Assembly: GCA_947630825.1 (NCBI GenBank)
Contig: CANRJA010000008.1
Span: forward strand, 1-64,000
Length of the DNA: 64,000 nt
Direction: 5' to 3'
Source: an uncultured Clostridia bacterium
GTDB taxonomy: Bacteria > Bacillota > Clostridia > Oscillospirales > Ruminococcaceae
In this document: positions 1 through 64,000 of the stretch, piece by piece
Numbering within the stretch: position 1 is the stretch's first letter
Layout: each line of letters starts with the position of its first letter
Program-made: the position numbers and the translations under genes
Notes under the pieces: model-generated
Database searches by the model: none
What the model was told of the DNA's origin: nothing
The model's input: the letters and a program-made list of their open reading frames with translations, nothing else

Positions 1-297
1 TCGACATCTATTGTTCTTATATTGATGTTTGCGGTTTACTATGTACCGATTTTGTTTATGAACAAAACTTCGGGAAACACAGAAACAGGTTTTAAGGGAT
101 TTTATTTCCCATGCAAATGGATAAGCGAACGGTTTTCTCTTACCTACGAGGTTTCAGCGCTTATCAGTATTGGCGTAACGCTTATCCTGTGCCTTGTTGG
201 ATATATTATTGCTCATGCAGTATATATGAAAAAGCATCCGGTACTTGACTGGAGAGTTAAGAACCCGAATGCAGAGTATGCGTCGAAGGACGAATAG
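1..297 (+). CDS. C-terminal fragment of an integral membrane protein, truncated by window start
   Basis: Frame open from base 1 to stop at 297; two hydrophobic segments, short polar C-terminus; family not identifiable from fragment. Confidence 0.6.
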   Translation, partial: STSIVLILMFAVYYVPILFMNKTSGNTETGFKGFYFPCKWISERFSLTYEVSALISIGVTLILCLVGYIIAHAVYMKKHPVLDWRVKNPNAEYASKDE

Positions 298-322
298 GGG
301 ATAAAATATTTAATAACTAGAA

Positions 323-356
323 AAAACAGCACTCCTTTTGGAATGCTGTTTTTCTT
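323..356. terminator. Bidirectional intrinsic terminator
   Basis: AACAGCACTCC-TTTT-GGAATGCTGTT flanked by A-run and T-run between convergent genes. Confidence 0.75.
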
Positions 357-361
357 ATAAT

Positions 362-1750
362 TTATTTATTATCAATAAATTCTTGTTCTTTACGTTTGTT
401 TTTATTTGTTATTGCTTTAAACACAATTATATAAATAACAACCGCCAAAATAATTATAACAAGAGCAATTTTGAACTGCTTTGAGGAGAAAAACTTGCTC
501 GCAACAGCAGCTTCAGCCTTAACTGATGCGCGAGGTAAATCGCTTGTTGCTACCAGCTTTACCGACCCTATTGTTTCACCCTCGTAAATAAGTTCAAGAT
601 TTCCCAGAGTGTCGTTTTTGTATACAGGTGCAACAATGTTTTTGTCGACTGTTATTTTTCTTTCAACCTTGCTTATATCTATTGAATTGAGCCAGATTTT
701 TGAAACCTCATTAGCAGGCTTCAGTGTGACAAAATCCGCGCCCTTTCCATATAAAACATTTGCCTCAGTTATCTCCTCGTTTTCTTCAACAAAGACGTTG
801 TAACCAAGATTTTCGAAAGCCCACATATATAGTTTTTTGTGGTCTTCACAGTTGAACATTACATCGTTGCCGTCCTTGTCCTGTGCAGGAGCTTTCATTG
901 AAACTATTAGATACGTATAGCCGTTTTTAGTTGCAACAGATGCCAAACATCTTCCTGCTTCGTCGTAAAATCCTGTTTTGATTCCGTTTACATATCCATA
1001 GTAGAAGTCTGAGGTTTCATCAAGCAGTGAATTGGTATTTACAACAGTTGTGCCGTTTGAGAGAGTGTAGCTGTACTTTGAGGTGATCTCGGTAAAAATA
1101 GGGTAGTTATTAATAGCGTATTTACAGAGAATTGCCTGATCACGGCAGGTCGTCATATTTACGTTTCCGTTAAGGTCAAGACCGTGTGCATTGTAATAGA
1201 CAGTATTTTTCATTCCAAGAGAACCGGCTTTAGCATTCATCATTTCAACAAAGCCGTCTATAGAACCGCCTATTTTTACTGCGATTATGTTAGCAGCTTC
1301 GCAGGCGGACGGAATCATCAGCGCACATAGCAGGTCATAATAGCTTAGCTTTTCATTTTTCTCAATGCCGGCAGTTGATGCAAAAGTGTTTTCAAGCTCT
1401 TTGAAAGCCTCGTTTCCTGCGGAGACTTTTGTCTTTTTCAGGTCTTCAACGTCGTCTTTGAATTCGTCAAGCACCAGAACGCAGGTCATAATTTTAGTAA
1501 GCGACGCAGGAGCATATTGTACGTCTGCGTTTTTATCAAGAATAACGTCCTCAGCGTCTAAATTTTCCATGTATACAGCTTCAGATGTAAGCCTTACTCC
1601 TTCGGCTTCCGGAGTAAAATTATAAGCCCCTGCCGAAATTGAAAAGATACTGGAAATCATTGAAATGATGACGGTTATAGTTGTTACTAAAGATATTTTA
1701 TTAAAAGCCCTTCTATTAAGAGCATTTTTCTTTTTAAAAAAGTTATTCAT
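362..1750 (-). CDS. D-alanyl-D-alanine carboxypeptidase (peptidase S11)
   Basis: SLTK (ASLTKIMT), SAC (IPSACEAAN) and KTG (GIKTGF) motifs, signal/TM segment and C-terminal TM anchor. Confidence 0.9.
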   Translation of the reverse strand: MNNFFKKKNALNRRAFNKISLVTTITVIISMISSIFSISAGAYNFTPEAEGVRLTSEAVYMENLDAEDVILDKNADVQYAPASLTKIMTCVLVLDEFKDDVEDLKKTKVSAGNEAFKELENTFASTAGIEKNEKLSYYDLLCALMIPSACEAANIIAVKIGGSIDGFVEMMNAKAGSLGMKNTVYYNAHGLDLNGNVNMTTCRDQAILCKYAINNYPIFTEITSKYSYTLSNGTTVVNTNSLLDETSDFYYGYVNGIKTGFYDEAGRCLASVATKNGYTYLIVSMKAPAQDKDGNDVMFNCEDHKKLYMWAFENLGYNVFVEENEEITEANVLYGKGADFVTLKPANEVSKIWLNSIDISKVERKITVDKNIVAPVYKNDTLGNLELIYEGETIGSVKLVATSDLPRASVKAEAAVASKFFSSKQFKIALVIIILAVVIYIIVFKAITNKNKRKEQEFIDNK

Positions 1751-1895
1751 TATGTATCCCTCAACATTAAATTACTAAAAAATTATATGTTAAATAAATA
1801 AGTAAAAGACTAAATACATTATATCAAATAATATGTCGTTTGAAAAGGAGTTTATAAAAATTTAATGAAATTGGCAAATGCAAGTTAAGCCTATA

Positions 1896-2642
1896 TTAAA
1901 AATCATTTTTTCTTACCGCATATATAAACGAGTAGCCTGTTTTCCCAACCTTTTCTACAAGCTCAAGATAAGAAAGAATATTAAGCGTAGTCTGCGCCGT
2001 ATTGAGATGAATACCTGCACAGTCGGCAAAATCCTTTGATGTAAACCCTTTGGGCAGATTTTGTGGAATAAACTGTCTGTAATCATCTACGCAGTTGAAC
2101 TCAACCTCGTCGATAATATCAATAGGTATTCTATCGCATCTTGATGAGCCTCGTTTTCTGTTTTTTGACCAGCCGTTTAAATACCTTATGTCCTCCATTT
2201 CCAAAAGAAGAAGTCTTAGGTGCATTTTCGGATTATCAAGAGTATACTTTATTGAGTAAAGCTCATGTATTGCGTCGTAAATGGTTGCTTTGTGAGGTGA
2301 TTTACGTCTGCTGGTGTATTCTCCTGTTTTGGGGTCAAGCCACGAAATATATTTTACGGCGGGTAGGGCAGTTACGACAGTTACATCGCAAAACTCTAAA
2401 AAGCAGTCTAGCTTTTTAATAAGCTTGTAAAAAGAACGAGTCTGGATTTCGATAATTCCTGTTTCGCTTACTATGTCGGCTACAAAGTTTCCTATCTTTA
2501 CCTCTTGGCTATCGGGAAATGGCTGATAGTATTCTTTTAAAACCGCGTGCATAGTCTTTTCACTAAGTGTGCCTATACCTTTTCTGTCACGCTTGTTTCC
2601 GACAACCCTGTCGCAAGCGTCTAAAAAAGCCTGTCTGTTCAT
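1896..2642 (-). CDS. Hypothetical protein; possible PD-(D/E)XK-like N-terminal region plus C-terminal winged-helix-like region
   Basis: Continuous 248-aa ORF; KIGNFVADIV...GIIEIQTRSF resembles D...ExQ/K nuclease core; C-term FTSKDFADCAGIHLNTAQTTLNILSYLELVEKVGKTGYSFIY resembles wHTH. Confidence 0.5.
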   Translation of the reverse strand: MNRQAFLDACDRVVGNKRDRKGIGTLSEKTMHAVLKEYYQPFPDSQEVKIGNFVADIVSETGIIEIQTRSFYKLIKKLDCFLEFCDVTVVTALPAVKYISWLDPKTGEYTSRRKSPHKATIYDAIHELYSIKYTLDNPKMHLRLLLLEMEDIRYLNGWSKNRKRGSSRCDRIPIDIIDEVEFNCVDDYRQFIPQNLPKGFTSKDFADCAGIHLNTAQTTLNILSYLELVEKVGKTGYSFIYAVRKNDF

Positions 2643-2751
2643 ACAATCTCCTAAATAACAGTGTTTGTTGTATTATCAATAAAAAAGCATCAAAACTATT
2701 ATAACAACAGAGTTGATGCTAAATTTTCAATATCAATTTAACAGATTGGTC

Positions 2752-2988
2752 TTAATCATCAATATCGACCATAATTTTCTTGCCTTCTTTTGAAGCCTTT
2801 GCACGCATTACTGTGCGTATAGCTTTAGCAATTCTTCCTTGCTTTCCGATAACTCTGCCCATATCGTCAGGGGCAACATGAAGGTGGAATGTAATAATAC
2901 CCTCATCGTTCGGTTCGTCTTCAATAATCTCTACAGAGCTTTTATCTTCAACAAGCTCAGTAACTAATGTTTTTAGTAGCTCTTTCAT
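2752..2988 (-). CDS. khpA: KH-domain RNA-binding protein KhpA
   Basis: 78 aa with GRVIGKQGRIAKAIRTVMRA KH GxxG motif; adjacent to rpsP/ffh. Confidence 0.9.
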   Translation of the reverse strand: MKELLKTLVTELVEDKSSVEIIEDEPNDEGIITFHLHVAPDDMGRVIGKQGRIAKAIRTVMRAKASKEGKKIMVDIDD

Positions 2989-3113
2989 AATATCTTCTCC
3001 TTAGCACCCCCACTGAGAGGAAGCCTCCGCATCAAGCGGCAGGCTTAAAAGCAGGAAAGGTAATTGTTGTGGATGTTGTGGGGTATGTGTAAAACTCCTG
3101 CTTTGGTCTGGTA

Positions 3114-3356
3114 TTAAAGAATACCGTTTTTCTTCAAAAGTGTCTTTACAGTTTCTGTAGGCTGTGCGCCGTTTGCTATCCATGACTTAGCTTTTTCGCC
3201 GTCAACACTAACAACTGACGGTTCCTTTGTTGGATCGTAATATCCGATTTCCTCGATAAATCTTCCGTCTCTCGGATATCTTGAATCAGCAACAACAATA
3301 CGATAGAAAGGTGCTTTCTTAGCGCCCATTCTTCTCAGTCTGATTTTAACTGCCAT
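3114..3356 (-). CDS. rpsP: 30S ribosomal protein S16
   Basis: [42 protein letters not shown] signature. Confidence 0.97.
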
Positions 3357-3413
3357 TTTAATTTCACCTCCGTGTCAGAATTTAAATTATGCTATTGCAA
3401 TAATTAACTAATA

Positions 3414-4820
3414 CTAAAACGGCATTCCGCTTCCGTGATAACCGCCGTTTCCGGGCATACCGGGCATACCTCCGCTAAGTCCTCCGAGCATATTGCGCAT
3501 TTTCTTTTTGCCCATTTTGCCCTTAGACAAATTCGTCATCTGCTTCATCATTTTATTCATTTGCTCGTATTGCTTTAAAAGTCGGTTTACGTCCTCAACC
3601 TTTGTTCCGCTTCCCGAAGCAATCCTGCGTTTTCTGTTAGGATTTATAATATTAGGCTTTTCACGCTCATTAGGCGTCATAGACTGTATTATCGCTTCAA
3701 GCCGTGTAAACTGTTTCTCGTCTATATCTGCGTCCTTTATCTGATTTCCCAATCCCGGAATCATTCCGAGCAATGATTTTATAGAACCCATTTTCTGAAT
3801 TTGTTTAAGTTGATTCAAAAGGTCGTTAAGGTCAAAGCTGCCTCTGTCCTTCACCTTCCTTGCAAGACGCTTTGCGTCCTCCTCATCGACGTTTTCAGAC
3901 GCTTTTTCAATAAGAGTAAGCATATCGCCCATTCCGAGAATTCTCGAAGCCATACGCTCAGGGTGGAACACCTCAAACTCGTCCAGCTTTTCTCCTATAC
4001 CTACAAACTTTATTGGCTTTCCGGTAACAGCCAGTACGGACAGAGCAGCACCACCTCTTGTATCCGAATCAAGCTTTGTAAGTATAACGCTGTCTATGCC
4101 AAGCGTTTTGTCAAAGCTCTCTGCAACATTAACCGCGTCCTGTCCCGTCATTGCGTCGACAACTAGAACGATCTCATTAGGCTCTGCTATTTTCTTTATA
4201 TCCGAAAGCTCTTTCATAAGTTCTTCGTCAATGTGAAGCCGTCCTGCGGTATCGAGTATAACCAAATCGTTTCCGTGGTCGCCTGCGTGCTTTAAGGCTT
4301 CTTTTACGATTTTTCTGGGGTTTATTTGTCCCATTTCGTAAACCGGAACCCCTGCTTTTTCACCGACGATTTTTAACTGGTCAATAGCGGCTGGACGGTA
4401 AACGTCGCAGGCAACAAGCAGCGGACGCTTGCTCTGCTTTTCTTTAAAGTATTTTGCAAGTTTAGCCGAGTGGGTGGTCTTACCGCTTCCCTGAAGTCCG
4501 CACATCATAACGATACACGGAGGCTTGTTTGGAAAGTTGATTTTAGCGTTGGATTCACCCATCAAAGCAATAAGCTCGTCGTTTACTATTTTTATAACCT
4601 GCTGAGCAGGAGTAAGACTGTTTAAAACCTCTTCGCCGACTGCACGTTCTGACACCTTTGATACAAAGTCTTTAACTACCTTGTAGCTTACGTCGGCTTC
4701 GAGCAGTGCCATCTTAACTTCACGCATTGCTGTTTTAACATCAGATTCGTTAAGCTTTCCTTTATTTTTTAGACGCTTGAAAACGCCGTTTAATTTTTCA
4801 GAAAGACCTTCAAACGCCAT
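3414..4820 (-). CDS. ffh: Signal recognition particle GTPase Ffh
   Basis: GLQGSGKTTHSAKLA, DTAGRLHID, TKLDSDTRGGAALS and Met-rich M domain. Confidence 0.97.
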   Translation of the reverse strand: MAFEGLSEKLNGVFKRLKNKGKLNESDVKTAMREVKMALLEADVSYKVVKDFVSKVSERAVGEEVLNSLTPAQQVIKIVNDELIALMGESNAKINFPNKPPCIVMMCGLQGSGKTTHSAKLAKYFKEKQSKRPLLVACDVYRPAAIDQLKIVGEKAGVPVYEMGQINPRKIVKEALKHAGDHGNDLVILDTAGRLHIDEELMKELSDIKKIAEPNEIVLVVDAMTGQDAVNVAESFDKTLGIDSVILTKLDSDTRGGAALSVLAVTGKPIKFVGIGEKLDEFEVFHPERMASRILGMGDMLTLIEKASENVDEEDAKRLARKVKDRGSFDLNDLLNQLKQIQKMGSIKSLLGMIPGLGNQIKDADIDEKQFTRLEAIIQSMTPNEREKPNIINPNRKRRIASGSGTKVEDVNRLLKQYEQMNKMMKQMTNLSKGKMGKKKMRNMLGGLSGGMPGMPGNGGYHGSGMPF

Positions 4821-4910
4821 AGTGCTCTCCTTTAATTATTGACAGTTTAAGTTTATTTTTTGTAAAGTTCGCAAATTGTAAAACTTTCCTTTAAGACGGC
4901 AACAGACAAC

Positions 4911-5387
4911 TCACCTTATGATTTTAAATCCGCTTTCCTGAGGAGCGTCTATATTTTCCTCAATCTCAAAAAGGTTGCTGTTTTGGTCTATATAAGCGAT
5001 AATAGCTTCACTTCGTGCGACGATCCCTCTTGTAAAGCTAATTGTTTTACATTCCTCAATAATAAGTTTAGTTTGCTCTTTTAAATTTTTAATAAATTCG
5101 TCATACTTTCTGATTTTTTTCAGATATCCGAGTTTTTCCTCAAGGTCTATAAGAGCCTCCTCGCCGCGCTTTATACTATCTCTCACACCTTGCCTTGTTA
5201 TCCCGAGGTTTTCGGCAATTTCAGCAAGAGATAAGTCGTCAAAGTAATAAAGCTCAAGAACATCTTTCTGCTTGTCGGTCAGCATATAACCGTAAATATC
5301 AATCAATATGGTTATATCAAGATTTTTTGCCATTAATTCTAACCTTCTCTGCAGTATGATTATCTCTTGACGCAACATATCAAGCAT
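4911..5387 (-). CDS. ylxM: YlxM-family helix-turn-helix protein (ffh partner) with C-terminal extension
   Basis: LTDKQKDVLELYYFDDLSLAEIAENLGITRQGVRDSIKRGEE; located directly upstream of ffh. Confidence 0.85.
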   Translation of the reverse strand: MLDMLRQEIIILQRRLELMAKNLDITILIDIYGYMLTDKQKDVLELYYFDDLSLAEIAENLGITRQGVRDSIKRGEEALIDLEEKLGYLKKIRKYDEFIKNLKEQTKLIIEECKTISFTRGIVARSEAIIAYIDQNSNLFEIEENIDAPQESGFKIIR

Positions 5388-5482
5388 AAATGTAAAGCAG
5401 ACAGCCTTTACAAATATGTATTATAACCTAAGATTATCAAGTTGTCAATACCTATTTAAGAATTTTTTACCTAAAATAGAAA

Positions 5483-5502
5483 ACCACCGCAAAAGCGGTG
5501 GT
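5483..5502 (-). terminator. Intrinsic terminator of mgtE
   Basis: On minus strand ACCACCGC-TTTT-GCGGTGGT followed by TTTTCTATTTT. Confidence 0.85.
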
Positions 5503-5508
5503 ACATTT

Positions 5509-6882
5509 TTAACCAAGTACATCAAAAATCTTTATTGCGATATTGCAGTATAGAAATACCGAGCAGGCGTCAACGATAGTCGATATAAGCGGAGCCGCCA
5601 TTATCGCAGGGTCAAAGTGAAGCTTCTTTGCAATCATAGGAAGCACGCAGCCTACAGTTTTGGCAAGTATGACAGTTGCGATTATAGAAAGTCCTATTAC
5701 AAAACCGAGTAATGCGGAATTTATATCTGCGTCATTTCGATATACAAACCAGATTCTCACGCCGTTTACAGCCGCCAAAACAAAGCTTACCAAAAGAGCA
5801 ATTCTAAACTCTTTGAACATAACCTTAAAGAAATCCTTGAATTCTATTTCGTCCATAGCAAGACTTCTGATAACTATGGTAGACGACTGCGAACCGCAGT
5901 TTCCGCCTGTACCCGTAAGCATAGGTACAAATGAAAAGAGTATTGGTATTGAAACTAAAAGACTTTCATAGTGGTTTATAACAGCACCCGATAGGGTAGC
6001 GGAAAGCATAAGAAACAGAAGCCATGGTATTCGGCTTTTTGCGTGTGAGAATACAGATGTGTTAAAGTAAGATTCGTCTGTAGGCGAAATACCTGCCATC
6101 TTCTGAATATCCTCGGTCGTTTCCTCGTGGATAACGTCAATGATGTCGTCGACAGTGATAATGCCGACGATTCGGTTTTCGTTATCTACAACGGGAATTG
6201 CCATAAGGTCGTATTTGCGGATAGTGTTTGCAACCTCTTCCTGGTCGTCGTGAGTGTTAACATAGATAACATTTGTATCCATTATATCTTCAATTTTTGC
6301 GTCCTCATCAGCAGTGATAAGGTCGAGAAGCTCGACTGTTCCAATGAGTTTTCTAAACTCGGTTACATAACAGGTGTATATTGTTTCCTTTACAAAGCCT
6401 ACCTGCCTTATCTTTTTCATTGCCTCGGCAACGGTCATATCCTTTGCAAAGAAAACATACTCGATAGTCATAAGACTTCCTGCGCTGTCATCAGGATAGT
6501 TTAAGACTTCGTTTATTCTTTTTCTGGTCTGGGAATCGGTGTTCTTTAAAATTCTCGATACCACATTTGCCGGCATTTCCTCGATAAGGTCAACTGTATC
6601 GTCTAAAAACAGCTCGTCTAGTACCTTACGAAGCTCGTTTTCAGAAAATGAGTTTATCAGCTTTTCCTGAATCTCACTAGGCAGATTTGAGAAAATTTCA
6701 GACGCATTATCCTTAGGAAGTATTCTAAAAACAAGAGTTAGATCCACATCGTTTATCTCTTCCATAAGAGATGCTACGTCATACGGATTCTGGTCTTTCA
6801 GAAAAGCCTTCAGCTTTGTATACTGCTTATTTTCAATAAGTTCAAGCGCAGTAGCTTCAAGTGTTTTTTCGTCCATCGGCAT
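5509..6882 (-). CDS. mgtE: Magnesium transporter MgtE
   Basis: N domain, CBS pair (DLMAIPVVDNENRIVGIITVDDIIDVI), C-terminal TM domain with GTGGNCGSQSS. Confidence 0.95.
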   Translation of the reverse strand: MPMDEKTLEATALELIENKQYTKLKAFLKDQNPYDVASLMEEINDVDLTLVFRILPKDNASEIFSNLPSEIQEKLINSFSENELRKVLDELFLDDTVDLIEEMPANVVSRILKNTDSQTRKRINEVLNYPDDSAGSLMTIEYVFFAKDMTVAEAMKKIRQVGFVKETIYTCYVTEFRKLIGTVELLDLITADEDAKIEDIMDTNVIYVNTHDDQEEVANTIRKYDLMAIPVVDNENRIVGIITVDDIIDVIHEETTEDIQKMAGISPTDESYFNTSVFSHAKSRIPWLLFLMLSATLSGAVINHYESLLVSIPILFSFVPMLTGTGGNCGSQSSTIVIRSLAMDEIEFKDFFKVMFKEFRIALLVSFVLAAVNGVRIWFVYRNDADINSALLGFVIGLSIIATVILAKTVGCVLPMIAKKLHFDPAIMAAPLISTIVDACSVFLYCNIAIKIFDVLG

Positions 6883-6923
6883 ATCCTCTTTTATTGATAT
6901 TTACTAGGATAGCCGGAGTTTGC

Positions 6924-7004
6924 TTATATGGTTATTACAGACAGCAAAAGTCTGCAAAAAATTATAAGCGTCGCTCGCGGCTTTGAGTTACTTCCGCTGT
7001 CCAT
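6924..7004 (-). CDS. Candidate 26-aa leader peptide (MDSGSNSKPRATLIIFCRLLLSVITI) between M-box riboswitch and mgtE
   Basis: ATG preceded by AAAGGAGATGAGATC (strong SD); ends TAA at 6924; not in the ORF track because it is short. Confidence 0.55.
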   Translation of the reverse strand: MDSGSNSKPRATLIIFCRLLLSVITI

Positions 7005-7044
7005 GATCTCATCTCCTTTGAATTTTATTAGTAAAAATAAGCAT

Positions 7045-7096
7045 AAAAATAATCTTCATAACAGGCAAGACAACAGGCTTGAACCATTAGAAGATT
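7045..7096 (-). terminator. Riboswitch expression-platform terminator
   Basis: Minus strand AATCTTC...GAAGATT long stem (extra inner pairs TAATGG / CCTGTTA) followed by ATTTTTAT; loop side contains GTTCAAGC complementary to M-box 3' segment GCTTGAAC. Confidence 0.65.
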
Positions 7097-7144
7097 AAAA
7101 CACATATAAACTATGATTGATAATTAAATTTTAAGTACCAAACA

Positions 7145-7300
7145 CAGACGTTCAAGCTTCAGCTTCGCAGGGCATAGGATTTTTGCATTGGAACTGCGTT
7201 AGGTTATGCCTTGAATCGACATCTCCTGTTGACCAGCTGACAGTGTCTCCACCATTTCGCGGCAGCGTCCCGTATCCCTGTGGTAGCCTCACCTACCGAA
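7145..7300 (-). promoter_or_regulatory. M-box (ykoK leader) Mg2+ riboswitch
   Basis: Minus strand TTTCGGTAGGTGAGGCTACCACAGGGATACGGGACGCTGCCGCGAAATGGTGGAGACACTGTCAGCTGGTCAACAGGAGATGTCGATTCAAGGCATAACC...CCTATGCCCTGCGAAGCTGAAGCTTGAAC matches the M-box core (GGTGAGGCT, ACGCTGCCG, GGTCAACAG) and lies upstream of mgtE. Confidence 0.92.
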
Positions 7301-7528
7301 ATTATTTACTTTACAATAATTATTATATTCAGATTTTATGTTCTTGTCAATACATTTTTATGAACTAATGCTTTAAAGTCTGGTTTTTATATGGTATTAA
7401 TTCTTCTTAAAATCAAATAATAATCAGTAATGCTTCAACAATTTTGTGATTTAAGTAAGTTTTATAGCTCCTTGCCATATTCTGAGTTACTATATAAAGC
7501 TGGCGGTTAAGGTATAAAGTCCGATTTG

Positions 7529-7557
7529 TTGACTTTTAAAGTGTATTGTTGTATAAT
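7529..7557 (+). promoter_or_regulatory. Sigma-A-like promoter for polymer locus
   Basis: TTGACT-N17-TATAAT upstream of ORF 7604. Confidence 0.7.
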
Positions 7558-7603
7558 GTATAATAATTATGCAAGAAAATAAATCCAAAATAAATGCATA
7601 TAT

Positions 7604-8773
7604 ATGAGAAAAGCAGGTGATGGTATCAAATTTCTTTTAAAGCAGTGCCTAAAAATGACTGTACAGAATATAATACTGCCGCTTGTTTATTTTATTTTCA
7701 AATCAAGAAAAATTAAAAGAGGATTGGTTATTTTCGCAGATGCTCATAATGATGAGTGCCCTGTGAGTATGAGGTGTATTTCGGATAGATTTAAAAGTGA
7801 CTATGATTATTCGGTTATTGAGTTTTATCACGATTTCAGCCGATGCGGAAGCTTTAGAAGTCTTATATACTCAATACAGTTTATGCGGCTTTATGCAAAA
7901 GCGGAGCTTGTTTTTATATGTGATAATTTTCTTCCGGTATCCGCCTGTAAAAAGCGAAAGGGAACATTAGTAGTTCAGCTTTGGCATGCCTGCGGAGCGT
8001 TTAAGAAATTCGGATATGATACGTCAGGAGATATTCCTAAGTATTACAAAGGCAATGTTTATAAGAATTACGATTTGGTGACTGTTTCGTCAGGCGAATG
8101 TATTAAACACTTTGCAAGTGCAATGAGGCTTGACGAGAGCGTTTTTAAAGCGTTGGGAGTAAGCCGTACTGATATTTACTTTGATGAAGACTTTATAGAA
8201 AAGTCAAAAGAAAGATTTTATAGTGAAAATCCTAATGCAAAGGGTAAAAAGGTTGCTTTGTGGGCGCCTACCTTTAGAGGAAATCCGTCCGAGCCGTATT
8301 TAGAGGGCAATGTTGCTGTTGAAAGGCTAGCGGACGAGCTTTCAAAAAGCGGTGAGTGGTACTTTGTAATAAAACCGCATCCGCATATAAAAAAGCCGGT
8401 TGCTGCGAATACTGAGTCGGATATCCCGACTGAAATGCTTTTTGCTGTTGCCGATTTGCTTATAACTGATTATTCGTCAGTGATATATGAATACTCATTG
8501 TTCAAAAAACCGATATTAATATTTGCACCAGATCTGGAAAAATATAAAGCGCAAAGAGGTTTTTATATTGATATTCAAAACTTGCCTGCTGATATTATTA
8601 CCGATTCTGAGTGCCTGACAAAGGAGAATATTGAAAAAGCCGTCTCGCAGTTTGATGAAAGTAAAATGCAAAGCTTTATTGAAAGATATATGAACGCTTG
8701 CGATGGAAATTCAACCAAAAGGATAATAGAATACGTTAAAGAAATAAAGATGAAAGTTAAGGAGGACATATAA
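7604..8773 (+). CDS. CDP-glycerol:glycerophosphotransferase family protein (TagB/TagF/TarL-like)
   Basis: LWHACGAFKKFG, VIKPHPH, ITDYSSVIYEYSLFKKPI motifs. Confidence 0.9.
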   Translation: MRKAGDGIKFLLKQCLKMTVQNIILPLVYFIFKSRKIKRGLVIFADAHNDECPVSMRCISDRFKSDYDYSVIEFYHDFSRCGSFRSLIYSIQFMRLYAKAELVFICDNFLPVSACKKRKGTLVVQLWHACGAFKKFGYDTSGDIPKYYKGNVYKNYDLVTVSSGECIKHFASAMRLDESVFKALGVSRTDIYFDEDFIEKSKERFYSENPNAKGKKVALWAPTFRGNPSEPYLEGNVAVERLADELSKSGEWYFVIKPHPHIKKPVAANTESDIPTEMLFAVADLLITDYSSVIYEYSLFKKPILIFAPDLEKYKAQRGFYIDIQNLPADIITDSECLTKENIEKAVSQFDESKMQSFIERYMNACDGNSTKRIIEYVKEIKMKVKEDI

Positions 8774-9486
8774 TGAAAAATGTATACGGAGTAGTTCTTG
8801 CCGGCGGAAAGGGCACAAGAATGGGCAATGTCGAAAAGCCCAAGCAGTTTATGGAAGTCGGCGGCAAGCCTATTATTATTCATACTATAGAAAAGTTTGT
8901 TGTCTGTCAGGAGTTTGACAAGGTTTTAGTTTTGTCTCCAAAGCAGTGGATAAACCACACGCAGGATTTAATTAGAAAGTTTATTCCTAACTGCGACAAT
9001 GTAGTTGTATTAGAGGGCGGAGCAACGAGAAACGAAACTATTATGAATTCAATTAAATATATCGACGAGCAGGGCTGTCTTGACGATGAGACTATTATTG
9101 TTACGCACGACTCGGTAAGACCTTTTGTCACTCACAGAATTTTGGAGGAGAATGTAAAGTTTGCTAAAGAGTACGGTGCCTGCGATACTGTAATTCCTGC
9201 GACCGATACTATAGTAGAGAGCAAAGATAATCAGTTTATAACAAATATTCCCGACCGCTCAAAAATGTATCAGGGTCAGACGCCTCAGACATTCAGAGCA
9301 AAGATGCTGAGAGAGCTTTATAACTCTTTAACGGATGAAGAAAAAACTGTGCTGACAGACGCTTGTAAGATACTTGTTTTAAAGGGAGAGAAAATTCACC
9401 TTGTTGACGGAGAGGTATTCAATATAAAGATAACATACCCGTACGATCTTAGGGTTGCCGAATCTCTGTTAGGAGGCGAAAAGTAA
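8773..9486 (+). CDS. tarI: 2-C-methyl-D-erythritol 4-phosphate / D-ribitol-5-phosphate cytidylyltransferase (IspD/TarI family); TarI favoured by context
   Basis: VVLAGGKGTRMGNVEKPKQFMEVGGKPIIIHT; adjacent to TarJ-like dehydrogenase. Confidence 0.85.
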   Translation: MKNVYGVVLAGGKGTRMGNVEKPKQFMEVGGKPIIIHTIEKFVVCQEFDKVLVLSPKQWINHTQDLIRKFIPNCDNVVVLEGGATRNETIMNSIKYIDEQGCLDDETIIVTHDSVRPFVTHRILEENVKFAKEYGACDTVIPATDTIVESKDNQFITNIPDRSKMYQGQTPQTFRAKMLRELYNSLTDEEKTVLTDACKILVLKGEKIHLVDGEVFNIKITYPYDLRVAESLLGGEK

Positions 9487-9487
9487 T

Positions 9488-10513
9488 ATGCTTAATACAG
9501 TTTATCAGCTAAAGAAACCGCGACAGCTAGATATATTATTTAAGGATATTACACTCGACGACAAGCACGTTATAGTAAGACCAACTCACTTGTCGATATG
9601 TAATGCTGACCAGAGATACTATCAGGGAACACGAAGCGAGGAGGTTTTGGCAAAGAAGCTTCCTATGGCGCTTATTCACGAGGGAATAGGAAAGGTAGTA
9701 TACGACCCGACAGGAACATTCCAAACAGGTGACGAGGTAGTTATGATACCTAATGTTCCAGAACAGGTTGACGAAATAATTGCAGAAAACTATCTGCGTA
9801 CTAGCAAATTCAGAGGCAGCGGATTTGACGGCTTTTTGCAGGAGTATGTTGAAACAACGACGGACAGGCTTGTTCTTTTGCCGAAAGGTATAAATAAGAA
9901 GGTTGCGGCTTTTACTGAGATCGTAAGCGTAAGCTATCACGCAATAGACAGATTTTACAGGTTTTCACACAAGAGAAGAAATAATATCGGTGTGTGGGGA
10001 GACGGAAATCTGGGGTATATAACATCTCTGCTTTTAAAAAGTCTGCACCCTGAAACAAATCTGTATGTTTTCGGAATAGACGAGTCTAAAATGAACGATT
10101 TTACCTTTGCAGACGGGGCATATCATATAAGCAGGATTCCCGATGGTTTGATGCTCGACCACGCATTTGAATGTGTAGGCGGAAGTGCCGCGCACAGGGC
10201 GATAAATCAGATAATAGATTATATAAATCCAGAGGGAACTATTTCTATTCTCGGCGTTTCGGAGGACTTAGTTCCGATAAATACAAGAATGGTTCTTGAA
10301 AAGGGTCTGACCATTTTCGGAAGCTCACGAAGCGGAAGAAAAGACTTTGTCGGACTAATTGAGCTTTATAAGGAAAAGCCGGAGGTAGTTGCATATCTTG
10401 AGAACATTGTCGGAACTGTTGTTAATGTTCGTGACGTTAAAGATATAGCTTATGCGTTTGAAACGGATATTCACAAGCTTATAGGAAAAACAGTAATGGT
10501 ATGGGACGAATAG
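9488..10513 (+). CDS. tarJ: Ribulose-5-phosphate reductase/ribitol-5-phosphate dehydrogenase TarJ (MDR family)
   Basis: MDR-type dehydrogenase (VRPTHLSICNADQRYYQG, LIHEGIGKVV) directly after TarI-like gene. Confidence 0.85.
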   Translation: MLNTVYQLKKPRQLDILFKDITLDDKHVIVRPTHLSICNADQRYYQGTRSEEVLAKKLPMALIHEGIGKVVYDPTGTFQTGDEVVMIPNVPEQVDEIIAENYLRTSKFRGSGFDGFLQEYVETTTDRLVLLPKGINKKVAAFTEIVSVSYHAIDRFYRFSHKRRNNIGVWGDGNLGYITSLLLKSLHPETNLYVFGIDESKMNDFTFADGAYHISRIPDGLMLDHAFECVGGSAAHRAINQIIDYINPEGTISILGVSEDLVPINTRMVLEKGLTIFGSSRSGRKDFVGLIELYKEKPEVVAYLENIVGTVVNVRDVKDIAYAFETDIHKLIGKTVMVWDE

Positions 10514-10552
10514 ATAAGCATTGAAATATATTTTCAGAACAGGACAGTATAT

Positions 10553-11746
10553 ATGAATTTCAAAAGTATAATAAAAAAGTATTATAATAAAGTGGCGTCA
10601 AGAACATATAAATTCGCAACGCTAAAGGTTATTTATCCGCTTGTTTATAATTTTTATAAAAGAAAACCGATTGACGAAAAAAAAGTTTTGCTTATAGAGG
10701 TTCGTTCTCTTAGTCTTACCGACAGCTATGCTGTTCTTGACAGAGAGCTTAAAGCAAGGGGAGATTTAAACATTTCTTATCAGTTTCTAGGAGAAACGAT
10801 ATTGAATATTATAGGCTGTTTTAAAAGAGGTCTTGCCTGTGTAAAGGAGCTTGCAACGGCAAGAGCTACGTTTATAACAGACGCTTGTCAAATAACAAGC
10901 TGTGTGAATTTAAGAAAAGAAACAAGGCTTATTCAAATATGGCATGCCTGCGGAGCATTTAAGAAGTTTGGGTTTTCAACTGCACTTTTGAAGTTCGGAG
11001 ATTCTGAAAAGAGAATGCTTAAATATCCATACTATAAGAATATTTCATATATAACAGTTTCAAGTCCCGAGGTCGTGTGGGCATATGAGGAGGCAATGAA
11101 CAGCAGTACCTTTGAAAGCAAAGTAGTACCTGTAGGAGTTTCGAGAACGGATTTGTTTTTTGAAGATGATTTTGTAAACAATGCCAAAGAGCGTGTTTAT
11201 AAAGCCTTTCCAAAGGCTCGTGATAAAAAGGTTATACTTTATGCTCCGACGTTCAGAGGAAGAGTAAGAAACGCAAGAACCGGAATGGTAGATATAGAGC
11301 GTTTTCATCAGGATTTGGGAGACGAGTATGTGCTGATAATAAAGCATCATCCGTATGTTAAAAATCCTCCGCTGATTGATGAAAGGTTCGATGATTTTGC
11401 GGCTGATTTATCCAAAACCTGCGATATAGAGGATCTTCTTTGTGCAGCGGATATATGCATATCAGATTATTCGTCTCTTGTGTTTGAGTATTCATTGTTT
11501 GAGCGTCCGCTGATATTCTTCGCTTATGATATTGAATCTTATAACGACTGGCGAGGCTTTTACTATGATTATGCCGAGCTTACTCCCGGACCGGTATTTA
11601 CTACTGATGAAGAGATTATAGAGTTTATAAAAAATATTGATGAGCGATTTGACAAGCAAAGAGTTATTGATTTTAAAGAAAAATTTATGAGTGCCTGCGA
11701 CGGAAACTCTACAAGACGTATAATTGAATTGGCATTTAAAAAGTAA
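10553..11746 (+). CDS. CDP-glycerol:glycerophosphotransferase family protein
   Basis: IQIWHACGAFKKFG, IIKHHPYVK, ISDYSSLVFEYSLFERPLIFF. Confidence 0.9.
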   Translation: MNFKSIIKKYYNKVASRTYKFATLKVIYPLVYNFYKRKPIDEKKVLLIEVRSLSLTDSYAVLDRELKARGDLNISYQFLGETILNIIGCFKRGLACVKELATARATFITDACQITSCVNLRKETRLIQIWHACGAFKKFGFSTALLKFGDSEKRMLKYPYYKNISYITVSSPEVVWAYEEAMNSSTFESKVVPVGVSRTDLFFEDDFVNNAKERVYKAFPKARDKKVILYAPTFRGRVRNARTGMVDIERFHQDLGDEYVLIIKHHPYVKNPPLIDERFDDFAADLSKTCDIEDLLCAADICISDYSSLVFEYSLFERPLIFFAYDIESYNDWRGFYYDYAELTPGPVFTTDEEIIEFIKNIDERFDKQRVIDFKEKFMSACDGNSTRRIIELAFKK

Positions 11747-11770
11747 GCATTTTTTAAGGGGATATATAAA

Positions 11771-13084
11771 ATGAGTTTTGTAAAAAGCATAATAAGGGTT
11801 ACAAGGCTTAACCGCATTTGGTGGAAGGTAAAAAAGCTACCGTTAATAAAACAGGTTAATGCTTATTATAATAAAAAGAAAAAAGAGAAAAATAAAGAGC
11901 GCAACCTTATTCATATGGAGGAGTTTTTGCATCACACTATTCCAGAGGCTTACGAAAGCTGCCTAGATAAGCCTGTTGATGATAGAAAGGTCGTATTTAT
12001 CGAGCCTAGATACAATACTCTTTCAAATAACTTTGCAGAGGTTTACAGAATACTTGAAAATTATTACGATTTTGACTTAAAAATATGCCTTCTTCGTGAA
12101 ATAAACCTTTCTAAAGAAGAGTTTGAGCAAAACTGCATAGATATGGTAAAGGAAGTCGCAACGGCAAAATACGTATTTTTAGACGAGGCGTCAAGGCCGT
12201 TCAGCGCGTTTAAAAAGAGAAAGGAAACTGTTGCAATTCAGCTCTGGCACGGCTGCGGAGCGTTCAAGAAATTTGGAATGTCGACAGCCGATTTGATTTT
12301 TGGTTCAAATCGTGAATCTATGGAAAAGTTTCCGTTTTACGCCAACTTAGATTATGTAACGGTCAGTTCACCAGAGGTTATATGGGCTTATGAAGAGGCT
12401 ATGGTGCTTAAAGACAAAGACACCGAAATCGTTGCAACCGGTGTTTCTAGAACCGATACCTTTTTTAGAGATGACACTAAAAAGAAAGCATACGAGAAGC
12501 TGTATAGCCTTATGCCGCCCGCAAGGGGCAAAAAGGTAATTTTATACGCTCCTACCTTTAGGGGAAGAGTAAAGAAGGCAAAAACGCCCGAACAGATAGA
12601 TTTGGGTGCCTTCTATGCCGAGCTTTCAAATGACTATGTTTTTCTTTTTAAACACCATCCTATCGTAAAGAAGCTTCCTGAGGTGCCGGAGGCGTACAAG
12701 TATTTTGCTTACGATATGACTCAGGATATGACTATTGATGAGCTTTTATGCGTAGCTGATATATGTATATCCGATTATTCTTCGCTTGTATTTGAATACT
12801 CACTGTTTGAAAGACCTCTGATATTTTTCGCGTTTGATATAGAGGAATATCTTGATTGGAGGGGTTTTTACTACAATTATGACGAACTCACTCCCGGCCC
12901 TGTTTATAAAACAAATGAAGATATAATAAACTATATTAAGAATATAGATTCAATGTTTGACAAACAGAAGATAATAGATTTCAAAAACAAGTTTATGTGT
13001 TCCTGCGACGGACACGCTACAGAACGCATTTTGAAGCTAGCCTTCGGCGACGCTTTGGAGGCTAACAAACGTACTCGGACTTAA
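11771..13084 (+). CDS. CDP-glycerol:glycerophosphotransferase family protein (paralogue of preceding gene)
   Basis: IQLWHGCGAFKKFG, LFKHHPIVK, ISDYSSLVFEYSLFERPLIFF. Confidence 0.9.
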   Translation: MSFVKSIIRVTRLNRIWWKVKKLPLIKQVNAYYNKKKKEKNKERNLIHMEEFLHHTIPEAYESCLDKPVDDRKVVFIEPRYNTLSNNFAEVYRILENYYDFDLKICLLREINLSKEEFEQNCIDMVKEVATAKYVFLDEASRPFSAFKKRKETVAIQLWHGCGAFKKFGMSTADLIFGSNRESMEKFPFYANLDYVTVSSPEVIWAYEEAMVLKDKDTEIVATGVSRTDTFFRDDTKKKAYEKLYSLMPPARGKKVILYAPTFRGRVKKAKTPEQIDLGAFYAELSNDYVFLFKHHPIVKKLPEVPEAYKYFAYDMTQDMTIDELLCVADICISDYSSLVFEYSLFERPLIFFAFDIEEYLDWRGFYYNYDELTPGPVYKTNEDIINYIKNIDSMFDKQKIIDFKNKFMCSCDGHATERILKLAFGDALEANKRTRT

Positions 13085-13101
13085 ATCAAATGCATTAAGG
13101 C

Positions 13102-14583
13102 ATGGTGAATAAATTGAAAAAAATTCTTATGAGATCAGGTATGACCCCGTTCGATAATTTTGATCCAAGCAGAGTCATAGTAAACAATTCAATAGGGGGA
13201 AACTGCGGGAATCTAGTATATGCTTGCAGTATTTACCGTGCCTTGATGACAAAGAATACGGAGATAGACTCAACGCGCTACCGTCTTGATTATACTAAAC
13301 GTGAAATAGAGAAGATCAATGAAAACTACAGCTGCTTTGTAATTCCCCTTGCAGATGCGTTTAGAGAAGGCTTTGAGAACTCTCTGATAGCTCTCACAAG
13401 GATGATAAAGCTTCTAAAGATACCTGCAATAGTTATCGGAGTTGGACTGTGCGCTCCTTTTGAACCCAATATAAGCAAGGGATTTCCCTTTGACGACGTT
13501 GTAAAAGAATTTATGGACGCAGTGCTTGAAAAGTCCGCGATAGTTGGGGTCAGAGGGCAAATAACTGCGGATTATTTAAGCTCATTGGGTTATATTGAAG
13601 GCATACATCATATGGTTATCGGTTGTCCGTCTATGTATATGTACGGTTGTGACTTAAAGATAAGAGATACAAAAATAACAAAGGATTCTTTAGTTTGCAT
13701 AAATAATTCAGTGATTTCACCTATGAATGTTTTAAAATTCATAGATAAAAGCGGCAGGGAATTTTCGAACGGGTACTTTATACCGCAGAGATTAAACGAG
13801 CTTAAATTAACATATCTCGGTATACCTATTAAAATAAACCCTGACAAAATTAATTGTTATCCAAATGACATAAATCATTACCTTTATCAGAAGGACAGGG
13901 TAAGATTTTTTATAAATTTCAGAGAGTGGAGCAAATTTATATCAAATGCTGATTTCACATTCGGCGCAAGAGTGCATGGAAATATAATTTCTGTTATTTC
14001 TGGAACGCCAAGCTTAATGATTCCTAAGGACGCGCGTATGAGAGAGCTAGCAGAATATCACAATTTGACAAGAGTAAATTATACTGATATAAATAACGAT
14101 ACAAGTATTTGGGATTTGATTGAAAGAGCGGATTTCAAAGCGCCTGAAAAGAACCAAAAGAGCAATTTTGGTAATTATCTAAAATTTCTTAAAATAAACG
14201 AGCTTGAAAGCGTTTTTGATAATGACAGCAATCCGATAGATACGCCATTTGACATAAGGTTCAAAGATGTGGAATTGCAGCCCGCTGTGATTACATATAA
14301 TTTATGCTCCGGCAATGAGAGAATAATGCGTACTAATGAATATGTTAAACGCTCTAGCAAAGCTATTAAAAAGCTGCAAGAAAATCTTACTAAGCAGAAG
14401 GAATTAAATAATATGCTCAGGGAGCGTATAGCCGGCAAAAATAAATTGATAGATGATAAGAACAAAATAATTTCTGAAATGAAAAGAATTGTAGCTGACA
14501 AGGATAAAATTATTAATTTAAGAAGCGTAAGATTTATAGTAAAGGCAAGAAAAATTACAAAAAAGCTAATAGGCAGAAAATAA
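13102..14583 (+). CDS. Polysaccharide pyruvyl transferase family protein with C-terminal coiled coil
   Basis: NSIGGNCGNLVYACSIYRAL, GVRGQITADYL, GARVHGNIISVISGTPSLMI; C-term KLQENLTKQKELNNMLRERIAGKNKLIDDKNKIISEMKR heptad-like. Confidence 0.8.
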   Translation: MVNKLKKILMRSGMTPFDNFDPSRVIVNNSIGGNCGNLVYACSIYRALMTKNTEIDSTRYRLDYTKREIEKINENYSCFVIPLADAFREGFENSLIALTRMIKLLKIPAIVIGVGLCAPFEPNISKGFPFDDVVKEFMDAVLEKSAIVGVRGQITADYLSSLGYIEGIHHMVIGCPSMYMYGCDLKIRDTKITKDSLVCINNSVISPMNVLKFIDKSGREFSNGYFIPQRLNELKLTYLGIPIKINPDKINCYPNDINHYLYQKDRVRFFINFREWSKFISNADFTFGARVHGNIISVISGTPSLMIPKDARMRELAEYHNLTRVNYTDINNDTSIWDLIERADFKAPEKNQKSNFGNYLKFLKINELESVFDNDSNPIDTPFDIRFKDVELQPAVITYNLCSGNERIMRTNEYVKRSSKAIKKLQENLTKQKELNNMLRERIAGKNKLIDDKNKIISEMKRIVADKDKIINLRSVRFIVKARKITKKLIGRK

Positions 14584-14631
14584 ATTTATAGATATGTTGC
14601 ACGCAAGTCTTTTTCTGCGAAGGGAGAAAAA

Positions 14632-17600
14632 ATGAGTATAAATTCACCAAAAAAGGATAACAGAAGTGTTGTAAGAAAAATGGCTTCTAAGGTTAAATAT
14701 AGAATAATGTCTTTTTACGACCCTATAGCTGACCTCAGACCGTTATGGCTTTTTAATGCCGGAAATCTGTTTGCGGGCAATCCCAAATGGCTGTTTGTTT
14801 ACATTAACAAATACAGAAAGGATATTAAGGCTGTTTGGCTTTGTGATGAGGATGAGACTGTTAAATATATAAACGATTTGGGATATGAGGCTCATAATTT
14901 TAATTCTCAGATGGCATTCGCATATGAGCCTAAGGCTATGGTTTACGTTGTTGAAAATGTAAAGGAGGTCTTTCCTGCACGCTTAAACCCAGATGCGGTT
15001 ATTTTAAATCTTTTTCACGGAGTTGGCTGTAAATCAATAGAGCGCAAGGTAGACTATGGATTTTTATTTGAAAAGATTGCAAAAAAATATATCAGACACA
15101 ACTCAAGATATAAGAATAATCAGCTTTTTTTGGTAACATCACCTCTTATGGAAAAGCACTTCAAAGAGCAGTGCGGCATAGATGACGACAAGGTAATAAG
15201 AGCCGGTTATCCGAGATGTGAGTATCAGAAGTATTTTGAAAAGATACAAACTTTTGACCACGATATATTGGCGCAGAAGGGTATGCCTCATGATGCAAAA
15301 ATCGCATTATATGCGCCGACATACCGCGATGCTTCTCCTTTCGATTTTTTCGGCAAGGCAATACCGGATATGGAAGCGCTTTTAGAAAAACTCAAGGAAA
15401 ACAATACTCTTTTGATTTTTAAAATGCACCCTCTTATGGAGAGTGATTCAGTTTATACTCAGGTAAAGGAGTTTTACAAGAATTGCCCTAACTTCCTATT
15501 TTGGGATAATGCTTATGATTTGTATGAGATAATGGATAGGATAGATTTGGCTATTGTCGATTATTCATCTATTTACTATGATTTGTTATCGGCAGGGGTA
15601 AGAAACTTTATAAGATATATTTTCGATTATGGACAAGAAAATACTATTCGTGACCTTGTATTTGACTTGCTTGAAATGACGTCCGGCAGGATATGCAATA
15701 ATTTCAGTGAGCTTTTAGATTCTTTTGGATATGAAAATACAAAGCAAGACCAAAAGGACACAGAGCGTATAAACAAACTGTTTTGGGAGTATTCGGGCAG
15801 GGATACTTTTGAGAAAATTATCTCACAAACTATGGAGTTTACTCCAGATAAAAGAGAGCTTCCTATTCTATACTCGTTTGATATTTTTGACACACTTATT
15901 TCAAGAAAAGTATTAAATCCCATTGGAATTTTCTACTATGTTAAAGAGAAAATTGAAAGGTCTAACGTTGACTTTCCGGCATTTTTGGTGAAAAAGTATC
16001 CAAAGATAAGACAGGAAGCTGAAACAAACGTCCGTGACTTTTATATAAAGACGCTTAATCTTAGAGAAGATGACAGAAGAGAAATTCACTTAGACGAAAT
16101 CTTTGACAGAATACAGTATGTCTACGGTATTACCGACGAGCAAAAGCAGCTTCTTAAAGATTTAGAGCTTGAGGCAGAATATGAAAATTCAATTCCAATT
16201 CCTGAGAAAATAGGTTTTGTTGAGGAGCTTCTTAATCGTGGAGAAAAGGTAATACTGATAAGCGATATGTACCTTCCAAAGGAGTTTGTCAGAAAGCTGC
16301 TTAAAAAGGCAAATCCTGTATTGGCAGAGCTTCCGTTGTTTTTATCGTCGGATTACGGTGTTCAGAAGACAACTAAGCTTTTATATCTTGAGGTATATAA
16401 GAGCTTTGATGAGTATAATTTTTCAAAGTGGCTGCATTTCGGCGACAGTCAGATTGCTGACGGAAAACGCCCACGGCAGTTAGGAATTACTGCAAAGGTT
16501 CACGGGGTGCCCGAATTTAACGAGTACGAAACGGCAATGGTTGAAGAAATCGGCACTTATGATTCGTTTCTTGTTGCGGCAAAGCTGGCGAGATTCAGGG
16601 ATGAAAACACCAATATAAAGGACTACTATGCTTATGCTCACGTATCAATGTATATGGTTCCGTATGTAAGCTATGCAATTAAGGATGCACTTAAAAATGG
16701 AATAAAGACACTTTACTTTATATCAAGAGACGGCTATCATTTAAAGAGAATAGCCGACGCCATCATAAGAGCTAAGGGAATTGATATGAAGACAAAGTAT
16801 ATATACGGCTCAAGAAGGGCATGGAGAGTGCCGTCGTTTGTGAAGGAGATAGACGAGGAATTTTTCACTAACTTCGGAAACTTTGCGCAGGTTCAGAGCT
16901 ATGAACATTTGCTTGACGCAACCTGTCTTGACGAGGAAATCTTTCAAAAGGAATTTCCGGAGCTTGCCTATTTGAAGGACGTTGAAAGAATAGACCAGAA
17001 AACGCTGGACGACATAAAGATAGTGCTGTCGAATTCAGACAGATATAAGCGATATATTCTCAATTATGCAAAAAAGGAAAGAGAAATCATCAATGAATAT
17101 TTTAATCAGGAAATTGATTTTTCTGAAAGGTTTGCATTTGTTGAGTATTGGGGCAGAGGGTATACTCAGGACTGTCATGTAAGAATAATGCACACAGCCG
17201 CAGGAAAAGAAATCGATGTTCCTTATTATTATATGAGGAGCATATATTCCACAGAGGGAGCAAGTATAAAGAAAAACTTTACAACACATGTTCAATCGCT
17301 GATATTTGTTGAGGCTATTTTTGCAAACATACCCTATAAGAGCATTGAGAAATATAAGTATGAGGATTCAAAGGTTGTACCTGTAATAGAGCCGATCCAA
17401 TGTGATGAAGAGCTAAACTATTCGCTGGAGAGGTTTTTAAAACAGTTCTGTTTAGATTTTTACGACAGCGAAAGTCAGTATAATGATGAGGAAACGTTGG
17501 AGCGTGAACTGTTTGATTTTTCATTTAATTATTATGCGGAGCATCAGGAGGACGATTTGATATTCACTGAATGTTTAGGCTCGCTGGTTGACTCTGTAGG

Positions 17601-18960
17601 CACTTACGGCGACAAGAGAGAGTTTGCTCCGCCGTTTTCAAAACAGATGCTAGAAGATCTTGCAGACGGAATTCCTATTGGAAAATTGACTTATTCGCTG
17701 CCTATAACTTTAAACCGATCGTCAGAAAAAAATATTGCGGAGTATGAACGCATAATGCAGTCTTTTGAGGATGAAAAGGAAGAAAAGCGTTTAGAAAAGC
17801 AAAAAGAAAAGTTTGACGTTAAGGAAATAGAATTCAAAAAGCAGTATGAAAAGTATATTTGGGATAAGAGAATATACAATAAGAAGTACAAAAAGCTTTG
17901 TGCAAGCAACGGTATTGTTGCAAAAAGCGTATTGATTTTTGACCCGTTTTTCAGTGGTAAAATTATAAAGCCGGAGTTATGCGACTTGTGCAGAGAGCTT
18001 TCAAAGGTGAAGGGAACAAGTATAAATTATATTGTAAACAAAAAGAGTTACACAGATGAGGATTTAAAGCTTATTGCAACAAGCGAAGTTATAATTTTGA
18101 GAGATCAAATTGATATTATAAGTATGCTTGATATAAGGTCTGAAACAAAAATAGTTCAGATGTGGCAATGCGCTTTACCGACATCCGGTTCGGGATATAT
18201 GAGAAATTTAAGCAATGTGGGACCCTATGAAAGAAAGCTCATTGAACAAAAGGAGGATGTTAATTACTCGGTAGTAACGGCGGCTTCGCACGCTATTTCT
18301 GAGATGTTTGCAAAATCCTTGAAAAATACCGAAGCTTCAAATATAATAACTATCGGAAATCCTTGTACAGATATTTATTTTGATGAAAAAAGTAAAGAAG
18401 AAACCAGACAGAAACTTTACAAAAAATTTCCGCAGGCAAGAGATAAAAAAATCATTGCGTATATTCCCAGCCACAGATTTAGAACGGAGCCGTATAAAAA
18501 GCTGGAATTCCTCGATGTACCACTTATGTATAAGTATTTGAAGGACGATTATGTTCTTTTATTTCATAGTTCGGTTAAAAATGATAATAAGTATCACATA
18601 GCAAAATGTCACAAGGATTTTGCTTTTGAGATAAAGGGTATTGTTGCGTTAAGACCTCTTCTTTCAATAGCAGACGTAATCGTAGGTGATTACCGAAGCA
18701 GCTTCTTTGAAGCACCGCTTTTAAATGTTCCTATATTTGTAACTGCAAATGATTTTGAAGAACAAAAGGAGAACAAAGGTCTTAATGATAATTACAAGCA
18801 TATCATAGGAGGTCCTATAGTAGCTGACACTATGGATCTTGTGCAGAGAATAATTGATATAGACCAATATGATTTTACAAAACAACAGAATGTTGTTAAA
18901 AAATTCTTTGACAAATGTGACGGAGGTTCTTCTAAAAGGCTGGTTGACACGCTTTTTTAA
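14632..18960 (+). CDS. Multidomain protein: N-terminal glycerophosphotransferase - HAD-like hydrolase - C-terminal degenerate glycerophosphotransferase-like domain
   Basis: LFHGVGCKS/IFKMHPLM/IVDYSSIYYD (N); YSFDIFDTLISRK...LISDMYLP...HFGDSQIADGKRPRQLGI (HAD); VQMWQCALPTSG/LLFHSSVKND/VGDYRSSFFEAPL (C). Confidence 0.85.
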   Translation: MSINSPKKDNRSVVRKMASKVKYRIMSFYDPIADLRPLWLFNAGNLFAGNPKWLFVYINKYRKDIKAVWLCDEDETVKYINDLGYEAHNFNSQMAFAYEPKAMVYVVENVKEVFPARLNPDAVILNLFHGVGCKSIERKVDYGFLFEKIAKKYIRHNSRYKNNQLFLVTSPLMEKHFKEQCGIDDDKVIRAGYPRCEYQKYFEKIQTFDHDILAQKGMPHDAKIALYAPTYRDASPFDFFGKAIPDMEALLEKLKENNTLLIFKMHPLMESDSVYTQVKEFYKNCPNFLFWDNAYDLYEIMDRIDLAIVDYSSIYYDLLSAGVRNFIRYIFDYGQENTIRDLVFDLLEMTSGRICNNFSELLDSFGYENTKQDQKDTERINKLFWEYSGRDTFEKIISQTMEFTPDKRELPILYSFDIFDTLISRKVLNPIGIFYYVKEKIERSNVDFPAFLVKKYPKIRQEAETNVRDFYIKTLNLREDDRREIHLDEIFDRIQYVYGITDEQKQLLKDLELEAEYENSIPIPEKIGFVEELLNRGEKVILISDMYLPKEFVRKLLKKANPVLAELPLFLSSDYGVQKTTKLLYLEVYKSFDEYNFSKWLHFGDSQIADGKRPRQLGITAKVHGVPEFNEYETAMVEEIGTYDSFLVAAKLARFRDENTNIKDYYAYAHVSMYMVPYVSYAIKDALKNGIKTLYFISRDGYHLKRIADAIIRAKGIDMKTKYIYGSRRAWRVPSFVKEIDEEFFTNFGNFAQVQSYEHLLDATCLDEEIFQKEFPELAYLKDVERIDQKTLDDIKIVLSNSDRYKRYILNYAKKEREIINEYFNQEIDFSERFAFVEYWGRGYTQDCHVRIMHTAAGKEIDVPYYYMRSIYSTEGASIKKNFTTHVQSLIFVEAIFANIPYKSIEKYKYEDSKVVPVIEPIQCDEELNYSLERFLKQFCLDFYDSESQYNDEETLERELFDFSFNYYAEHQEDDLIFTECLGSLVDSVGTYGDKREFAPPFSKQMLEDLADGIPIGKLTYSLPITLNRSSEKNIAEYERIMQSFEDEKEEKRLEKQKEKFDVKEIEFKKQYEKYIWDKRIYNKKYKKLCASNGIVAKSVLIFDPFFSGKIIKPELCDLCRELSKVKGTSINYIVNKKSYTDEDLKLIATSEVIILRDQIDIISMLDIRSETKIVQMWQCALPTSGSGYMRNLSNVGPYERKLIEQKEDVNYSVVTAASHAISEMFAKSLKNTEASNIITIGNPCTDIYFDEKSKEETRQKLYKKFPQARDKKIIAYIPSHRFRTEPYKKLEFLDVPLMYKYLKDDYVLLFHSSVKNDNKYHIAKCHKDFAFEIKGIVALRPLLSIADVIVGDYRSSFFEAPLLNVPIFVTANDFEEQKENKGLNDNYKHIIGGPIVADTMDLVQRIIDIDQYDFTKQQNVVKKFFDKCDGGSSKRLVDTLF

Positions 18961-19060
18961 AAATAAAATCAAATTTTTAGGAAAATTAATATACTCTTGA
19001 TAATTTTGATATGTTTTGTGATATAATTAATATGAATTTTATCGTTTTATGTCGGCGTAA

Positions 19061-19090
19061 TTAGACTTTTATTTAATTATGTTGTATAAT
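19061..19090 (+). promoter_or_regulatory. Possible promoter of ABC export pair
   Basis: TTAGAC-N18-TATAAT upstream of ORF 19126. Confidence 0.4.
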
Positions 19091-19125
19091 GTTTAGAATT
19101 ATAATTTGTTTATGGAGAAAAATAA

Positions 19126-19914
19126 ATGAGGAATGTATATATTCAAAAGTTCATAAGCTACAGACATTTGATGATTGAGCTTGTAAAAAAAGGAATTAAA
19201 TTAAAGTACAGAAGATCATATCTGGGGATATTATGGTCGCTTATTGAGCCTTTGCTAACAATGGCTGTGCTTACTATCGTGTTTACAAGGCTTTTGGGAA
19301 GAGACGCTAAAGGTCTTAATATTCCGTTTGCACTTTATATTCTTATCGGACGGCTTATGTATTCTTATTTTTCATCTGGAACAAAGACGGCTATGCGCTC
19401 TATAAGAACAAACGCACCTATGATTAAAAAGGTTTATGTTCCTAAATATTTGTATCCGCTGTCGTCGACGCTTTACACATATGTGATCTTTCTTATTTCG
19501 CTTATAGATTTGTTCGGCGCGGCTATTGCAATGGGTGTTAAACCGTCTTGGTATATGCTTCAGGCATTTATACCTCTGATTTTAATTTTCTTTTTAACAT
19601 TCGGTATAGGAATGATACTAACAACTGTAGATGTATTTTTCAGAGATGTGGAGTACATTTGGGATGTTGTTTCAATGCTTATTATGTATACGAGCGCTAT
19701 TTTCTATACTACAAACAGGTTTAAAGGCTGGATGTTGAATATCTTTAAATTCAATCCATTGTACAGGCTTATTGAAGGCTTCAGAGACGCATTTTCCGGT
19801 CAGCCTATGCATCCTTACGGAATGCTTTATGCGGCACTGTTTTGTTTTGCGGTAGTTATTTTCGGTTTCTTTGTCTTCTATAAAAAGCAGGATGATTTTA
19901 TTCTGCATATTTAA
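19126..19914 (+). CDS. tagG: Teichoic-acid/polysaccharide ABC transporter permease (TagG-like)
   Basis: LKYRRSYLGILWSLIEPLLTM, ABC-2 permease topology, DVFFRDVEYI; followed by TagH-like ATPase. Confidence 0.85.
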   Translation: MRNVYIQKFISYRHLMIELVKKGIKLKYRRSYLGILWSLIEPLLTMAVLTIVFTRLLGRDAKGLNIPFALYILIGRLMYSYFSSGTKTAMRSIRTNAPMIKKVYVPKYLYPLSSTLYTYVIFLISLIDLFGAAIAMGVKPSWYMLQAFIPLILIFFLTFGIGMILTTVDVFFRDVEYIWDVVSMLIMYTSAIFYTTNRFKGWMLNIFKFNPLYRLIEGFRDAFSGQPMHPYGMLYAALFCFAVVIFGFFVFYKKQDDFILHI

Positions 19915-19962
19915 ATTAGAAGTTCAAAAGATATAGCTCAAAAGGAGGGTACAGATTAAATC

Positions 19963-20772
19963 ATGGGTAAAACTATACTTAATGTTTCTCATGTTGGAAT
20001 GAAATTTAACCTTAGTAAGGAAAAGGTTGACAATATAAAAGAGTTTGTAATAAAGCTTTTGAAAAGAGAGCTTCACTATAATGAGTTCTGGGCATTAAAA
20101 GATATCTCATTTGAGGTCGAGCAGGGCGACAGATTGGGCGTTCTTGGCTTGAACGGAGCAGGTAAGTCGACTCTTTTAAAAATAATCTCAGGTGTTTTTA
20201 AGCCCACTGAGGGTGAGATAACAGTTGATGGGAAAATCGTACCGCTTCTTGAACTGGGAGCAGGCTTTGACAGACAGTATACCGGCGGAGAAAATATTTT
20301 TTTGTATGGTACTGTTTTGGGATACTCGAGAGACTTTCTTAAAGAAAAATACGATGAAATTGTCGAATTTTCAGGTCTTGGGGATTTTATTGACGTTCCT
20401 ATAAAGAATTATTCGTCAGGAATGAGGGCAAGGCTAGGCTTTTCTATTGCAACTATTGTGGATCCGGAAATTCTCATTCTCGATGAGGTTTTGTCGGTGG
20501 GGGACAGAAAGTTTAAGAAGAAAAGTCTGAATAAAATCCAGTCAATGATGAAGAGTAATGTAACTGTACTTTTCGTTTCTCATAATACAGACCAAATAAG
20601 AGAAATTTGTAACAAAGCCATTTTGCTCGAACACGGCAGGCTCATTGCTAATGGCGAGGTAAACGAGGTTTGCGACTATTACGAAAAGCTAGTAGAGGAA
20701 GAGTATGATATCGACGAACTGCCCAAAAAATTAAGGAAAAAACGCAGAAAAAAACAGAAACTTCAAAATTGA
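19963..20772 (+). CDS. tagH: Teichoic-acid/polysaccharide ABC transporter ATPase (TagH-like)
   Basis: GLNGAGKSTLLKIISGV, YSSGMRARLGFSIAT, LILDEVLSVGD. Confidence 0.88.
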   Translation: MGKTILNVSHVGMKFNLSKEKVDNIKEFVIKLLKRELHYNEFWALKDISFEVEQGDRLGVLGLNGAGKSTLLKIISGVFKPTEGEITVDGKIVPLLELGAGFDRQYTGGENIFLYGTVLGYSRDFLKEKYDEIVEFSGLGDFIDVPIKNYSSGMRARLGFSIATIVDPEILILDEVLSVGDRKFKKKSLNKIQSMMKSNVTVLFVSHNTDQIREICNKAILLEHGRLIANGEVNEVCDYYEKLVEEEYDIDELPKKLRKKRRKKQKLQN

Positions 20773-20810
20773 TTTTTTAAACTGCCACATATTTGATTTC
20801 TTTGCTATGA

Positions 20811-20836
20811 AGCGTTCTTATTTTGAACGCTTTTTT
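20811..20836 (+). terminator. Intrinsic terminator after tagH
   Basis: AGCGTTC-TTATTTT-GAACGCTTTTTT. Confidence 0.85.
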
Positions 20837-20913
20837 CATTATTAAATATATATCCGCTCTTGAAGCTCTATTGCAGTATTTGTAAATAAACTATTAACAT
20901 ATATTCTACACCC

Positions 20914-20941
20914 TTGATTTTTCCTCTTGCGGTGTTATAAT
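20914..20941 (+). promoter_or_regulatory. htpG promoter
   Basis: TTGATT-N16-TATAAT immediately upstream of CIRCE. Confidence 0.75.
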
Positions 20942-20945
20942 ACTA

Positions 20946-20972
20946 TTAGCACTCTAATGATTAGAGTGCTAA
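20946..20972 (+). promoter_or_regulatory. CIRCE element (HrcA operator)
   Basis: TTAGCACTC-TAATGATTA-GAGTGCTAA, perfect match to the consensus TTAGCACTC-N9-GAGTGCTAA. Confidence 0.97.
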
Positions 20973-21007
20973 AACAATTATTAAGACGTTGAAAGGAATG
21001 GTCAAGT

Positions 21008-22912
21008 TTGGGTACAAAACAATTTAAAGCGGAGTCTAAAAGACTTCTTGAGATGATGATAAACTCAATATATACGCATAAGGAAATATTTTTAAGAGAG
21101 CTTATTTCCAATGCGTCGGACGCTATAGATAAGCTGTATTTTAAATCGCTTACCGATACAAGTGTTGGACTTAATAAGGACGATTTTGAGATTAATATTG
21201 AGATCGACAAGGATAACAGAACTCTAACTATATCGGATAACGGAATAGGTATGACTAAAGAGGAACTTGAGAACAATCTCGGCACTATTGCAAAGAGCGG
21301 TTCGCTGGCTTTTAAAAATGACAATGAGCTTGGCGAAGATGTCGATATTATCGGACAGTTCGGCGTTGGATTCTATTCGGCATTTATGGTTGCTAAGAAG
21401 GTCACTGTAGTGTCTAAAGCCTACGGCGAGGACAAGGCGCATATCTGGAAGTCGTCAGGCGTGTCGGGTTATACGATTGATGATTGTGAGTCTGATATGA
21501 GCGCAGGTACGGTAATTACACTTGAAATCAAGGACAATACCGACGACGAAAAGTATGACGAGTTCTTGGAGCAGTATAGAATTCAGTCGCTTGTTAAGAA
21601 GTATTCTGACTATATTCGTTTTCCTATCAAGATGGAGATGGAGAAAACTGAGTACCCTGAGAAAAAAGAGGGCGAGGATAAAGAGCCTGAACCTATTACC
21701 GTCAGGGAGATAGTTACGCTCAATAGTATGGTTCCTATATGGAAGAAGAATAAGAACGAGCTTAAAGACGAGGACTACAACAGCTTCTATACCGATAAGT
21801 TTGCAGATTATGAAGCCCCAATCACACATATCCACTCGAAGAACGAGGGTATCGCTACCTATGACGCTTTGCTGTTTGTTCCGTCGAGAGCGCCTTTTGA
21901 CTACTACTCAAAGAATTATAAAAAGGGATTGCAGCTTTACTCAAGCGGAGTTATGATAATGGACTGCTGCGAGGACCTGCTGCCGGATTATTTTAACTTT
22001 GTAAAGGGTCTTGTAGATTCGCAGGATTTGTCTCTTAACATTTCAAGGGAAATGCTCCAGCACGACAGACAGGTTAAAATTATTGCCAAGAATATTGAAA
22101 AGTCGATAAAGAACGAGCTTACCAAAATGTTGAAAAATAAGAGGGAAGACTATGAGAAATTCTTCAAGGCATTTGGTCTTAACCTCAAGTTCGGTATCTA
22201 TCAAAGCTACGGAATGGCTAAGGAAACCTTGCAGGATTTGCTTTTGTTTAAATCGTCTTTCGAGGGTAAGATGGTTACGCTCGACGAGTACGTAAGCCGT
22301 ATGAAGGACGACCAGAAGTATATTTACTATGCCTGCGGTGAGAGCGAGGCTCGTATTGAAATGCTCCCTCAGGCGGAGGCTGTTAAGGATAAGGGCTATG
22401 AAATTCTTTACTGCACCGACGACGTTGACGAGTTTGCAATTAAGATGATTATGAACTATAAGGAGAAAGAGTTTAAGTCTATTTCCGCAAGCGACCTCGA
22501 CCTCAGCACGGATGAAGAAAAAGAAGAAGTCAAAAAGAAAACTGAGGACAGCAAGGGTATGTTTGAATTTATGAAAGAGTCTCTAGGCGATAAGGTTTCA
22601 GAGGTAAGGCTTTCTTCAAAGCTCAAAACTCACCCTGTTTGTCTTTCTAGCGACGGTCAGGTCTCAATAGAGATGGAAAAAGTGTTAAACTCAATGCCTC
22701 AGAACGGTGATAACAAGGTGAAGTCTGAAAAGGCTTTGGAAATAAATGCTTCTCACCCGATTTACGAAAAGCTGAAAAGCCTTTATGAAACGGACAAGGA
22801 TAAGCTAAAGGTCTATGCCGGTCTGTTGTATGATCAAGCTCTGCTTATTGAGGGAATGAGTATTGAAAATCCTCTGGAGTTTTCTAATAATATTTGTGAC
22901 CTTATGGTGTAA
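21008..22912 (+). CDS. htpG: Molecular chaperone HtpG (Hsp90)
   Basis: [64 protein letters not shown] start. Confidence 0.96.
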
Positions 22913-22926
22913 TTATAGTAAGCAAA

Positions 22927-22963
22927 AAAGAAGTAAGAGATTAAAATTTTCTCTTACTTCTTT
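22927..22963 (+). terminator. Hairpin/terminator copy 1 of a duplicated sequence
   Basis: AAAGAAGTAAGAGA-N9-TCTCTTACTTCTTT followed by ATTATTT; same 13-bp stem repeated at 24165. Confidence 0.8.
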
Positions 22964-22986
22964 ATTATTTGTCTAAGTATAATAGT

Positions 22987-23015
22987 TTGACAAAATTTTT
23001 ATTTTGTTATATAAT
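22987..23015 (+). promoter_or_regulatory. Promoter of candidate toxin mRNA
   Basis: TTGACA-N17-TATAAT. Confidence 0.75.
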
Positions 23016-23058
23016 AAGCCAAAGGGTGCTGTACATAAACGGTCAGCGGTGGCGGTTT

Positions 23059-23073
23059 CTCCCCGAAAGGGGG
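23059..23073 (+). promoter_or_regulatory. SD-sequestering tetraloop hairpin in toxin leader
   Basis: CCCC-GAAA-GGGG(G)TGATGATATG: the 3' arm is the SD of the 29-aa ORF. Confidence 0.65.
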
Positions 23074-23080
23074 TGATGAT

Positions 23081-23170
23081 ATGGTATCATATGCTGAATT
23101 GTATTTATTCGTTAGTATGATTACTGATATTATCACTCTAATTCTTCTTATAATTTATAAGAAAAACTAG
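23081..23170 (+). CDS. Candidate type I toxin, holin-like small hydrophobic peptide (MVSYAELYLFVSMITDIITLILLIIYKKN)
   Basis: 29-aa ORF with GGGGGTGATGAT SD, single TM helix, basic C-terminus; resembles putative holin-like toxin/TxpA-BsrG class peptides; below ORF-track length cutoff. Confidence 0.7.
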   Translation: MVSYAELYLFVSMITDIITLILLIIYKKN

Positions 23171-23179
23171 AGTTTCTTA

Positions 23180-23283
23180 CATAAAAAAGAAACACCGCCT
23201 ACTCCCACAAGTAACGGTGTTTCAAACATCAAAAACTTAGGGAAAAACCGCAAGCCGTAAGACTTTGTACAGCACCCTTTTTA
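23180..23283 (-). ncRNA. Candidate antisense antitoxin RNA, about 100 nt
   Basis: Minus-strand promoter TTGACA-N16-TATAAT (23318-23291); transcript would start near 23280 and end at GAAACACCG...CGGTGTTTCTTTTTT hairpin; 5' end near 23280 is the 15-nt repeat. Confidence 0.65.
23182..23223 (-). terminator. Terminator of antisense RNA
   Basis: GAAACACCG (23189-23197) / CGGTGTTTC (23215-23223), T-run on minus strand side. Confidence 0.75.
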
Positions 23284-23290
23284 TATTTAT

Positions 23291-23318
23291 ATTATAACAC
23301 ATATTTTTAATATGTCAA
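23291..23318 (-). promoter_or_regulatory. Antisense RNA promoter
   Basis: Minus strand TTGACA-N16-TATAAT. Confidence 0.75.
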
Positions 23319-23352
23319 GCACCTGTCAGGGAAAAATTTAGCCTTGACAGGT

Positions 23353-23583
23353 TTATTTATGTTTAGTATCTTCTTCTGTTTTAGAAAATAAATCTTTTAC
23401 ATCAATATTATATAAAGCTATCATCATTCTAATTGTATCTAAATTAGGCTCTAAAATTCCGCTTTCATATTTTGATATATTACTTTGAGATGTTTTCAAA
23501 AGTTCTGCTGCTTTTTCTTGAGATATTCCAGCTTCTTTTCTAGCTTTTTTAATTCTTTCTGCAAAATGTTTTATTATAATCAT
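23353..23583 (-). CDS. XRE-family helix-turn-helix regulator
   Basis: AERIKKARKEAGISQEKAAELLKTSQSNISKYESGILEPNLDTIRMMIALYNI. Confidence 0.9.
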   Translation of the reverse strand: MIIIKHFAERIKKARKEAGISQEKAAELLKTSQSNISKYESGILEPNLDTIRMMIALYNIDVKDLFSKTEEDTKHK

Positions 23584-23630
23584 CTTCTTTCACTTACTTT
23601 GTATAATTTTATCATATTCTATAATAGAAT

Positions 23631-23709
23631 ATTATTCAATTTTGGAATAATCCACAATTTACATTATTGAGTTGCTGTGATATAATTATTCCAAAACAGA
23701 ATAATTATA
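23631..23709. promoter_or_regulatory. Two matching dyad operators between divergent regulator genes
   Basis: ATTATTC-AATTTTG-GAATAAT (23631-23651) and TATAATTATTC-CAAAACA-GAATAATTATA (23681-23709). Confidence 0.7.
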
Positions 23710-23719
23710 ATCAAGCGAG

Positions 23720-23908
23720 GTGAAAACAATGGATAAGAAGCGTATTCAATTTAGAGCAGATTCAGAAACGCTGGAAAAAATTAATTACATAGCCGAACAT
23801 TACGGACGGTCTGTAAAAGAGCAGATAATTCATTTAATAGAAAACTGCGTTTCCGAGTATGAAGCAAAGATAGGTCCGATTGATGCTGAATCAAAAGATG
23901 AAAATTAG
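23720..23908 (+). CDS. Small Arc/ribbon-helix-helix-like protein
   Basis: MDKKRIQFRADSETLEKINYIAEHYGRSVKEQIIHLIENCVSEYEAK; Arc-like pattern. Confidence 0.65.
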   Translation: MKTMDKKRIQFRADSETLEKINYIAEHYGRSVKEQIIHLIENCVSEYEAKIGPIDAESKDEN

Positions 23909-24158
23909 GAGGTTTATAAAAGTGGAAAAGTATTTAGAAAGATTAAAGAAATTAAGAACTGAGGCAGGGCTGACCCAAAAGCAGATAGCGAAAATAATAA
24001 ATGTATCGCCGAGTACTGTATCAAAATACGAAAGCGGGAAAAGTCCAATAAGAGTTAATGAAGTAATAGCATTAGCAAGATTCTATGATGTAAGTGTGGA
24101 TTACATAGGCGGTTTTACAGATAAGAAGGGTTACTTTTTGGGCAGGGATAAAGCATAA
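23880..24158 (+). CDS. XRE-family helix-turn-helix regulator (real start probably 23922 GTG, MEKYLERLKKLRTEAGLTQKQ)
   Basis: LKKLRTEAGLTQKQIAKIINVSPSTVSKYESGKSPIRVNEVIALARFYDVSVDYIGG; GGAGGTTTATAAAAGTG upstream of inner start. Confidence 0.88.
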   Translation: MMLNQKMKIRRFIKVEKYLERLKKLRTEAGLTQKQIAKIINVSPSTVSKYESGKSPIRVNEVIALARFYDVSVDYIGGFTDKKGYFLGRDKA

Positions 24159-24164
24159 ACAAAT

Positions 24165-24197
24165 AAGAAGTAAGAGAAATTCAATCTCTTACTTCTT
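24165..24197. terminator. Hairpin/terminator copy 2 of duplicated sequence
   Basis: AAGAAGTAAGAGA-AATTCAA-TCTCTTACTTCTT; stem identical to copy at 22927. Confidence 0.8.
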
Positions 24198-24257
24198 ATA
24201 ATATCTAATATCTTGCTTAAGTAACAAACTTGTCAAAGGCAGTGCTGCGTGCAGTGG

Positions 24258-25355
24258 TCACCCCTGCTTTAAATATGCGTCTATAAACGGTTCTATATTT
24301 CCGTTCATTACAGATTCTACGTTTTTAACCTCGCAGTTAGTTCTGTGATCTTTAACAAGGGTATACGGCATAAATACATAAGAGCGTATTTGCGCTCCCC
24401 AGGCGATTTCCTTATGCTCGCCCTTGATGTCCTCTATCTTTTCCAAATGCTCGCGCTCTTTGATTTCAATAAGTTTAGCTTTAAGCATTTTCATAGCATA
24501 ATCTCTGTTCTGGTGCTGTGACCTCTGCGTCTGACACGAGCAAACAATGCCTGTGGGTATATGGGTTATCCTGACGGCAGAATCGGTTTTGTTTATGTGC
24601 TGACCGCCCGCACCGCTGGCACGGTATGTGTCCATTTTAATATCCTCAGGTTTGATTTCAACAGCAGTGCTGTCGTCAATTTCGGGCATTATGTCAACAG
24701 CCGCAAAAGATGTGTGACGGCTTCCTGAGCTGTCAAAAGGTGAAATTCTCACAAGACGATGAATACCCGCTTCGCTTTTTAGAAAGCCGTAGGCGTTTGT
24801 GCCTTCAATCAAAATGGTTGCGCTTTTTATTCCAGCTTCTCCGCCTTCGAGATAGTCAAGCATTGTAACTTTAAAAGAGTGCTTTTCAGCGTATCTTGTG
24901 TACATTCTAAGGAGCATTTCTGCCCAGTCTTGCGCCTCTGTTCCGCCTGCTCCGGGGTGAAATGAGACAATCGCATTGTTGCGGTCGTATTCGCCTGTGA
25001 GCAGGGTGGTAATTGTTAAAGCGTCAAGGTTTTTTGCAAACTTTTTTAGCTCAGTTTTAGCATCAAGAGCAAAACTTTCGTCTTCGTCCTCTTCGGCAAG
25101 TTCAATCATAAGAGAAATTTCATCAAACTTTTTTTTTGCGTCAGTGTATGACTTTATTGTTTCTTCAATAGCCTTTATATCTTTTAACGTCTTTTGTGAA
25201 TTATTTGCATCGTTCCAGAAATTGCTGTCAAGTGTTTTCTCCTGAAGTTTTTTCAGCTTGACCTTATTGACGTCTATTTGCAAGACATCATAAAGCTCTG
25301 ACAGTTTAGGCTTATAGCTTTCGAGTTCTTGTTTTATTTCATCTAAAATAACCAT
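24258..25355 (-). CDS. prfB: Peptide chain release factor 2 (no programmed frameshift)
   Basis: GAGGQHINKTDSAVRITHIPTG, SPFDSSGSRHTSFA; single continuous frame. Confidence 0.95.
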   Translation of the reverse strand: MVILDEIKQELESYKPKLSELYDVLQIDVNKVKLKKLQEKTLDSNFWNDANNSQKTLKDIKAIEETIKSYTDAKKKFDEISLMIELAEEDEDESFALDAKTELKKFAKNLDALTITTLLTGEYDRNNAIVSFHPGAGGTEAQDWAEMLLRMYTRYAEKHSFKVTMLDYLEGGEAGIKSATILIEGTNAYGFLKSEAGIHRLVRISPFDSSGSRHTSFAAVDIMPEIDDSTAVEIKPEDIKMDTYRASGAGGQHINKTDSAVRITHIPTGIVCSCQTQRSQHQNRDYAMKMLKAKLIEIKEREHLEKIEDIKGEHKEIAWGAQIRSYVFMPYTLVKDHRTNCEVKNVESVMNGNIEPFIDAYLKQG

Positions 25356-25496
25356 ATTTATCTCCGAATAAATAAAATGAATATTATTTATTATACTTAA
25401 TTTTGGTTAAAAAGTAAAGAAATTTAAGAAATAACTTTATTTTTCAAAAAAACTGTGTTATACTAGAGGTTAGAAAAAATAAACAAGAAACAAGGC

Positions 25497-25514
25497 GCAA
25501 GAAATATTTCTTGC
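25497..25514. repeat. 18-bp perfect palindrome in the 5' leader of the RING-finger gene
   Basis: GCAAGAAATATTTCTTGC. Confidence 0.85.
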
Positions 25515-25533
25515 TTTATAAAAATATTCTTAC

Positions 25534-25568
25534 AGGAGGATTGCTCTTTTGAGCAGGTTAAAAATATG
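25534..25568 (+). promoter_or_regulatory. SD-hairpin-start element, copy a
   Basis: AGGAGGA-T-[TGCTC-TTTT-GAGCA]-N10-ATG. Confidence 0.65.
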
Positions 25569-26570
25569 GCAAATTACAATGGTTCAAAGTGTATTGTTTG
25601 TGGAAAAATATTTGAAGAAAAAGATGATATAGTTGTCTGTCCTGAATGCGGAACACCTTATCATAGGGATTGCTACAAGCAGGCAGGAGAGTGTATAAAT
25701 AAAGAGCTTCACGACAAAGGGATATCGTGGAGCCAGAAAAACAATTTTGATGGTAAGACAGCGGAGAAAGCTGAACGGGAAGAAAACAAAGTATGCCCGA
25801 GGTGCGGATTTAACAATTCTCAAGAACAGAATTTCTGTTCTCAGTGCGGTCTGCCGTTAAAAAGCGATTATGAATCTCAGCATTTTAATGACGGGAATAA
25901 TCAAAATCCATATTCAAATTTCGGACCTATGGGACAAGACTTTGACGGACAGAGAGGTCAGTTTCAGGGAGGACAGCCTTTTAATCCGTTTTTAGGAGGC
26001 TTTGTTGAAATTGAAGACGACACCGATATTGACGGTTTAAGAGCGAAGGATATTGCTGATTATGTAGGAAGCAATAAGTTTTATTTTTTAGCACAGTTTA
26101 TGAGAATTGCCAGACTGAAAATGAAAAGGTCTTTTAACTTCTGTGCGTTTCTATTTCCTGAATATTATTATTTTTACAGAAAAATGATAGGGCATGGATT
26201 TTTCTTTATGACATTTAAAATAGTTATGTCAGTTTTTATGCAAAGTATGCTTTTGAATTTCAATGTGTCATCAGCGACTACAACAACTGAGATTATGGAT
26301 AAGCTTTCTTCGTCTCCGTTATGGTCGGGAATGTTTTTGGGGCTTTCGTTGCTGTCGTTAATAATTTATATTGTCAGCGGAATGTTTTCAAATTTTTGGT
26401 ATTTTAAAAAGGCTAAGCACGATATAGGAGAAATAGATCAGGTTGCACAGTCACAGATTCAAAGGCGTGATACTATAGCTAAAAGGGGCGGAACGTCCTT
26501 TAGCATTACTATTGCAGCTATTGCTGCTTACTATTTAATAATAAGAATTATAGCAATGCTCATTCTTTAG
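25566..26570 (+). CDS. RING-finger-like/zinc-ribbon membrane protein (DUF2628-like C-terminal region)
   Basis: CIVCGKIFEEKDDIVVCPECGTPYHRDCYKQAGEC, CPRCGFNNSQEQNFCSQCG, then multiple TM segments. Confidence 0.75.
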   Translation: MANYNGSKCIVCGKIFEEKDDIVVCPECGTPYHRDCYKQAGECINKELHDKGISWSQKNNFDGKTAEKAEREENKVCPRCGFNNSQEQNFCSQCGLPLKSDYESQHFNDGNNQNPYSNFGPMGQDFDGQRGQFQGGQPFNPFLGGFVEIEDDTDIDGLRAKDIADYVGSNKFYFLAQFMRIARLKMKRSFNFCAFLFPEYYYFYRKMIGHGFFFMTFKIVMSVFMQSMLLNFNVSSATTTTEIMDKLSSSPLWSGMFLGLSLLSLIIYIVSGMFSNFWYFKKAKHDIGEIDQVAQSQIQRRDTIAKRGGTSFSITIAAIAAYYLIIRIIAMLIL

Positions 26571-26571
26571 A

Positions 26572-26600
26572 GGCAAGAGAATCTCTTGTTCTTGCTTTTT
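26572..26600 (+). terminator. Probable terminator
   Basis: GGCAAGAGAATCTCTTGTTCTTGCTTTTTG; competing stems possible. Confidence 0.5.
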
Positions 26601-26646
26601 GACTTAGGTTTCTTAACGGTACAAGTTCAATATTAAATATTCTAAT

Positions 26647-26683
26647 AGGAGGACGCTCCCTGCGGAGCATAACCATAAAAATG
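26647..26683 (+). promoter_or_regulatory. SD-hairpin-start element, copy b
   Basis: AGGAGGA-C-[GCTCC-CTGC-GGAGC]-A-N11-ATG. Confidence 0.65.
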
Positions 26684-27562
26684 AAGGTAAAAAAGGCTAT
26701 AATCCCTGCCGGAGGATGGGGAACTCGTGATTTGCCTGCGACAAAGGCTATGCCCAAGGAGCTTCTGCCTATTGTTGACAAGCCTGCGATACAGTACAAT
26801 GTTGAGGAGGCTGTAAAAAGCGGCATAACGGATATATGTATTATATTAAGCCCTGATAAGGACATTGTTAAAAATCATTTTGCCACTAACGAGAGACTTG
26901 AAAAGCATCTAGCAAACGGCGGTAAAAGGTATGAGCAAAAATTAAAGGAAGTTCAGAAAATTTCCCGTATGGCAAATATCACATACATTGTTCAGAACGA
27001 TGCTTTAGGACTTGGACACGCTGTTTCTTTAGCAAAGGAATTTGTAAACGGTGAATCGTTTGCCGTTTTGTACGGCGATGATGTAATTATTGGAGATGTT
27101 CCGTGCTGTAGGCAGGTATGCGACGCATATGAAAAATACGGCTTGGGCTCTGTCGCAATAAAAGAAGTTTCAGACGAAGACATAGTAAAGTATTCTTCGA
27201 TGAAATGTAAAAATATAAAGGACAATGTTTACTCGATATCTGATATGATAGAAAAGCCTTCCCTTGCGGACAAGTTTTCAAACTTTTCCATTTTAGGCAG
27301 ATGTGTTTTGCCGTTTGAGATTTTTGATATACTGGAGACTATTCCAAAAGGCAGGGGCGGAGAATATCAGCTTACCGACGCTATGGCTGTTCTTGCTCGT
27401 GAAAAGGGAATGATAGGCATAGATTTTATTGGAGACAGATTTGATGTCGGAAGCAAATACGGAATGTTAGAGGCTTCAATAAAAGTGGGTCTTAAACATC
27501 CCGAAGTAAGAGAGGATTTGGAAAAATTAATAGTAAAATTAGCGCAGGAAATTAAATGTTGA
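26681..27562 (+). CDS. galU: UTP-glucose-1-phosphate uridylyltransferase
   Basis: KAIIPAGGWGTRDLPATKAMPKELLPIVDKPAIQY. Confidence 0.95.
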   Translation: MKVKKAIIPAGGWGTRDLPATKAMPKELLPIVDKPAIQYNVEEAVKSGITDICIILSPDKDIVKNHFATNERLEKHLANGGKRYEQKLKEVQKISRMANITYIVQNDALGLGHAVSLAKEFVNGESFAVLYGDDVIIGDVPCCRQVCDAYEKYGLGSVAIKEVSDEDIVKYSSMKCKNIKDNVYSISDMIEKPSLADKFSNFSILGRCVLPFEIFDILETIPKGRGGEYQLTDAMAVLAREKGMIGIDFIGDRFDVGSKYGMLEASIKVGLKHPEVREDLEKLIVKLAQEIKC

Positions 27563-27587
27563 CAAATATAAGATTTTATGTTATAAT
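27559..27587 (+). promoter_or_regulatory. rpsF-ssb-rpsR operon promoter
   Basis: TTGACA-N17-TATAAT. Confidence 0.75.
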
Positions 27588-27649
27588 TCATTAGTTATCC
27601 TTGCTTGTGTTAAAAATGCAGGCGAAATCTAAAAGGAGGTGCAAATATT

Positions 27650-27940
27650 ATGGCTAAGGTTACAGAAAAATACGAGGCTATGGTTGTACTCAGCACTAAG
27701 CTAAGCGAAGAAGAGACTCAGGCTCTTACGCAAAAGTTCGGTGACCTGATTTCAGCTAATGCCGAGGAGGTTTCTATTGACGAGTGGGGCAAGAGAAGGC
27801 TTGCTTATCCTATCAATTTTGAAAATGAAGGCTACTACATTCTTTGGAACTTTGTTTCAAAGCCAAGCTTTCCGGCAGAGCTGGAGCGTGTACTCAAGAT
27901 TACTGACGGCGTTCTGAGATTTTTAATTACAGTTTGCTAA
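27650..27940 (+). CDS. rpsF: 30S ribosomal protein S6
   Basis: KYEAMVVLSTKLSEEETQAL, EEVSIDEWGKRRLAYPI; followed by ssb, rpsR. Confidence 0.95.
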   Translation: MAKVTEKYEAMVVLSTKLSEEETQALTQKFGDLISANAEEVSIDEWGKRRLAYPINFENEGYYILWNFVSKPSFPAELERVLKITDGVLRFLITVC

Positions 27941-27964
27941 CATTGGCAGAAAGGAAGATACGTT

Positions 27965-28429
27965 ATGTTAAACAGAGTTATTTTGATGGGAAGAATAACC
28001 CATGATTTAGAGCTTAAACAGACTCCAAGCGGCGTAAGTGTTTTGTCATTCAGCATTGCCGTTGACAGAGGCTATGTGAGACAGGGTGAAGAAAGGCAGA
28101 CAGATTTTATAAATTGCGTGGCATGGCGTCAGAGGGCTGAGTTTATCAATAATTATTTTGCAAAGGGCAGAATGATTGCGATTGAGGGAAGTCTTCAGAC
28201 AAGAACCTACGATGACCAAAACGGCGTTAAGCATTATGTTACAGAGGTTGTTGTAGATAACGTATCATTCACAGGTGAACCTAAACAGCAGGGCACAACA
28301 ACTAGCTCTACGTTTAGTACGCCGGCTCAGAACACCGCTGTTAATAGCGATTCTTCAAATGAGTCAATTGCCATTGGCGATATAGACGATTTTGAGGTAG
28401 TTATTTCAGACGACGGGGTACCGTTTTAA
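27965..28429 (+). CDS. ssb: Single-stranded DNA-binding protein
   Basis: MLNRVILMGRITHDLELKQTPSGVSVLSFSIAVDR; DFEVVISDDGVPF acidic tip. Confidence 0.97.
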   Translation: MLNRVILMGRITHDLELKQTPSGVSVLSFSIAVDRGYVRQGEERQTDFINCVAWRQRAEFINNYFAKGRMIAIEGSLQTRTYDDQNGVKHYVTEVVVDNVSFTGEPKQQGTTTSSTFSTPAQNTAVNSDSSNESIAIGDIDDFEVVISDDGVPF

Positions 28430-28481
28430 TCAAAATAATCAGATTGCGTTAAATTAATATCAGGTAAAGGAGGAAAAAACC

Positions 28482-28718
28482 ATGGAGAAAATCACCAGAC
28501 CGGTTAAGAGAAGCCGTAAAAAGGTTTGTATGTTCTGTGTTGAAAGATCAGAGAAGATTGATTATAAAGATGTAGCCAAGTTAAGAAAGTGTATGACAGA
28601 GAGAGCTAAAATTCTCCCTCGCCGAATTACAGGAACTTGTGCATATCATCAAAGAGAACTTACATCAGCTATCAAGAGAGCACGCCACGTTGCGTTGCTT
28701 CCTTATACGGCTGAATAA
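28482..28718 (+). CDS. rpsR: 30S ribosomal protein S18
   Basis: [50 protein letters not shown]. Confidence 0.96.
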
Positions 28719-28742
28719 TAAGTGAAGATTTTACTAAAGGAT

Positions 28743-28776
28743 AAGGCGTTCGGAAGATTTCCGAACGCCTTATTTT
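28743..28776 (+). terminator. Intrinsic terminator of rpsF operon
   Basis: AAGGCGTTCGGAA-GAT-TTCCGAACGCCTTATTTT. Confidence 0.9.
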
Positions 28777-28860
28777 GCCATTTTTCAAAGTAAATACATT
28801 TTGCAAACCTTTCAAAGGTGTCTTTGTATGTTCTTGACTCTGGCAAGAATATAATTCCTG

Positions 28861-28889
28861 TTGCAAAATTCTGCGAATACTGTTATAAT
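28861..28889 (+). promoter_or_regulatory. lon promoter
   Basis: TTGCAA-N17-TATAAT. Confidence 0.6.
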
Positions 28890-28986
28890 AACTTTAATCG
28901 TAAGTGATGATACAACGTTTACATTCTTGAAAGTTTACTTATTCTATGACATACAGTTTAAAGATAAAGAAAGGAACATACATATA

Positions 28987-31407
28987 ATGAATGAGAAAAT
29001 AAAAGTTTCAAACACAAAAAATATACAGATAATGCCTTGTGTAGCTATGAGAGATATCGTTTTGTTTCCAAATATGGTAATGCATTTTGACGTAGCTCGG
29101 TCAAGGTCTGTTCTTGCTTTAAAAGCGTCACTGGATAATGACAGAATGGTTTTTCTAACCACTCAGAAGGATTTGATTGTAGATAAGCCTGAGCTTAAAG
29201 ATTTGTATAAAATCGGTGTAATAGCCGAAATAAAGCAGATAATAAAAACTCCTGAGGGATACTCAAGAGTTTTGGTTGAGGGGCTTTACAAAGCAAAAGC
29301 GCAAAATGTTTATCTCTGCGAGAATGGATATTTGGAAGCAGAGGTTAAGAAGCTTCCTACATATTCCAGAGAGCGTTTGGATGATTATGAGCTTCAAGCT
29401 ATAATGAGAGAGGTGAAACGGACATTTAGAGAGTATGCTGAAAATGTTCCGAGAATGCCTAAGGAGATTTTAGCGTCAGTATACTCTGCACAGACGCCAA
29501 AGGATTTATTTGAGTCTGTAGTTTTCAATATATCCGTTTCGACCGAATATAAGCAGATGCTTTTGGAAATAAAAACAGTCGGCGAAAAGCTTGCGCAGCT
29601 TATCAGCATTTTGTCAAGCGAGTTAGAGGTGTTATCTATTGAGAAAGAGATACAGTCTCAGGTATCGCAGAATATAGAAGAAAACCAAAGAGAATATTAT
29701 CTCAGAGAACAGTTAAAGGTTATACGTTCTGAGCTTGGAGACGACTCTGAAGAAGATGATATTGAATCGTACACTAATAAAATATGCGAACTAAATCTTG
29801 ACGAAGAGCGTCGTGATAAACTTTTAGCGGAGGTCAAAAGGCTTGAGAAAATGCCGTCTGGTTCTCAGGAGGCTGTTGTTATAAGAACTTATCTTGATAC
29901 CTGTTTGGCTCTCCCTTGGAATAAATCTACTGAAGATACAGCAAATATTGAGAAGGCAAGAAAAATTCTTGACGCAGATCATTACGGTCTGAAAAAAGTA
30001 AAGGAAAGAATACTGGAAATTCTGTCTGTAAAGGCTTTTAACCCTGACGTTAAAGGGCAGATCATATGTCTTGCCGGACCTCCGGGAGTGGGTAAAACAT
30101 CAATCGGCAGGTCAATAGCTCACGCTTTGGGCAGACAGTATGTAAGAGTGTCGCTCGGAGGAGTTAAGGACGAATCTGATATAAGAGGGCACAGAAAAAC
30201 GTATGTTGGCGCAATGCCTGGCAGAATTATAACTGCGCTCAAACAGGCAGGAACTAACAATCCAGTAATGCTTTTAGACGAGATAGATAAAATGAGCAAT
30301 GATTTCAGAGGTGATCCGTCTTCTGCAATGCTTGAGGTTTTAGACAGCGAACAGAATAAAGAGTTCAGAGATCACTACATTGAAATGCCATTTGATTTGT
30401 CGAATGTTCTTTTTATCACAACGGCAAATAATCTTAATACCGTTCAGGCGCCTTTGCTCGACAGAATGGAGGTTATTGAGCTTTCAAGCTACACCAGAGA
30501 GGAAAAGTTCAATATTGCAAAGCGCCATATTATTCCGAAGCAACTAAAGGCTAACGGGATGAAGCCTTCTCAGATGAGAATTACTGACGACTGTATTTAT
30601 ACTCTTGTCGACAGCTATACAAGGGAAGCAGGTGTCAGAAAGCTTGAAAGGTGTATTGCTTCTCTATGCAGAAAGGCAGCTAAAGAAATCGTGGAAAACG
30701 GAGTTAAAAAGGTCACGTTTAAAGAGAGCAATATAGAAGAGTATCTAGGTGTTAAAAAGTATCTTCCTGACCTTGTTGCAAAAGAAAGCGAGGTAGGATT
30801 AGTAAACGGACTTGCGTGGACGGCTGTAGGCGGCGTTACTATGCCTATGGAGGTTTTAGTGCTTGACGGAAAGGGTGAGATAACTCTTACAGGCTCTCTC
30901 GGAGACGTTATGAAGGAAAGCGCTAAGATAGCGGTAAGCTATTGCAGAAGTGTCGCTGATAAGTTCAATATTGATAAGGAATTTTATAAAACTAAGGATC
31001 TGCATATTCATGCGCCTGAGGGAGCAGTACCAAAGGACGGTCCTTCGGCAGGAGTTACTATGGTTACGGCTATGATTTCTGCGCTGTCTGGTACTCCTGT
31101 TAAAAGTTCTGTCGCTATGACGGGTGAGATCACACTGAGGGGAAAGGTTCTGCCTATAGGCGGTTTAAAGGAAAAGTCAATGGCGGCTTATAAAGCAGGA
31201 ATCAAAACAATAATAATACCATATGACAATAAGTCAGATATTGAGGAAATCGACGAGACAGTTAAATCATCTGTTGAAATAGTTTTGGCAAAGAACATAA
31301 GCGATGTGCTTGAAACAGCGTTGGATATCAAAGAAATTGAGGATAATATTCCGCTTGGTATGATTGCAGGTGAAACGTCAAAAGAGAGTATCACCGCTGC
31401 TGTATAG
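28987..31407 (+). CDS. lon: ATP-dependent protease Lon
   Basis: GPPGVGKTSIGRSIA, PKDGPSAG catalytic Ser; start reassigned from 28861 because the ORF-track start lies in the promoter. Confidence 0.95.
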   Translation: MNEKIKVSNTKNIQIMPCVAMRDIVLFPNMVMHFDVARSRSVLALKASLDNDRMVFLTTQKDLIVDKPELKDLYKIGVIAEIKQIIKTPEGYSRVLVEGLYKAKAQNVYLCENGYLEAEVKKLPTYSRERLDDYELQAIMREVKRTFREYAENVPRMPKEILASVYSAQTPKDLFESVVFNISVSTEYKQMLLEIKTVGEKLAQLISILSSELEVLSIEKEIQSQVSQNIEENQREYYLREQLKVIRSELGDDSEEDDIESYTNKICELNLDEERRDKLLAEVKRLEKMPSGSQEAVVIRTYLDTCLALPWNKSTEDTANIEKARKILDADHYGLKKVKERILEILSVKAFNPDVKGQIICLAGPPGVGKTSIGRSIAHALGRQYVRVSLGGVKDESDIRGHRKTYVGAMPGRIITALKQAGTNNPVMLLDEIDKMSNDFRGDPSSAMLEVLDSEQNKEFRDHYIEMPFDLSNVLFITTANNLNTVQAPLLDRMEVIELSSYTREEKFNIAKRHIIPKQLKANGMKPSQMRITDDCIYTLVDSYTREAGVRKLERCIASLCRKAAKEIVENGVKKVTFKESNIEEYLGVKKYLPDLVAKESEVGLVNGLAWTAVGGVTMPMEVLVLDGKGEITLTGSLGDVMKESAKIAVSYCRSVADKFNIDKEFYKTKDLHIHAPEGAVPKDGPSAGVTMVTAMISALSGTPVKSSVAMTGEITLRGKVLPIGGLKEKSMAAYKAGIKTIIIPYDNKSDIEEIDETVKSSVEIVLAKNISDVLETALDIKEIEDNIPLGMIAGETSKESITAAV

Positions 31408-31440
31408 TATTAAAAATACATAGACGGGTAATAACATAAT

Positions 31441-31476
31441 AGGAGGAAATGTCCCAAGGGGCAGAAAACAGACTTG
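31441..31476 (+). promoter_or_regulatory. SD-hairpin-start element, copy c
   Basis: AGGAGGA-AA-[TGTCC-CAAG-GGGCA]-N10-TTG. Confidence 0.65.
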
Positions 31477-32061
31477 AATTTTAACAACGTAGAATTTAAA
31501 ACATCATACGGTCGGCTTGATCAGATACCCAAGGCGGAACGCATAGAGATAGCCTTTTCTGGGCGTTCTAATGTTGGTAAGTCTTCGCTTATCAATAAAA
31601 TATTTAATCGAAAGCAGCTAGCGAAGGTAAGCTCAATGCCTGGAAAGACGGTTACTATAAATTTCTTCAGCTTTGAGAATATTTATATCGTTGATTTGCC
31701 CGGATACGGCTATGCTAAGGTTTCTAAGAGTGAAAAGAAAAGATGGGCTAGTCTTATAGAGGGATACCTTAACGACAAGTCGAGAAGGCTTGACTTGATT
31801 TTTCAGCTTATTGATATGCGTCATGCGCCCTCAAAAGACGACCTTATGATGATAGATTTTATGGTTGAAAACGAGCTTCCGTTTGTTGTTGTGCTTACAA
31901 AGTCTGATAAGCTCAAGCCGACGGCGAGAAAGCAAAGACTGGAGGCTTTCAGAAGCGAGATGCCTTATTTTGATGAGATAAAAGTAATACCTTGCTCTGC
32001 GCAGACAGGCGAGGGTATAGACAGAATAAAAGCGATAATTGAGGAAATAAGCGCTGATTGA
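31474..32061 (+). CDS. engB: Ribosome biogenesis GTP-binding protein EngB/YsxC
   Basis: FSGRSNVGKSSLINKI, DLPGYGYAKVSKSEKKRW, TKSDKL; TTG start. Confidence 0.95.
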   Translation: MNFNNVEFKTSYGRLDQIPKAERIEIAFSGRSNVGKSSLINKIFNRKQLAKVSSMPGKTVTINFFSFENIYIVDLPGYGYAKVSKSEKKRWASLIEGYLNDKSRRLDLIFQLIDMRHAPSKDDLMMIDFMVENELPFVVVLTKSDKLKPTARKQRLEAFRSEMPYFDEIKVIPCSAQTGEGIDRIKAIIEEISAD

Positions 32062-32115
32062 TAATAGTTTACAGCAGAGAATTAAGCAACAAAATAGTAA
32101 AGCAGTTGTATTAAG

Positions 32116-32155
32116 AAAAGCCCTGTTCATTACAATTTTGAACAGGGCTTTTTAT
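32116..32155. terminator. Bidirectional terminator engB/prs
   Basis: AAAAGCCCTGTTCA...TGAACAGGGCTTTTT. Confidence 0.85.
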
Positions 32156-32172
32156 AATTTAATACTTAATAT

Positions 32173-33327
32173 TTATACCGTTAAGTGCTTGTGCTCTTCA
32201 AGAAGATTTTTTATTTTCTCGTGTGGATCTATTATAGACGAAATTGATAAATCGTGGTTTAATGAAGCAATGAAATATGCAATGTACTTTGATACATCGA
32301 CTTCATAGAACCAGTCTCTGCTCAAAAGCTCGGGAGAACGGTAGGTCAGATTAGTTCCGAAAACACCGTCGATTATGCCGTCTTTAACAGCTGTGTCGAA
32401 TTTCTCAAGACCGTTTGTAAATATTGCGTAAGTAGAATAGGCATAGATTTTTCTAGCCTTTCTCTTTTTAAGCTCATATGCTATGTCGAGAACAGACTCT
32501 CCTGACGATATAATGTCGTCTGCTACGAAAACATCCTTGCCTTCGACGTCGTTACCCAGATATTCGTGGGCAACAATTGGGTTTCGCCCGTTTACAATGG
32601 TTGAGTAGTCACGTCTTTTATAGAACATTCCAAGGTCAACGCTTAGAACTGACGCATAGTACATATTTCTGTTGATAGCGCCCTCATCAGGGGAGATGAT
32701 CATAAAGTGTTCTTTATCTACGATGATGTCGTCAAGGTTTCTGAACATTGCCTTTAACACCTGATAAGAGGGTATTACATTATCAAACCCCATCAGCGGA
32801 ACTGCATTTTGCACACGAGGGTCGTGCGCGTCAAAGGTGAGAATGTTTGAAACACCCATAGCCTCAAGCTCCTGAAGCGCAACGGCACAGTCTAAAGATT
32901 CACGATAGCTTCTTCTGTGCTGCCTGCCGCCGTAGAGAATAGGCATAATAACATTTATCCTGTGCGCTTTTCCTCCGGCTGCCTGAATAATTCTCTTTAA
33001 GTCCTGATAGTGGTCGTCTGGGGACATATGGTTTTTCATTCCGAAATAATCGTATGTGCAGTTGTAGTTACCGACATCGCAGATGATGAATAGGTCGTCG
33101 CCGCGAACGGTTGATTTTATTATACCCTTTCCGTCACCTGATGAAAACCTCGGACAATCAACCTCAATAAGATAGCTGTTCTTGATAATACCGCTTTCTG
33201 CCGCCCACTTGGTAAGGTAACCGTCGATTTTAGAACAAAGCTCCTGAGTGCCGTTCATACCGATTATCCCTAAAGGTCCAACCTGAGTTTGCGGTTCAAA
33301 TAAAACACCGTTAGTATTGCTCGTCAT
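32173..33327 (-). CDS. prs: Ribose-phosphate pyrophosphokinase
   Basis: RRSYRESLDCAVALQELEAMGVSNILTFDAHDPRVQNAVP; VFVADDIISSGESVLDIA PRPP motif. Confidence 0.9.
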   Translation of the reverse strand: MTSNTNGVLFEPQTQVGPLGIIGMNGTQELCSKIDGYLTKWAAESGIIKNSYLIEVDCPRFSSGDGKGIIKSTVRGDDLFIICDVGNYNCTYDYFGMKNHMSPDDHYQDLKRIIQAAGGKAHRINVIMPILYGGRQHRRSYRESLDCAVALQELEAMGVSNILTFDAHDPRVQNAVPLMGFDNVIPSYQVLKAMFRNLDDIIVDKEHFMIISPDEGAINRNMYYASVLSVDLGMFYKRRDYSTIVNGRNPIVAHEYLGNDVEGKDVFVADDIISSGESVLDIAYELKKRKARKIYAYSTYAIFTNGLEKFDTAVKDGIIDGVFGTNLTYRSPELLSRDWFYEVDVSKYIAYFIASLNHDLSISSIIDPHEKIKNLLEEHKHLTV

Positions 33328-33349
33328 AAAAAATCTCCTTATATAAAAT

Positions 33350-34717
33350 TTAAAAAATATCCTGTTTTTTCTTTCTTGAACGTCTTATGTTCAGGAAAAG
33401 AGTCAGAGCCAGAGAAATCAAAAGAAAGGAAGGTACAAGCCAAGGCGATTTTGATTTCTCAATTTTGATTTGATTCCAAAGCTCTTGAGTGTAAGCGTTA
33501 GTATCGTCAGAAAGATTTATAAAAACTTCTGTTTTTTCGTTAAGATAATCGTCAGGCGGACAGCGTAGCGGATTCGCTTTTACTTCTTCATCAAAAAGAT
33601 TGTAAACGCCTGTGTGAGGTGTTGAATAGCAAAGATAATCGCAGTTTGCGTATGCAACCTGAACCTCATTTAGGAAATTTATATACATTTCTGCGGCTTC
33701 CTTATTCTTTGCCGCTGTTGGAATACAGGCTGCGTCAACAAACTTGTTAGTGCCCTCTTTTGGTATACAGAAATCAAGATTGGGATTTTCATCTATCATT
33801 GTTTGAACATCGCCTGCATAATAAGGCGCTATTGCCGAGGACTCGCCTCCGATTTTATCGAAAATCTCGTCCATTACATATGCTTGTACAAGATTTTTCT
33901 GCTGTTTTAAAGAGCTTGCGGCTTCTTCTAACTCTTTTTTATTCTCGGTGTTTTGAGAATATCCAAGATAGGTAAGCGCAATTCCAAATGCGTCACGGGG
34001 ATTGTTGAACATAAGAATGTTATTGTCGTTAGCCTCGTCCCAAAGGTCGCACCAGCCTGTTATCTCTTTTTTTACCATGTTTTTATTGTAAACAATACAT
34101 ACTATTCCCCAAGTGTATGGAACAGAGTATTCATTTTCAGGGTCATACTCAAGTCCGACAAACTTTTTGTCTATATAGCTGAAGTTTGGAATTTTGCTGT
34201 AATCCAGCTTTTGAATAAGCCCCTCTTTTATCATTTTTGAAATCATATAATCGGAGGGAATAACAACATCATAGTCTCCGCCTCCGCTTTTCAGCTTTGA
34301 ATAAAGCTCTTCATTGGTAGCAAAGGTCTTATAGTTGACGTTTATTCCGGTCAGCTTTTCAAATTCTTTGTTGACGTCAAAATAATCGTCTTGGTTTATC
34401 GCCATATATTCGCCCCAGTTGCAGACATTAAGGGTTATGTTCTTGTCCTTCAAGCGGGTATAATCATAGCTTGATAGCAGACTTTTATCAAACTTAGATA
34501 ATATAGTATCCATATCAACATCTTCACGGTTTAATGTTTTTTCGGTCTGCGAACTATCATTGACGCCTTTATCGCTGACATTATTTGAATAATCTTTACC
34601 AGAAGAATTACTTACTGCCGAAGAATCATCGTTTGACTGGTTGTTATTACCATTACAGCCGGTAAGCATTACAAGCGAAAGCATCAATGTAACAAATAGT
34701 ACAAAGCGTTTTTTCAT
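33350..34717 (-). CDS. potD: Spermidine/putrescine ABC transporter substrate-binding lipoprotein
   Basis: Lipobox LTGCNG; LNVCNWGEYMAINQ, GGDYDVVIPSDYMISKMIKEGLIQKLDYSKIPN. Confidence 0.92.
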   Translation of the reverse strand: MKKRFVLFVTLMLSLVMLTGCNGNNNQSNDDSSAVSNSSGKDYSNNVSDKGVNDSSQTEKTLNREDVDMDTILSKFDKSLLSSYDYTRLKDKNITLNVCNWGEYMAINQDDYFDVNKEFEKLTGINVNYKTFATNEELYSKLKSGGGDYDVVIPSDYMISKMIKEGLIQKLDYSKIPNFSYIDKKFVGLEYDPENEYSVPYTWGIVCIVYNKNMVKKEITGWCDLWDEANDNNILMFNNPRDAFGIALTYLGYSQNTENKKELEEAASSLKQQKNLVQAYVMDEIFDKIGGESSAIAPYYAGDVQTMIDENPNLDFCIPKEGTNKFVDAACIPTAAKNKEAAEMYINFLNEVQVAYANCDYLCYSTPHTGVYNLFDEEVKANPLRCPPDDYLNEKTEVFINLSDDTNAYTQELWNQIKIEKSKSPWLVPSFLLISLALTLFLNIRRSRKKKQDIF

Positions 34718-34775
34718 TTACAAGCTCCTTTGTCAGTATAACACAAAATTATAAAAATATCAAAACAAAATCTTT

Positions 34776-35591
34776 TCACGATCTTGACGCTAGATATTCC
34801 AGCCTTTCTTTTCTGAGCATATAGTTTGATATTGCATTTTTGATAATTAAAACTGCAAGAATAACTATAAATATTATTGCTGAAAGAGCGTTTATCTCCG
34901 GCGATACTTTTTTTCTGGTCATAGAATAGATAGTTATAGGAAGTGTTTCAACTGTAGTTCCCGAGTTGAAATAGCTGATAATAAAGTCGTCGATAGAATA
35001 AGTTATAGCCATTAAAAAGCCTGAAAGCACGCCCGGCATTATTTCAGGAATCGTAACCTTGAAAAAAGCCTGTCTGGGATTGCAGCCCAAATCCTCCGCC
35101 GCTTCGACTAGATTTGGATTCATTTGTCTTAGCTTTGGAATAATGCTGTAAATGATGTATGGAATATTAAAGGTTATGTGTGCAAGTATAAGCGACACAA
35201 ATCCGAATTGAAATCCCGAATACACTGTAAATGCCCTGAACAAAAGCATTAGCGAAACGCCGGTTATAATTTCAGGATTTATAACCGGGATATAGGTTAT
35301 GTTCATAATAGCTGCCTTAGTTATAGGTCTCATTTTGTTTATCCCTATAGCCGCCGCTGTTCCGATAATAGTTGCTAACAGCGAGGAAATAAGAGCGATA
35401 ATAATCGTGTTAAAAAGGGCTGAAAGAATAGCCTCGTTGTGGAACAGCTTTTGATACCACTGTAAACTGAAGCCTGTGAAATACGCCCTCGATTTTGAGG
35501 CGTTGAATGAAAAAACGATTAGTACAAGTATGGGAATGTACAGAAAAACAATAACAAATGCGGTTATTGTTCGTGAAACGATTTTATTCAT
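34776..35591 (-). CDS. potC: Spermidine/putrescine ABC transporter permease
   Basis: PILVLIVFSFNASKSRAYFTGFSLQWYQKLF; EAAEDLGCNPRQAFFKVTIPEIMPGV. Confidence 0.92.
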   Translation of the reverse strand: MNKIVSRTITAFVIVFLYIPILVLIVFSFNASKSRAYFTGFSLQWYQKLFHNEAILSALFNTIIIALISSLLATIIGTAAAIGINKMRPITKAAIMNITYIPVINPEIITGVSLMLLFRAFTVYSGFQFGFVSLILAHITFNIPYIIYSIIPKLRQMNPNLVEAAEDLGCNPRQAFFKVTIPEIMPGVLSGFLMAITYSIDDFIISYFNSGTTVETLPITIYSMTRKKVSPEINALSAIIFIVILAVLIIKNAISNYMLRKERLEYLASRS

Positions 35592-36394
35592 TAAATAACA
35601 GCCTCCTCACTGCCAAATTGATTGAACAGACTCATAATTAGTAAAACTATAACCATAAGAACCAAAGACATCGCAGAGCCTAAGTGAGGGTTGTAAGAGT
35701 TGCCCAAGAACTGAGATTCAATAATGTCACCGATAAGGTCGTTTGTTCCTCCGCCAAGCATTCTCGATATGATAAATGTAGATACTGACGGAACAAATAC
35801 AGTAATGATCCCTGTTGAGATTCCCTGCTTTGAAAGGGGAAGAATGATTTTTGTTATAATGTGAAAGCCTGAGCAGCCCAAATCTTGAGCGGCTTCAATT
35901 ACGCTTTCGTCTATCTTGGTCATAACAGAATATAGTGGAAGGATCATAAAGGGAATGTAGTTGTATATCATTCCTAAGACTACTGCTCCCGAATTGTTTA
36001 TCAGATTAAACGGTCCCAGATGGAAAAGCCCGAAAAATCTGTTTATCAGTCCGTTTTCCTCAAGGAGAGTCATCCACGCATAGGTTCTAAGCAGAAAGTT
36101 TATCCACATAGGAAGTATGACTATCATAAGCATTGTTCCCTGTTTTCCTTTTGCAAGCCTTGAAATTAAATAGGCAACCGGAAGACCGAGTATAAGGCAT
36201 ATTACAGTGGCGATGACCGAGAATTCTATCGACCGGAATAAAACATCCAGATAGTCGTTCATAGCTACTATATTTGAAATTGTGAACTCTCCGCTCTGGG
36301 TAGTAAACGCAAAGAATATTACAAGACCAAGCGGAATTACTGTGAATATAATCATCCATATTATGTATGGAACAGCTAAAATTTTTGATTTCAT
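35591..36394 (-). CDS. potB: Spermidine/putrescine ABC transporter permease; start proposed at 36394 (MKSKIL) rather than 36406
   Basis: EAAQDLGCSGFHIITKIILPLSKQGI permease motif; 36406 start would lie in the upstream hairpin. Confidence 0.9.
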   Translation of the reverse strand: MKSKILAVPYIIWMIIFTVIPLGLVIFFAFTTQSGEFTISNIVAMNDYLDVLFRSIEFSVIATVICLILGLPVAYLISRLAKGKQGTMLMIVILPMWINFLLRTYAWMTLLEENGLINRFFGLFHLGPFNLINNSGAVVLGMIYNYIPFMILPLYSVMTKIDESVIEAAQDLGCSGFHIITKIILPLSKQGISTGIITVFVPSVSTFIISRMLGGGTNDLIGDIIESQFLGNSYNPHLGSAMSLVLMVIVLLIMSLFNQFGSEEAVI

Positions 36395-36429
36395 CAATAT
36401 TGCCATGCTCCTTTGGGAGCATTCCTCCT
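36392..36429 (-). promoter_or_regulatory. SD-hairpin-start element, copy e
   Basis: Minus strand AGGAGGA-A-[TGCTCC-CAAA-GGAGCA]-N11-ATG. Confidence 0.65.
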
Positions 36430-36436
36430 CTCGCTG

Positions 36437-37519
36437 TTATTGTGACAAGTCTTTGATTTTTAATTGGTTCTCCATTTTGTGCATTATATGGATATCCATA
36501 GGTTCAATACTCATACCGACAATAGTACCTACATCTTCGTGCAAAGTTGACTGGACTTTCCACTTGTATCCGCTTGCTTCAACTATCATTTCATAGTGAA
36601 CGCCCTTGAAGATAACGCTTTCAACAACGCCTGTTATCGCTCCCTTTATCTGAGGAACGATTTTAATATCCTCAGGTCTGATAACAACATCTACAAGCTC
36701 GTCTTTTTCAAAGCCTGAATCAACACAGGTAAAGGAGTTTCCGGCAAAGTCTACAAGGAAATCCTTTCGCATAATGCCGTCTATAATATTGCTGTCTCCA
36801 ATAAAATCAGCTACAAAAGCGTTTTTAGGCTCGTTGTAAATATCAACAGGAGTGCCTATTTGCTGAATAATGCCGTTGTTCATTACAACGACCGTATCAG
36901 ACATAGTAAGAGCCTCCTCCTGGTCGTGGGTTACATAAATAAAGGTTATCTCGAGCTCCTGCTGAATGTTTTTAAGCTCGATCTGCATTTCCTTTCTCAG
37001 CTTTAAGTCCAAAGCTCCCAATGGCTCGTCGAGAAGCAGGACTTTAGGTCGGTTTACCAATGCTCTTGCAATGGCAACTCTTTGCTGCTGCCCGCCCGAA
37101 AGACTGTGTATAGAGCGTTTCTCAAAGCCTATGAGATTGACAAGCTCTAATGTTTCCTGAACTCGTGATTTTATTTCCTTATCGCTCAGCTTTTTGAGCT
37201 TAAGACCGAAAGCTATATTATCGTATATATTCAGATGAGGGAAAAGAGCATACTTTTGAAAAACAGTATTTACCTGTCTTTTATGAGGCGGCAGCTTTGT
37301 GATATCCTTATTATTGAAATAAAGCGAGCCGCTTTTCATTTGCTGAAAGCCTCCGATAATACGGAGAGTTGTAGTTTTTCCACAGCCGGACGGACCGAGC
37401 AGGGTAACAAATTGCTTATCAATAATGTCGAGATTTATATTCTTTAAAATCTGCTCTCCGTCGAATTCAACAATGGCGTCTTTAAGACTGATAATAATAT
37501 TTTCCAACTTGGCTAACAC
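36437..37519 (-). CDS. potA: Spermidine/putrescine ABC transporter ATPase (GTG start)
   Basis: [42 protein letters not shown]. Confidence 0.94.
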
Positions 37520-37782
37520 TTCCTGTTCATAATAATTTTGACAATAAACGCTATGATGATTATAAATTATTTTATTTCAATTTACAATACTTTTTTGATA
37601 TTTATTTTTTTAATTAAAACAGCATTTATATTAATTATTTCTTTTTAACATTTTGAAGAAAAAACAGAAAAAAATATTGCTATTTATTTTTAGATAGTAT
37701 ATAATATAATAGAGTATTTATATCTATTTTTAATAGTGAATTTTTATACATAATGTGTTTTTTCAAAAGAGGAGAATATCAT

Positions 37783-39174
37783 ATGACAAAAGCGGAAAGG
37801 TTTTTCGATGAAATTAAAGATAAAAGAATTGCATTCATCGGAACGGGCGTGAGCCATAACGATTTAATAAGATTATTTTTAAAAAAGGGTTATAATATTG
37901 TTATCTGCGATAAGAATAATCTTGAAGAAAAAAATAACGAGCTTTACTTTGAGTTCAAACAGGCGGGAGCGGAGTTTTCATTCGGTGAAAATTATCTTGA
38001 TGAAATTTTCAGATGTGATATAGTTTTCAGGACACCCGGAATGTATTATAACGATCCGACGCTTACAAAAGCGCGCAAGAAGGGTATTATCATAACAAGC
38101 GAGATGGAGGTTTTCTTTGACCTTTGCCCGTGTAAGATTTACGCCGTAACGGGTTCTGACGGCAAATCTACCACTACTACGCTCGTTTCTCAATTTTTTA
38201 AAGCAGACGGTAAGACTGTTCATTTAGGAGGAAATATAGGCAAACCTCTTTTGTATAAGATAGAAAAAATCAAAGAGACTGACGTTGCAGTAGTTGAGCT
38301 TTCTAGCTTTCAGCTTATCTCGATGAGAGAATCTCCGTTTGCTGCGGCGATAACAAACATATCGCCAAATCACCTTAACGTACACGGCACAATGGAGGAA
38401 TACATTGGCGCTAAGTGCAATATTCTTGCTCATCAAAATGCCTTTTCTAAGGCAGTTTTGAATATGGATAATGATGAAGCTATGAAGCTGTGCGATATGG
38501 TGAGGGGAAGGCTTTCCCTTTTCAGCAGAAAGGGTATTCCCGAATGCGGAAGCTTTTTAGATAATGAAGGCAACCTATGTTATAATGAATACGGCAAGGT
38601 TACAAAGATAGTCCATATGGACGATATAAGGATTCCGGGCATACACAATGTAGAAAATTTCCTTACGGCTATTGCGCTTACTTGGGGAGATGTTTCTTCT
38701 GAGAGCATTGTAAAAACGGCTAAGGAGTTCGGCGGAGTTGAGCATAGAATAGAGTTTGTAAGGGAGCTTGACGGAGTAAGGTACTATAACGATTCTATTG
38801 CCACAAGCCCTACACGTGTAATGGCAGGACTAAATTCATTCAAGCAGAAAATAATCGTAATTGCAGGCGGTTCTGATAAAGGAGTTCCATTCGACACTCT
38901 TGCAGAGCCTGTAAATGAAAAGGTCAAGGTCTTGATTCTTATGGGTCAGACTGCAAAAAAGATTAAAGAGGCTGTTACCGAATGTGAAGATTATAGAACA
39001 AGCGGACTAAAGGTAATAATGGTAAAGGATATGGAGGAAGCTGTTCACACTGCAAGGGATATTGCAGAAAAGGGCGATATAGTTTCTTTGTCTCCTGCCT
39101 GCGCTAGCTTTGATATGTACCCTATGTTTGAGGTAAGAGGCAGGCACTTTAAGGAAATTGTAAACTCACTTTAA
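37783..39174 (+). CDS. murD: UDP-N-acetylmuramoyl-L-alanine--D-glutamate ligase
   Basis: AVTGSDGKSTTTTLVSQFF, NISPNHLNVHGTMEEY, YYNDSIATSPTRVMAGL. Confidence 0.93.
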   Translation: MTKAERFFDEIKDKRIAFIGTGVSHNDLIRLFLKKGYNIVICDKNNLEEKNNELYFEFKQAGAEFSFGENYLDEIFRCDIVFRTPGMYYNDPTLTKARKKGIIITSEMEVFFDLCPCKIYAVTGSDGKSTTTTLVSQFFKADGKTVHLGGNIGKPLLYKIEKIKETDVAVVELSSFQLISMRESPFAAAITNISPNHLNVHGTMEEYIGAKCNILAHQNAFSKAVLNMDNDEAMKLCDMVRGRLSLFSRKGIPECGSFLDNEGNLCYNEYGKVTKIVHMDDIRIPGIHNVENFLTAIALTWGDVSSESIVKTAKEFGGVEHRIEFVRELDGVRYYNDSIATSPTRVMAGLNSFKQKIIVIAGGSDKGVPFDTLAEPVNEKVKVLILMGQTAKKIKEAVTECEDYRTSGLKVIMVKDMEEAVHTARDIAEKGDIVSLSPACASFDMYPMFEVRGRHFKEIVNSL

Positions 39175-39195
39175 TATGTTTTTAAGGGATAATTT

Positions 39196-40245
39196 ATGAA
39201 TAAGAAAGAACTAACTGAAATATTATTTAAACTTACCCGGCAAAACGGCGTTTCGGGCGATGAATTTTGCGCTTCAAAAACAGCAGCGGAACTTCTTAAA
39301 AAGTACACATCTGATGTTATATTAGATGATTTTGGCAATGTTATCGCAAATATCGGAAAGCGTGAAGAGGGTAAGCCTCATATTATGCTTGACGCGCATA
39401 TAGATGAGATTGGATTTATTGTAACTTACATTACCGACGAGGGCTTTTTGAAAATATCAAACTGCGGTGGTATTGACAGACGTCTGCTTCTGGCTCAACA
39501 GGTTGAGGTTCTTTGCTCAAACGGACAGAAAATTATCGGCGTTATTACTTCAACCCCTCCGCATCTGGAATCAGATGATAAAAAAGCGCCAAAGCTGGAC
39601 GATATCTTCGTTGATATAGGAATGTCAAAGGAGAACGCTCAAAAGCTTGTATCGTTAGGCGACAGGATAATTATATCAAATGAACCGTATACGCTTTTAG
39701 GTGATAGAATAACATCAAAATGCCTTGACGACAGGGCAGGAGTTGTTACTCTTATTCAAACTCTCGACCTGTTAAAAAATGAGTTTGAAAGCCTTAATTG
39801 CTCGCTTTCGGTGGTGTTCTCTTCACAGGAGGAAACAGGCGAGAGGGGAGCGAAAACAGCAGCTTATAAGGTAAACCCTGATATTGCTATAGCTGTTGAC
39901 GTTTCCTTTGCAAGAGTTTTCGGAGAGTCTAAAGAAAAGTGCGGAGAAATGGGAAAGGGCCCTATGGTTGGAGTGTCGCCGTCTCTTTCTAAATCTCTAT
40001 CAAACAGATTTATTCAGATTGCAAAGGATGAGAAAATACCTTATCAAATCGAGGTTATGGGCGCAACAACAGGTACGAACGCAGACGCTATAGGAGTAAC
40101 TAGGGGCGGAGTTAAAACAGTTACCGTTTCGATACCGCTTAAATATATGCATACGCCTGTTGAGGTCATTTCAATTTCGGATATTGAAAATTCAGCACGC
40201 CTTATAGAGAAGTTTTTAAGAAACGGGGTGGAAGCTGATGCTTGA
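39196..40245 (+). CDS. M42 family metallopeptidase (copy 1)
   Basis: LDAHIDEIGFIVTYI, DDRAGVVTLIQ, SSQEETGERGAKTAAY. Confidence 0.9.
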   Translation: MNKKELTEILFKLTRQNGVSGDEFCASKTAAELLKKYTSDVILDDFGNVIANIGKREEGKPHIMLDAHIDEIGFIVTYITDEGFLKISNCGGIDRRLLLAQQVEVLCSNGQKIIGVITSTPPHLESDDKKAPKLDDIFVDIGMSKENAQKLVSLGDRIIISNEPYTLLGDRITSKCLDDRAGVVTLIQTLDLLKNEFESLNCSLSVVFSSQEETGERGAKTAAYKVNPDIAIAVDVSFARVFGESKEKCGEMGKGPMVGVSPSLSKSLSNRFIQIAKDEKIPYQIEVMGATTGTNADAIGVTRGGVKTVTVSIPLKYMHTPVEVISISDIENSARLIEKFLRNGVEADA

Positions 40246-41260
40246 TAAAATGCGTGACCTTTGTCTTATCAATGGAATTTCAGGCGATGAGGATAAGGCC
40301 AGGGAATATATTATTTCAAAAATATGCGATAAATGCGAGTATGACGTTGATAATCTTGGCAATATTATTGCCTTAAAAAAGGGAAGAAAAACGCCTAAAA
40401 ATAAGGTTTTGCTCTCTGCTCATATGGACGAGGTAGGACTGATAGTTAAATATATTAATGATGACGGAAGTTTTAAGGTTGAAAGCGTCGGCGGAATTGA
40501 CCCCAGAGTTGTTTTCGGACGTCAGGTAACAGTCGGCAAAAATAACACTGTAGGAGTTGTCGGAGGGGTCGCTGTTCACAATCTTTCAGGTGATGATAGG
40601 GATAAGGCGGTTTTGTTTGACAAACTGACTGTTGACATCGGCGCTCAAAGCCGTGAAGAAGCTGAAAAAGCAGTATCGCTGGGCGACAGCGTTTACTTCA
40701 AATCTGATTATATAGAGTTCGGAGACGGCTTTGTAAAATCAAAGGCTATCGACGACAGATTCGGTTGTGCGCTTATGCTTGAGTTAATCGAAAACGAGCT
40801 TGAGTATGACACCTATTTCACCTTTGTTGTTCAAGAGGAGATAGGACTTCGAGGTGCAAAGGCGGCTTCATACACTGTAAACCCCGATTATGCGATAGTT
40901 ATAGAGGCTACAACGGCGGCGGATTTACCTGCCTCGGAGGGTGAAAAGTCAGTCTGCAAATGCGGAGACGGTCCTGTTGTATCTTTTATGGATAAATCGA
41001 CTATATATAACAAAGAGCTTTACAAGCTGGCTTTTGATACTGCAAGGGAGAACAATATTCCCTGCCAGACAAAAACAATGATTGCTGGCGGAAACGACGC
41101 AGGCGCTATTCATATTTCAAGAGGCGGAGTTAAAACAATGGCTGTATCTGTTCCGTGCAGGTATATACATTCGCCGTCCTGCGTTGCAAGCAAAGACGAT
41201 ATGGAAAACTCACTGGAGCTTGTTAAGCTGGTTTTGAATAAGCTCTATAACAGGCAGTGA
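40238..41260 (+). CDS. M42 family metallopeptidase (copy 2)
   Basis: LSAHMDEVGLIVKYI, DDRFGCALMLELIE, VVQEEIGLRGAKAASY. Confidence 0.9.
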   Translation: MLDKMRDLCLINGISGDEDKAREYIISKICDKCEYDVDNLGNIIALKKGRKTPKNKVLLSAHMDEVGLIVKYINDDGSFKVESVGGIDPRVVFGRQVTVGKNNTVGVVGGVAVHNLSGDDRDKAVLFDKLTVDIGAQSREEAEKAVSLGDSVYFKSDYIEFGDGFVKSKAIDDRFGCALMLELIENELEYDTYFTFVVQEEIGLRGAKAASYTVNPDYAIVIEATTAADLPASEGEKSVCKCGDGPVVSFMDKSTIYNKELYKLAFDTARENNIPCQTKTMIAGGNDAGAIHISRGGVKTMAVSVPCRYIHSPSCVASKDDMENSLELVKLVLNKLYNRQ

Positions 41261-41277
41261 AGCTAAGAACTTAAAAC

Positions 41278-41313
41278 GGAGGAATGCCCTTTTTGGGGTA
41301 AGTCATATAAATG
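41278..41313 (+). promoter_or_regulatory. SD-hairpin-start element, copy d
   Basis: GGAGGA-A-[TGCCCT-TTTT-GGGGTA]-N10-ATG. Confidence 0.6.
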
Positions 41314-42096
41314 ATAACAGAAACTCACGACATTACAGAAGAATTATTGAATACTCTTGAGAAAAATCACTATTCACGGCGTATAAAATCTCACTTTTTA
41401 GCATACGGCGTAAGCTATGATTTTTGCAGATTTTATTTTGTCCGTGAAAATCAGGCTTCGGACAACGACGCGGTGATTTCAATATTCAATGCTTCAATGG
41501 TAGTTTCTGTTTTTGAGGGTCTTACTCTTTCAGATAATGAGATCTCTGAGATTGCTACCCTTATTTCTATGACAAAGCCTGTTACCGTTGAATTGGGACT
41601 TGATTATTCAAAGAGGTTAAGCGTCCTTATAAGTGAAGATTACAATGTGTTTGACAGAACAATGTTTGAGTTTGTTTGCAAAAATCATATTCCAAAGCTT
41701 GATGTAAATGAACTTCCCAAGCTTGACGATGTTTATGATATTCTGGCAACTAGCTTTCCGGCAATAAGAAACTCCTATTCTCTGTGGCTGACAGATACTT
41801 CGCACAGGGTTAGAAAGGGACTTTCGCAAAGTTTTACTCTTAAAAACTGCTCGTCTGCGACTATACAGTATATTATAGACGGCATTGCTTTTGTAGGTCA
41901 CGTTGCAACGATACCCAAAGAGAGGGGAAAGCATCACGCAAGAGAGCTTTTATACTGGCTTGGAGAACGGCTTAATGAGGACGGGTTTTCTGTTCAGCTT
42001 TTTGCAAGAAGTTACAATGTAAGCTACTATACTGAAATCGGTTTTCTTCCGATTTATGATGATATAGTGCTTGAAAGGAAAGACATAGATGAATAA
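41311..42096 (+). CDS. GNAT-like N-acetyltransferase
   Basis: C-term GHVATIPKERGKHHARELLYWLGERLNEDGFSVQLFARSYNVSYYTEIGFLPIYDD. Confidence 0.7.
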   Translation: MITETHDITEELLNTLEKNHYSRRIKSHFLAYGVSYDFCRFYFVRENQASDNDAVISIFNASMVVSVFEGLTLSDNEISEIATLISMTKPVTVELGLDYSKRLSVLISEDYNVFDRTMFEFVCKNHIPKLDVNELPKLDDVYDILATSFPAIRNSYSLWLTDTSHRVRKGLSQSFTLKNCSSATIQYIIDGIAFVGHVATIPKERGKHHARELLYWLGERLNEDGFSVQLFARSYNVSYYTEIGFLPIYDDIVLERKDIDE

Positions 42097-43372
42097 TTCT
42101 TTATTTGATATAGATAAAAGGCTTTTGGAGCTTGCTGATGAGGCTGAGGCGGAATGTAAAGATATTTTTGCCAACTTCAGCGATACTGCCGATTTTAACA
42201 GTCAGAAGGTTTTGAAAGCGTTTATAGATAACCGTGTGTCGGAGAGCTGTTTAAAGGGTACTACAGGCTACGGCTACGGAGATATAGGCAGAGATACAAT
42301 AGACAAGGTGTTTGCTCAGGCGTTCGGCGGTGAGGACGCTTTAGTGCGTCATACGTTTGTAAACGGAACTCATGCTCTTTCTACCGCTTTGTTCGGTGTG
42401 TTAAGAGCAGGAGATAAACTGGTCTCTGTAATGGGAAAGCCTTATGATACCTTAGAAGAAGTAATAGGGATAAGAAATAAAAAGGGCAGCGGTTCGCTTG
42501 TTGATTTTGGCGTGATTTACGATCAGGTCGATTTGCTATATGACGGAACTCCAGATCTTGACGAAATTTCTAAAAAGGCACAGTCTGCAAAGGTTATTTA
42601 CATTCAGCGTTCAAGAGGATATTCCCTTCGCCCGTCTCTTTGTATTGATACCATTGAAAAGATAGTCAAGACTGCAAAAGCGGCTAATAAAGATGTTATC
42701 GTTATGGTAGACAATTGCTACGGCGAGTTTGTTGAAAAGCGTGAACCGCTTGACGTCGGAGCGGATTTGATAGTAGGTTCTCTTATAAAAAATCCGGGCG
42801 GCGGGGTAGCGTCAACAGGCGGTTACATAGCAGGAAAGGCTTATCTGGTAGAGAAGTGTGCCGAAAGGCTTACCTGTGTTGGAATGGGAAAAGAGGTAGG
42901 CTGTTCGCTTGGTCAGAATAGAGAGATTATGCTTGGATTTTTTATGGCGCCTCAGGTTGTTGAGTCGGCTTTGAAGACCTCGGCGTTCGCTTGCAGATTT
43001 TATGAAAAACTCGGGTTTGAAACCTTTCCTAAAAGCGGTGAAAAGAGAACTGACATAATAGCTTCTATTCTTCTTGGTGACGAGCAAAAACTAACTGCGT
43101 TTTGTCAGGGTATACAAAAGGGTTCACCTGTTGACAGCTTTGCTGTTCCTGAGGCTTGGGATATGCCCGGCTATGACAGCAAGGTAATAATGGCGGCAGG
43201 CGCTTTTACAATGGGAGCTTCAATAGAGCTTTCTGCCGATGCGCCCATAAGAGAGCCGTTTGCGGTGTGGCTTCAGGGGGGAATTACATATCCGACCGGA
43301 AAGCAGGGGGTTATACTTTCAGCTATGGAGATGCTAAATAAGGGATTGATAAGCATAAAATCAGGGAATTAA
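42089..43372 (+). CDS. Methionine gamma-lyase/aluminium-resistance family PLP enzyme (YnbB-like)
   Basis: RHTFVNGTHALSTALFGVLRAGD, DNCYGEFVEKREPLDVGADLIVGSLIKNPGGGVASTGGYIAG. Confidence 0.88.
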   Translation: MNNSLFDIDKRLLELADEAEAECKDIFANFSDTADFNSQKVLKAFIDNRVSESCLKGTTGYGYGDIGRDTIDKVFAQAFGGEDALVRHTFVNGTHALSTALFGVLRAGDKLVSVMGKPYDTLEEVIGIRNKKGSGSLVDFGVIYDQVDLLYDGTPDLDEISKKAQSAKVIYIQRSRGYSLRPSLCIDTIEKIVKTAKAANKDVIVMVDNCYGEFVEKREPLDVGADLIVGSLIKNPGGGVASTGGYIAGKAYLVEKCAERLTCVGMGKEVGCSLGQNREIMLGFFMAPQVVESALKTSAFACRFYEKLGFETFPKSGEKRTDIIASILLGDEQKLTAFCQGIQKGSPVDSFAVPEAWDMPGYDSKVIMAAGAFTMGASIELSADAPIREPFAVWLQGGITYPTGKQGVILSAMEMLNKGLISIKSGN

Positions 43373-43387
43373 AAGGAGGGTACGTTT

Positions 43388-44347
43388 ATGAGCGATGTAT
43401 ATACAGTGGCGTTAAGCAACATAATTGACGAGTTTAAGTTAGAGGTAATCTGTGCGCCAGACAATTTAGATGAAATACTAATTTCAGACAATGATTTGAA
43501 CAGACCCGGTCTTCAGCTTAAGGGGTTTTACGAATATTTTAACTCTGAGCGTATTCAGGTTTGCGGAAATATGGAGTTTGCCTTTCTGGGTTCGATATTG
43601 CCTGAGGAAAGAAGAGAAGCTGTAAGCAGGCTTTTTGAAACAAAAATTCCGGCGCTTGTTGTCGCCAGAGGACATTATATATTTCCTGAGATTATCGAGG
43701 CTGCAAAGGAGTATGATATTCCTTTGCTTAGAACTGAGGAGAGTACGACAAGTTTTATTGCGGCATTGATAGGTTTTTTAAATCTTCACCTTGCGCCTAG
43801 AATAACCCGTCACGGAGTTTTAATAGAGGTCTACGGTGAGGGATTGCTTATCGTCGGGGAAAGCGGAGTTGGAAAGAGCGAGACTGCTGTTGAACTTGTA
43901 AAGAGAGGTCACAGACTTGTTGCCGACGACGCAGTTGAGATAAGAAAGGTCTCAAACAAAAGTTTAGTCGGCTCGTCGCCTGACAACATAAGGCACTTTT
44001 TAGAGCTTAGAGGCGTGGGTATTATAAATACCAGACGTTTGTTCGGTATGGGTGCTGTCAAGGTTACAGAGAAGATAGATTTGGTTGTTGAGTTAGAGAC
44101 TTGGGATTCCACTAAGGTCTACGACCGTATGGGAGTTGATAACGAGTATACGACCATCTTCGGTATAAAGATACCTAGCCTTACCATTCCTATAAAGCCG
44201 GGAAGAAACCTAGCTATTATTTTAGAGGTCGCCGCTATGAACAACCGTCAGAAAAAGATGGGATACAATGCGGCTCAGGAGCTTTTAAATAATCTCGGTT
44301 TAGAGGTCGATAAAAAAGACACAATAAAGAATTGGGATACATTTTAG
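43388..44347 (+). CDS. hprK: HPr kinase/phosphorylase
   Basis: GEGLLIVGESGVGKSETAVELVKRGHRLVADDAVEIRK; EVAAMNNRQKKMGYNAA. Confidence 0.96.
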   Translation: MSDVYTVALSNIIDEFKLEVICAPDNLDEILISDNDLNRPGLQLKGFYEYFNSERIQVCGNMEFAFLGSILPEERREAVSRLFETKIPALVVARGHYIFPEIIEAAKEYDIPLLRTEESTTSFIAALIGFLNLHLAPRITRHGVLIEVYGEGLLIVGESGVGKSETAVELVKRGHRLVADDAVEIRKVSNKSLVGSSPDNIRHFLELRGVGIINTRRLFGMGAVKVTEKIDLVVELETWDSTKVYDRMGVDNEYTTIFGIKIPSLTIPIKPGRNLAIILEVAAMNNRQKKMGYNAAQELLNNLGLEVDKKDTIKNWDTF

Positions 44348-44378
44348 ATTTAAGAATATATTTCAGAAAGAGGAACAA

Positions 44379-45101
44379 ATGAGATACGAGGCAGATTTAC
44401 ACACACATACATTGGCGTCTACTCACGCTTATTCAACAATAATGGAAAATTGCAAAGCGGCGTTTGAAAAGGGTGTTAAGATAATAGCAATGACAGACCA
44501 TGCGCCTATGGAGCCTGACGCTCCTCACATATGGCACATTGAAAATCTTGGAGTATTACCTGATAAAATTGAGGGAGTAAGAGTTTTAAAGGGCGTTGAG
44601 GCTAATATTTGCAATTTAGAAGGTAAGCTGGATATAAGCGAGCGTGTTTTAGGCAGACTTGAATGGGTAGTAGCTTCCTTTCACAGTCCGGTTTTTTGGA
44701 CAGAAACTCCGAGGGAGCTGTATGATACATATAAAAAGGTATGTCAGAATATTCACGTTGATTTAATTGGACACCCGACTACATCGAATGTTGATTATGA
44801 TGCAGAGGAGCTTGTCAAGCTGTTTAAGGAGTACGACAAGCTGGTTGAATTGAACGAGGCGTCACTAGTTTCGGGAAGGACAAAAAAAGATAAGCTTGTT
44901 GAACTTATAAAGGCTTGCAAAAAGTATGAAACGCCTGTTGCGGTTGATTCTGACGCACATTTTTGTTATAAAATAGGAGATGTTTCCAATGTAGAAAAAC
45001 TGCTCACAGAGTTGGATTTTCCAAATGAGCTTATTGTAAACAGCGACGCTGAAAAGCTAAAAGAGAGAATAATAAAAAAACGGCCGTGGATTGAGTTTTG
45101 A
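44379..45101 (+). CDS. PHP-domain phosphatase/phosphoesterase (YcdX-like)
   Basis: ADLHTHTLASTHAYST, MTDHAPMEP, SFHSPVFW, DSDAHFCYKIG. Confidence 0.88.
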   Translation: MRYEADLHTHTLASTHAYSTIMENCKAAFEKGVKIIAMTDHAPMEPDAPHIWHIENLGVLPDKIEGVRVLKGVEANICNLEGKLDISERVLGRLEWVVASFHSPVFWTETPRELYDTYKKVCQNIHVDLIGHPTTSNVDYDAEELVKLFKEYDKLVELNEASLVSGRTKKDKLVELIKACKKYETPVAVDSDAHFCYKIGDVSNVEKLLTELDFPNELIVNSDAEKLKERIIKKRPWIEF

Positions 45102-45126
45102 TTATAATTTATGTGGGGGATAGCTT

Positions 45127-46053
45127 ATGAAAGAAGATAATGTTATAATAAAAATAATACGAAAAGCAAAAGAACACGGCTGTAAGGTGCTGACAGATGA
45201 GCGTTTAAGCGAGCATACGACCTTTAAAATAGGAGGCCCTTGCAAGGCTTTCATCTCAATTAACGGCATTGATTGTCTTAAAGAGTTAATTAAGCTTGCT
45301 GATGATGAGGAGTATCCGTATTTTGTCATGGGCAAGGGTTCTAATCTGCTTTTTGATGACAGGGGATTTGACGGAGTTATCTTTCATCTGGGCGGTGATT
45401 TTTCAAACATCAGTTTGATTGACGACACAACTATCAAGGCAGAAGCAGGCTGTTCGCTTATGAATGTTTGCAGGTTTGCATACGAAAACGGTCTGGGCGG
45501 ATTGGAGTTTGCTTTTGGTATACCCGGTTCGGTAGGCGGAGCGGTTTATATGAACGCAGGAGCTTACGGAGGAGAGATAAAGGACGTTTTGGTTTCTGCC
45601 AAAGCATTTAATAAGGGTAAAATACTTGACTTTGACGTTGAAGATATGAATTTAACCTATCGAAACAGTATTTTTCAGGAGAATGATTATATTATAACCG
45701 AGGCGGTTTTTAAGTTGGCTAAAAAGGATAAGCCTGAGATAAAGGCTTTAATGGATGATTATTTAAACAGAAGAAAAAGCAAGCAGCCTTTGGAGTACCC
45801 AAATGGCGGTTCGACATTTAAAAGACCGACAGGACAGTTCGCAGGCAAACTTATTGAGGAAAGCGGACTTCGTGGCTTCAGCGTTGGCAATGCTGAGGTA
45901 TCTCAAAAACACTGTGGATTTGTAATAAACAAGGGTAATGCTACTTTTGAAGAGGTAACGGGTCTTATTAAAAAGGTTCAGGATATTGTAAAAGAGAAAA
46001 CAGGTTATTTTCTTGAGTGTGAAGTGGAAATCGTAAGATACAATGCCGACTAG
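45127..46053 (+). CDS. murB: UDP-N-acetylmuramate dehydrogenase
   Basis: MGKGSNLLFDDRGFDGVI, FGIPGSVGGAVYMNAGAYGGEIKDVL, GSTFKRPTGQFAGKLIE. Confidence 0.95.
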   Translation: MKEDNVIIKIIRKAKEHGCKVLTDERLSEHTTFKIGGPCKAFISINGIDCLKELIKLADDEEYPYFVMGKGSNLLFDDRGFDGVIFHLGGDFSNISLIDDTTIKAEAGCSLMNVCRFAYENGLGGLEFAFGIPGSVGGAVYMNAGAYGGEIKDVLVSAKAFNKGKILDFDVEDMNLTYRNSIFQENDYIITEAVFKLAKKDKPEIKALMDDYLNRRKSKQPLEYPNGGSTFKRPTGQFAGKLIEESGLRGFSVGNAEVSQKHCGFVINKGNATFEEVTGLIKKVQDIVKEKTGYFLECEVEIVRYNAD

Positions 46054-46112
46054 GTGTTATTCGGGGTAGGCTGATAAGACGTTGTATCGGCATTGAAGGG
46101 GATGAGATAAAA

Positions 46113-46991
46113 TTGAAAGATATGGAGTTTGTTATTGTTACGGGAGTATCAGGCTCCGGCAAGTCTACAGTTGTAAATGTTTTAGAGGATATGGGGTATT
46201 ATTGTATTGATAATATGCCCCCTGAGCTTATACTTAAATTTGCAGATATAACGACTGTAACGGCAGGTTCTAAGGCTATTGAAAAGGTGGCTTTTGTTAC
46301 AGATATCAGAGGCGGAAATTTTTTCAGTCAGCTTTATGATACGATAAAACAGCTTCAAAAAGAGCAGAGGAATTTAAAGGTTCTGTTTGTAGACGCAAGC
46401 GATGAAACAATCATAAGACGTTATAAGGAAACAAGAAGAAAGCATCCTCTTGACAATCAGATGAAGGGTAATATAGAAAAAGCTATTCAAGCAGAGCGTG
46501 ATATGCTTGCAAATGTAAAGGGGATTTCTGATTACTTTATAGATTCATCTTTTCTGTCTGCAAATCAGCTTAGAGAAAAGGTCAAAAGTATGTTTTTGAC
46601 TGGTGACGACGAGTTTATGCAGATAGATATTATGTCGTTCGGGTTTAAATACGGTCCTATGAGAGAGGCGGATCTGGTGTTTGACGTAAGATGCCTGCCG
46701 AACCCTTATTATGTTGACGAGCTTCGTCCTAAAACGGGTCTTTCCACAGAGGTATCAAGCTATGTGATGAAGTTTGAGCAGTCAGTTCAGCTTAAACAGA
46801 AGCTGGAGGATTTAATGGATTTTTTGATACCGCTTTATAAAAAAGAGGGTAAAAGCCAGCTTATTATAGCCTTTGGCTGTACGGGTGGAAAGCACAGAAG
46901 CGTGACATTTGCGGAAAATATGATGAAATACTTATCAAAAAAGTATCACAAGGTAAGAATTTCTCACAGAGATATTAATAAGTACACATAA
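46113..46991 (+). CDS. rapZ: RNase adapter RapZ/YvcJ nucleotide-binding protein
   Basis: VTGVSGSGKSTVVNVLEDMGYYCIDNMPPELI; AFGCTGGKHRSVTFAE. Confidence 0.95.
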   Translation: MKDMEFVIVTGVSGSGKSTVVNVLEDMGYYCIDNMPPELILKFADITTVTAGSKAIEKVAFVTDIRGGNFFSQLYDTIKQLQKEQRNLKVLFVDASDETIIRRYKETRRKHPLDNQMKGNIEKAIQAERDMLANVKGISDYFIDSSFLSANQLREKVKSMFLTGDDEFMQIDIMSFGFKYGPMREADLVFDVRCLPNPYYVDELRPKTGLSTEVSSYVMKFEQSVQLKQKLEDLMDFLIPLYKKEGKSQLIIAFGCTGGKHRSVTFAENMMKYLSKKYHKVRISHRDINKYT

Positions 46992-47007
46992 AATCTTGGT
47001 GATTAAA

Positions 47008-47931
47008 ATGCAGTCTTTTTCGTATCTGGTAAAATCAGAAATTATTGACAATCTTTATTCCTTTGAAAAAGCAAACGCGGCGGTTATGGGGATTTTAAAG
47101 GTTGCAAAAGGCTTTGGTAATGATGGTATTGTGTTGATGACCGAAAATGAAAAGACAGCGGAATTTTTAGCAAACCATCTTAATAAAATCTGCGGTCATA
47201 CGGCTGTAAGTATAAAGAATATAAGAAAATCGGAAAAGTCAAATTTGTTTACGGTAAGTGTGGATGATGAAAGCGACAGAGCTTTTGTTTTAAACTATTT
47301 TAATGTTAAGGATAAAAGGCTTTTAGAGAATGATTTACCTAAAAAAAGATATATCCCAAGTTTGATAGCAGGTGTTTTTCTGGCGTGCGGAAGTATTATA
47401 GACCCTAATAAGGAGTATCATATTGAGTTTGTAATGCCGAGCTTGGAGCTTTGCAACGACTTAGGATTAATTCTTATAGATTACTATGGTATTTTGGCAA
47501 AGCATACAGAGAGAAAAAACGCTAATATAGTTTATATAAAGGAAAGCGAAAACATAGAGGATATGCTCACGCTTATGGGGGCTTCAAAAGCAAGTCTTGA
47601 AATTATGAATGTAAAAATTCTCAAAGATGTAAGAAACAAAATAAACAGAGCGGTAAATTGCGACAACGCCAATATAGAGAAGTCGTTAAAAGCGGCGGAA
47701 AGGCAGATCGAGGATATTGAACTTATTGAGAGAACAATAGGATTTGCAAGCCTTTCAGAAGATTTGAGGGAGATCGCGGAGGTTCGATACAACAACCCCG
47801 ATTATAACTTGAAAGAGTTAGGACTTGCTTTGAACCCACCGATATCGCGTTCGGGAGCAAACCACAGGCTGGAGCGTATAAAAAAAGCGGCTGATGAGAT
47901 AAGACAGAAAAAAGCTAAAAAAAGTAAATAA
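47008..47931 (+). CDS. whiA: Sporulation/cell-division regulator WhiA
   Basis: RYIPSLIAGVFLACGSIIDPNKEYHIEFV; EVRYNNPDYNLKELGLALNPPISRSGANHRLERI. Confidence 0.93.
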   Translation: MQSFSYLVKSEIIDNLYSFEKANAAVMGILKVAKGFGNDGIVLMTENEKTAEFLANHLNKICGHTAVSIKNIRKSEKSNLFTVSVDDESDRAFVLNYFNVKDKRLLENDLPKKRYIPSLIAGVFLACGSIIDPNKEYHIEFVMPSLELCNDLGLILIDYYGILAKHTERKNANIVYIKESENIEDMLTLMGASKASLEIMNVKILKDVRNKINRAVNCDNANIEKSLKAAERQIEDIELIERTIGFASLSEDLREIAEVRYNNPDYNLKELGLALNPPISRSGANHRLERIKKAADEIRQKKAKKSK

Positions 47932-47975
47932 CTGCGTTAGCAGAATATAGAACAAAAAACAGGAGGTACAAATTT

Positions 47976-48266
47976 ATGATTATCATTTTATTGTTGGGAG
48001 TATTGCTTACAGCGTCCGGTGTATGGCTGATAAAAATGGTCATAGACGCAAAGAAAAAGAAATCAAATGAAAACAACAAGGTAGAATTCACCGAGGAAAC
48101 AGGATATACTCTTGCTTCTATGGGCGTTGTTATGATGATTTCGTCTATTGTGAAAATGTCGGGAGGTATTGGAACAGGCGGATTTGTCTTTGTATTTCTT
48201 TTAAACATTGCCGGTCTGGCAGGACTTCTTTATCTCATTTATCAAAAGCATTATTCTCATAACTAA
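47976..48266 (+). CDS. Small membrane protein of unknown function
   Basis: 96-aa ORF, SD AGGAGGTACAAATTTATG, three hydrophobic segments. Confidence 0.6.
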   Translation: MIIILLLGVLLTASGVWLIKMVIDAKKKKSNENNKVEFTEETGYTLASMGVVMMISSIVKMSGGIGTGGFVFVFLLNIAGLAGLLYLIYQKHYSHN

Positions 48267-48274
48267 TTATATTT

Positions 48275-48305
48275 GAGGCTTGTTTGTTTCAAGCCTCGAT
48301 TTGTT
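48275..48305 (+). terminator. Hairpin between small membrane protein and dnaE
   Basis: GAGGCTTG-TTTGTTT-CAAGCCTC followed by GATTTGTTGTTT. Confidence 0.6.
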
Positions 48306-48346
48306 GTTTATTATTTTGCGGTTTGCAGAAGGAAGTGTGGTCGATT

Positions 48347-51300
48347 ATGACTGATTTTGTGCATCTTCACGTTCACAGCGAATATTCGCTTTTAGACGGA
48401 GCTTGCAGAATAAGCGAGCTTGTAAAAAAAGCTAAAGACTTAGGTCAGGACGCAATAGCCGTAACTGACCACGGAAATATGTACGCCGCTGTTGAATTTT
48501 ACAATGAATGCAAAAAGCAGGGCATAAAACCGATAATAGGCTGCGAGGTCTATGTCGCTCCGAGAACAAGGTTTGATAAGGTGAACCGTATTGATACTTC
48601 TCCTTATCATTTGATTTTGCTGTGCAAAAATATGAAGGGCTACCAGAATCTTATCAAGCTTGTTTCAATCGGATATACAGAGGGCTTTTATTCAAAGCCA
48701 AGAGTAGATATTGAGAGTTTGAAAAAGTACAGTGAGGGACTTGTCTGTCTGTCTGCGTGTTTGGCGGGAGAAGTAGCAAGAAAACTTTCAAATAACGATT
48801 ATAACGGCGCTAAGGAGACGGCTCTGCTCTACAGAGAGATATTCGGAGAGGGCAGCTATTATATTGAGGTGCAAAATCACAATTTTTATGATCAGGAAAG
48901 GATACTGCCTTTGCAGTTTAAGCTTTCTGAGGAAACTGGTATACCTCTGGTCGCAACAAACGATTGTCACTATATTTCAAAAGATGATGCAAATGCTCAG
49001 AGAATTCTGATGTGCATTTCAACAAACACAACCGTAAACGACCCGAAGTCGATGGAGTTTCCGACAGAGGAGTTTTATGTAAAAAGCGGAGACGAAATGC
49101 TTGAGCTTTTTAAAAGCACTCCGCAGGCTGTTTCAAACACAAGAATTATTGCCGATATGTGCGATGTTGAATTTGAGTTTGGTAAGACAAAGCTGCCCTA
49201 TTTTCACATTGACGGTGTAAGCGATAACACAGAGTATTTTATCTCTATGTGCAAAAGAGGATTAAAGGAAAGGTACGGAAACCCAACAGAAGAAGCCTAT
49301 AAAAGGCTTGATTACGAGATTAAGATTACCAGCCAGATGGGATATGTCGATTACTACCTCATAGTTTGGGATTTTATAAACTATGCAAAACTGCATGGTA
49401 TCCCTGTGGGTCCCGGCAGAGGCTCTGGTGCAGGAAGCCTGTGCGCTTACTGCATTGGTATAACGGAAATCGATCCGCTTAAATACAATCTTCTCTTTGA
49501 GAGGTTTTTAAACCCTGAGAGAGTTTCTATGCCCGACTTTGATATTGATTTTTGCATTGACGGTCGGCAGAATGTAATAGATTACGTTCAGAATAAATAC
49601 GGCGCAGACCACGTTGCTCAGATAGTTACCTTTGGTACATTGGCGGCGAGAGCGTCTATAAGAGATGTTGCAAGGGCTATGGCGCTTCCGTATCAGACGG
49701 CTGATATGGTAGCTAAACTTATTCCCAGAGAGCTTAATATAACTATTGAAAAGGCTTTGGAAAAGTCGTCTGACTTAAAGGAGTTATATAATAAGGATTC
49801 GAAAATAAGAGAGCTTTTAGATATGGCAAAGAAGGTTGAGGGTATGCCCAGAAACACCTCGACCCATGCCGCAGGTGTGGTGATTACAAAAGAACCTGTT
49901 GACGAGTATGTTCCTCTACAGAGCAACGACGGGCAAATCGTAACGCAATACACAATGACGGTTCTGGAGAGTCTTGGACTTTTGAAAATTGATTTTCTGG
50001 GACTTCGCAACCTCACTGTTATAAAAAACTGCCAAAATCTTGTTCGCAGTAAGGAGCCTGAATTTGATATAAAGAATATTTCATACGATGATAAGGCTGT
50101 TTATCAAATGCTCTCAAATGGTAAGACTGAAGGTGTTTTTCAGTTTGAAAGCGCAGGAATGACCGCTACTATTATGAGGCTTCAGCCGGAGAGGCTTGAA
50201 GATCTGATAGCTGTAATTTCACTGTACCGTCCGGGACCTATGGATTCTATACCGACGTATATAAGAAACCGCCATAATCCTGAATATGTAAAATATAAAA
50301 CTCCGCTTTTAAAGGATATTTTAGACGTAACCTACGGATGCATTGTGTATCAGGAGCAGGTTATGCAGATTTTCAGAACGCTTGCTGGGTATTCATACGG
50401 CAGAGCCGATATTGTAAGACGTGCAATGGCAAAGAAAAAGCACAAGGTTCTGGAGGCGGAGCGAAAGGCTTTTGTATACGGAGAGAAAAATCCCGATGGT
50501 ACGGTAAACTGCGTTGGAGCTGTTGCAAACGGCGTTGAGGAGAGCGTTGCAAATGAAATTTTCGACGAGATGACTTCTTTTGCGTCTTATGCTTTTAATA
50601 AGTCTCATGCGGCGGCTTATGCAACGGTCGCATATCAGACGGCTTATCTGAAATGTCATTATTACAAGCCATATATGGCGTCTTTAATGACCTCAGTAAT
50701 AACGGATAACACGTCAAAGCTTGTTGAGTATATAAACGAGTGTGAAAAAAATCACGTTAAGATGCTTCACCTTGATATTAACAAAAGCCAAGAAGGATTT
50801 ATTGCTGAGGATAATGGCATACGTTTTGCGCTTTTGGCGATAAAGTCGCTGGGCAGAGGGGTCATAGCTAAAATAATTGCCGAGCGTCAGATGCGGGGAA
50901 ACTATAAATCTCTTCAGGATTTCTGCGAGAGAATGTTAGACGATATCAATGTAAGAGCAGTGGAGGCTCTTATAAAAAGCGGAGCATTCGATTGTTTCCC
51001 GACTAACAGGCGGCAAATGATACAAAGCTATGAAATGATTTTGCAAAGTCTTAATGATAACAAGCGGAGAAATATTTCAGGGCAGATGGACTTGTTCGGT
51101 GATATTTCCGATAACGACAGTTCTATGGAGCTTGAAATACCTTATGTAGCTGAATTTGACAGAAACGAGCTACTTACAATGGAAAAGCAGATCATCGGCA
51201 TATATTTGTCGGGTCATCCGCTAGACAGTTACTCTGAAATTATCAAAGCGTCGAGGTTTACGCCGATAGGAGACGTAGTAAATCAAACCAGTGAGGGCAA

Positions 51301-51814
51301 TTATACTTCAAAATATAAAGATGACGATAAGGTGAGTATTTTTGCAATGCTCTCATATAAAAAGATGTATACTACTAAAAGCAACTCGCAAATGGCTTTT
51401 ACAAGGTTTGAAGATAAGACGGGCGAGGCGGAGGTCATTATTTTCCCTAATTTGTTTGAACAGTATAAGAGCAAGCTGGGAGAGGGTGCTATTCTAATAA
51501 TTAACGGAAAAGTTTCGTTTAAGGACGACGAGCCGCCTAAAATAATTGCAGAGGAAATTGAAGGTCTTGAGACTTTTGAAAATTCTCTTAAAGATAAATC
51601 GGTATGGCTGAAATTAAATTCATCTGACAAGCAGAAAATAAATGAAATAGTCAGGTGTTCTTGTGAAAATAAAGGTCAGTCGAAGGTGTATTTTTATTTT
51701 GACGATATAAAGAAAAAGACAATGCACAGAGAAGTTACAGGGGTAAAGATAACAAATGACTTTTTGATTCAGCTTGCTGAAATTTTAGGCGAGGGAAATG
51801 TTGTTGTAAAGTAG
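48347..51814 (+). CDS. dnaE: DNA polymerase III alpha subunit DnaE
   Basis: FVHLHVHSEYSLLDGACRI, GPGRGSGAGSLCAY, MPDFDIDFCIDGR; start reassigned to 48347. Confidence 0.95.
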   Translation: MTDFVHLHVHSEYSLLDGACRISELVKKAKDLGQDAIAVTDHGNMYAAVEFYNECKKQGIKPIIGCEVYVAPRTRFDKVNRIDTSPYHLILLCKNMKGYQNLIKLVSIGYTEGFYSKPRVDIESLKKYSEGLVCLSACLAGEVARKLSNNDYNGAKETALLYREIFGEGSYYIEVQNHNFYDQERILPLQFKLSEETGIPLVATNDCHYISKDDANAQRILMCISTNTTVNDPKSMEFPTEEFYVKSGDEMLELFKSTPQAVSNTRIIADMCDVEFEFGKTKLPYFHIDGVSDNTEYFISMCKRGLKERYGNPTEEAYKRLDYEIKITSQMGYVDYYLIVWDFINYAKLHGIPVGPGRGSGAGSLCAYCIGITEIDPLKYNLLFERFLNPERVSMPDFDIDFCIDGRQNVIDYVQNKYGADHVAQIVTFGTLAARASIRDVARAMALPYQTADMVAKLIPRELNITIEKALEKSSDLKELYNKDSKIRELLDMAKKVEGMPRNTSTHAAGVVITKEPVDEYVPLQSNDGQIVTQYTMTVLESLGLLKIDFLGLRNLTVIKNCQNLVRSKEPEFDIKNISYDDKAVYQMLSNGKTEGVFQFESAGMTATIMRLQPERLEDLIAVISLYRPGPMDSIPTYIRNRHNPEYVKYKTPLLKDILDVTYGCIVYQEQVMQIFRTLAGYSYGRADIVRRAMAKKKHKVLEAERKAFVYGEKNPDGTVNCVGAVANGVEESVANEIFDEMTSFASYAFNKSHAAAYATVAYQTAYLKCHYYKPYMASLMTSVITDNTSKLVEYINECEKNHVKMLHLDINKSQEGFIAEDNGIRFALLAIKSLGRGVIAKIIAERQMRGNYKSLQDFCERMLDDINVRAVEALIKSGAFDCFPTNRRQMIQSYEMILQSLNDNKRRNISGQMDLFGDISDNDSSMELEIPYVAEFDRNELLTMEKQIIGIYLSGHPLDSYSEIIKASRFTPIGDVVNQTSEGNYTSKYKDDDKVSIFAMLSYKKMYTTKSNSQMAFTRFEDKTGEAEVIIFPNLFEQYKSKLGEGAILIINGKVSFKDDEPPKIIAEEIEGLETFENSLKDKSVWLKLNSSDKQKINEIVRCSCENKGQSKVYFYFDDIKKKTMHREVTGVKITNDFLIQLAEILGEGNVVVK

Positions 51815-51902
51815 CCGAGAGAATAAAATAAAAAAAGCGTGGTAAAACTTAATAATTTATGGTATACTAACCGTAAGTAAGTATTTTGAATGGAGAATAA
51901 CA

Positions 51903-53183
51903 ATGTCAAATGTTAAAAAGAGAGAACAAATTTCAGATGGTGTTTATATTACGACCATATTTGATAAAAAGTTCAACGTGAATACAATAGGTATAAGATT
52001 TATCTCAAAGGTTGACGAGAAAAAAGCGTCGGCTTATTCTTTGGTTACCAGAGTGCTACAGATCTCAAATTCTAAATACACAACCAGAACAAAGCTTACA
52101 AAGGAGCTTGCAAGGCTTTACGGAGCAGGGATTTCACAAAGCGTATTCAGGCTGGGCGACAGTCAGGCTTTCTATCTGGGGGCAAATTGTGTATGCGACA
52201 GGTATGCTCTTGAGAATGAGGAGATCACAAACAGCGTTACTGAGATTTTGCTTGATTGTATTTTTTCGCCCAATCTGGTAAACGGAATATTCAATGAGAG
52301 CGATTTTGAAATAATCAAGCGAGAGCTTATTGACAATATAAACAACAAGATAAACGATAAAAGAGGGTACGCTATAGACAAGGCTTTGGAAACTGTTTTT
52401 GAAAACGAGCCGGCAGGCGTTCCTCTGGACGGAACGGTTGAAGCGCTTGAAAAGCTGACCTGTAAAGATGCTTACAACGAGTATAAGGAAATGCTTAGAA
52501 CCTCTCGAATAGAGATAACCGTTTCAGGCGGCGGTGAATTTGATGAGACAGTTAAACTTATTAAAAGCAGATTTGAAGGGCTTGAAAGAGAATTTACCAA
52601 TGATGAATTTGTGTTGATAAGTCCTTTAAAAGAGAAAACTGCAAAGGTCAATGAGAAATTCGACGTTTTGCAGTGCAAAATGGTGCTTGCATTTAAAACT
52701 GATATTAAAGACCCCGAACAGCTAAAGCTGTTTTCAATGATGTTCGGCGGACTGCCGTCGTCAAAGCTGTTTATGAATGTTCGTGAAAAGCTGAGTCTTT
52801 GCTATTATTGTTCTTCCAATATCATTTCTGAAAAGGGAGTAATGCTTATAGACAGCGGCGTTGAGAATTCTAATTTAAGTAAGGCAAAAGACGAGATTTT
52901 AAAACAGCTTGATGAAATGGCAAAAGGGAACTTCTCTGATGATGAACTTAACAATGCCAAAACAGCGGTATGCGGTTCTATGCGTTCTTATAATGACAGC
53001 GCCTCAGGGCTTGCGACATGGTGGCTGACCCAGCTATGCGTCTGGAACAGGGATTTTTCACCTGAGGACGCGATAGAAAAGTACAAAGGTATAACAAGAG
53101 AGGATATTATTGAGGCTGCAAAGAGTTATAAACTTGATACTGTTTATATTATGTCGGGTGATGAAAAGGGAGGTGCTGAATAA
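51903..53183 (+). CDS. M16 family peptidase-like protein (YmfF-like)
   Basis: TRVLQISNSKYTTRTKLTKELARLYGAGI; lacks HxxEH; followed by HxxEH-containing partner. Confidence 0.85.
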   Translation: MSNVKKREQISDGVYITTIFDKKFNVNTIGIRFISKVDEKKASAYSLVTRVLQISNSKYTTRTKLTKELARLYGAGISQSVFRLGDSQAFYLGANCVCDRYALENEEITNSVTEILLDCIFSPNLVNGIFNESDFEIIKRELIDNINNKINDKRGYAIDKALETVFENEPAGVPLDGTVEALEKLTCKDAYNEYKEMLRTSRIEITVSGGGEFDETVKLIKSRFEGLEREFTNDEFVLISPLKEKTAKVNEKFDVLQCKMVLAFKTDIKDPEQLKLFSMMFGGLPSSKLFMNVREKLSLCYYCSSNIISEKGVMLIDSGVENSNLSKAKDEILKQLDEMAKGNFSDDELNNAKTAVCGSMRSYNDSASGLATWWLTQLCVWNRDFSPEDAIEKYKGITREDIIEAAKSYKLDTVYIMSGDEKGGAE

Positions 53184-54469
53184 TGGGTATTGAAAAACAA
53201 ACGATAAAGAGCGAGCGTTTGGGCGAAAGCTATTACAAAATAAAGCACCCGTCCGGACTTAATGTTCTGGTTTGGGAGATGCCCGAGTTTTCGTCTGTAT
53301 ATGCTTTATTCGGCACTAAGTACGGCTCGATAAATACAAAATTCAAGACAAAGAACGACAAGGATTTTATTGAAGTTCCCGAAGGCATAGCTCATTTTCT
53401 TGAGCATAAGCTGTTTGAAAATGAGGACTGCGACGTTTTTGAATTATATGCAAAAACAGGAGCAAGCGGAAATGCGTATACTTCATTTGATCAGACGGCA
53501 TATCTGTTTAGCTGTACGGAAAACTATGAAGAATCCTTAAAAATTTTGCTTGACTTCGTTCAGGCGCCGTATTTTACTCAGGAAACTGTGGATAAAGAGC
53601 AGGGGATAATCGGTCAGGAAATAAGAATGTGCGAGGATACTCCGTATAGGCAGGTGTTTTTTAATCTTCTGAGATGCCTGTATGTAAACCACCCTGTTAA
53701 AATAGAGATCGCAGGAACGGTCGAGTCTATTGCAAAGATTGACGCAGATTTGCTTTACAGTTGTTACAACACCTTTTATAACCTTAACAATATGGCTCTT
53801 GCCATTGCGGGAAATGTAAAGCTTGATGACGTTCTGGCGATATGCGATAAGCATTTGAAGACAAAAGAAAATCCCGAACTCGTAACTGCGTTTCCCAATG
53901 AGCCTGAAGAGGTAAATCAGAAGATGCTTGTGCAGAAAATGCCGGTAGGTACTCCTCTTTTTGCCATTGGCTATAAGTCTGTTCCGTTTGACGGAAAGGA
54001 AAGAGTAAAAAAAGAGCTTGAGGCATCAATTTTGCTTAATTTGATTTGCGGTTCTACCTCTGAACTTTACAAGGAATTATATGACGAGGGGCTTATTAAT
54101 TCCAACTTTTATACAGAGGTCGATTCGGGCGACGGATTTTTTGCAAGTATTTTTTCTGGTGAGTCGAAATCGCCTCAGGAGGTATTTAAGAGAATAAAGG
54201 ATGAGATAGAGAGAATAAAGAAAGAGGGTATAGACCCCGATTTATTTGAGATAATCAAAAAGGCTGAATACGGTAAGCTGATAAGCGGATTGAACAGCGC
54301 GGAGAAATGTGCAACGCTGATGTTTGAATCAGATTTGCTAATAGGAGTTGACGCCTTTGAAAATATAGAGTCTTTGGCAAGCATTAATGAGAAGGATATT
54401 ATGGATTGTATAGACATTTTATTTGACAATAGTAAGACCGCTATTTCAATAGTGGAATCAAACACCTAA
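53183..54469 (+). CDS. M16 family metallopeptidase (YmfH-like)
   Basis: VPEGIAHFLEHKLFENEDCDVFELYAKTGASGNAYTSFDQTAYLF. Confidence 0.92.
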   Translation: MGIEKQTIKSERLGESYYKIKHPSGLNVLVWEMPEFSSVYALFGTKYGSINTKFKTKNDKDFIEVPEGIAHFLEHKLFENEDCDVFELYAKTGASGNAYTSFDQTAYLFSCTENYEESLKILLDFVQAPYFTQETVDKEQGIIGQEIRMCEDTPYRQVFFNLLRCLYVNHPVKIEIAGTVESIAKIDADLLYSCYNTFYNLNNMALAIAGNVKLDDVLAICDKHLKTKENPELVTAFPNEPEEVNQKMLVQKMPVGTPLFAIGYKSVPFDGKERVKKELEASILLNLICGSTSELYKELYDEGLINSNFYTEVDSGDGFFASIFSGESKSPQEVFKRIKDEIERIKKEGIDPDLFEIIKKAEYGKLISGLNSAEKCATLMFESDLLIGVDAFENIESLASINEKDIMDCIDILFDNSKTAISIVESNT

Positions 54470-54481
54470 GGAGGACTTAAA

Positions 54482-55810
54482 ATGACATCATTGACGATGG
54501 GAATGTTAGCAAAGACAGTATCTAATACAATGCAGAGAGAAATCATTTCAAACCCTGATAAGGTTTACTTTCCGTTTCTGGGAGGAGACAACATTTTCAC
54601 AAACGGATTTAGGCTGAACAATGTTATGTTTAAAATTCCAGGAACTAATTTCGTGATCTACTGGTACGGGTTTTTAATAGCGCTCGGAATTTTAATTGCG
54701 ATGATATACGGCTTCAGGAGAATGAGGAGCTTTGGCATCAATCCCGACAGTGCAACAGATTCTGTTATCGGCGGATTGATAGGCGCTATTGTCGGAGCAA
54801 GGCTTTATTATGTAATTTTCAGTTTAAGTGATTATATGACCGAGTCGGGCTCTATCGACTGGAAAGCAATAATAAGCGTTCGTGACGGCGGACTCGCCAT
54901 TTACGGTGGCTTAATAGGGGCGATTTTAGTTGGTGGAATAATAGCAAAAATCAAAAAGCTAAAGCTTGTAACTCTGCTTGATGTTGTCGCTCCCGGCTTT
55001 TTGATTGGACAGGCAATAGGCAGATGGGGCAACTTCTTCAATCAGGAGGCTTTCGGTTCAAACACGACGCTTCCTTGGGGAATGATGAGCTCGAAAACAG
55101 TTTCATATCTTTCTGAGGTTCAAACCGATCTCGCCGACAAAGCAGGAGTTATGGTAGACCAGTATGCGCCGGTTCACCCATGTTTTTTATATGAATCGTT
55201 GTGGTGTATCTTAGGCTTTTTGCTTCTCCACCTATATGCAAAACACAGAAAGTTCGACGGAGAGATTTTCTTGATGTATATCGGCTGGTACGGATTGGGA
55301 AGATTTTTTATCGAAATGCTGAGAACAGACAGCCTTTACCTTGCAAACATAAAGGTGTCAGAGCTTGTTGCTGGTACCTGTGTTTTGGTGTCTATAGTCC
55401 TGATTATCATATTCAGAAGTATGGTCAAGAGAAACGGCGACTATAAGCTGTATGCTGATACGGCGGTGTCGAAGGCACAGCTTGCCGAATATGATATGTT
55501 TGAAAAAATGAAGGCTGAAAAATCAGAGCTCAAGAAAAAGATAAACGACGCAAAAGCTAAGGGTGAGGATTTCTCGGCGCTGCAGGCTGAGTATGATAAA
55601 AAGTTCGGCAAAAACGCTGTTAAGCCGGAGATTAAAGCAGAGTTGTTTGATGAGGGAGAAAATTACACACCGATTGCAGATAATGAATCTTTAGATTTGG
55701 ATATGGATAATATCCAAGATGAAAACGATATTAAAGAGCTTAACGAGCTTGAGCCTGTTGAGCAGAATGACAATAATGACAGTAATAAGGAGGAAGCAGA
55801 AGATGAGTAA
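54482..55810 (+). CDS. lgt: Prolipoprotein diacylglyceryl transferase with long acidic C-terminal tail
   Basis: YWYGFLIALGILIAM, RDGGLAIYGGLIGAI, IGRWGNFFNQEAFG; C-term about 110 aa charged. Confidence 0.93.
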   Translation: MTSLTMGMLAKTVSNTMQREIISNPDKVYFPFLGGDNIFTNGFRLNNVMFKIPGTNFVIYWYGFLIALGILIAMIYGFRRMRSFGINPDSATDSVIGGLIGAIVGARLYYVIFSLSDYMTESGSIDWKAIISVRDGGLAIYGGLIGAILVGGIIAKIKKLKLVTLLDVVAPGFLIGQAIGRWGNFFNQEAFGSNTTLPWGMMSSKTVSYLSEVQTDLADKAGVMVDQYAPVHPCFLYESLWCILGFLLLHLYAKHRKFDGEIFLMYIGWYGLGRFFIEMLRTDSLYLANIKVSELVAGTCVLVSIVLIIIFRSMVKRNGDYKLYADTAVSKAQLAEYDMFEKMKAEKSELKKKINDAKAKGEDFSALQAEYDKKFGKNAVKPEIKAELFDEGENYTPIADNESLDLDMDNIQDENDIKELNELEPVEQNDNNDSNKEEAEDE

Positions 55811-56660
55811 TATTATAGACGGAAAAGCGGTATCACGGAGCGTAAAGGACAGAATTAAAGAGCAGACCGCTCAGCTTAAAGAAAAATACGGAGTTACAGC
55901 AGGTCTTGCTGTTATAATTGTGGGAGACGATCCTGCGTCGAGAATTTATGTAAACAACAAGAAAAAAGCGTGCGAGTATGTGGGGTTTGATTCGTATGAA
56001 TACGCTCTCCCCGAGGAGACTACAGAGAGTGAGCTTTTAGAACTTATAAATAAGCTGAATAATGATGATAGGATAGACGGCATACTCTGTCAGCTTCCTC
56101 TGCCGAAGCATATTGACGAGAATGTGATAATAAACAATATCGCTCCTAACAAGGACGTTGACGCTTTCCACCCTGTAAATGTAGGAAAAATTATGATTGG
56201 AGACTATAGCTTTTTGCCGTGTACTCCAGCAGGAGTGATGGAGCTTATAGCGTCTACCGGAGTTGACGTAAAGGGAAAAGAGTGTGTGGTCGTTGGAAGA
56301 AGCAACATAGTGGGTAAGCCAATGTCTATGCTTCTACTTCACAAAAGCGGTACGGTAACTATTTGCCATTCAAAGACTAAGGATTTAAAAGCTGAGTGCA
56401 AGAGAGCTGACATTCTTGTTGCTGCGGTGGGTGTTCCTAACCTTATAAAGGGCGATATGATAAAAGAGGGCGCTGTTGTTATCGATGTTGGCATGAACAG
56501 ACTTGAAAACGGTAAGCTGTGCGGAGACGTAGAGTTCGAGACTGCCTCAAAGGTAGCAAGTTATATTACGCCTGTTCCCGGAGGAGTAGGACCTATGACC
56601 ATAGCTATGCTTATGCAGAATACTCTTACGGCGGCTAAGGTGAACAGAAATATAGAATAG
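55803..56660 (+). CDS. folD: Methylenetetrahydrofolate dehydrogenase/cyclohydrolase FolD
   Basis: GDDPASRIYVNNKKKACEYVGF, VVGRSNIVGKPMSMLLL, TPVPGGVGPMTIAML; overlaps lgt stop. Confidence 0.95.
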   Translation: MSNIIDGKAVSRSVKDRIKEQTAQLKEKYGVTAGLAVIIVGDDPASRIYVNNKKKACEYVGFDSYEYALPEETTESELLELINKLNNDDRIDGILCQLPLPKHIDENVIINNIAPNKDVDAFHPVNVGKIMIGDYSFLPCTPAGVMELIASTGVDVKGKECVVVGRSNIVGKPMSMLLLHKSGTVTICHSKTKDLKAECKRADILVAAVGVPNLIKGDMIKEGAVVIDVGMNRLENGKLCGDVEFETASKVASYITPVPGGVGPMTIAMLMQNTLTAAKVNRNIE

Positions 56661-56768
56661 ATGATATCACATTGAAATTATTAAAAATTTGTAAAGACTA
56701 TTTACATTTGAGAAAAATTGTGGTAATATAATTACCGTTGTATTTACAACGGTAAAACCCTGATCTTG

Positions 56769-56815
56769 GATTATGGCGAATGCCCATAAGAATGGGAGGT
56801 ATCCTTACCATAATC
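56769..56815 (+). promoter_or_regulatory. Structured rpsO leader (possible S15 autoregulatory RNA)
   Basis: GATTATGG...CCATAATC closing stem enclosing CCCAT-AAGA-ATGGG hairpin. Confidence 0.5.
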
Positions 56816-56856
56816 TACGACTGCGGAAAATTTTATAAGAAAGAGGTACAATTATT

Positions 56857-57123
56857 ATGCTGAGAAAAGAAGAAAAAACCGCTGTAATCGAAGCTAACAG
56901 AAAGCACGATACAGACACAGGTTCACCTGAAGTGCAAATCGCAATTCTTACAAGAAGAATCAACGATTTGACTGAGCACTTAAAGGTTCACAAGAAGGAT
57001 CACCACTCAAGAAGAGGTCTTTTGAAGCTGGTAGGTAAGAGAAGAAATCTTTTAAGCTATCTTCAGAAGAAAGATGTTGAAAGATACAGAGCTATCATTG
57101 AAAAGCTCGGTATCCGTAAGTAA
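56857..57123 (+). CDS. rpsO: 30S ribosomal protein S15
   Basis: [51 protein letters not shown]. Confidence 0.97.
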
Positions 57124-57140
57124 ATTTTTGTTATCAATAA

Positions 57141-57171
57141 GGCAGAGGCGAGTATTCGCTGTCTGCCTTTT
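57141..57171 (+). terminator. rpsO terminator
   Basis: GGCAGA...TCTGCCTTTT stem-loop. Confidence 0.7.
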
Positions 57172-57414
57172 GGTGTATATTGGCAGTGAGTGATTAGCAA
57201 TAAATAGAGGGTTATTGTGTTTAAATAATCTTGTATTTTTTGCTAAAGCTCCTGTCATAAAATCGGAAAGCGAGGGCTTTCTACAAAGAAATTTTAATGA
57301 ATAGGAGTTTTGCGTGAAATATACCATTCACGCATATTTCGGGCTTTTTTACAAATCGGTTCTTAGAATCAGTTGTATGAATAGCTCGAATTCCTAAGAA
57401 AGGAATGGTATAAA

Positions 57415-59535
57415 ATGTTTGAGAATTTCAAAACCTTTGAAACTACCTATGCAGGCAGACCGCTTGTTGTTGAAACAGGCAAAACGTGCGAACTTTCAAA
57501 CGGTTCGTGCTGGGTGCGCTACGGAGAAACGGTAGTAATGGCAAACGTAACAGCTTCGGAAAAGCCGAGAGAAGGAATAGACTTTTTCCCGTTATCGGTT
57601 GATTATGAGGAGAGGCTTTATTCAGTCGGCAAGATTCCCGGTTCTTTCACAAAGAGAGAGGGCAAGCCTGCTGATAAGGCGATACTCACTTCAAGAATGG
57701 TTGACAGACAGATAAGACCATTGTTCCCTAAGGATATGAGAAACGACGTTGGAGTTGTGATGACAGTTTTGTCAGTTGACCCTGATAACTCGCCAGAGGT
57801 AGCAGGAATGGTTGCAGTATCTATTGCGCTTTCTATTTCTGATATTCCGTTCAACGGACCTATCGCAGGACTAAGCGTAGGACTTGTTGACGGGGAAATA
57901 GTTTTAAATCCTACGTTGGAGCAAAGAGAGAGAAATCATCTCAATCTTACGGTTGCGGGCTCGGCTGAAAAAATCGTTATGATTGAAGCAGGCGCCGACG
58001 AGGTAGACGACGACACAATGCTTGAGGCTATCTTAAAGGGTCACGAAGAAATAAAGAAGATGGTTGCATTTATTTCTGATATTCAAAAGGAGATAGGAAA
58101 GCCAAAGTTTGAGTTTGAGTCGCAGGAGGTAGACCACGATTTATTTGACGAGATTGAGGCTTTTGCCGCTGAAGATGTAAAGGTCGCTCTTGACACGAAC
58201 GATAAGAATGTCCGCGACGCAAGATTACAGCCTATCATTGACGCTGTTCACGAAAAGTTCGATGATGAAGAAAAAGAAAACGCTGTAATGATCGACGAGA
58301 TAATCTACAAGCTGCAAAAGAAAATCGTAAGAGCGTGGCTTTGCGAGGGAAAGAGAGTTGACGGACGCGGCATTGATGAAATAAGACCGTTAGCGTCTGA
58401 GGTAGGAGTTCTTCCGAGAGTTCACGGCTCGGGTATTTTCACAAGAGGACAAACTCAGGTTTTGACAGTTTGTACTCTTGGTCCTGTAAGCGAATCTCAA
58501 AAGCTGGACGGTTTGGACGAAGAGGTTTCAAAGAGATATATCCATCACTACAATTTCCCGTCTTATTCGGTTGGTGAAACAAGACCTTCAAGAGGTCCCG
58601 GAAGAAGAGAGATAGGTCACGGGGCATTGGCTGAAAAGGCTCTTGTTCCTGTAATCCCTAGCGTTGAGGAGTTCCCGTACGCTATAAGAATGGTATCAGA
58701 GGTTCTTTCTTCAAACGGCTCTACTTCTCAAGGCTCTATTTGCGGTTCTACTTTGGCTTTGATGGATGCCGGTGTACCTATCAAGGCTCCTGTTGCAGGT
58801 ATTTCCTGCGGACTTATCACAAAGGACGATGGAAGCTTCCAGACTATGGTTGATATTCAGGGTCTTGAGGACTTCTACGGAGATATGGATTTTAAGGTCG
58901 GCGGAACAAAGAATGGTATCACTGCTATTCAGGTTGACATTAAGGTAGACGGACTTACTCCTGAGATTATTAAAGAGGCATTTGAGAAAACTCATAAGGC
59001 TAGACTTTATATTTTAGATGAGATCATGCTCAAGGCAATTCCTGAGCCTAGACCTGAGGTAAGCAAGTGGGCGCCTAAGATGTTTACAACTAAGGTACCT
59101 GTTGATAAGATAAGAGACGTTATCGGTACGGGCGGAAAGGTAATTCAGAAAATTGCCGCTGACTGCGACTGTAATATTGATATTGAAGAAGACGGAAACG
59201 TATTTGTATCCGGTCTTGATAAGGAAAAATGTATGGCTGCCGTTTCTATTATCGACACCATTGCAAACGACCCTGAAATTGGTTCAATATATAAGGGCAA
59301 GGTTGTAAGAATAATGAACTTCGGAGCATTTGTTGAGATTGCTCCGGGAAAAGACGGCTTGGTTCATATTTCAAAGCTTGACAAGCAAAGGGTAAACAAG
59401 GTTGAGGACGTTGTTTCGATAGGCGATGAAATAGTTGTCAAGGTTATGGAAATTGACGACCAGGGAAGGATAAATCTTTCGAGAAAGGACGCTTTAGCTG
59501 ATATTGAGGCTAAAAAAGCGGCACAGAGTGAATAA
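57415..59535 (+). CDS. pnp: Polynucleotide phosphorylase
   Basis: RPLFPKDMRNDVGVVMTVLSVD, FPSYSVGETRPSRGPGRREIGHGALAEKAL, KH and S1 domains. Confidence 0.96.
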   Translation: MFENFKTFETTYAGRPLVVETGKTCELSNGSCWVRYGETVVMANVTASEKPREGIDFFPLSVDYEERLYSVGKIPGSFTKREGKPADKAILTSRMVDRQIRPLFPKDMRNDVGVVMTVLSVDPDNSPEVAGMVAVSIALSISDIPFNGPIAGLSVGLVDGEIVLNPTLEQRERNHLNLTVAGSAEKIVMIEAGADEVDDDTMLEAILKGHEEIKKMVAFISDIQKEIGKPKFEFESQEVDHDLFDEIEAFAAEDVKVALDTNDKNVRDARLQPIIDAVHEKFDDEEKENAVMIDEIIYKLQKKIVRAWLCEGKRVDGRGIDEIRPLASEVGVLPRVHGSGIFTRGQTQVLTVCTLGPVSESQKLDGLDEEVSKRYIHHYNFPSYSVGETRPSRGPGRREIGHGALAEKALVPVIPSVEEFPYAIRMVSEVLSSNGSTSQGSICGSTLALMDAGVPIKAPVAGISCGLITKDDGSFQTMVDIQGLEDFYGDMDFKVGGTKNGITAIQVDIKVDGLTPEIIKEAFEKTHKARLYILDEIMLKAIPEPRPEVSKWAPKMFTTKVPVDKIRDVIGTGGKVIQKIAADCDCNIDIEEDGNVFVSGLDKEKCMAAVSIIDTIANDPEIGSIYKGKVVRIMNFGAFVEIAPGKDGLVHISKLDKQRVNKVEDVVSIGDEIVVKVMEIDDQGRINLSRKDALADIEAKKAAQSE

Positions 59536-59544
59536 CTGATATTA

Positions 59545-59585
59545 AAAGCGCTTATGGGAATTTATTTTCCGTAAGCGTTTGTTTT
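59545..59585 (+). terminator. pnp terminator
   Basis: AAGCGCTTATGGGAATTTATTTTCCGTAAGCGTTTGTTTTT. Confidence 0.75.
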
Positions 59586-59671
59586 TGCACTTGAAAAAGA
59601 ATATCCAAAATAGTATAATTATTGTATCACAATTTGCCTCTGTCACATATTATGAATCAGAGGTGAGTAAG

Positions 59672-60007
59672 ATGAGTGAGCTGTTTGCTGCAGTATTTTT
59701 GTTGGTTTTTGTATTGGCACTTATTTACGTTGTAAAGAAGCTGTTGGATTCGGGAAAAACATCAAATTACAGGAAATTCGTAATAATACCTATAAACAAC
59801 AGTATGCCTGATATTGCAAAGACGATAAAATCAGCCTATTGGGATAATAAATTCAGCGACGCAGATGAAAGCGAGATTTTAATATATCCGACGCAAGAGC
59901 CTGATGGAAATTGTCTTGCAGAATTAAACGGGGTACACGATGAACTTGAGGGCATGAAAATAATCAGGAAAAATAGGCTTGAAGATTATATCAATTCAAA
60001 GTTATAG
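59672..60007 (+). CDS. Small membrane-anchored hypothetical protein
   Basis: N-terminal TM (MSELFAAVFLLVFVLALIYVVKKLL), AGGTGAGTAAG SD before 59672. Confidence 0.6.
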   Translation: MSELFAAVFLLVFVLALIYVVKKLLDSGKTSNYRKFVIIPINNSMPDIAKTIKSAYWDNKFSDADESEILIYPTQEPDGNCLAELNGVHDELEGMKIIRKNRLEDYINSKL

Positions 60008-60050
60008 AAATAATAAAATACTTATACTGTATAGTATTATATAGTAAGTT

Positions 60051-62312
60051 TTGGTGATTAAAGTGAAGGAAAAAGAGCTTTGTCAGATCGAGGGCACAGT
60101 GGACTGTGTCGTTTATAGTAATGAGGAAAACGGGTTTGCCGTCTTGACGCTTGACGTTGACGGCGACCCTGTTACTGTTGTTGGAGAAATGGGCAATGTG
60201 GACGAAGGAGAGGATCTATTTCTTACAGGTGAGTTTATAAATCACCAGAAATTCGGCGAGCAGTTTAAAGTAACTCTCTGCGAGAGAAAAATGCCTACTA
60301 CGGAGTTAGCTATAAGAAAGTATCTTGCAAGCGGAGCAATAAAGGGAATAGGTCCGGTAATTGCCGGAAGAATAGTAGATACTTTCGGAGATAAGTCGCT
60401 GGAGATCATGGAGAAAGAGCCTGAGCGTCTTTGCGAAGTAGAGGGCATAACGAGAAAAATGTGCCAGAAAATCTCTGACGAATTTAAAAATGTCAACGGT
60501 GTGAGGTCTTTGATGGGGTATCTGTCAAAGTTCGGGATTTCGGCAGGCTACGGGGCTAAAGCGTGGAAAAGGTGGGGACAGCCCACTGAAGAAATGGTGA
60601 GAACCAATCCGTATGTTTTATGCACTCAAGGGATAGAGCTCCCGTTTTTCAAAGCCGATGAAATGGCAGCTGATATAGAGCTTCCAAAGGACAATGCAAA
60701 CCGCATTAAGGCAGGAATTACAAACGTGCTTATCCAAAACTCTTATGCGGGGCATACCTGTCTGCCGGAGGACAAGCTGAGAGCAATAACTTGTAGGTTT
60801 TTAGGTGTTGATGAGGATAAGTTCAACGAGGTTTTGGAAGATGAGATAAACGAGGAAAATCTTTGCGTGTTCAGAAAAAAGAATAGACCGTTTATATTGC
60901 TTAAAGACTACTACACAGCCGAAAACTATATTTCAAGACGTCTTAACATTATGAAGGAGTGTCTTTTTGACAGCAAGATAAACTATGATGAAATAATCGC
61001 CTTAGCGGAGGAGCAGAATAATATAGAGTATGAGGAGTTGCAGAAAAAAGCTATAAATACCGCGCTGTCCTGCGGATTTTTGGTTTTGACCGGAGGACCG
61101 GGTACGGGAAAGACCACTACTCTTAACGCTATAATTTCGCTGTTTGAGCAGCAGGGGTTGAATGTTTTGATAACTGCGCCGACAGGGCGTGCGGCAAAGA
61201 GAATATCAGATTTAACAGGGTATGATGCAAAGACCATTCACAGAATGCTGGAGGTAGTGTTTTCTGACGGCGACAGACCAAGATTCAATCACAATGAAAA
61301 CAATCTGCTCGACTGTGACGTTATGATAATTGATGAGATGTCTATGGTAGATTCGCTGTTGTTTGAGGCGCTTTTAAGGGCGATACCTATGACCTGCAAG
61401 CTTATTATGGTAGGCGACAGTGATCAGCTTCCGTCTGTGGGGGCTGGAAATGTTCTTAAAGATATAATAGACAGCAAAGTTGTGCCGATTGTTACACTTA
61501 AAGAGATATTTCGTCAGGCGAGTAAAAGCTCGATAATTGTAAATGCGCATAAGATAGTCGGCGGCGAACACATCAACCTCAATGAAAAGGATAACGACTT
61601 TTTCTTTTTTCAAAGATTAAAGCACAGCGAGCTTCAGTCGTTGGTGGTAGACCTTACAAAGGACAGGCTACCCAAAGCTTTTGGATATTCTTCTATTGAT
61701 GATATTCAAGTTTTGTCTCCTACCCGAAAAGGACCGTCGGGTACAGTCGAGCTTAACAAAAGGCTTCAGGCTGAGCTTAATCCGCCGTCTAAGGATAAGT
61801 CGGAGATAAAGACGCTTTTGTATACATACCGTGTAGGCGATAAGGTTATGCAGACAAAGAACAATTACGATATTGTTTGGTCTAAGGATCTGGGCGACGG
61901 AGCAAAGGAAAACGGTGCAGGTATTTTTAACGGAGATATAGGAATCATTACTGCTGCCAATAAGTACACAGGACTTGTCACCATTGATTTTGAGGGCAGG
62001 GTGTGCAATTACACTATCTCAATGCTTGAGCATCTTGACCTTGCTTATGCGATAACCGTTCACAAAAGTCAGGGCAGCGAGTTCGACGCAGTGATTTTAA
62101 CGGTATTCGGCGGATTTGACAAGCTGTATTACAGAAATCTGCTTTATACGGCGGTTACAAGGGCTAAGAAGCTATTAATTATTATCGGTTCGGCAAAGAA
62201 GTTGGAGTCTATGATTGACAATAACAGAAGAACATTAAGATACACAGTATTAAAAAATATGCTTATTCAGGATGGTAATTCAGATGAATTTACAGAGGAA
62301 ATCGAGTTTTGA
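60051..62312 (+). CDS. recD2: RecD-like helicase (RecD2); start may be GTG at 60063
   Basis: LTGGPGTGKTTTLNAIISLFEQQGLNVLITAPTGRAAKRI, DEMSMVDSLLFEALL, AITVHKSQGSEFDAVIL. Confidence 0.94.
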   Translation: MVIKVKEKELCQIEGTVDCVVYSNEENGFAVLTLDVDGDPVTVVGEMGNVDEGEDLFLTGEFINHQKFGEQFKVTLCERKMPTTELAIRKYLASGAIKGIGPVIAGRIVDTFGDKSLEIMEKEPERLCEVEGITRKMCQKISDEFKNVNGVRSLMGYLSKFGISAGYGAKAWKRWGQPTEEMVRTNPYVLCTQGIELPFFKADEMAADIELPKDNANRIKAGITNVLIQNSYAGHTCLPEDKLRAITCRFLGVDEDKFNEVLEDEINEENLCVFRKKNRPFILLKDYYTAENYISRRLNIMKECLFDSKINYDEIIALAEEQNNIEYEELQKKAINTALSCGFLVLTGGPGTGKTTTLNAIISLFEQQGLNVLITAPTGRAAKRISDLTGYDAKTIHRMLEVVFSDGDRPRFNHNENNLLDCDVMIIDEMSMVDSLLFEALLRAIPMTCKLIMVGDSDQLPSVGAGNVLKDIIDSKVVPIVTLKEIFRQASKSSIIVNAHKIVGGEHINLNEKDNDFFFFQRLKHSELQSLVVDLTKDRLPKAFGYSSIDDIQVLSPTRKGPSGTVELNKRLQAELNPPSKDKSEIKTLLYTYRVGDKVMQTKNNYDIVWSKDLGDGAKENGAGIFNGDIGIITAANKYTGLVTIDFEGRVCNYTISMLEHLDLAYAITVHKSQGSEFDAVILTVFGGFDKLYYRNLLYTAVTRAKKLLIIIGSAKKLESMIDNNRRTLRYTVLKNMLIQDGNSDEFTEEIEF

Positions 62313-63027
62313 CAGTGTAAAAAAGTATGTGCTTGATATTTTCTTTCCAAATAGGTGTCCGTTTTGCGGAAAGATTATAAGGTGGAGCGATACCTGCTGT
62401 GAAAAATGCTATAATGAAATACCATTTATTGTCACAGAACACTGCAAAAAGTGCGGACAGGAAATTTGTATGTGCAATGAGACTGAGGTTTACTATGACG
62501 GCTGTGTAAGCATTACAGATTACAGCGGAATTGTAAGAGACGGTATAATCAGTTTTAAGCTGGATAAGGCGGTAAATCTTGTTGACGTCTTTAAAGATGA
62601 CATTTATAAAAAGCTATTGAGCATAACCGACGTTGATAAAATTGACATTGTTACAGCTGTACCTATGCATAAATCCACAAGGAGAAGCAGGGGATATAAT
62701 CAGGCTGACATTATTTCAAAGACAGTTTCAAAGATTATAAATAAACCTGCCAATTCAAAGCTGTTGATAAAACAAAGCAGTGACATTGTTCAGCATAAGT
62801 TAAACCGATATGAGAGGGAAAAGGCGGTAAAGGGGTTATTTTCTGCTGATGAAAAGCATAGAGGCGAGATAGATGGCAAGACCATTTTGCTATGCGACGA
62901 TATTATCACAACAGGAAGTACGCTTAATGAGTGTGCGAGAATTTTAAAAGATAATGGTGCAAAATATGTATTTTGTTTTACAATTGCTTCTACTCGTTTG
63001 GATGATGGTAAAAATGAAAGCATATAA
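62284..63027 (+). CDS. comFC: ComF/ComFC family phosphoribosyltransferase
   Basis: FPNRCPFCGKIIRWSDTCCEKC, RSRGYNQADIISKTVS, ILLCDDIITTGSTLNECARILK. Confidence 0.92.
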   Translation: MNLQRKSSFDSVKKYVLDIFFPNRCPFCGKIIRWSDTCCEKCYNEIPFIVTEHCKKCGQEICMCNETEVYYDGCVSITDYSGIVRDGIISFKLDKAVNLVDVFKDDIYKKLLSITDVDKIDIVTAVPMHKSTRRSRGYNQADIISKTVSKIINKPANSKLLIKQSSDIVQHKLNRYEREKAVKGLFSADEKHRGEIDGKTILLCDDIITTGSTLNECARILKDNGAKYVFCFTIASTRLDDGKNESI

Positions 63028-63128
63028 TATAAAGATTGTGTAAAAAATAACAATAAGCTATTGAAAATATACTCGATTTAAGGTATAATTATTTAGAATA
63101 ATATTAATTTGCAGGGAGATATTGAAAT

Positions 63129-63545
63129 ATGAATTTGTTAAGTTCCTTATTGGCTGGAGATGTTGATATGAACTTTGAATATGTAGCGTCTGTTGTAATA
63201 ACAGGAATAACCGTAGTGTTTATCGGTCTTGTTTTGCTTGTAGTTATTCTGTTATTGTTCGGGCTTATATCAAAGGTTAGAAGAAAGTCTGCCGACAAAA
63301 AAGCGGAATTGAAAAACACTGTTAAAACTGCTGATACGTCAATGCCTAAAGTCGAGACAATAAAACCAACGCTTGAAATAGAGGATAACATAGAAGAAGA
63401 AATAGTAGCGGTTATTACTGCGTCTATTGCACAAATGAGTGAAAAAAGCGGTAAAAGGCTTGCTCTTAAAAGTATTAAAACCGCTAAGCCTCAGAGAACT
63501 GCATGGGCTGCCGCAGGTCTTATGGACAACACACGCCCATTTTAA
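63129..63545 (+). CDS. OadG-like sodium pump decarboxylase gamma subunit
   Basis: Single N-terminal TM (VVITGITVVFIGLVLLVVILLLFGLISKV), hinge, C-term RTAWAAAGLMDNTRPF; directly upstream of beta subunit. Confidence 0.85.
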   Translation: MNLLSSLLAGDVDMNFEYVASVVITGITVVFIGLVLLVVILLLFGLISKVRRKSADKKAELKNTVKTADTSMPKVETIKPTLEIEDNIEEEIVAVITASIAQMSEKSGKRLALKSIKTAKPQRTAWAAAGLMDNTRPF

Positions 63546-63563
63546 TGAAAGGACAATCAAACT

Positions 63564-64000
63564 ATGATAGATAAGTTTCTTGACACACTTGTAGATTTAG
63601 CGACTACCTCCGGTTTTGCCGGCTTTATCGCCGACGGCGGCTGGAAATCGCTGATTATGATAGGCATTTCATTTATATTTATGTATCTGGCTATTTCAAA
63701 GGGTTTTGAGCCTCTGCTTTTACTTCCAATAGCTTTCGGTATGCTTTTAACAAACCTGCCGTTTACTGAGATGTACCACCCCGACCTTTGGAAAATAACA
63801 GGCGAGGGTATAGACTTTGGAAAGGTACTTCACGACGGAGGATTGCTAGACATACTATATTTGGGCGTTAAGCTCCAGCTTTATCCGCCGCTTATATTCC
63901 TTGGTATAGGTGCTATGACCGACTTTGCGCCTTTAATTGCTAATCCAAAGAGCTTTTTGCTCGGCGCTGCAGCACAGGGAGGAATATTCTTCACCTTTAT
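63564..64000 (+). CDS. Sodium ion-translocating decarboxylase beta subunit (OadB/GcdB/MmdB), truncated by window end
   Basis: Translation MIDKFLDTLVDLATTSGFAGFIADGGWKSLIMIGISFIFMYLAISKGFEPLLLLPIAFGMLLTNLP...LYLGVKLQLYPPLIFLGIGAMTDFAPLIANPKSFLLGAAAQGGIF. Confidence 0.93.
   Translation, partial: MIDKFLDTLVDLATTSGFAGFIADGGWKSLIMIGISFIFMYLAISKGFEPLLLLPIAFGMLLTNLPFTEMYHPDLWKITGEGIDFGKVLHDGGLLDILYLGVKLQLYPPLIFLGIGAMTDFAPLIANPKSFLLGAAAQGGIFFTF

Follow-up and report, generated by a model that had tools for sequence, protein, structure and literature searches.

A conserved leader ORF before mgtE and mgtA in Bacillota as a candidate translational attenuator of magnesium transporter genes

The mgtE locus and conservation of its leader ORF

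The window, a 64,000 nt stretch of contig CANRJA010000008.1 from an uncultured Clostridia bacterium of the Ruminococcaceae, carries on its reverse strand the following features, given in order of transcription.

7322..7350, reverse strand: promoter TTGACA-17-TATAAT with consensus boxes, the -35 and -10 being kept in nine genus mates
7136..7307, reverse strand: M-box Mg2+ riboswitch aptamer (RF00380), covariance model score 93.4 bits against a gathering cut-off of 44
7050..7097, reverse strand: putative M-box terminator hairpin followed by a U-rich tail, -13.9 kcal/mol, z = -4.1
7013..7019, reverse strand: leader Shine-Dalgarno (SD) AAAGGAG, with AAAGGAGATGA kept with few changes
6924..7004, reverse strand: leader ORF of 26 codons, MDSGSNSKPRATLIIFCRLLLSVITI, with the conserved portion MD..S..KPR(A/G)
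5509..6882, reverse strand: mgtE, Mg2+ transporter with the standard domain set (MgtE_N, CBS, MgtE), likelier start at 6876

The first-pass annotation had described a 26-codon ATG ORF with an SD between the M-box and mgtE, and this is indeed present, with AAAGGAGATGAGATC standing 5' of it. It had also placed the ORF past the riboswitch terminator, which agrees with the order found here: the hairpin, whose arms are largely kept across the genus, lies with its U-rich tail between the aptamer and the ORF and is consistent with an M-box terminator. The leader SD is better than that of mgtE in the window, as had been claimed, but this is a local detail rather than a general trait, since mgtE in relatives is preceded by AAGGAGG. 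The gap to mgtE, given previously as about 41 nt, is revised to about 47 nt, as mgtE more likely starts at 6876 (MDEKT...) than at 6882 (MPMDEKT), to which the SD is too near; relatives show AAGGAGGATATGCCGATGGA. Divergent from mgtE, a run of genes at 7604-13084 includes three CDP-glycerol glycerophosphotransferase-like genes together with IspD-like and alcohol-dehydrogenase-like genes, resembling a TarI/TarJ-like teichoic acid set, and is preceded by a TTGACT-17-TATAAT box at 7529-7557.

Loss of the reading frame in relatives had been named as grounds for abandoning the ORF; instead, the leader start, SD and N-terminal frame are kept in nine genomes of the same genus (consensus MDSGSNNKNSKPRG). 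The first ~17 codons are conserved, the indels among them (6 and 9 nt) are all multiples of three, and Asp2 is present in every leader of the genus. The peptide sequence of the C-terminal half drifts, and a one-base indel after the PR(A/G) codons causes the window subgroup to read another frame than its sisters, with the stop staying near. Within the genus, codons 2-17 have a pN/pS of 0.63 and the remaining codons one of 0.97; over the whole ORF the value is 0.84 (bootstrap 0.57-1.33), so the dN/dS comparison that had been recommended cannot by itself prove coding; synonymous sites of the N-terminal codons are likewise constrained. On these sequence comparisons the 26-codon ORF is genuine, and selection maintains it as a leader ORF.

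Four more divergent genus mates lack the M-box and retain the leader (MDGYVESNNIEPRG). MD and PRG persist in the genus mates without an M-box, and the proline codon varies synonymously. The leader of locus L014, which has no M-box, reads MDGYVESNNIEPRGSLFFDITVRDVLTKQ, that of L015 is a close variant, and inspection of the L012 sequence by eye gives a version that starts with GTG, DGYVENNSIEPRGSIGETFLSEVS.

A leader family largely independent of the M-box

An M-box is present at 11 of 18 scanned loci from the leader pattern (none at the other seven), and at only one of 20 scanned leader loci found without it (none at 19). Since most leader loci have no M-box, we regard the leader as an independent control layer, to which, on the evidence of these loci, the genus of the window adds an M-box. 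The idea that the leader is a piece of the M-box expression platform was ruled out by the existence of leaders at loci with no M-box. A simple regular expression for the M-box missed five of nine Rfam-positive loci checked, and its counts were set aside.

In the taxonomic family of the host, 29 of 299 sampled genomes carry an M-box, and at many of these loci SD-preceded ORFs beginning MD[AST]GS.. lie before mgtE or a P-type ATPase gene; MADDVGR.. ORFs are also seen, before a CorA-like gene. Across 345 genomes of the order, an SD followed by MDxG[S/N] was matched 30 times and the reversed pattern once. We then searched a collection of 84,980 species genomes, blind to gene content, for GAGGTGA-N5/6-ATG-GAY-GCN-GGN-AGY, which fixes the first five codons only and thus itself requires Asp2. 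This returned 117 matches against a chance expectation, by our own estimate from base counts, of ~4; 111 lie directly upstream of mgtE (89) or mgtA (22), and the remainder are at contig ends (two) or elsewhere (four). The records include Oscillibacter, Ruminococcus, Clostridium sp., a C. difficile strain and Trichococcus. Downstream of the fixed codons, frame 0 ends after 22-40 codons in 96% of the mgtE and mgtA loci (median 30), compared with 15% and 2% for the other frames. Among 58 mgtE genes picked without reference to the leader pattern, 25 have an MD/ME ORF with an SD within 300 nt upstream, where dinucleotide shuffles predict 0.3 and the opposite strand yields none.

The consensus of the wide family is MDAGSSSGTxPxGRSR, with residue preference reaching to about codon 15 (P11, G12, R13-14, S15). 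Its sequences point to a family that is widespread before mgtE and mgtA in Bacillota, including many Clostridia, and is apparently undescribed: we found no description of it in open-licence full texts (small-protein catalogues may hold the sequence), and at the scanned loci no Rfam family covers the leader. The first-pass annotation had envisaged neither a leader so largely independent of the M-box nor its presence before mgtA and its recurrence across Bacillota.

Several loci depart from this arrangement. At six mgtA loci (L026, at 1677-2083, and L022, L025, L035, L039 and L041) the M-box is followed by two leader ORFs, one of the form M[DE]P/Q..SRRY..KRW.. and then one beginning MDTGSSG.... 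In L026 an intrinsic terminator, GCCATCG..CGGTGGC-T6, comes after the first leader, and its 5' arm complements leader codons (CAAAACGATGG), which suggests transcription attenuation plus translational attenuation in one mRNA. CorA-like genes at L018 and L019 have a distinct short leader, MADDVGRSRK.. or MADDVGRKR.., about 80-110 nt past the M-box, and an mgtE locus (L229) has MDDVGRSY..; these may represent a second leader subtype. In Clostridioides difficile CD160 (L144) the leader MDAGSSNNISSVERSS.. lies behind an M-box and before an mgtA-like gene, and a nearly identical leader precedes an mgtA-like gene at L169. At L028 a leader, MDADSTVRLC.., just past the M-box runs across the mgtE start in a different frame; translating it must therefore hinder or feed mgtE directly.

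Predicted pairings of the leader RNA

Folding models indicate that the leader RNA can form three mutually exclusive helices, one of which hides the transporter SD. We refer to these as H1 (leader start with leader end), H2 (anti-SD with SD) and P-alt (middle leader codons with anti-SD). In the window their predicted arms are as follows.

6990..7004, reverse strand: H1 5' arm (leader start and codons 2-5), predicted best fold in most genus mates, an alternative in the window
6937..6951, reverse strand: H1 3' arm ACTTTTGCTGTCTGT, at the end of the leader ORF, predicted
6974..6982, reverse strand: P-alt 5' arm AGCCGCGAG, K-P-R codons, predicted best fold before the mgtE SD is made
6963..6969, reverse strand: P-alt inner 5' arm GCTTATA, predicted
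6922..6928, reverse strand: P-alt inner 3' arm TATAAGC, overlapping the leader stop codon, predicted
6911..6918, reverse strand: P-alt 3' arm CTCCGGCT, overlapping the anti-SD, predicted
6907..6915, reverse strand: anti-SD segment CGGCTATCC, the H2 5' arm, predicted
6877..6886, reverse strand: H2 3' arm GGATATGCCG, covering part of the mgtE SD and start region, predicted

In the genus of the window, CGGCUAUCC is predicted to pair with GGAUAUGCCG at the mgtE SD and start (H2), and the KPR codons with CUCCGGCU, which overlaps the anti-SD (P-alt). Before the SD is transcribed, the window RNA and that of several mates are predicted to fold best into a helix of the P-alt type, which is replaced by H2 in the predicted fold of the full-length RNA. 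The start-codon arm of H1 is constant in the genus while the other arm varies by G-U changes; H1 is not the predicted best fold in the window itself. Among the 10 close genus sequences two-sided compensatory changes are absent, and covariation is uninformative there. Diverged genus mates rebuild H2 from other sequences, with the partners changing together (in L015, GGCGUCCU/AGGAUGCGCC).

The same pairings are detectable in the wide set. Across 109 loci, the computed pairing probability of the transporter SD is 0.89 with the native post-leader interval and 0.72 with a shuffled one (Wilcoxon 5e-15). For 95 mutually dissimilar loci we compared each locus's own segments with segments swapped between loci (5000 permutations), which reduces the effect of shared ancestry without removing it fully, and found excess complementarity between SD and interval (17.04 own, 15.12 permuted), between leader nt 19-33 and interval (16.53, 13.62) and between leader SD/start and leader 3' half (18.16, 14.93), each with p < 0.0002. 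Two control segments show no excess in this test over the same loci (p = 0.62 and 0.57).

Another candidate, pairing of codons 4-5 (GGAAGU) with ACUUCC as the sole alternative helix, was rejected. ACTTCC does occur in 40 intervals against 2.45 expected, and CTTCC is found in the interval of 38 of the 56 leaders with GGAAG compared to six of the 29 with GGCAG (p = 7e-5), CTGTC showing the opposite distribution; yet leader nt 4-18 reach only p = 0.05 against permuted intervals, and codons 7-11 are the stronger partner. An intrinsic terminator after the leader was likewise set aside as a general mechanism, a strict scan having found five in 122 loci. Terminator-like hairpins with U-tracts do lie within or just past the leader at L082, L099, L091, L051 and L061, and some members of the family may act on transcription.

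Proposed mechanism and known systems

In ermC/ermB-type translational attenuators, translation of a leader moves the RNA between two rival stems, one of which hides the SD. The Bacillota leader is alike in pairing logic, whereas inducer and target are unrelated and there is no macrolide link. Leader peptides responsive to Mg2+ are, to our knowledge, known from enteric bacteria and, by position, from mycobacteria. The M-box itself (ykoK leader) is bona fide in the window, yet is a separate upstream element from the leader.

The closest relatives in working are MgtQ and MgtL, with MgtQ being the closest tested analogue. In the mgtCBRU operon of Salmonella, Asp2 and Glu5 of MgtQ destabilise the ribosome and a 2:3 stem frees the mgtB ribosome binding site (RBS), as shown experimentally (PMC8092293). 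The Bacillota leader shares with it a short ORF before a Mg2+ transporter gene, an RBS hidden in a 3:4 stem, the alternative 2:3 stem, Asp2 and control of translation (PMC8092293). However, MgtQ is an enterobacterial peptide of 8 aa inside an operon (PMC8092293), whereas the Bacillota leaders are mostly 22-45 aa, lie in the 5' leader of mgtE or mgtA and have only Asp2 fixed, together with GSS..PxGR; codon 5 is mostly Ser, not Glu, and positions 3-16 hold on average 0.68 acidic residues. MgtL, before mgtA of E. coli and Salmonella, is similar in its position before a Mg2+ transporter gene, its acidic codon 2 and a decision made at early codons, but low Mg2+ makes ribosomes drop off at its destabilising EPDP motif, and MgtL controls Rho-dependent termination (PMC11282234). 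The Bacillota consensus (MDAGSS or MDSGSN) has no EPDP at codons 2-5, and intrinsic terminators behind the leader are rare. Lacking a second acidic codon or EPDP, the family was not filed under either system. A conserved uORF behind an M-box has been described before, in Mycobacterium tuberculosis, where uORF2 (Rv1805A), reported as mycobacteria-specific, likewise has a conserved N-terminus and a conserved Pro (PMC12810186). There, the downstream gene is pe20 and the M-box acts on the SD of the uORF itself (PMC12810186), while the Bacillota leader lies before transporter genes and in most species has no other element beside it.

We think it fairly probable that the leader peptide of the Bacillota mgtE/mgtA family acts in cis by translational attenuation, with early pausing or drop-off of the ribosome freeing the transporter SD. 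The second, translation-linked control layer that the first-pass annotation had proposed is well supported by the conserved start and frame together with the computed SD-hiding helix and its competitors, and the features of a translational attenuator can be recognised: a short ORF with its own SD and, by computation, sequestration of the transporter SD and an exclusive leader:anti-SD helix. The family and its reading frame are computational results, as are the sequestered SD and the rival helices; Mg2+ as the signal and the direction of control we infer. In the off state, H1 (1:1') and H2 (3:4) would both be formed. At low Mg2+ the ribosome would pause on or leave the leader at its first codons, keeping H1 open so that P-alt (2:3) may form and the transporter SD is free, while a ribosome reading on through the PxGR codons would break P-alt and allow H2 to shut the transporter. 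In the window this layer would act only on transcripts let past the terminator by the M-box. We favour early pausing or drop-off as the on signal since the controlled genes encode Mg2+ transporters and Asp2 has been kept. Against this, Asp2 is the sole conserved acidic residue, where MgtL has E-P-D-P and MgtQ has D2/E5, so that Mg2+-dependent drop-off is proposed by analogy. A crude footprint model gives opposite signs here, an early ribosome lowering SD pairing slightly in the genus (0.75 to 0.68) and raising it in the wide set (0.80 to 0.90). The reading of the leader probably decides whether the transporter SD is open or shut.

Other explanations were considered. Nascent-chain arrest, in which MDAGSS..PxGR stalls the ribosome at about codons 11-16 and so holds the RNA in an SD-open state in response to Mg2+, polyamines or an antibiotic, would account for the residue preference up to about codon 15, the synonymous variation of the P codon of PRG within the genus and the position of the P-alt partner in these codons. 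It appears unlikely, however, as a ribosome modelled at codons 8-16 either closes the SD or fails to open it, in the genus and wide-set models alike, and the C-terminal part and stop lack sequence conservation; we also know of no arrest motif that matches the peptide. Plain translational coupling, whereby the leader merely holds ribosomes close to the mgtE start and H2 melts as the leader is translated or terminated, with no sensing, seems less plausible again. It would suit the window, where the leader stop lies 8 nt before the anti-SD, and a leader length tightly held at 28-32 codons, but in the majority of loci the anti-SD comes tens of nt after the stop, a ribosome at the stop codon does not on average open the SD in the wide-set model, and the conserved MDAGSS residues and P-alt pairing would be left unexplained.

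It is also conceivable that the conserved element is RNA only and the ORF incidental, given that N-terminal synonymous sites are constrained too and that Ser codons 5-6 are almost always AGY in the wide set. We consider this very unlikely in view of the length distribution largely particular to frame 0, the strong SD at a fixed distance and indels that keep the frame. The converse suggestion, also raised in the first-pass annotation, was a small MgtE-associated protein acting in trans like MgtS or MgtR, for which the hydrophobic tail ATLIIFCRLLLSVITI of the window version might speak. This finds no support and is the least credible explanation, since the C-terminal half drifts at a pN/pS of 0.97 and is read in another frame in sister species, tails elsewhere are often polar, basic or Arg-rich, and the same leader also precedes the unrelated MgtA; a small membrane protein of this kind was rejected because the peptide is not conserved along its full length. 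The regulatory reading of the leader gains in both strength and breadth, and that of a small protein is rejected.

We further suggest, more tentatively and at somewhat less than even chance, that MDAGSS..PxGR represents a new class of nascent-peptide sensor, common among Clostridia and able to be stacked with the M-box, in which the stability or pausing of the ribosome at the earliest codons reports the Mg2+ level of the cell. If so, one mRNA would gauge free Mg2+ through its RNA and, through translation, the Mg2+ effective at the ribosome. A family of mgtE/mgtA leaders throughout Clostridia, a C. difficile strain among them, would turn Mg2+ sensing by translation into a general strategy of bacteria and would offer a short and simple peptide for studying how the ribosome senses Mg2+. 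Loci that combine an M-box with two leaders would rank among the most layered metal controls known to us.
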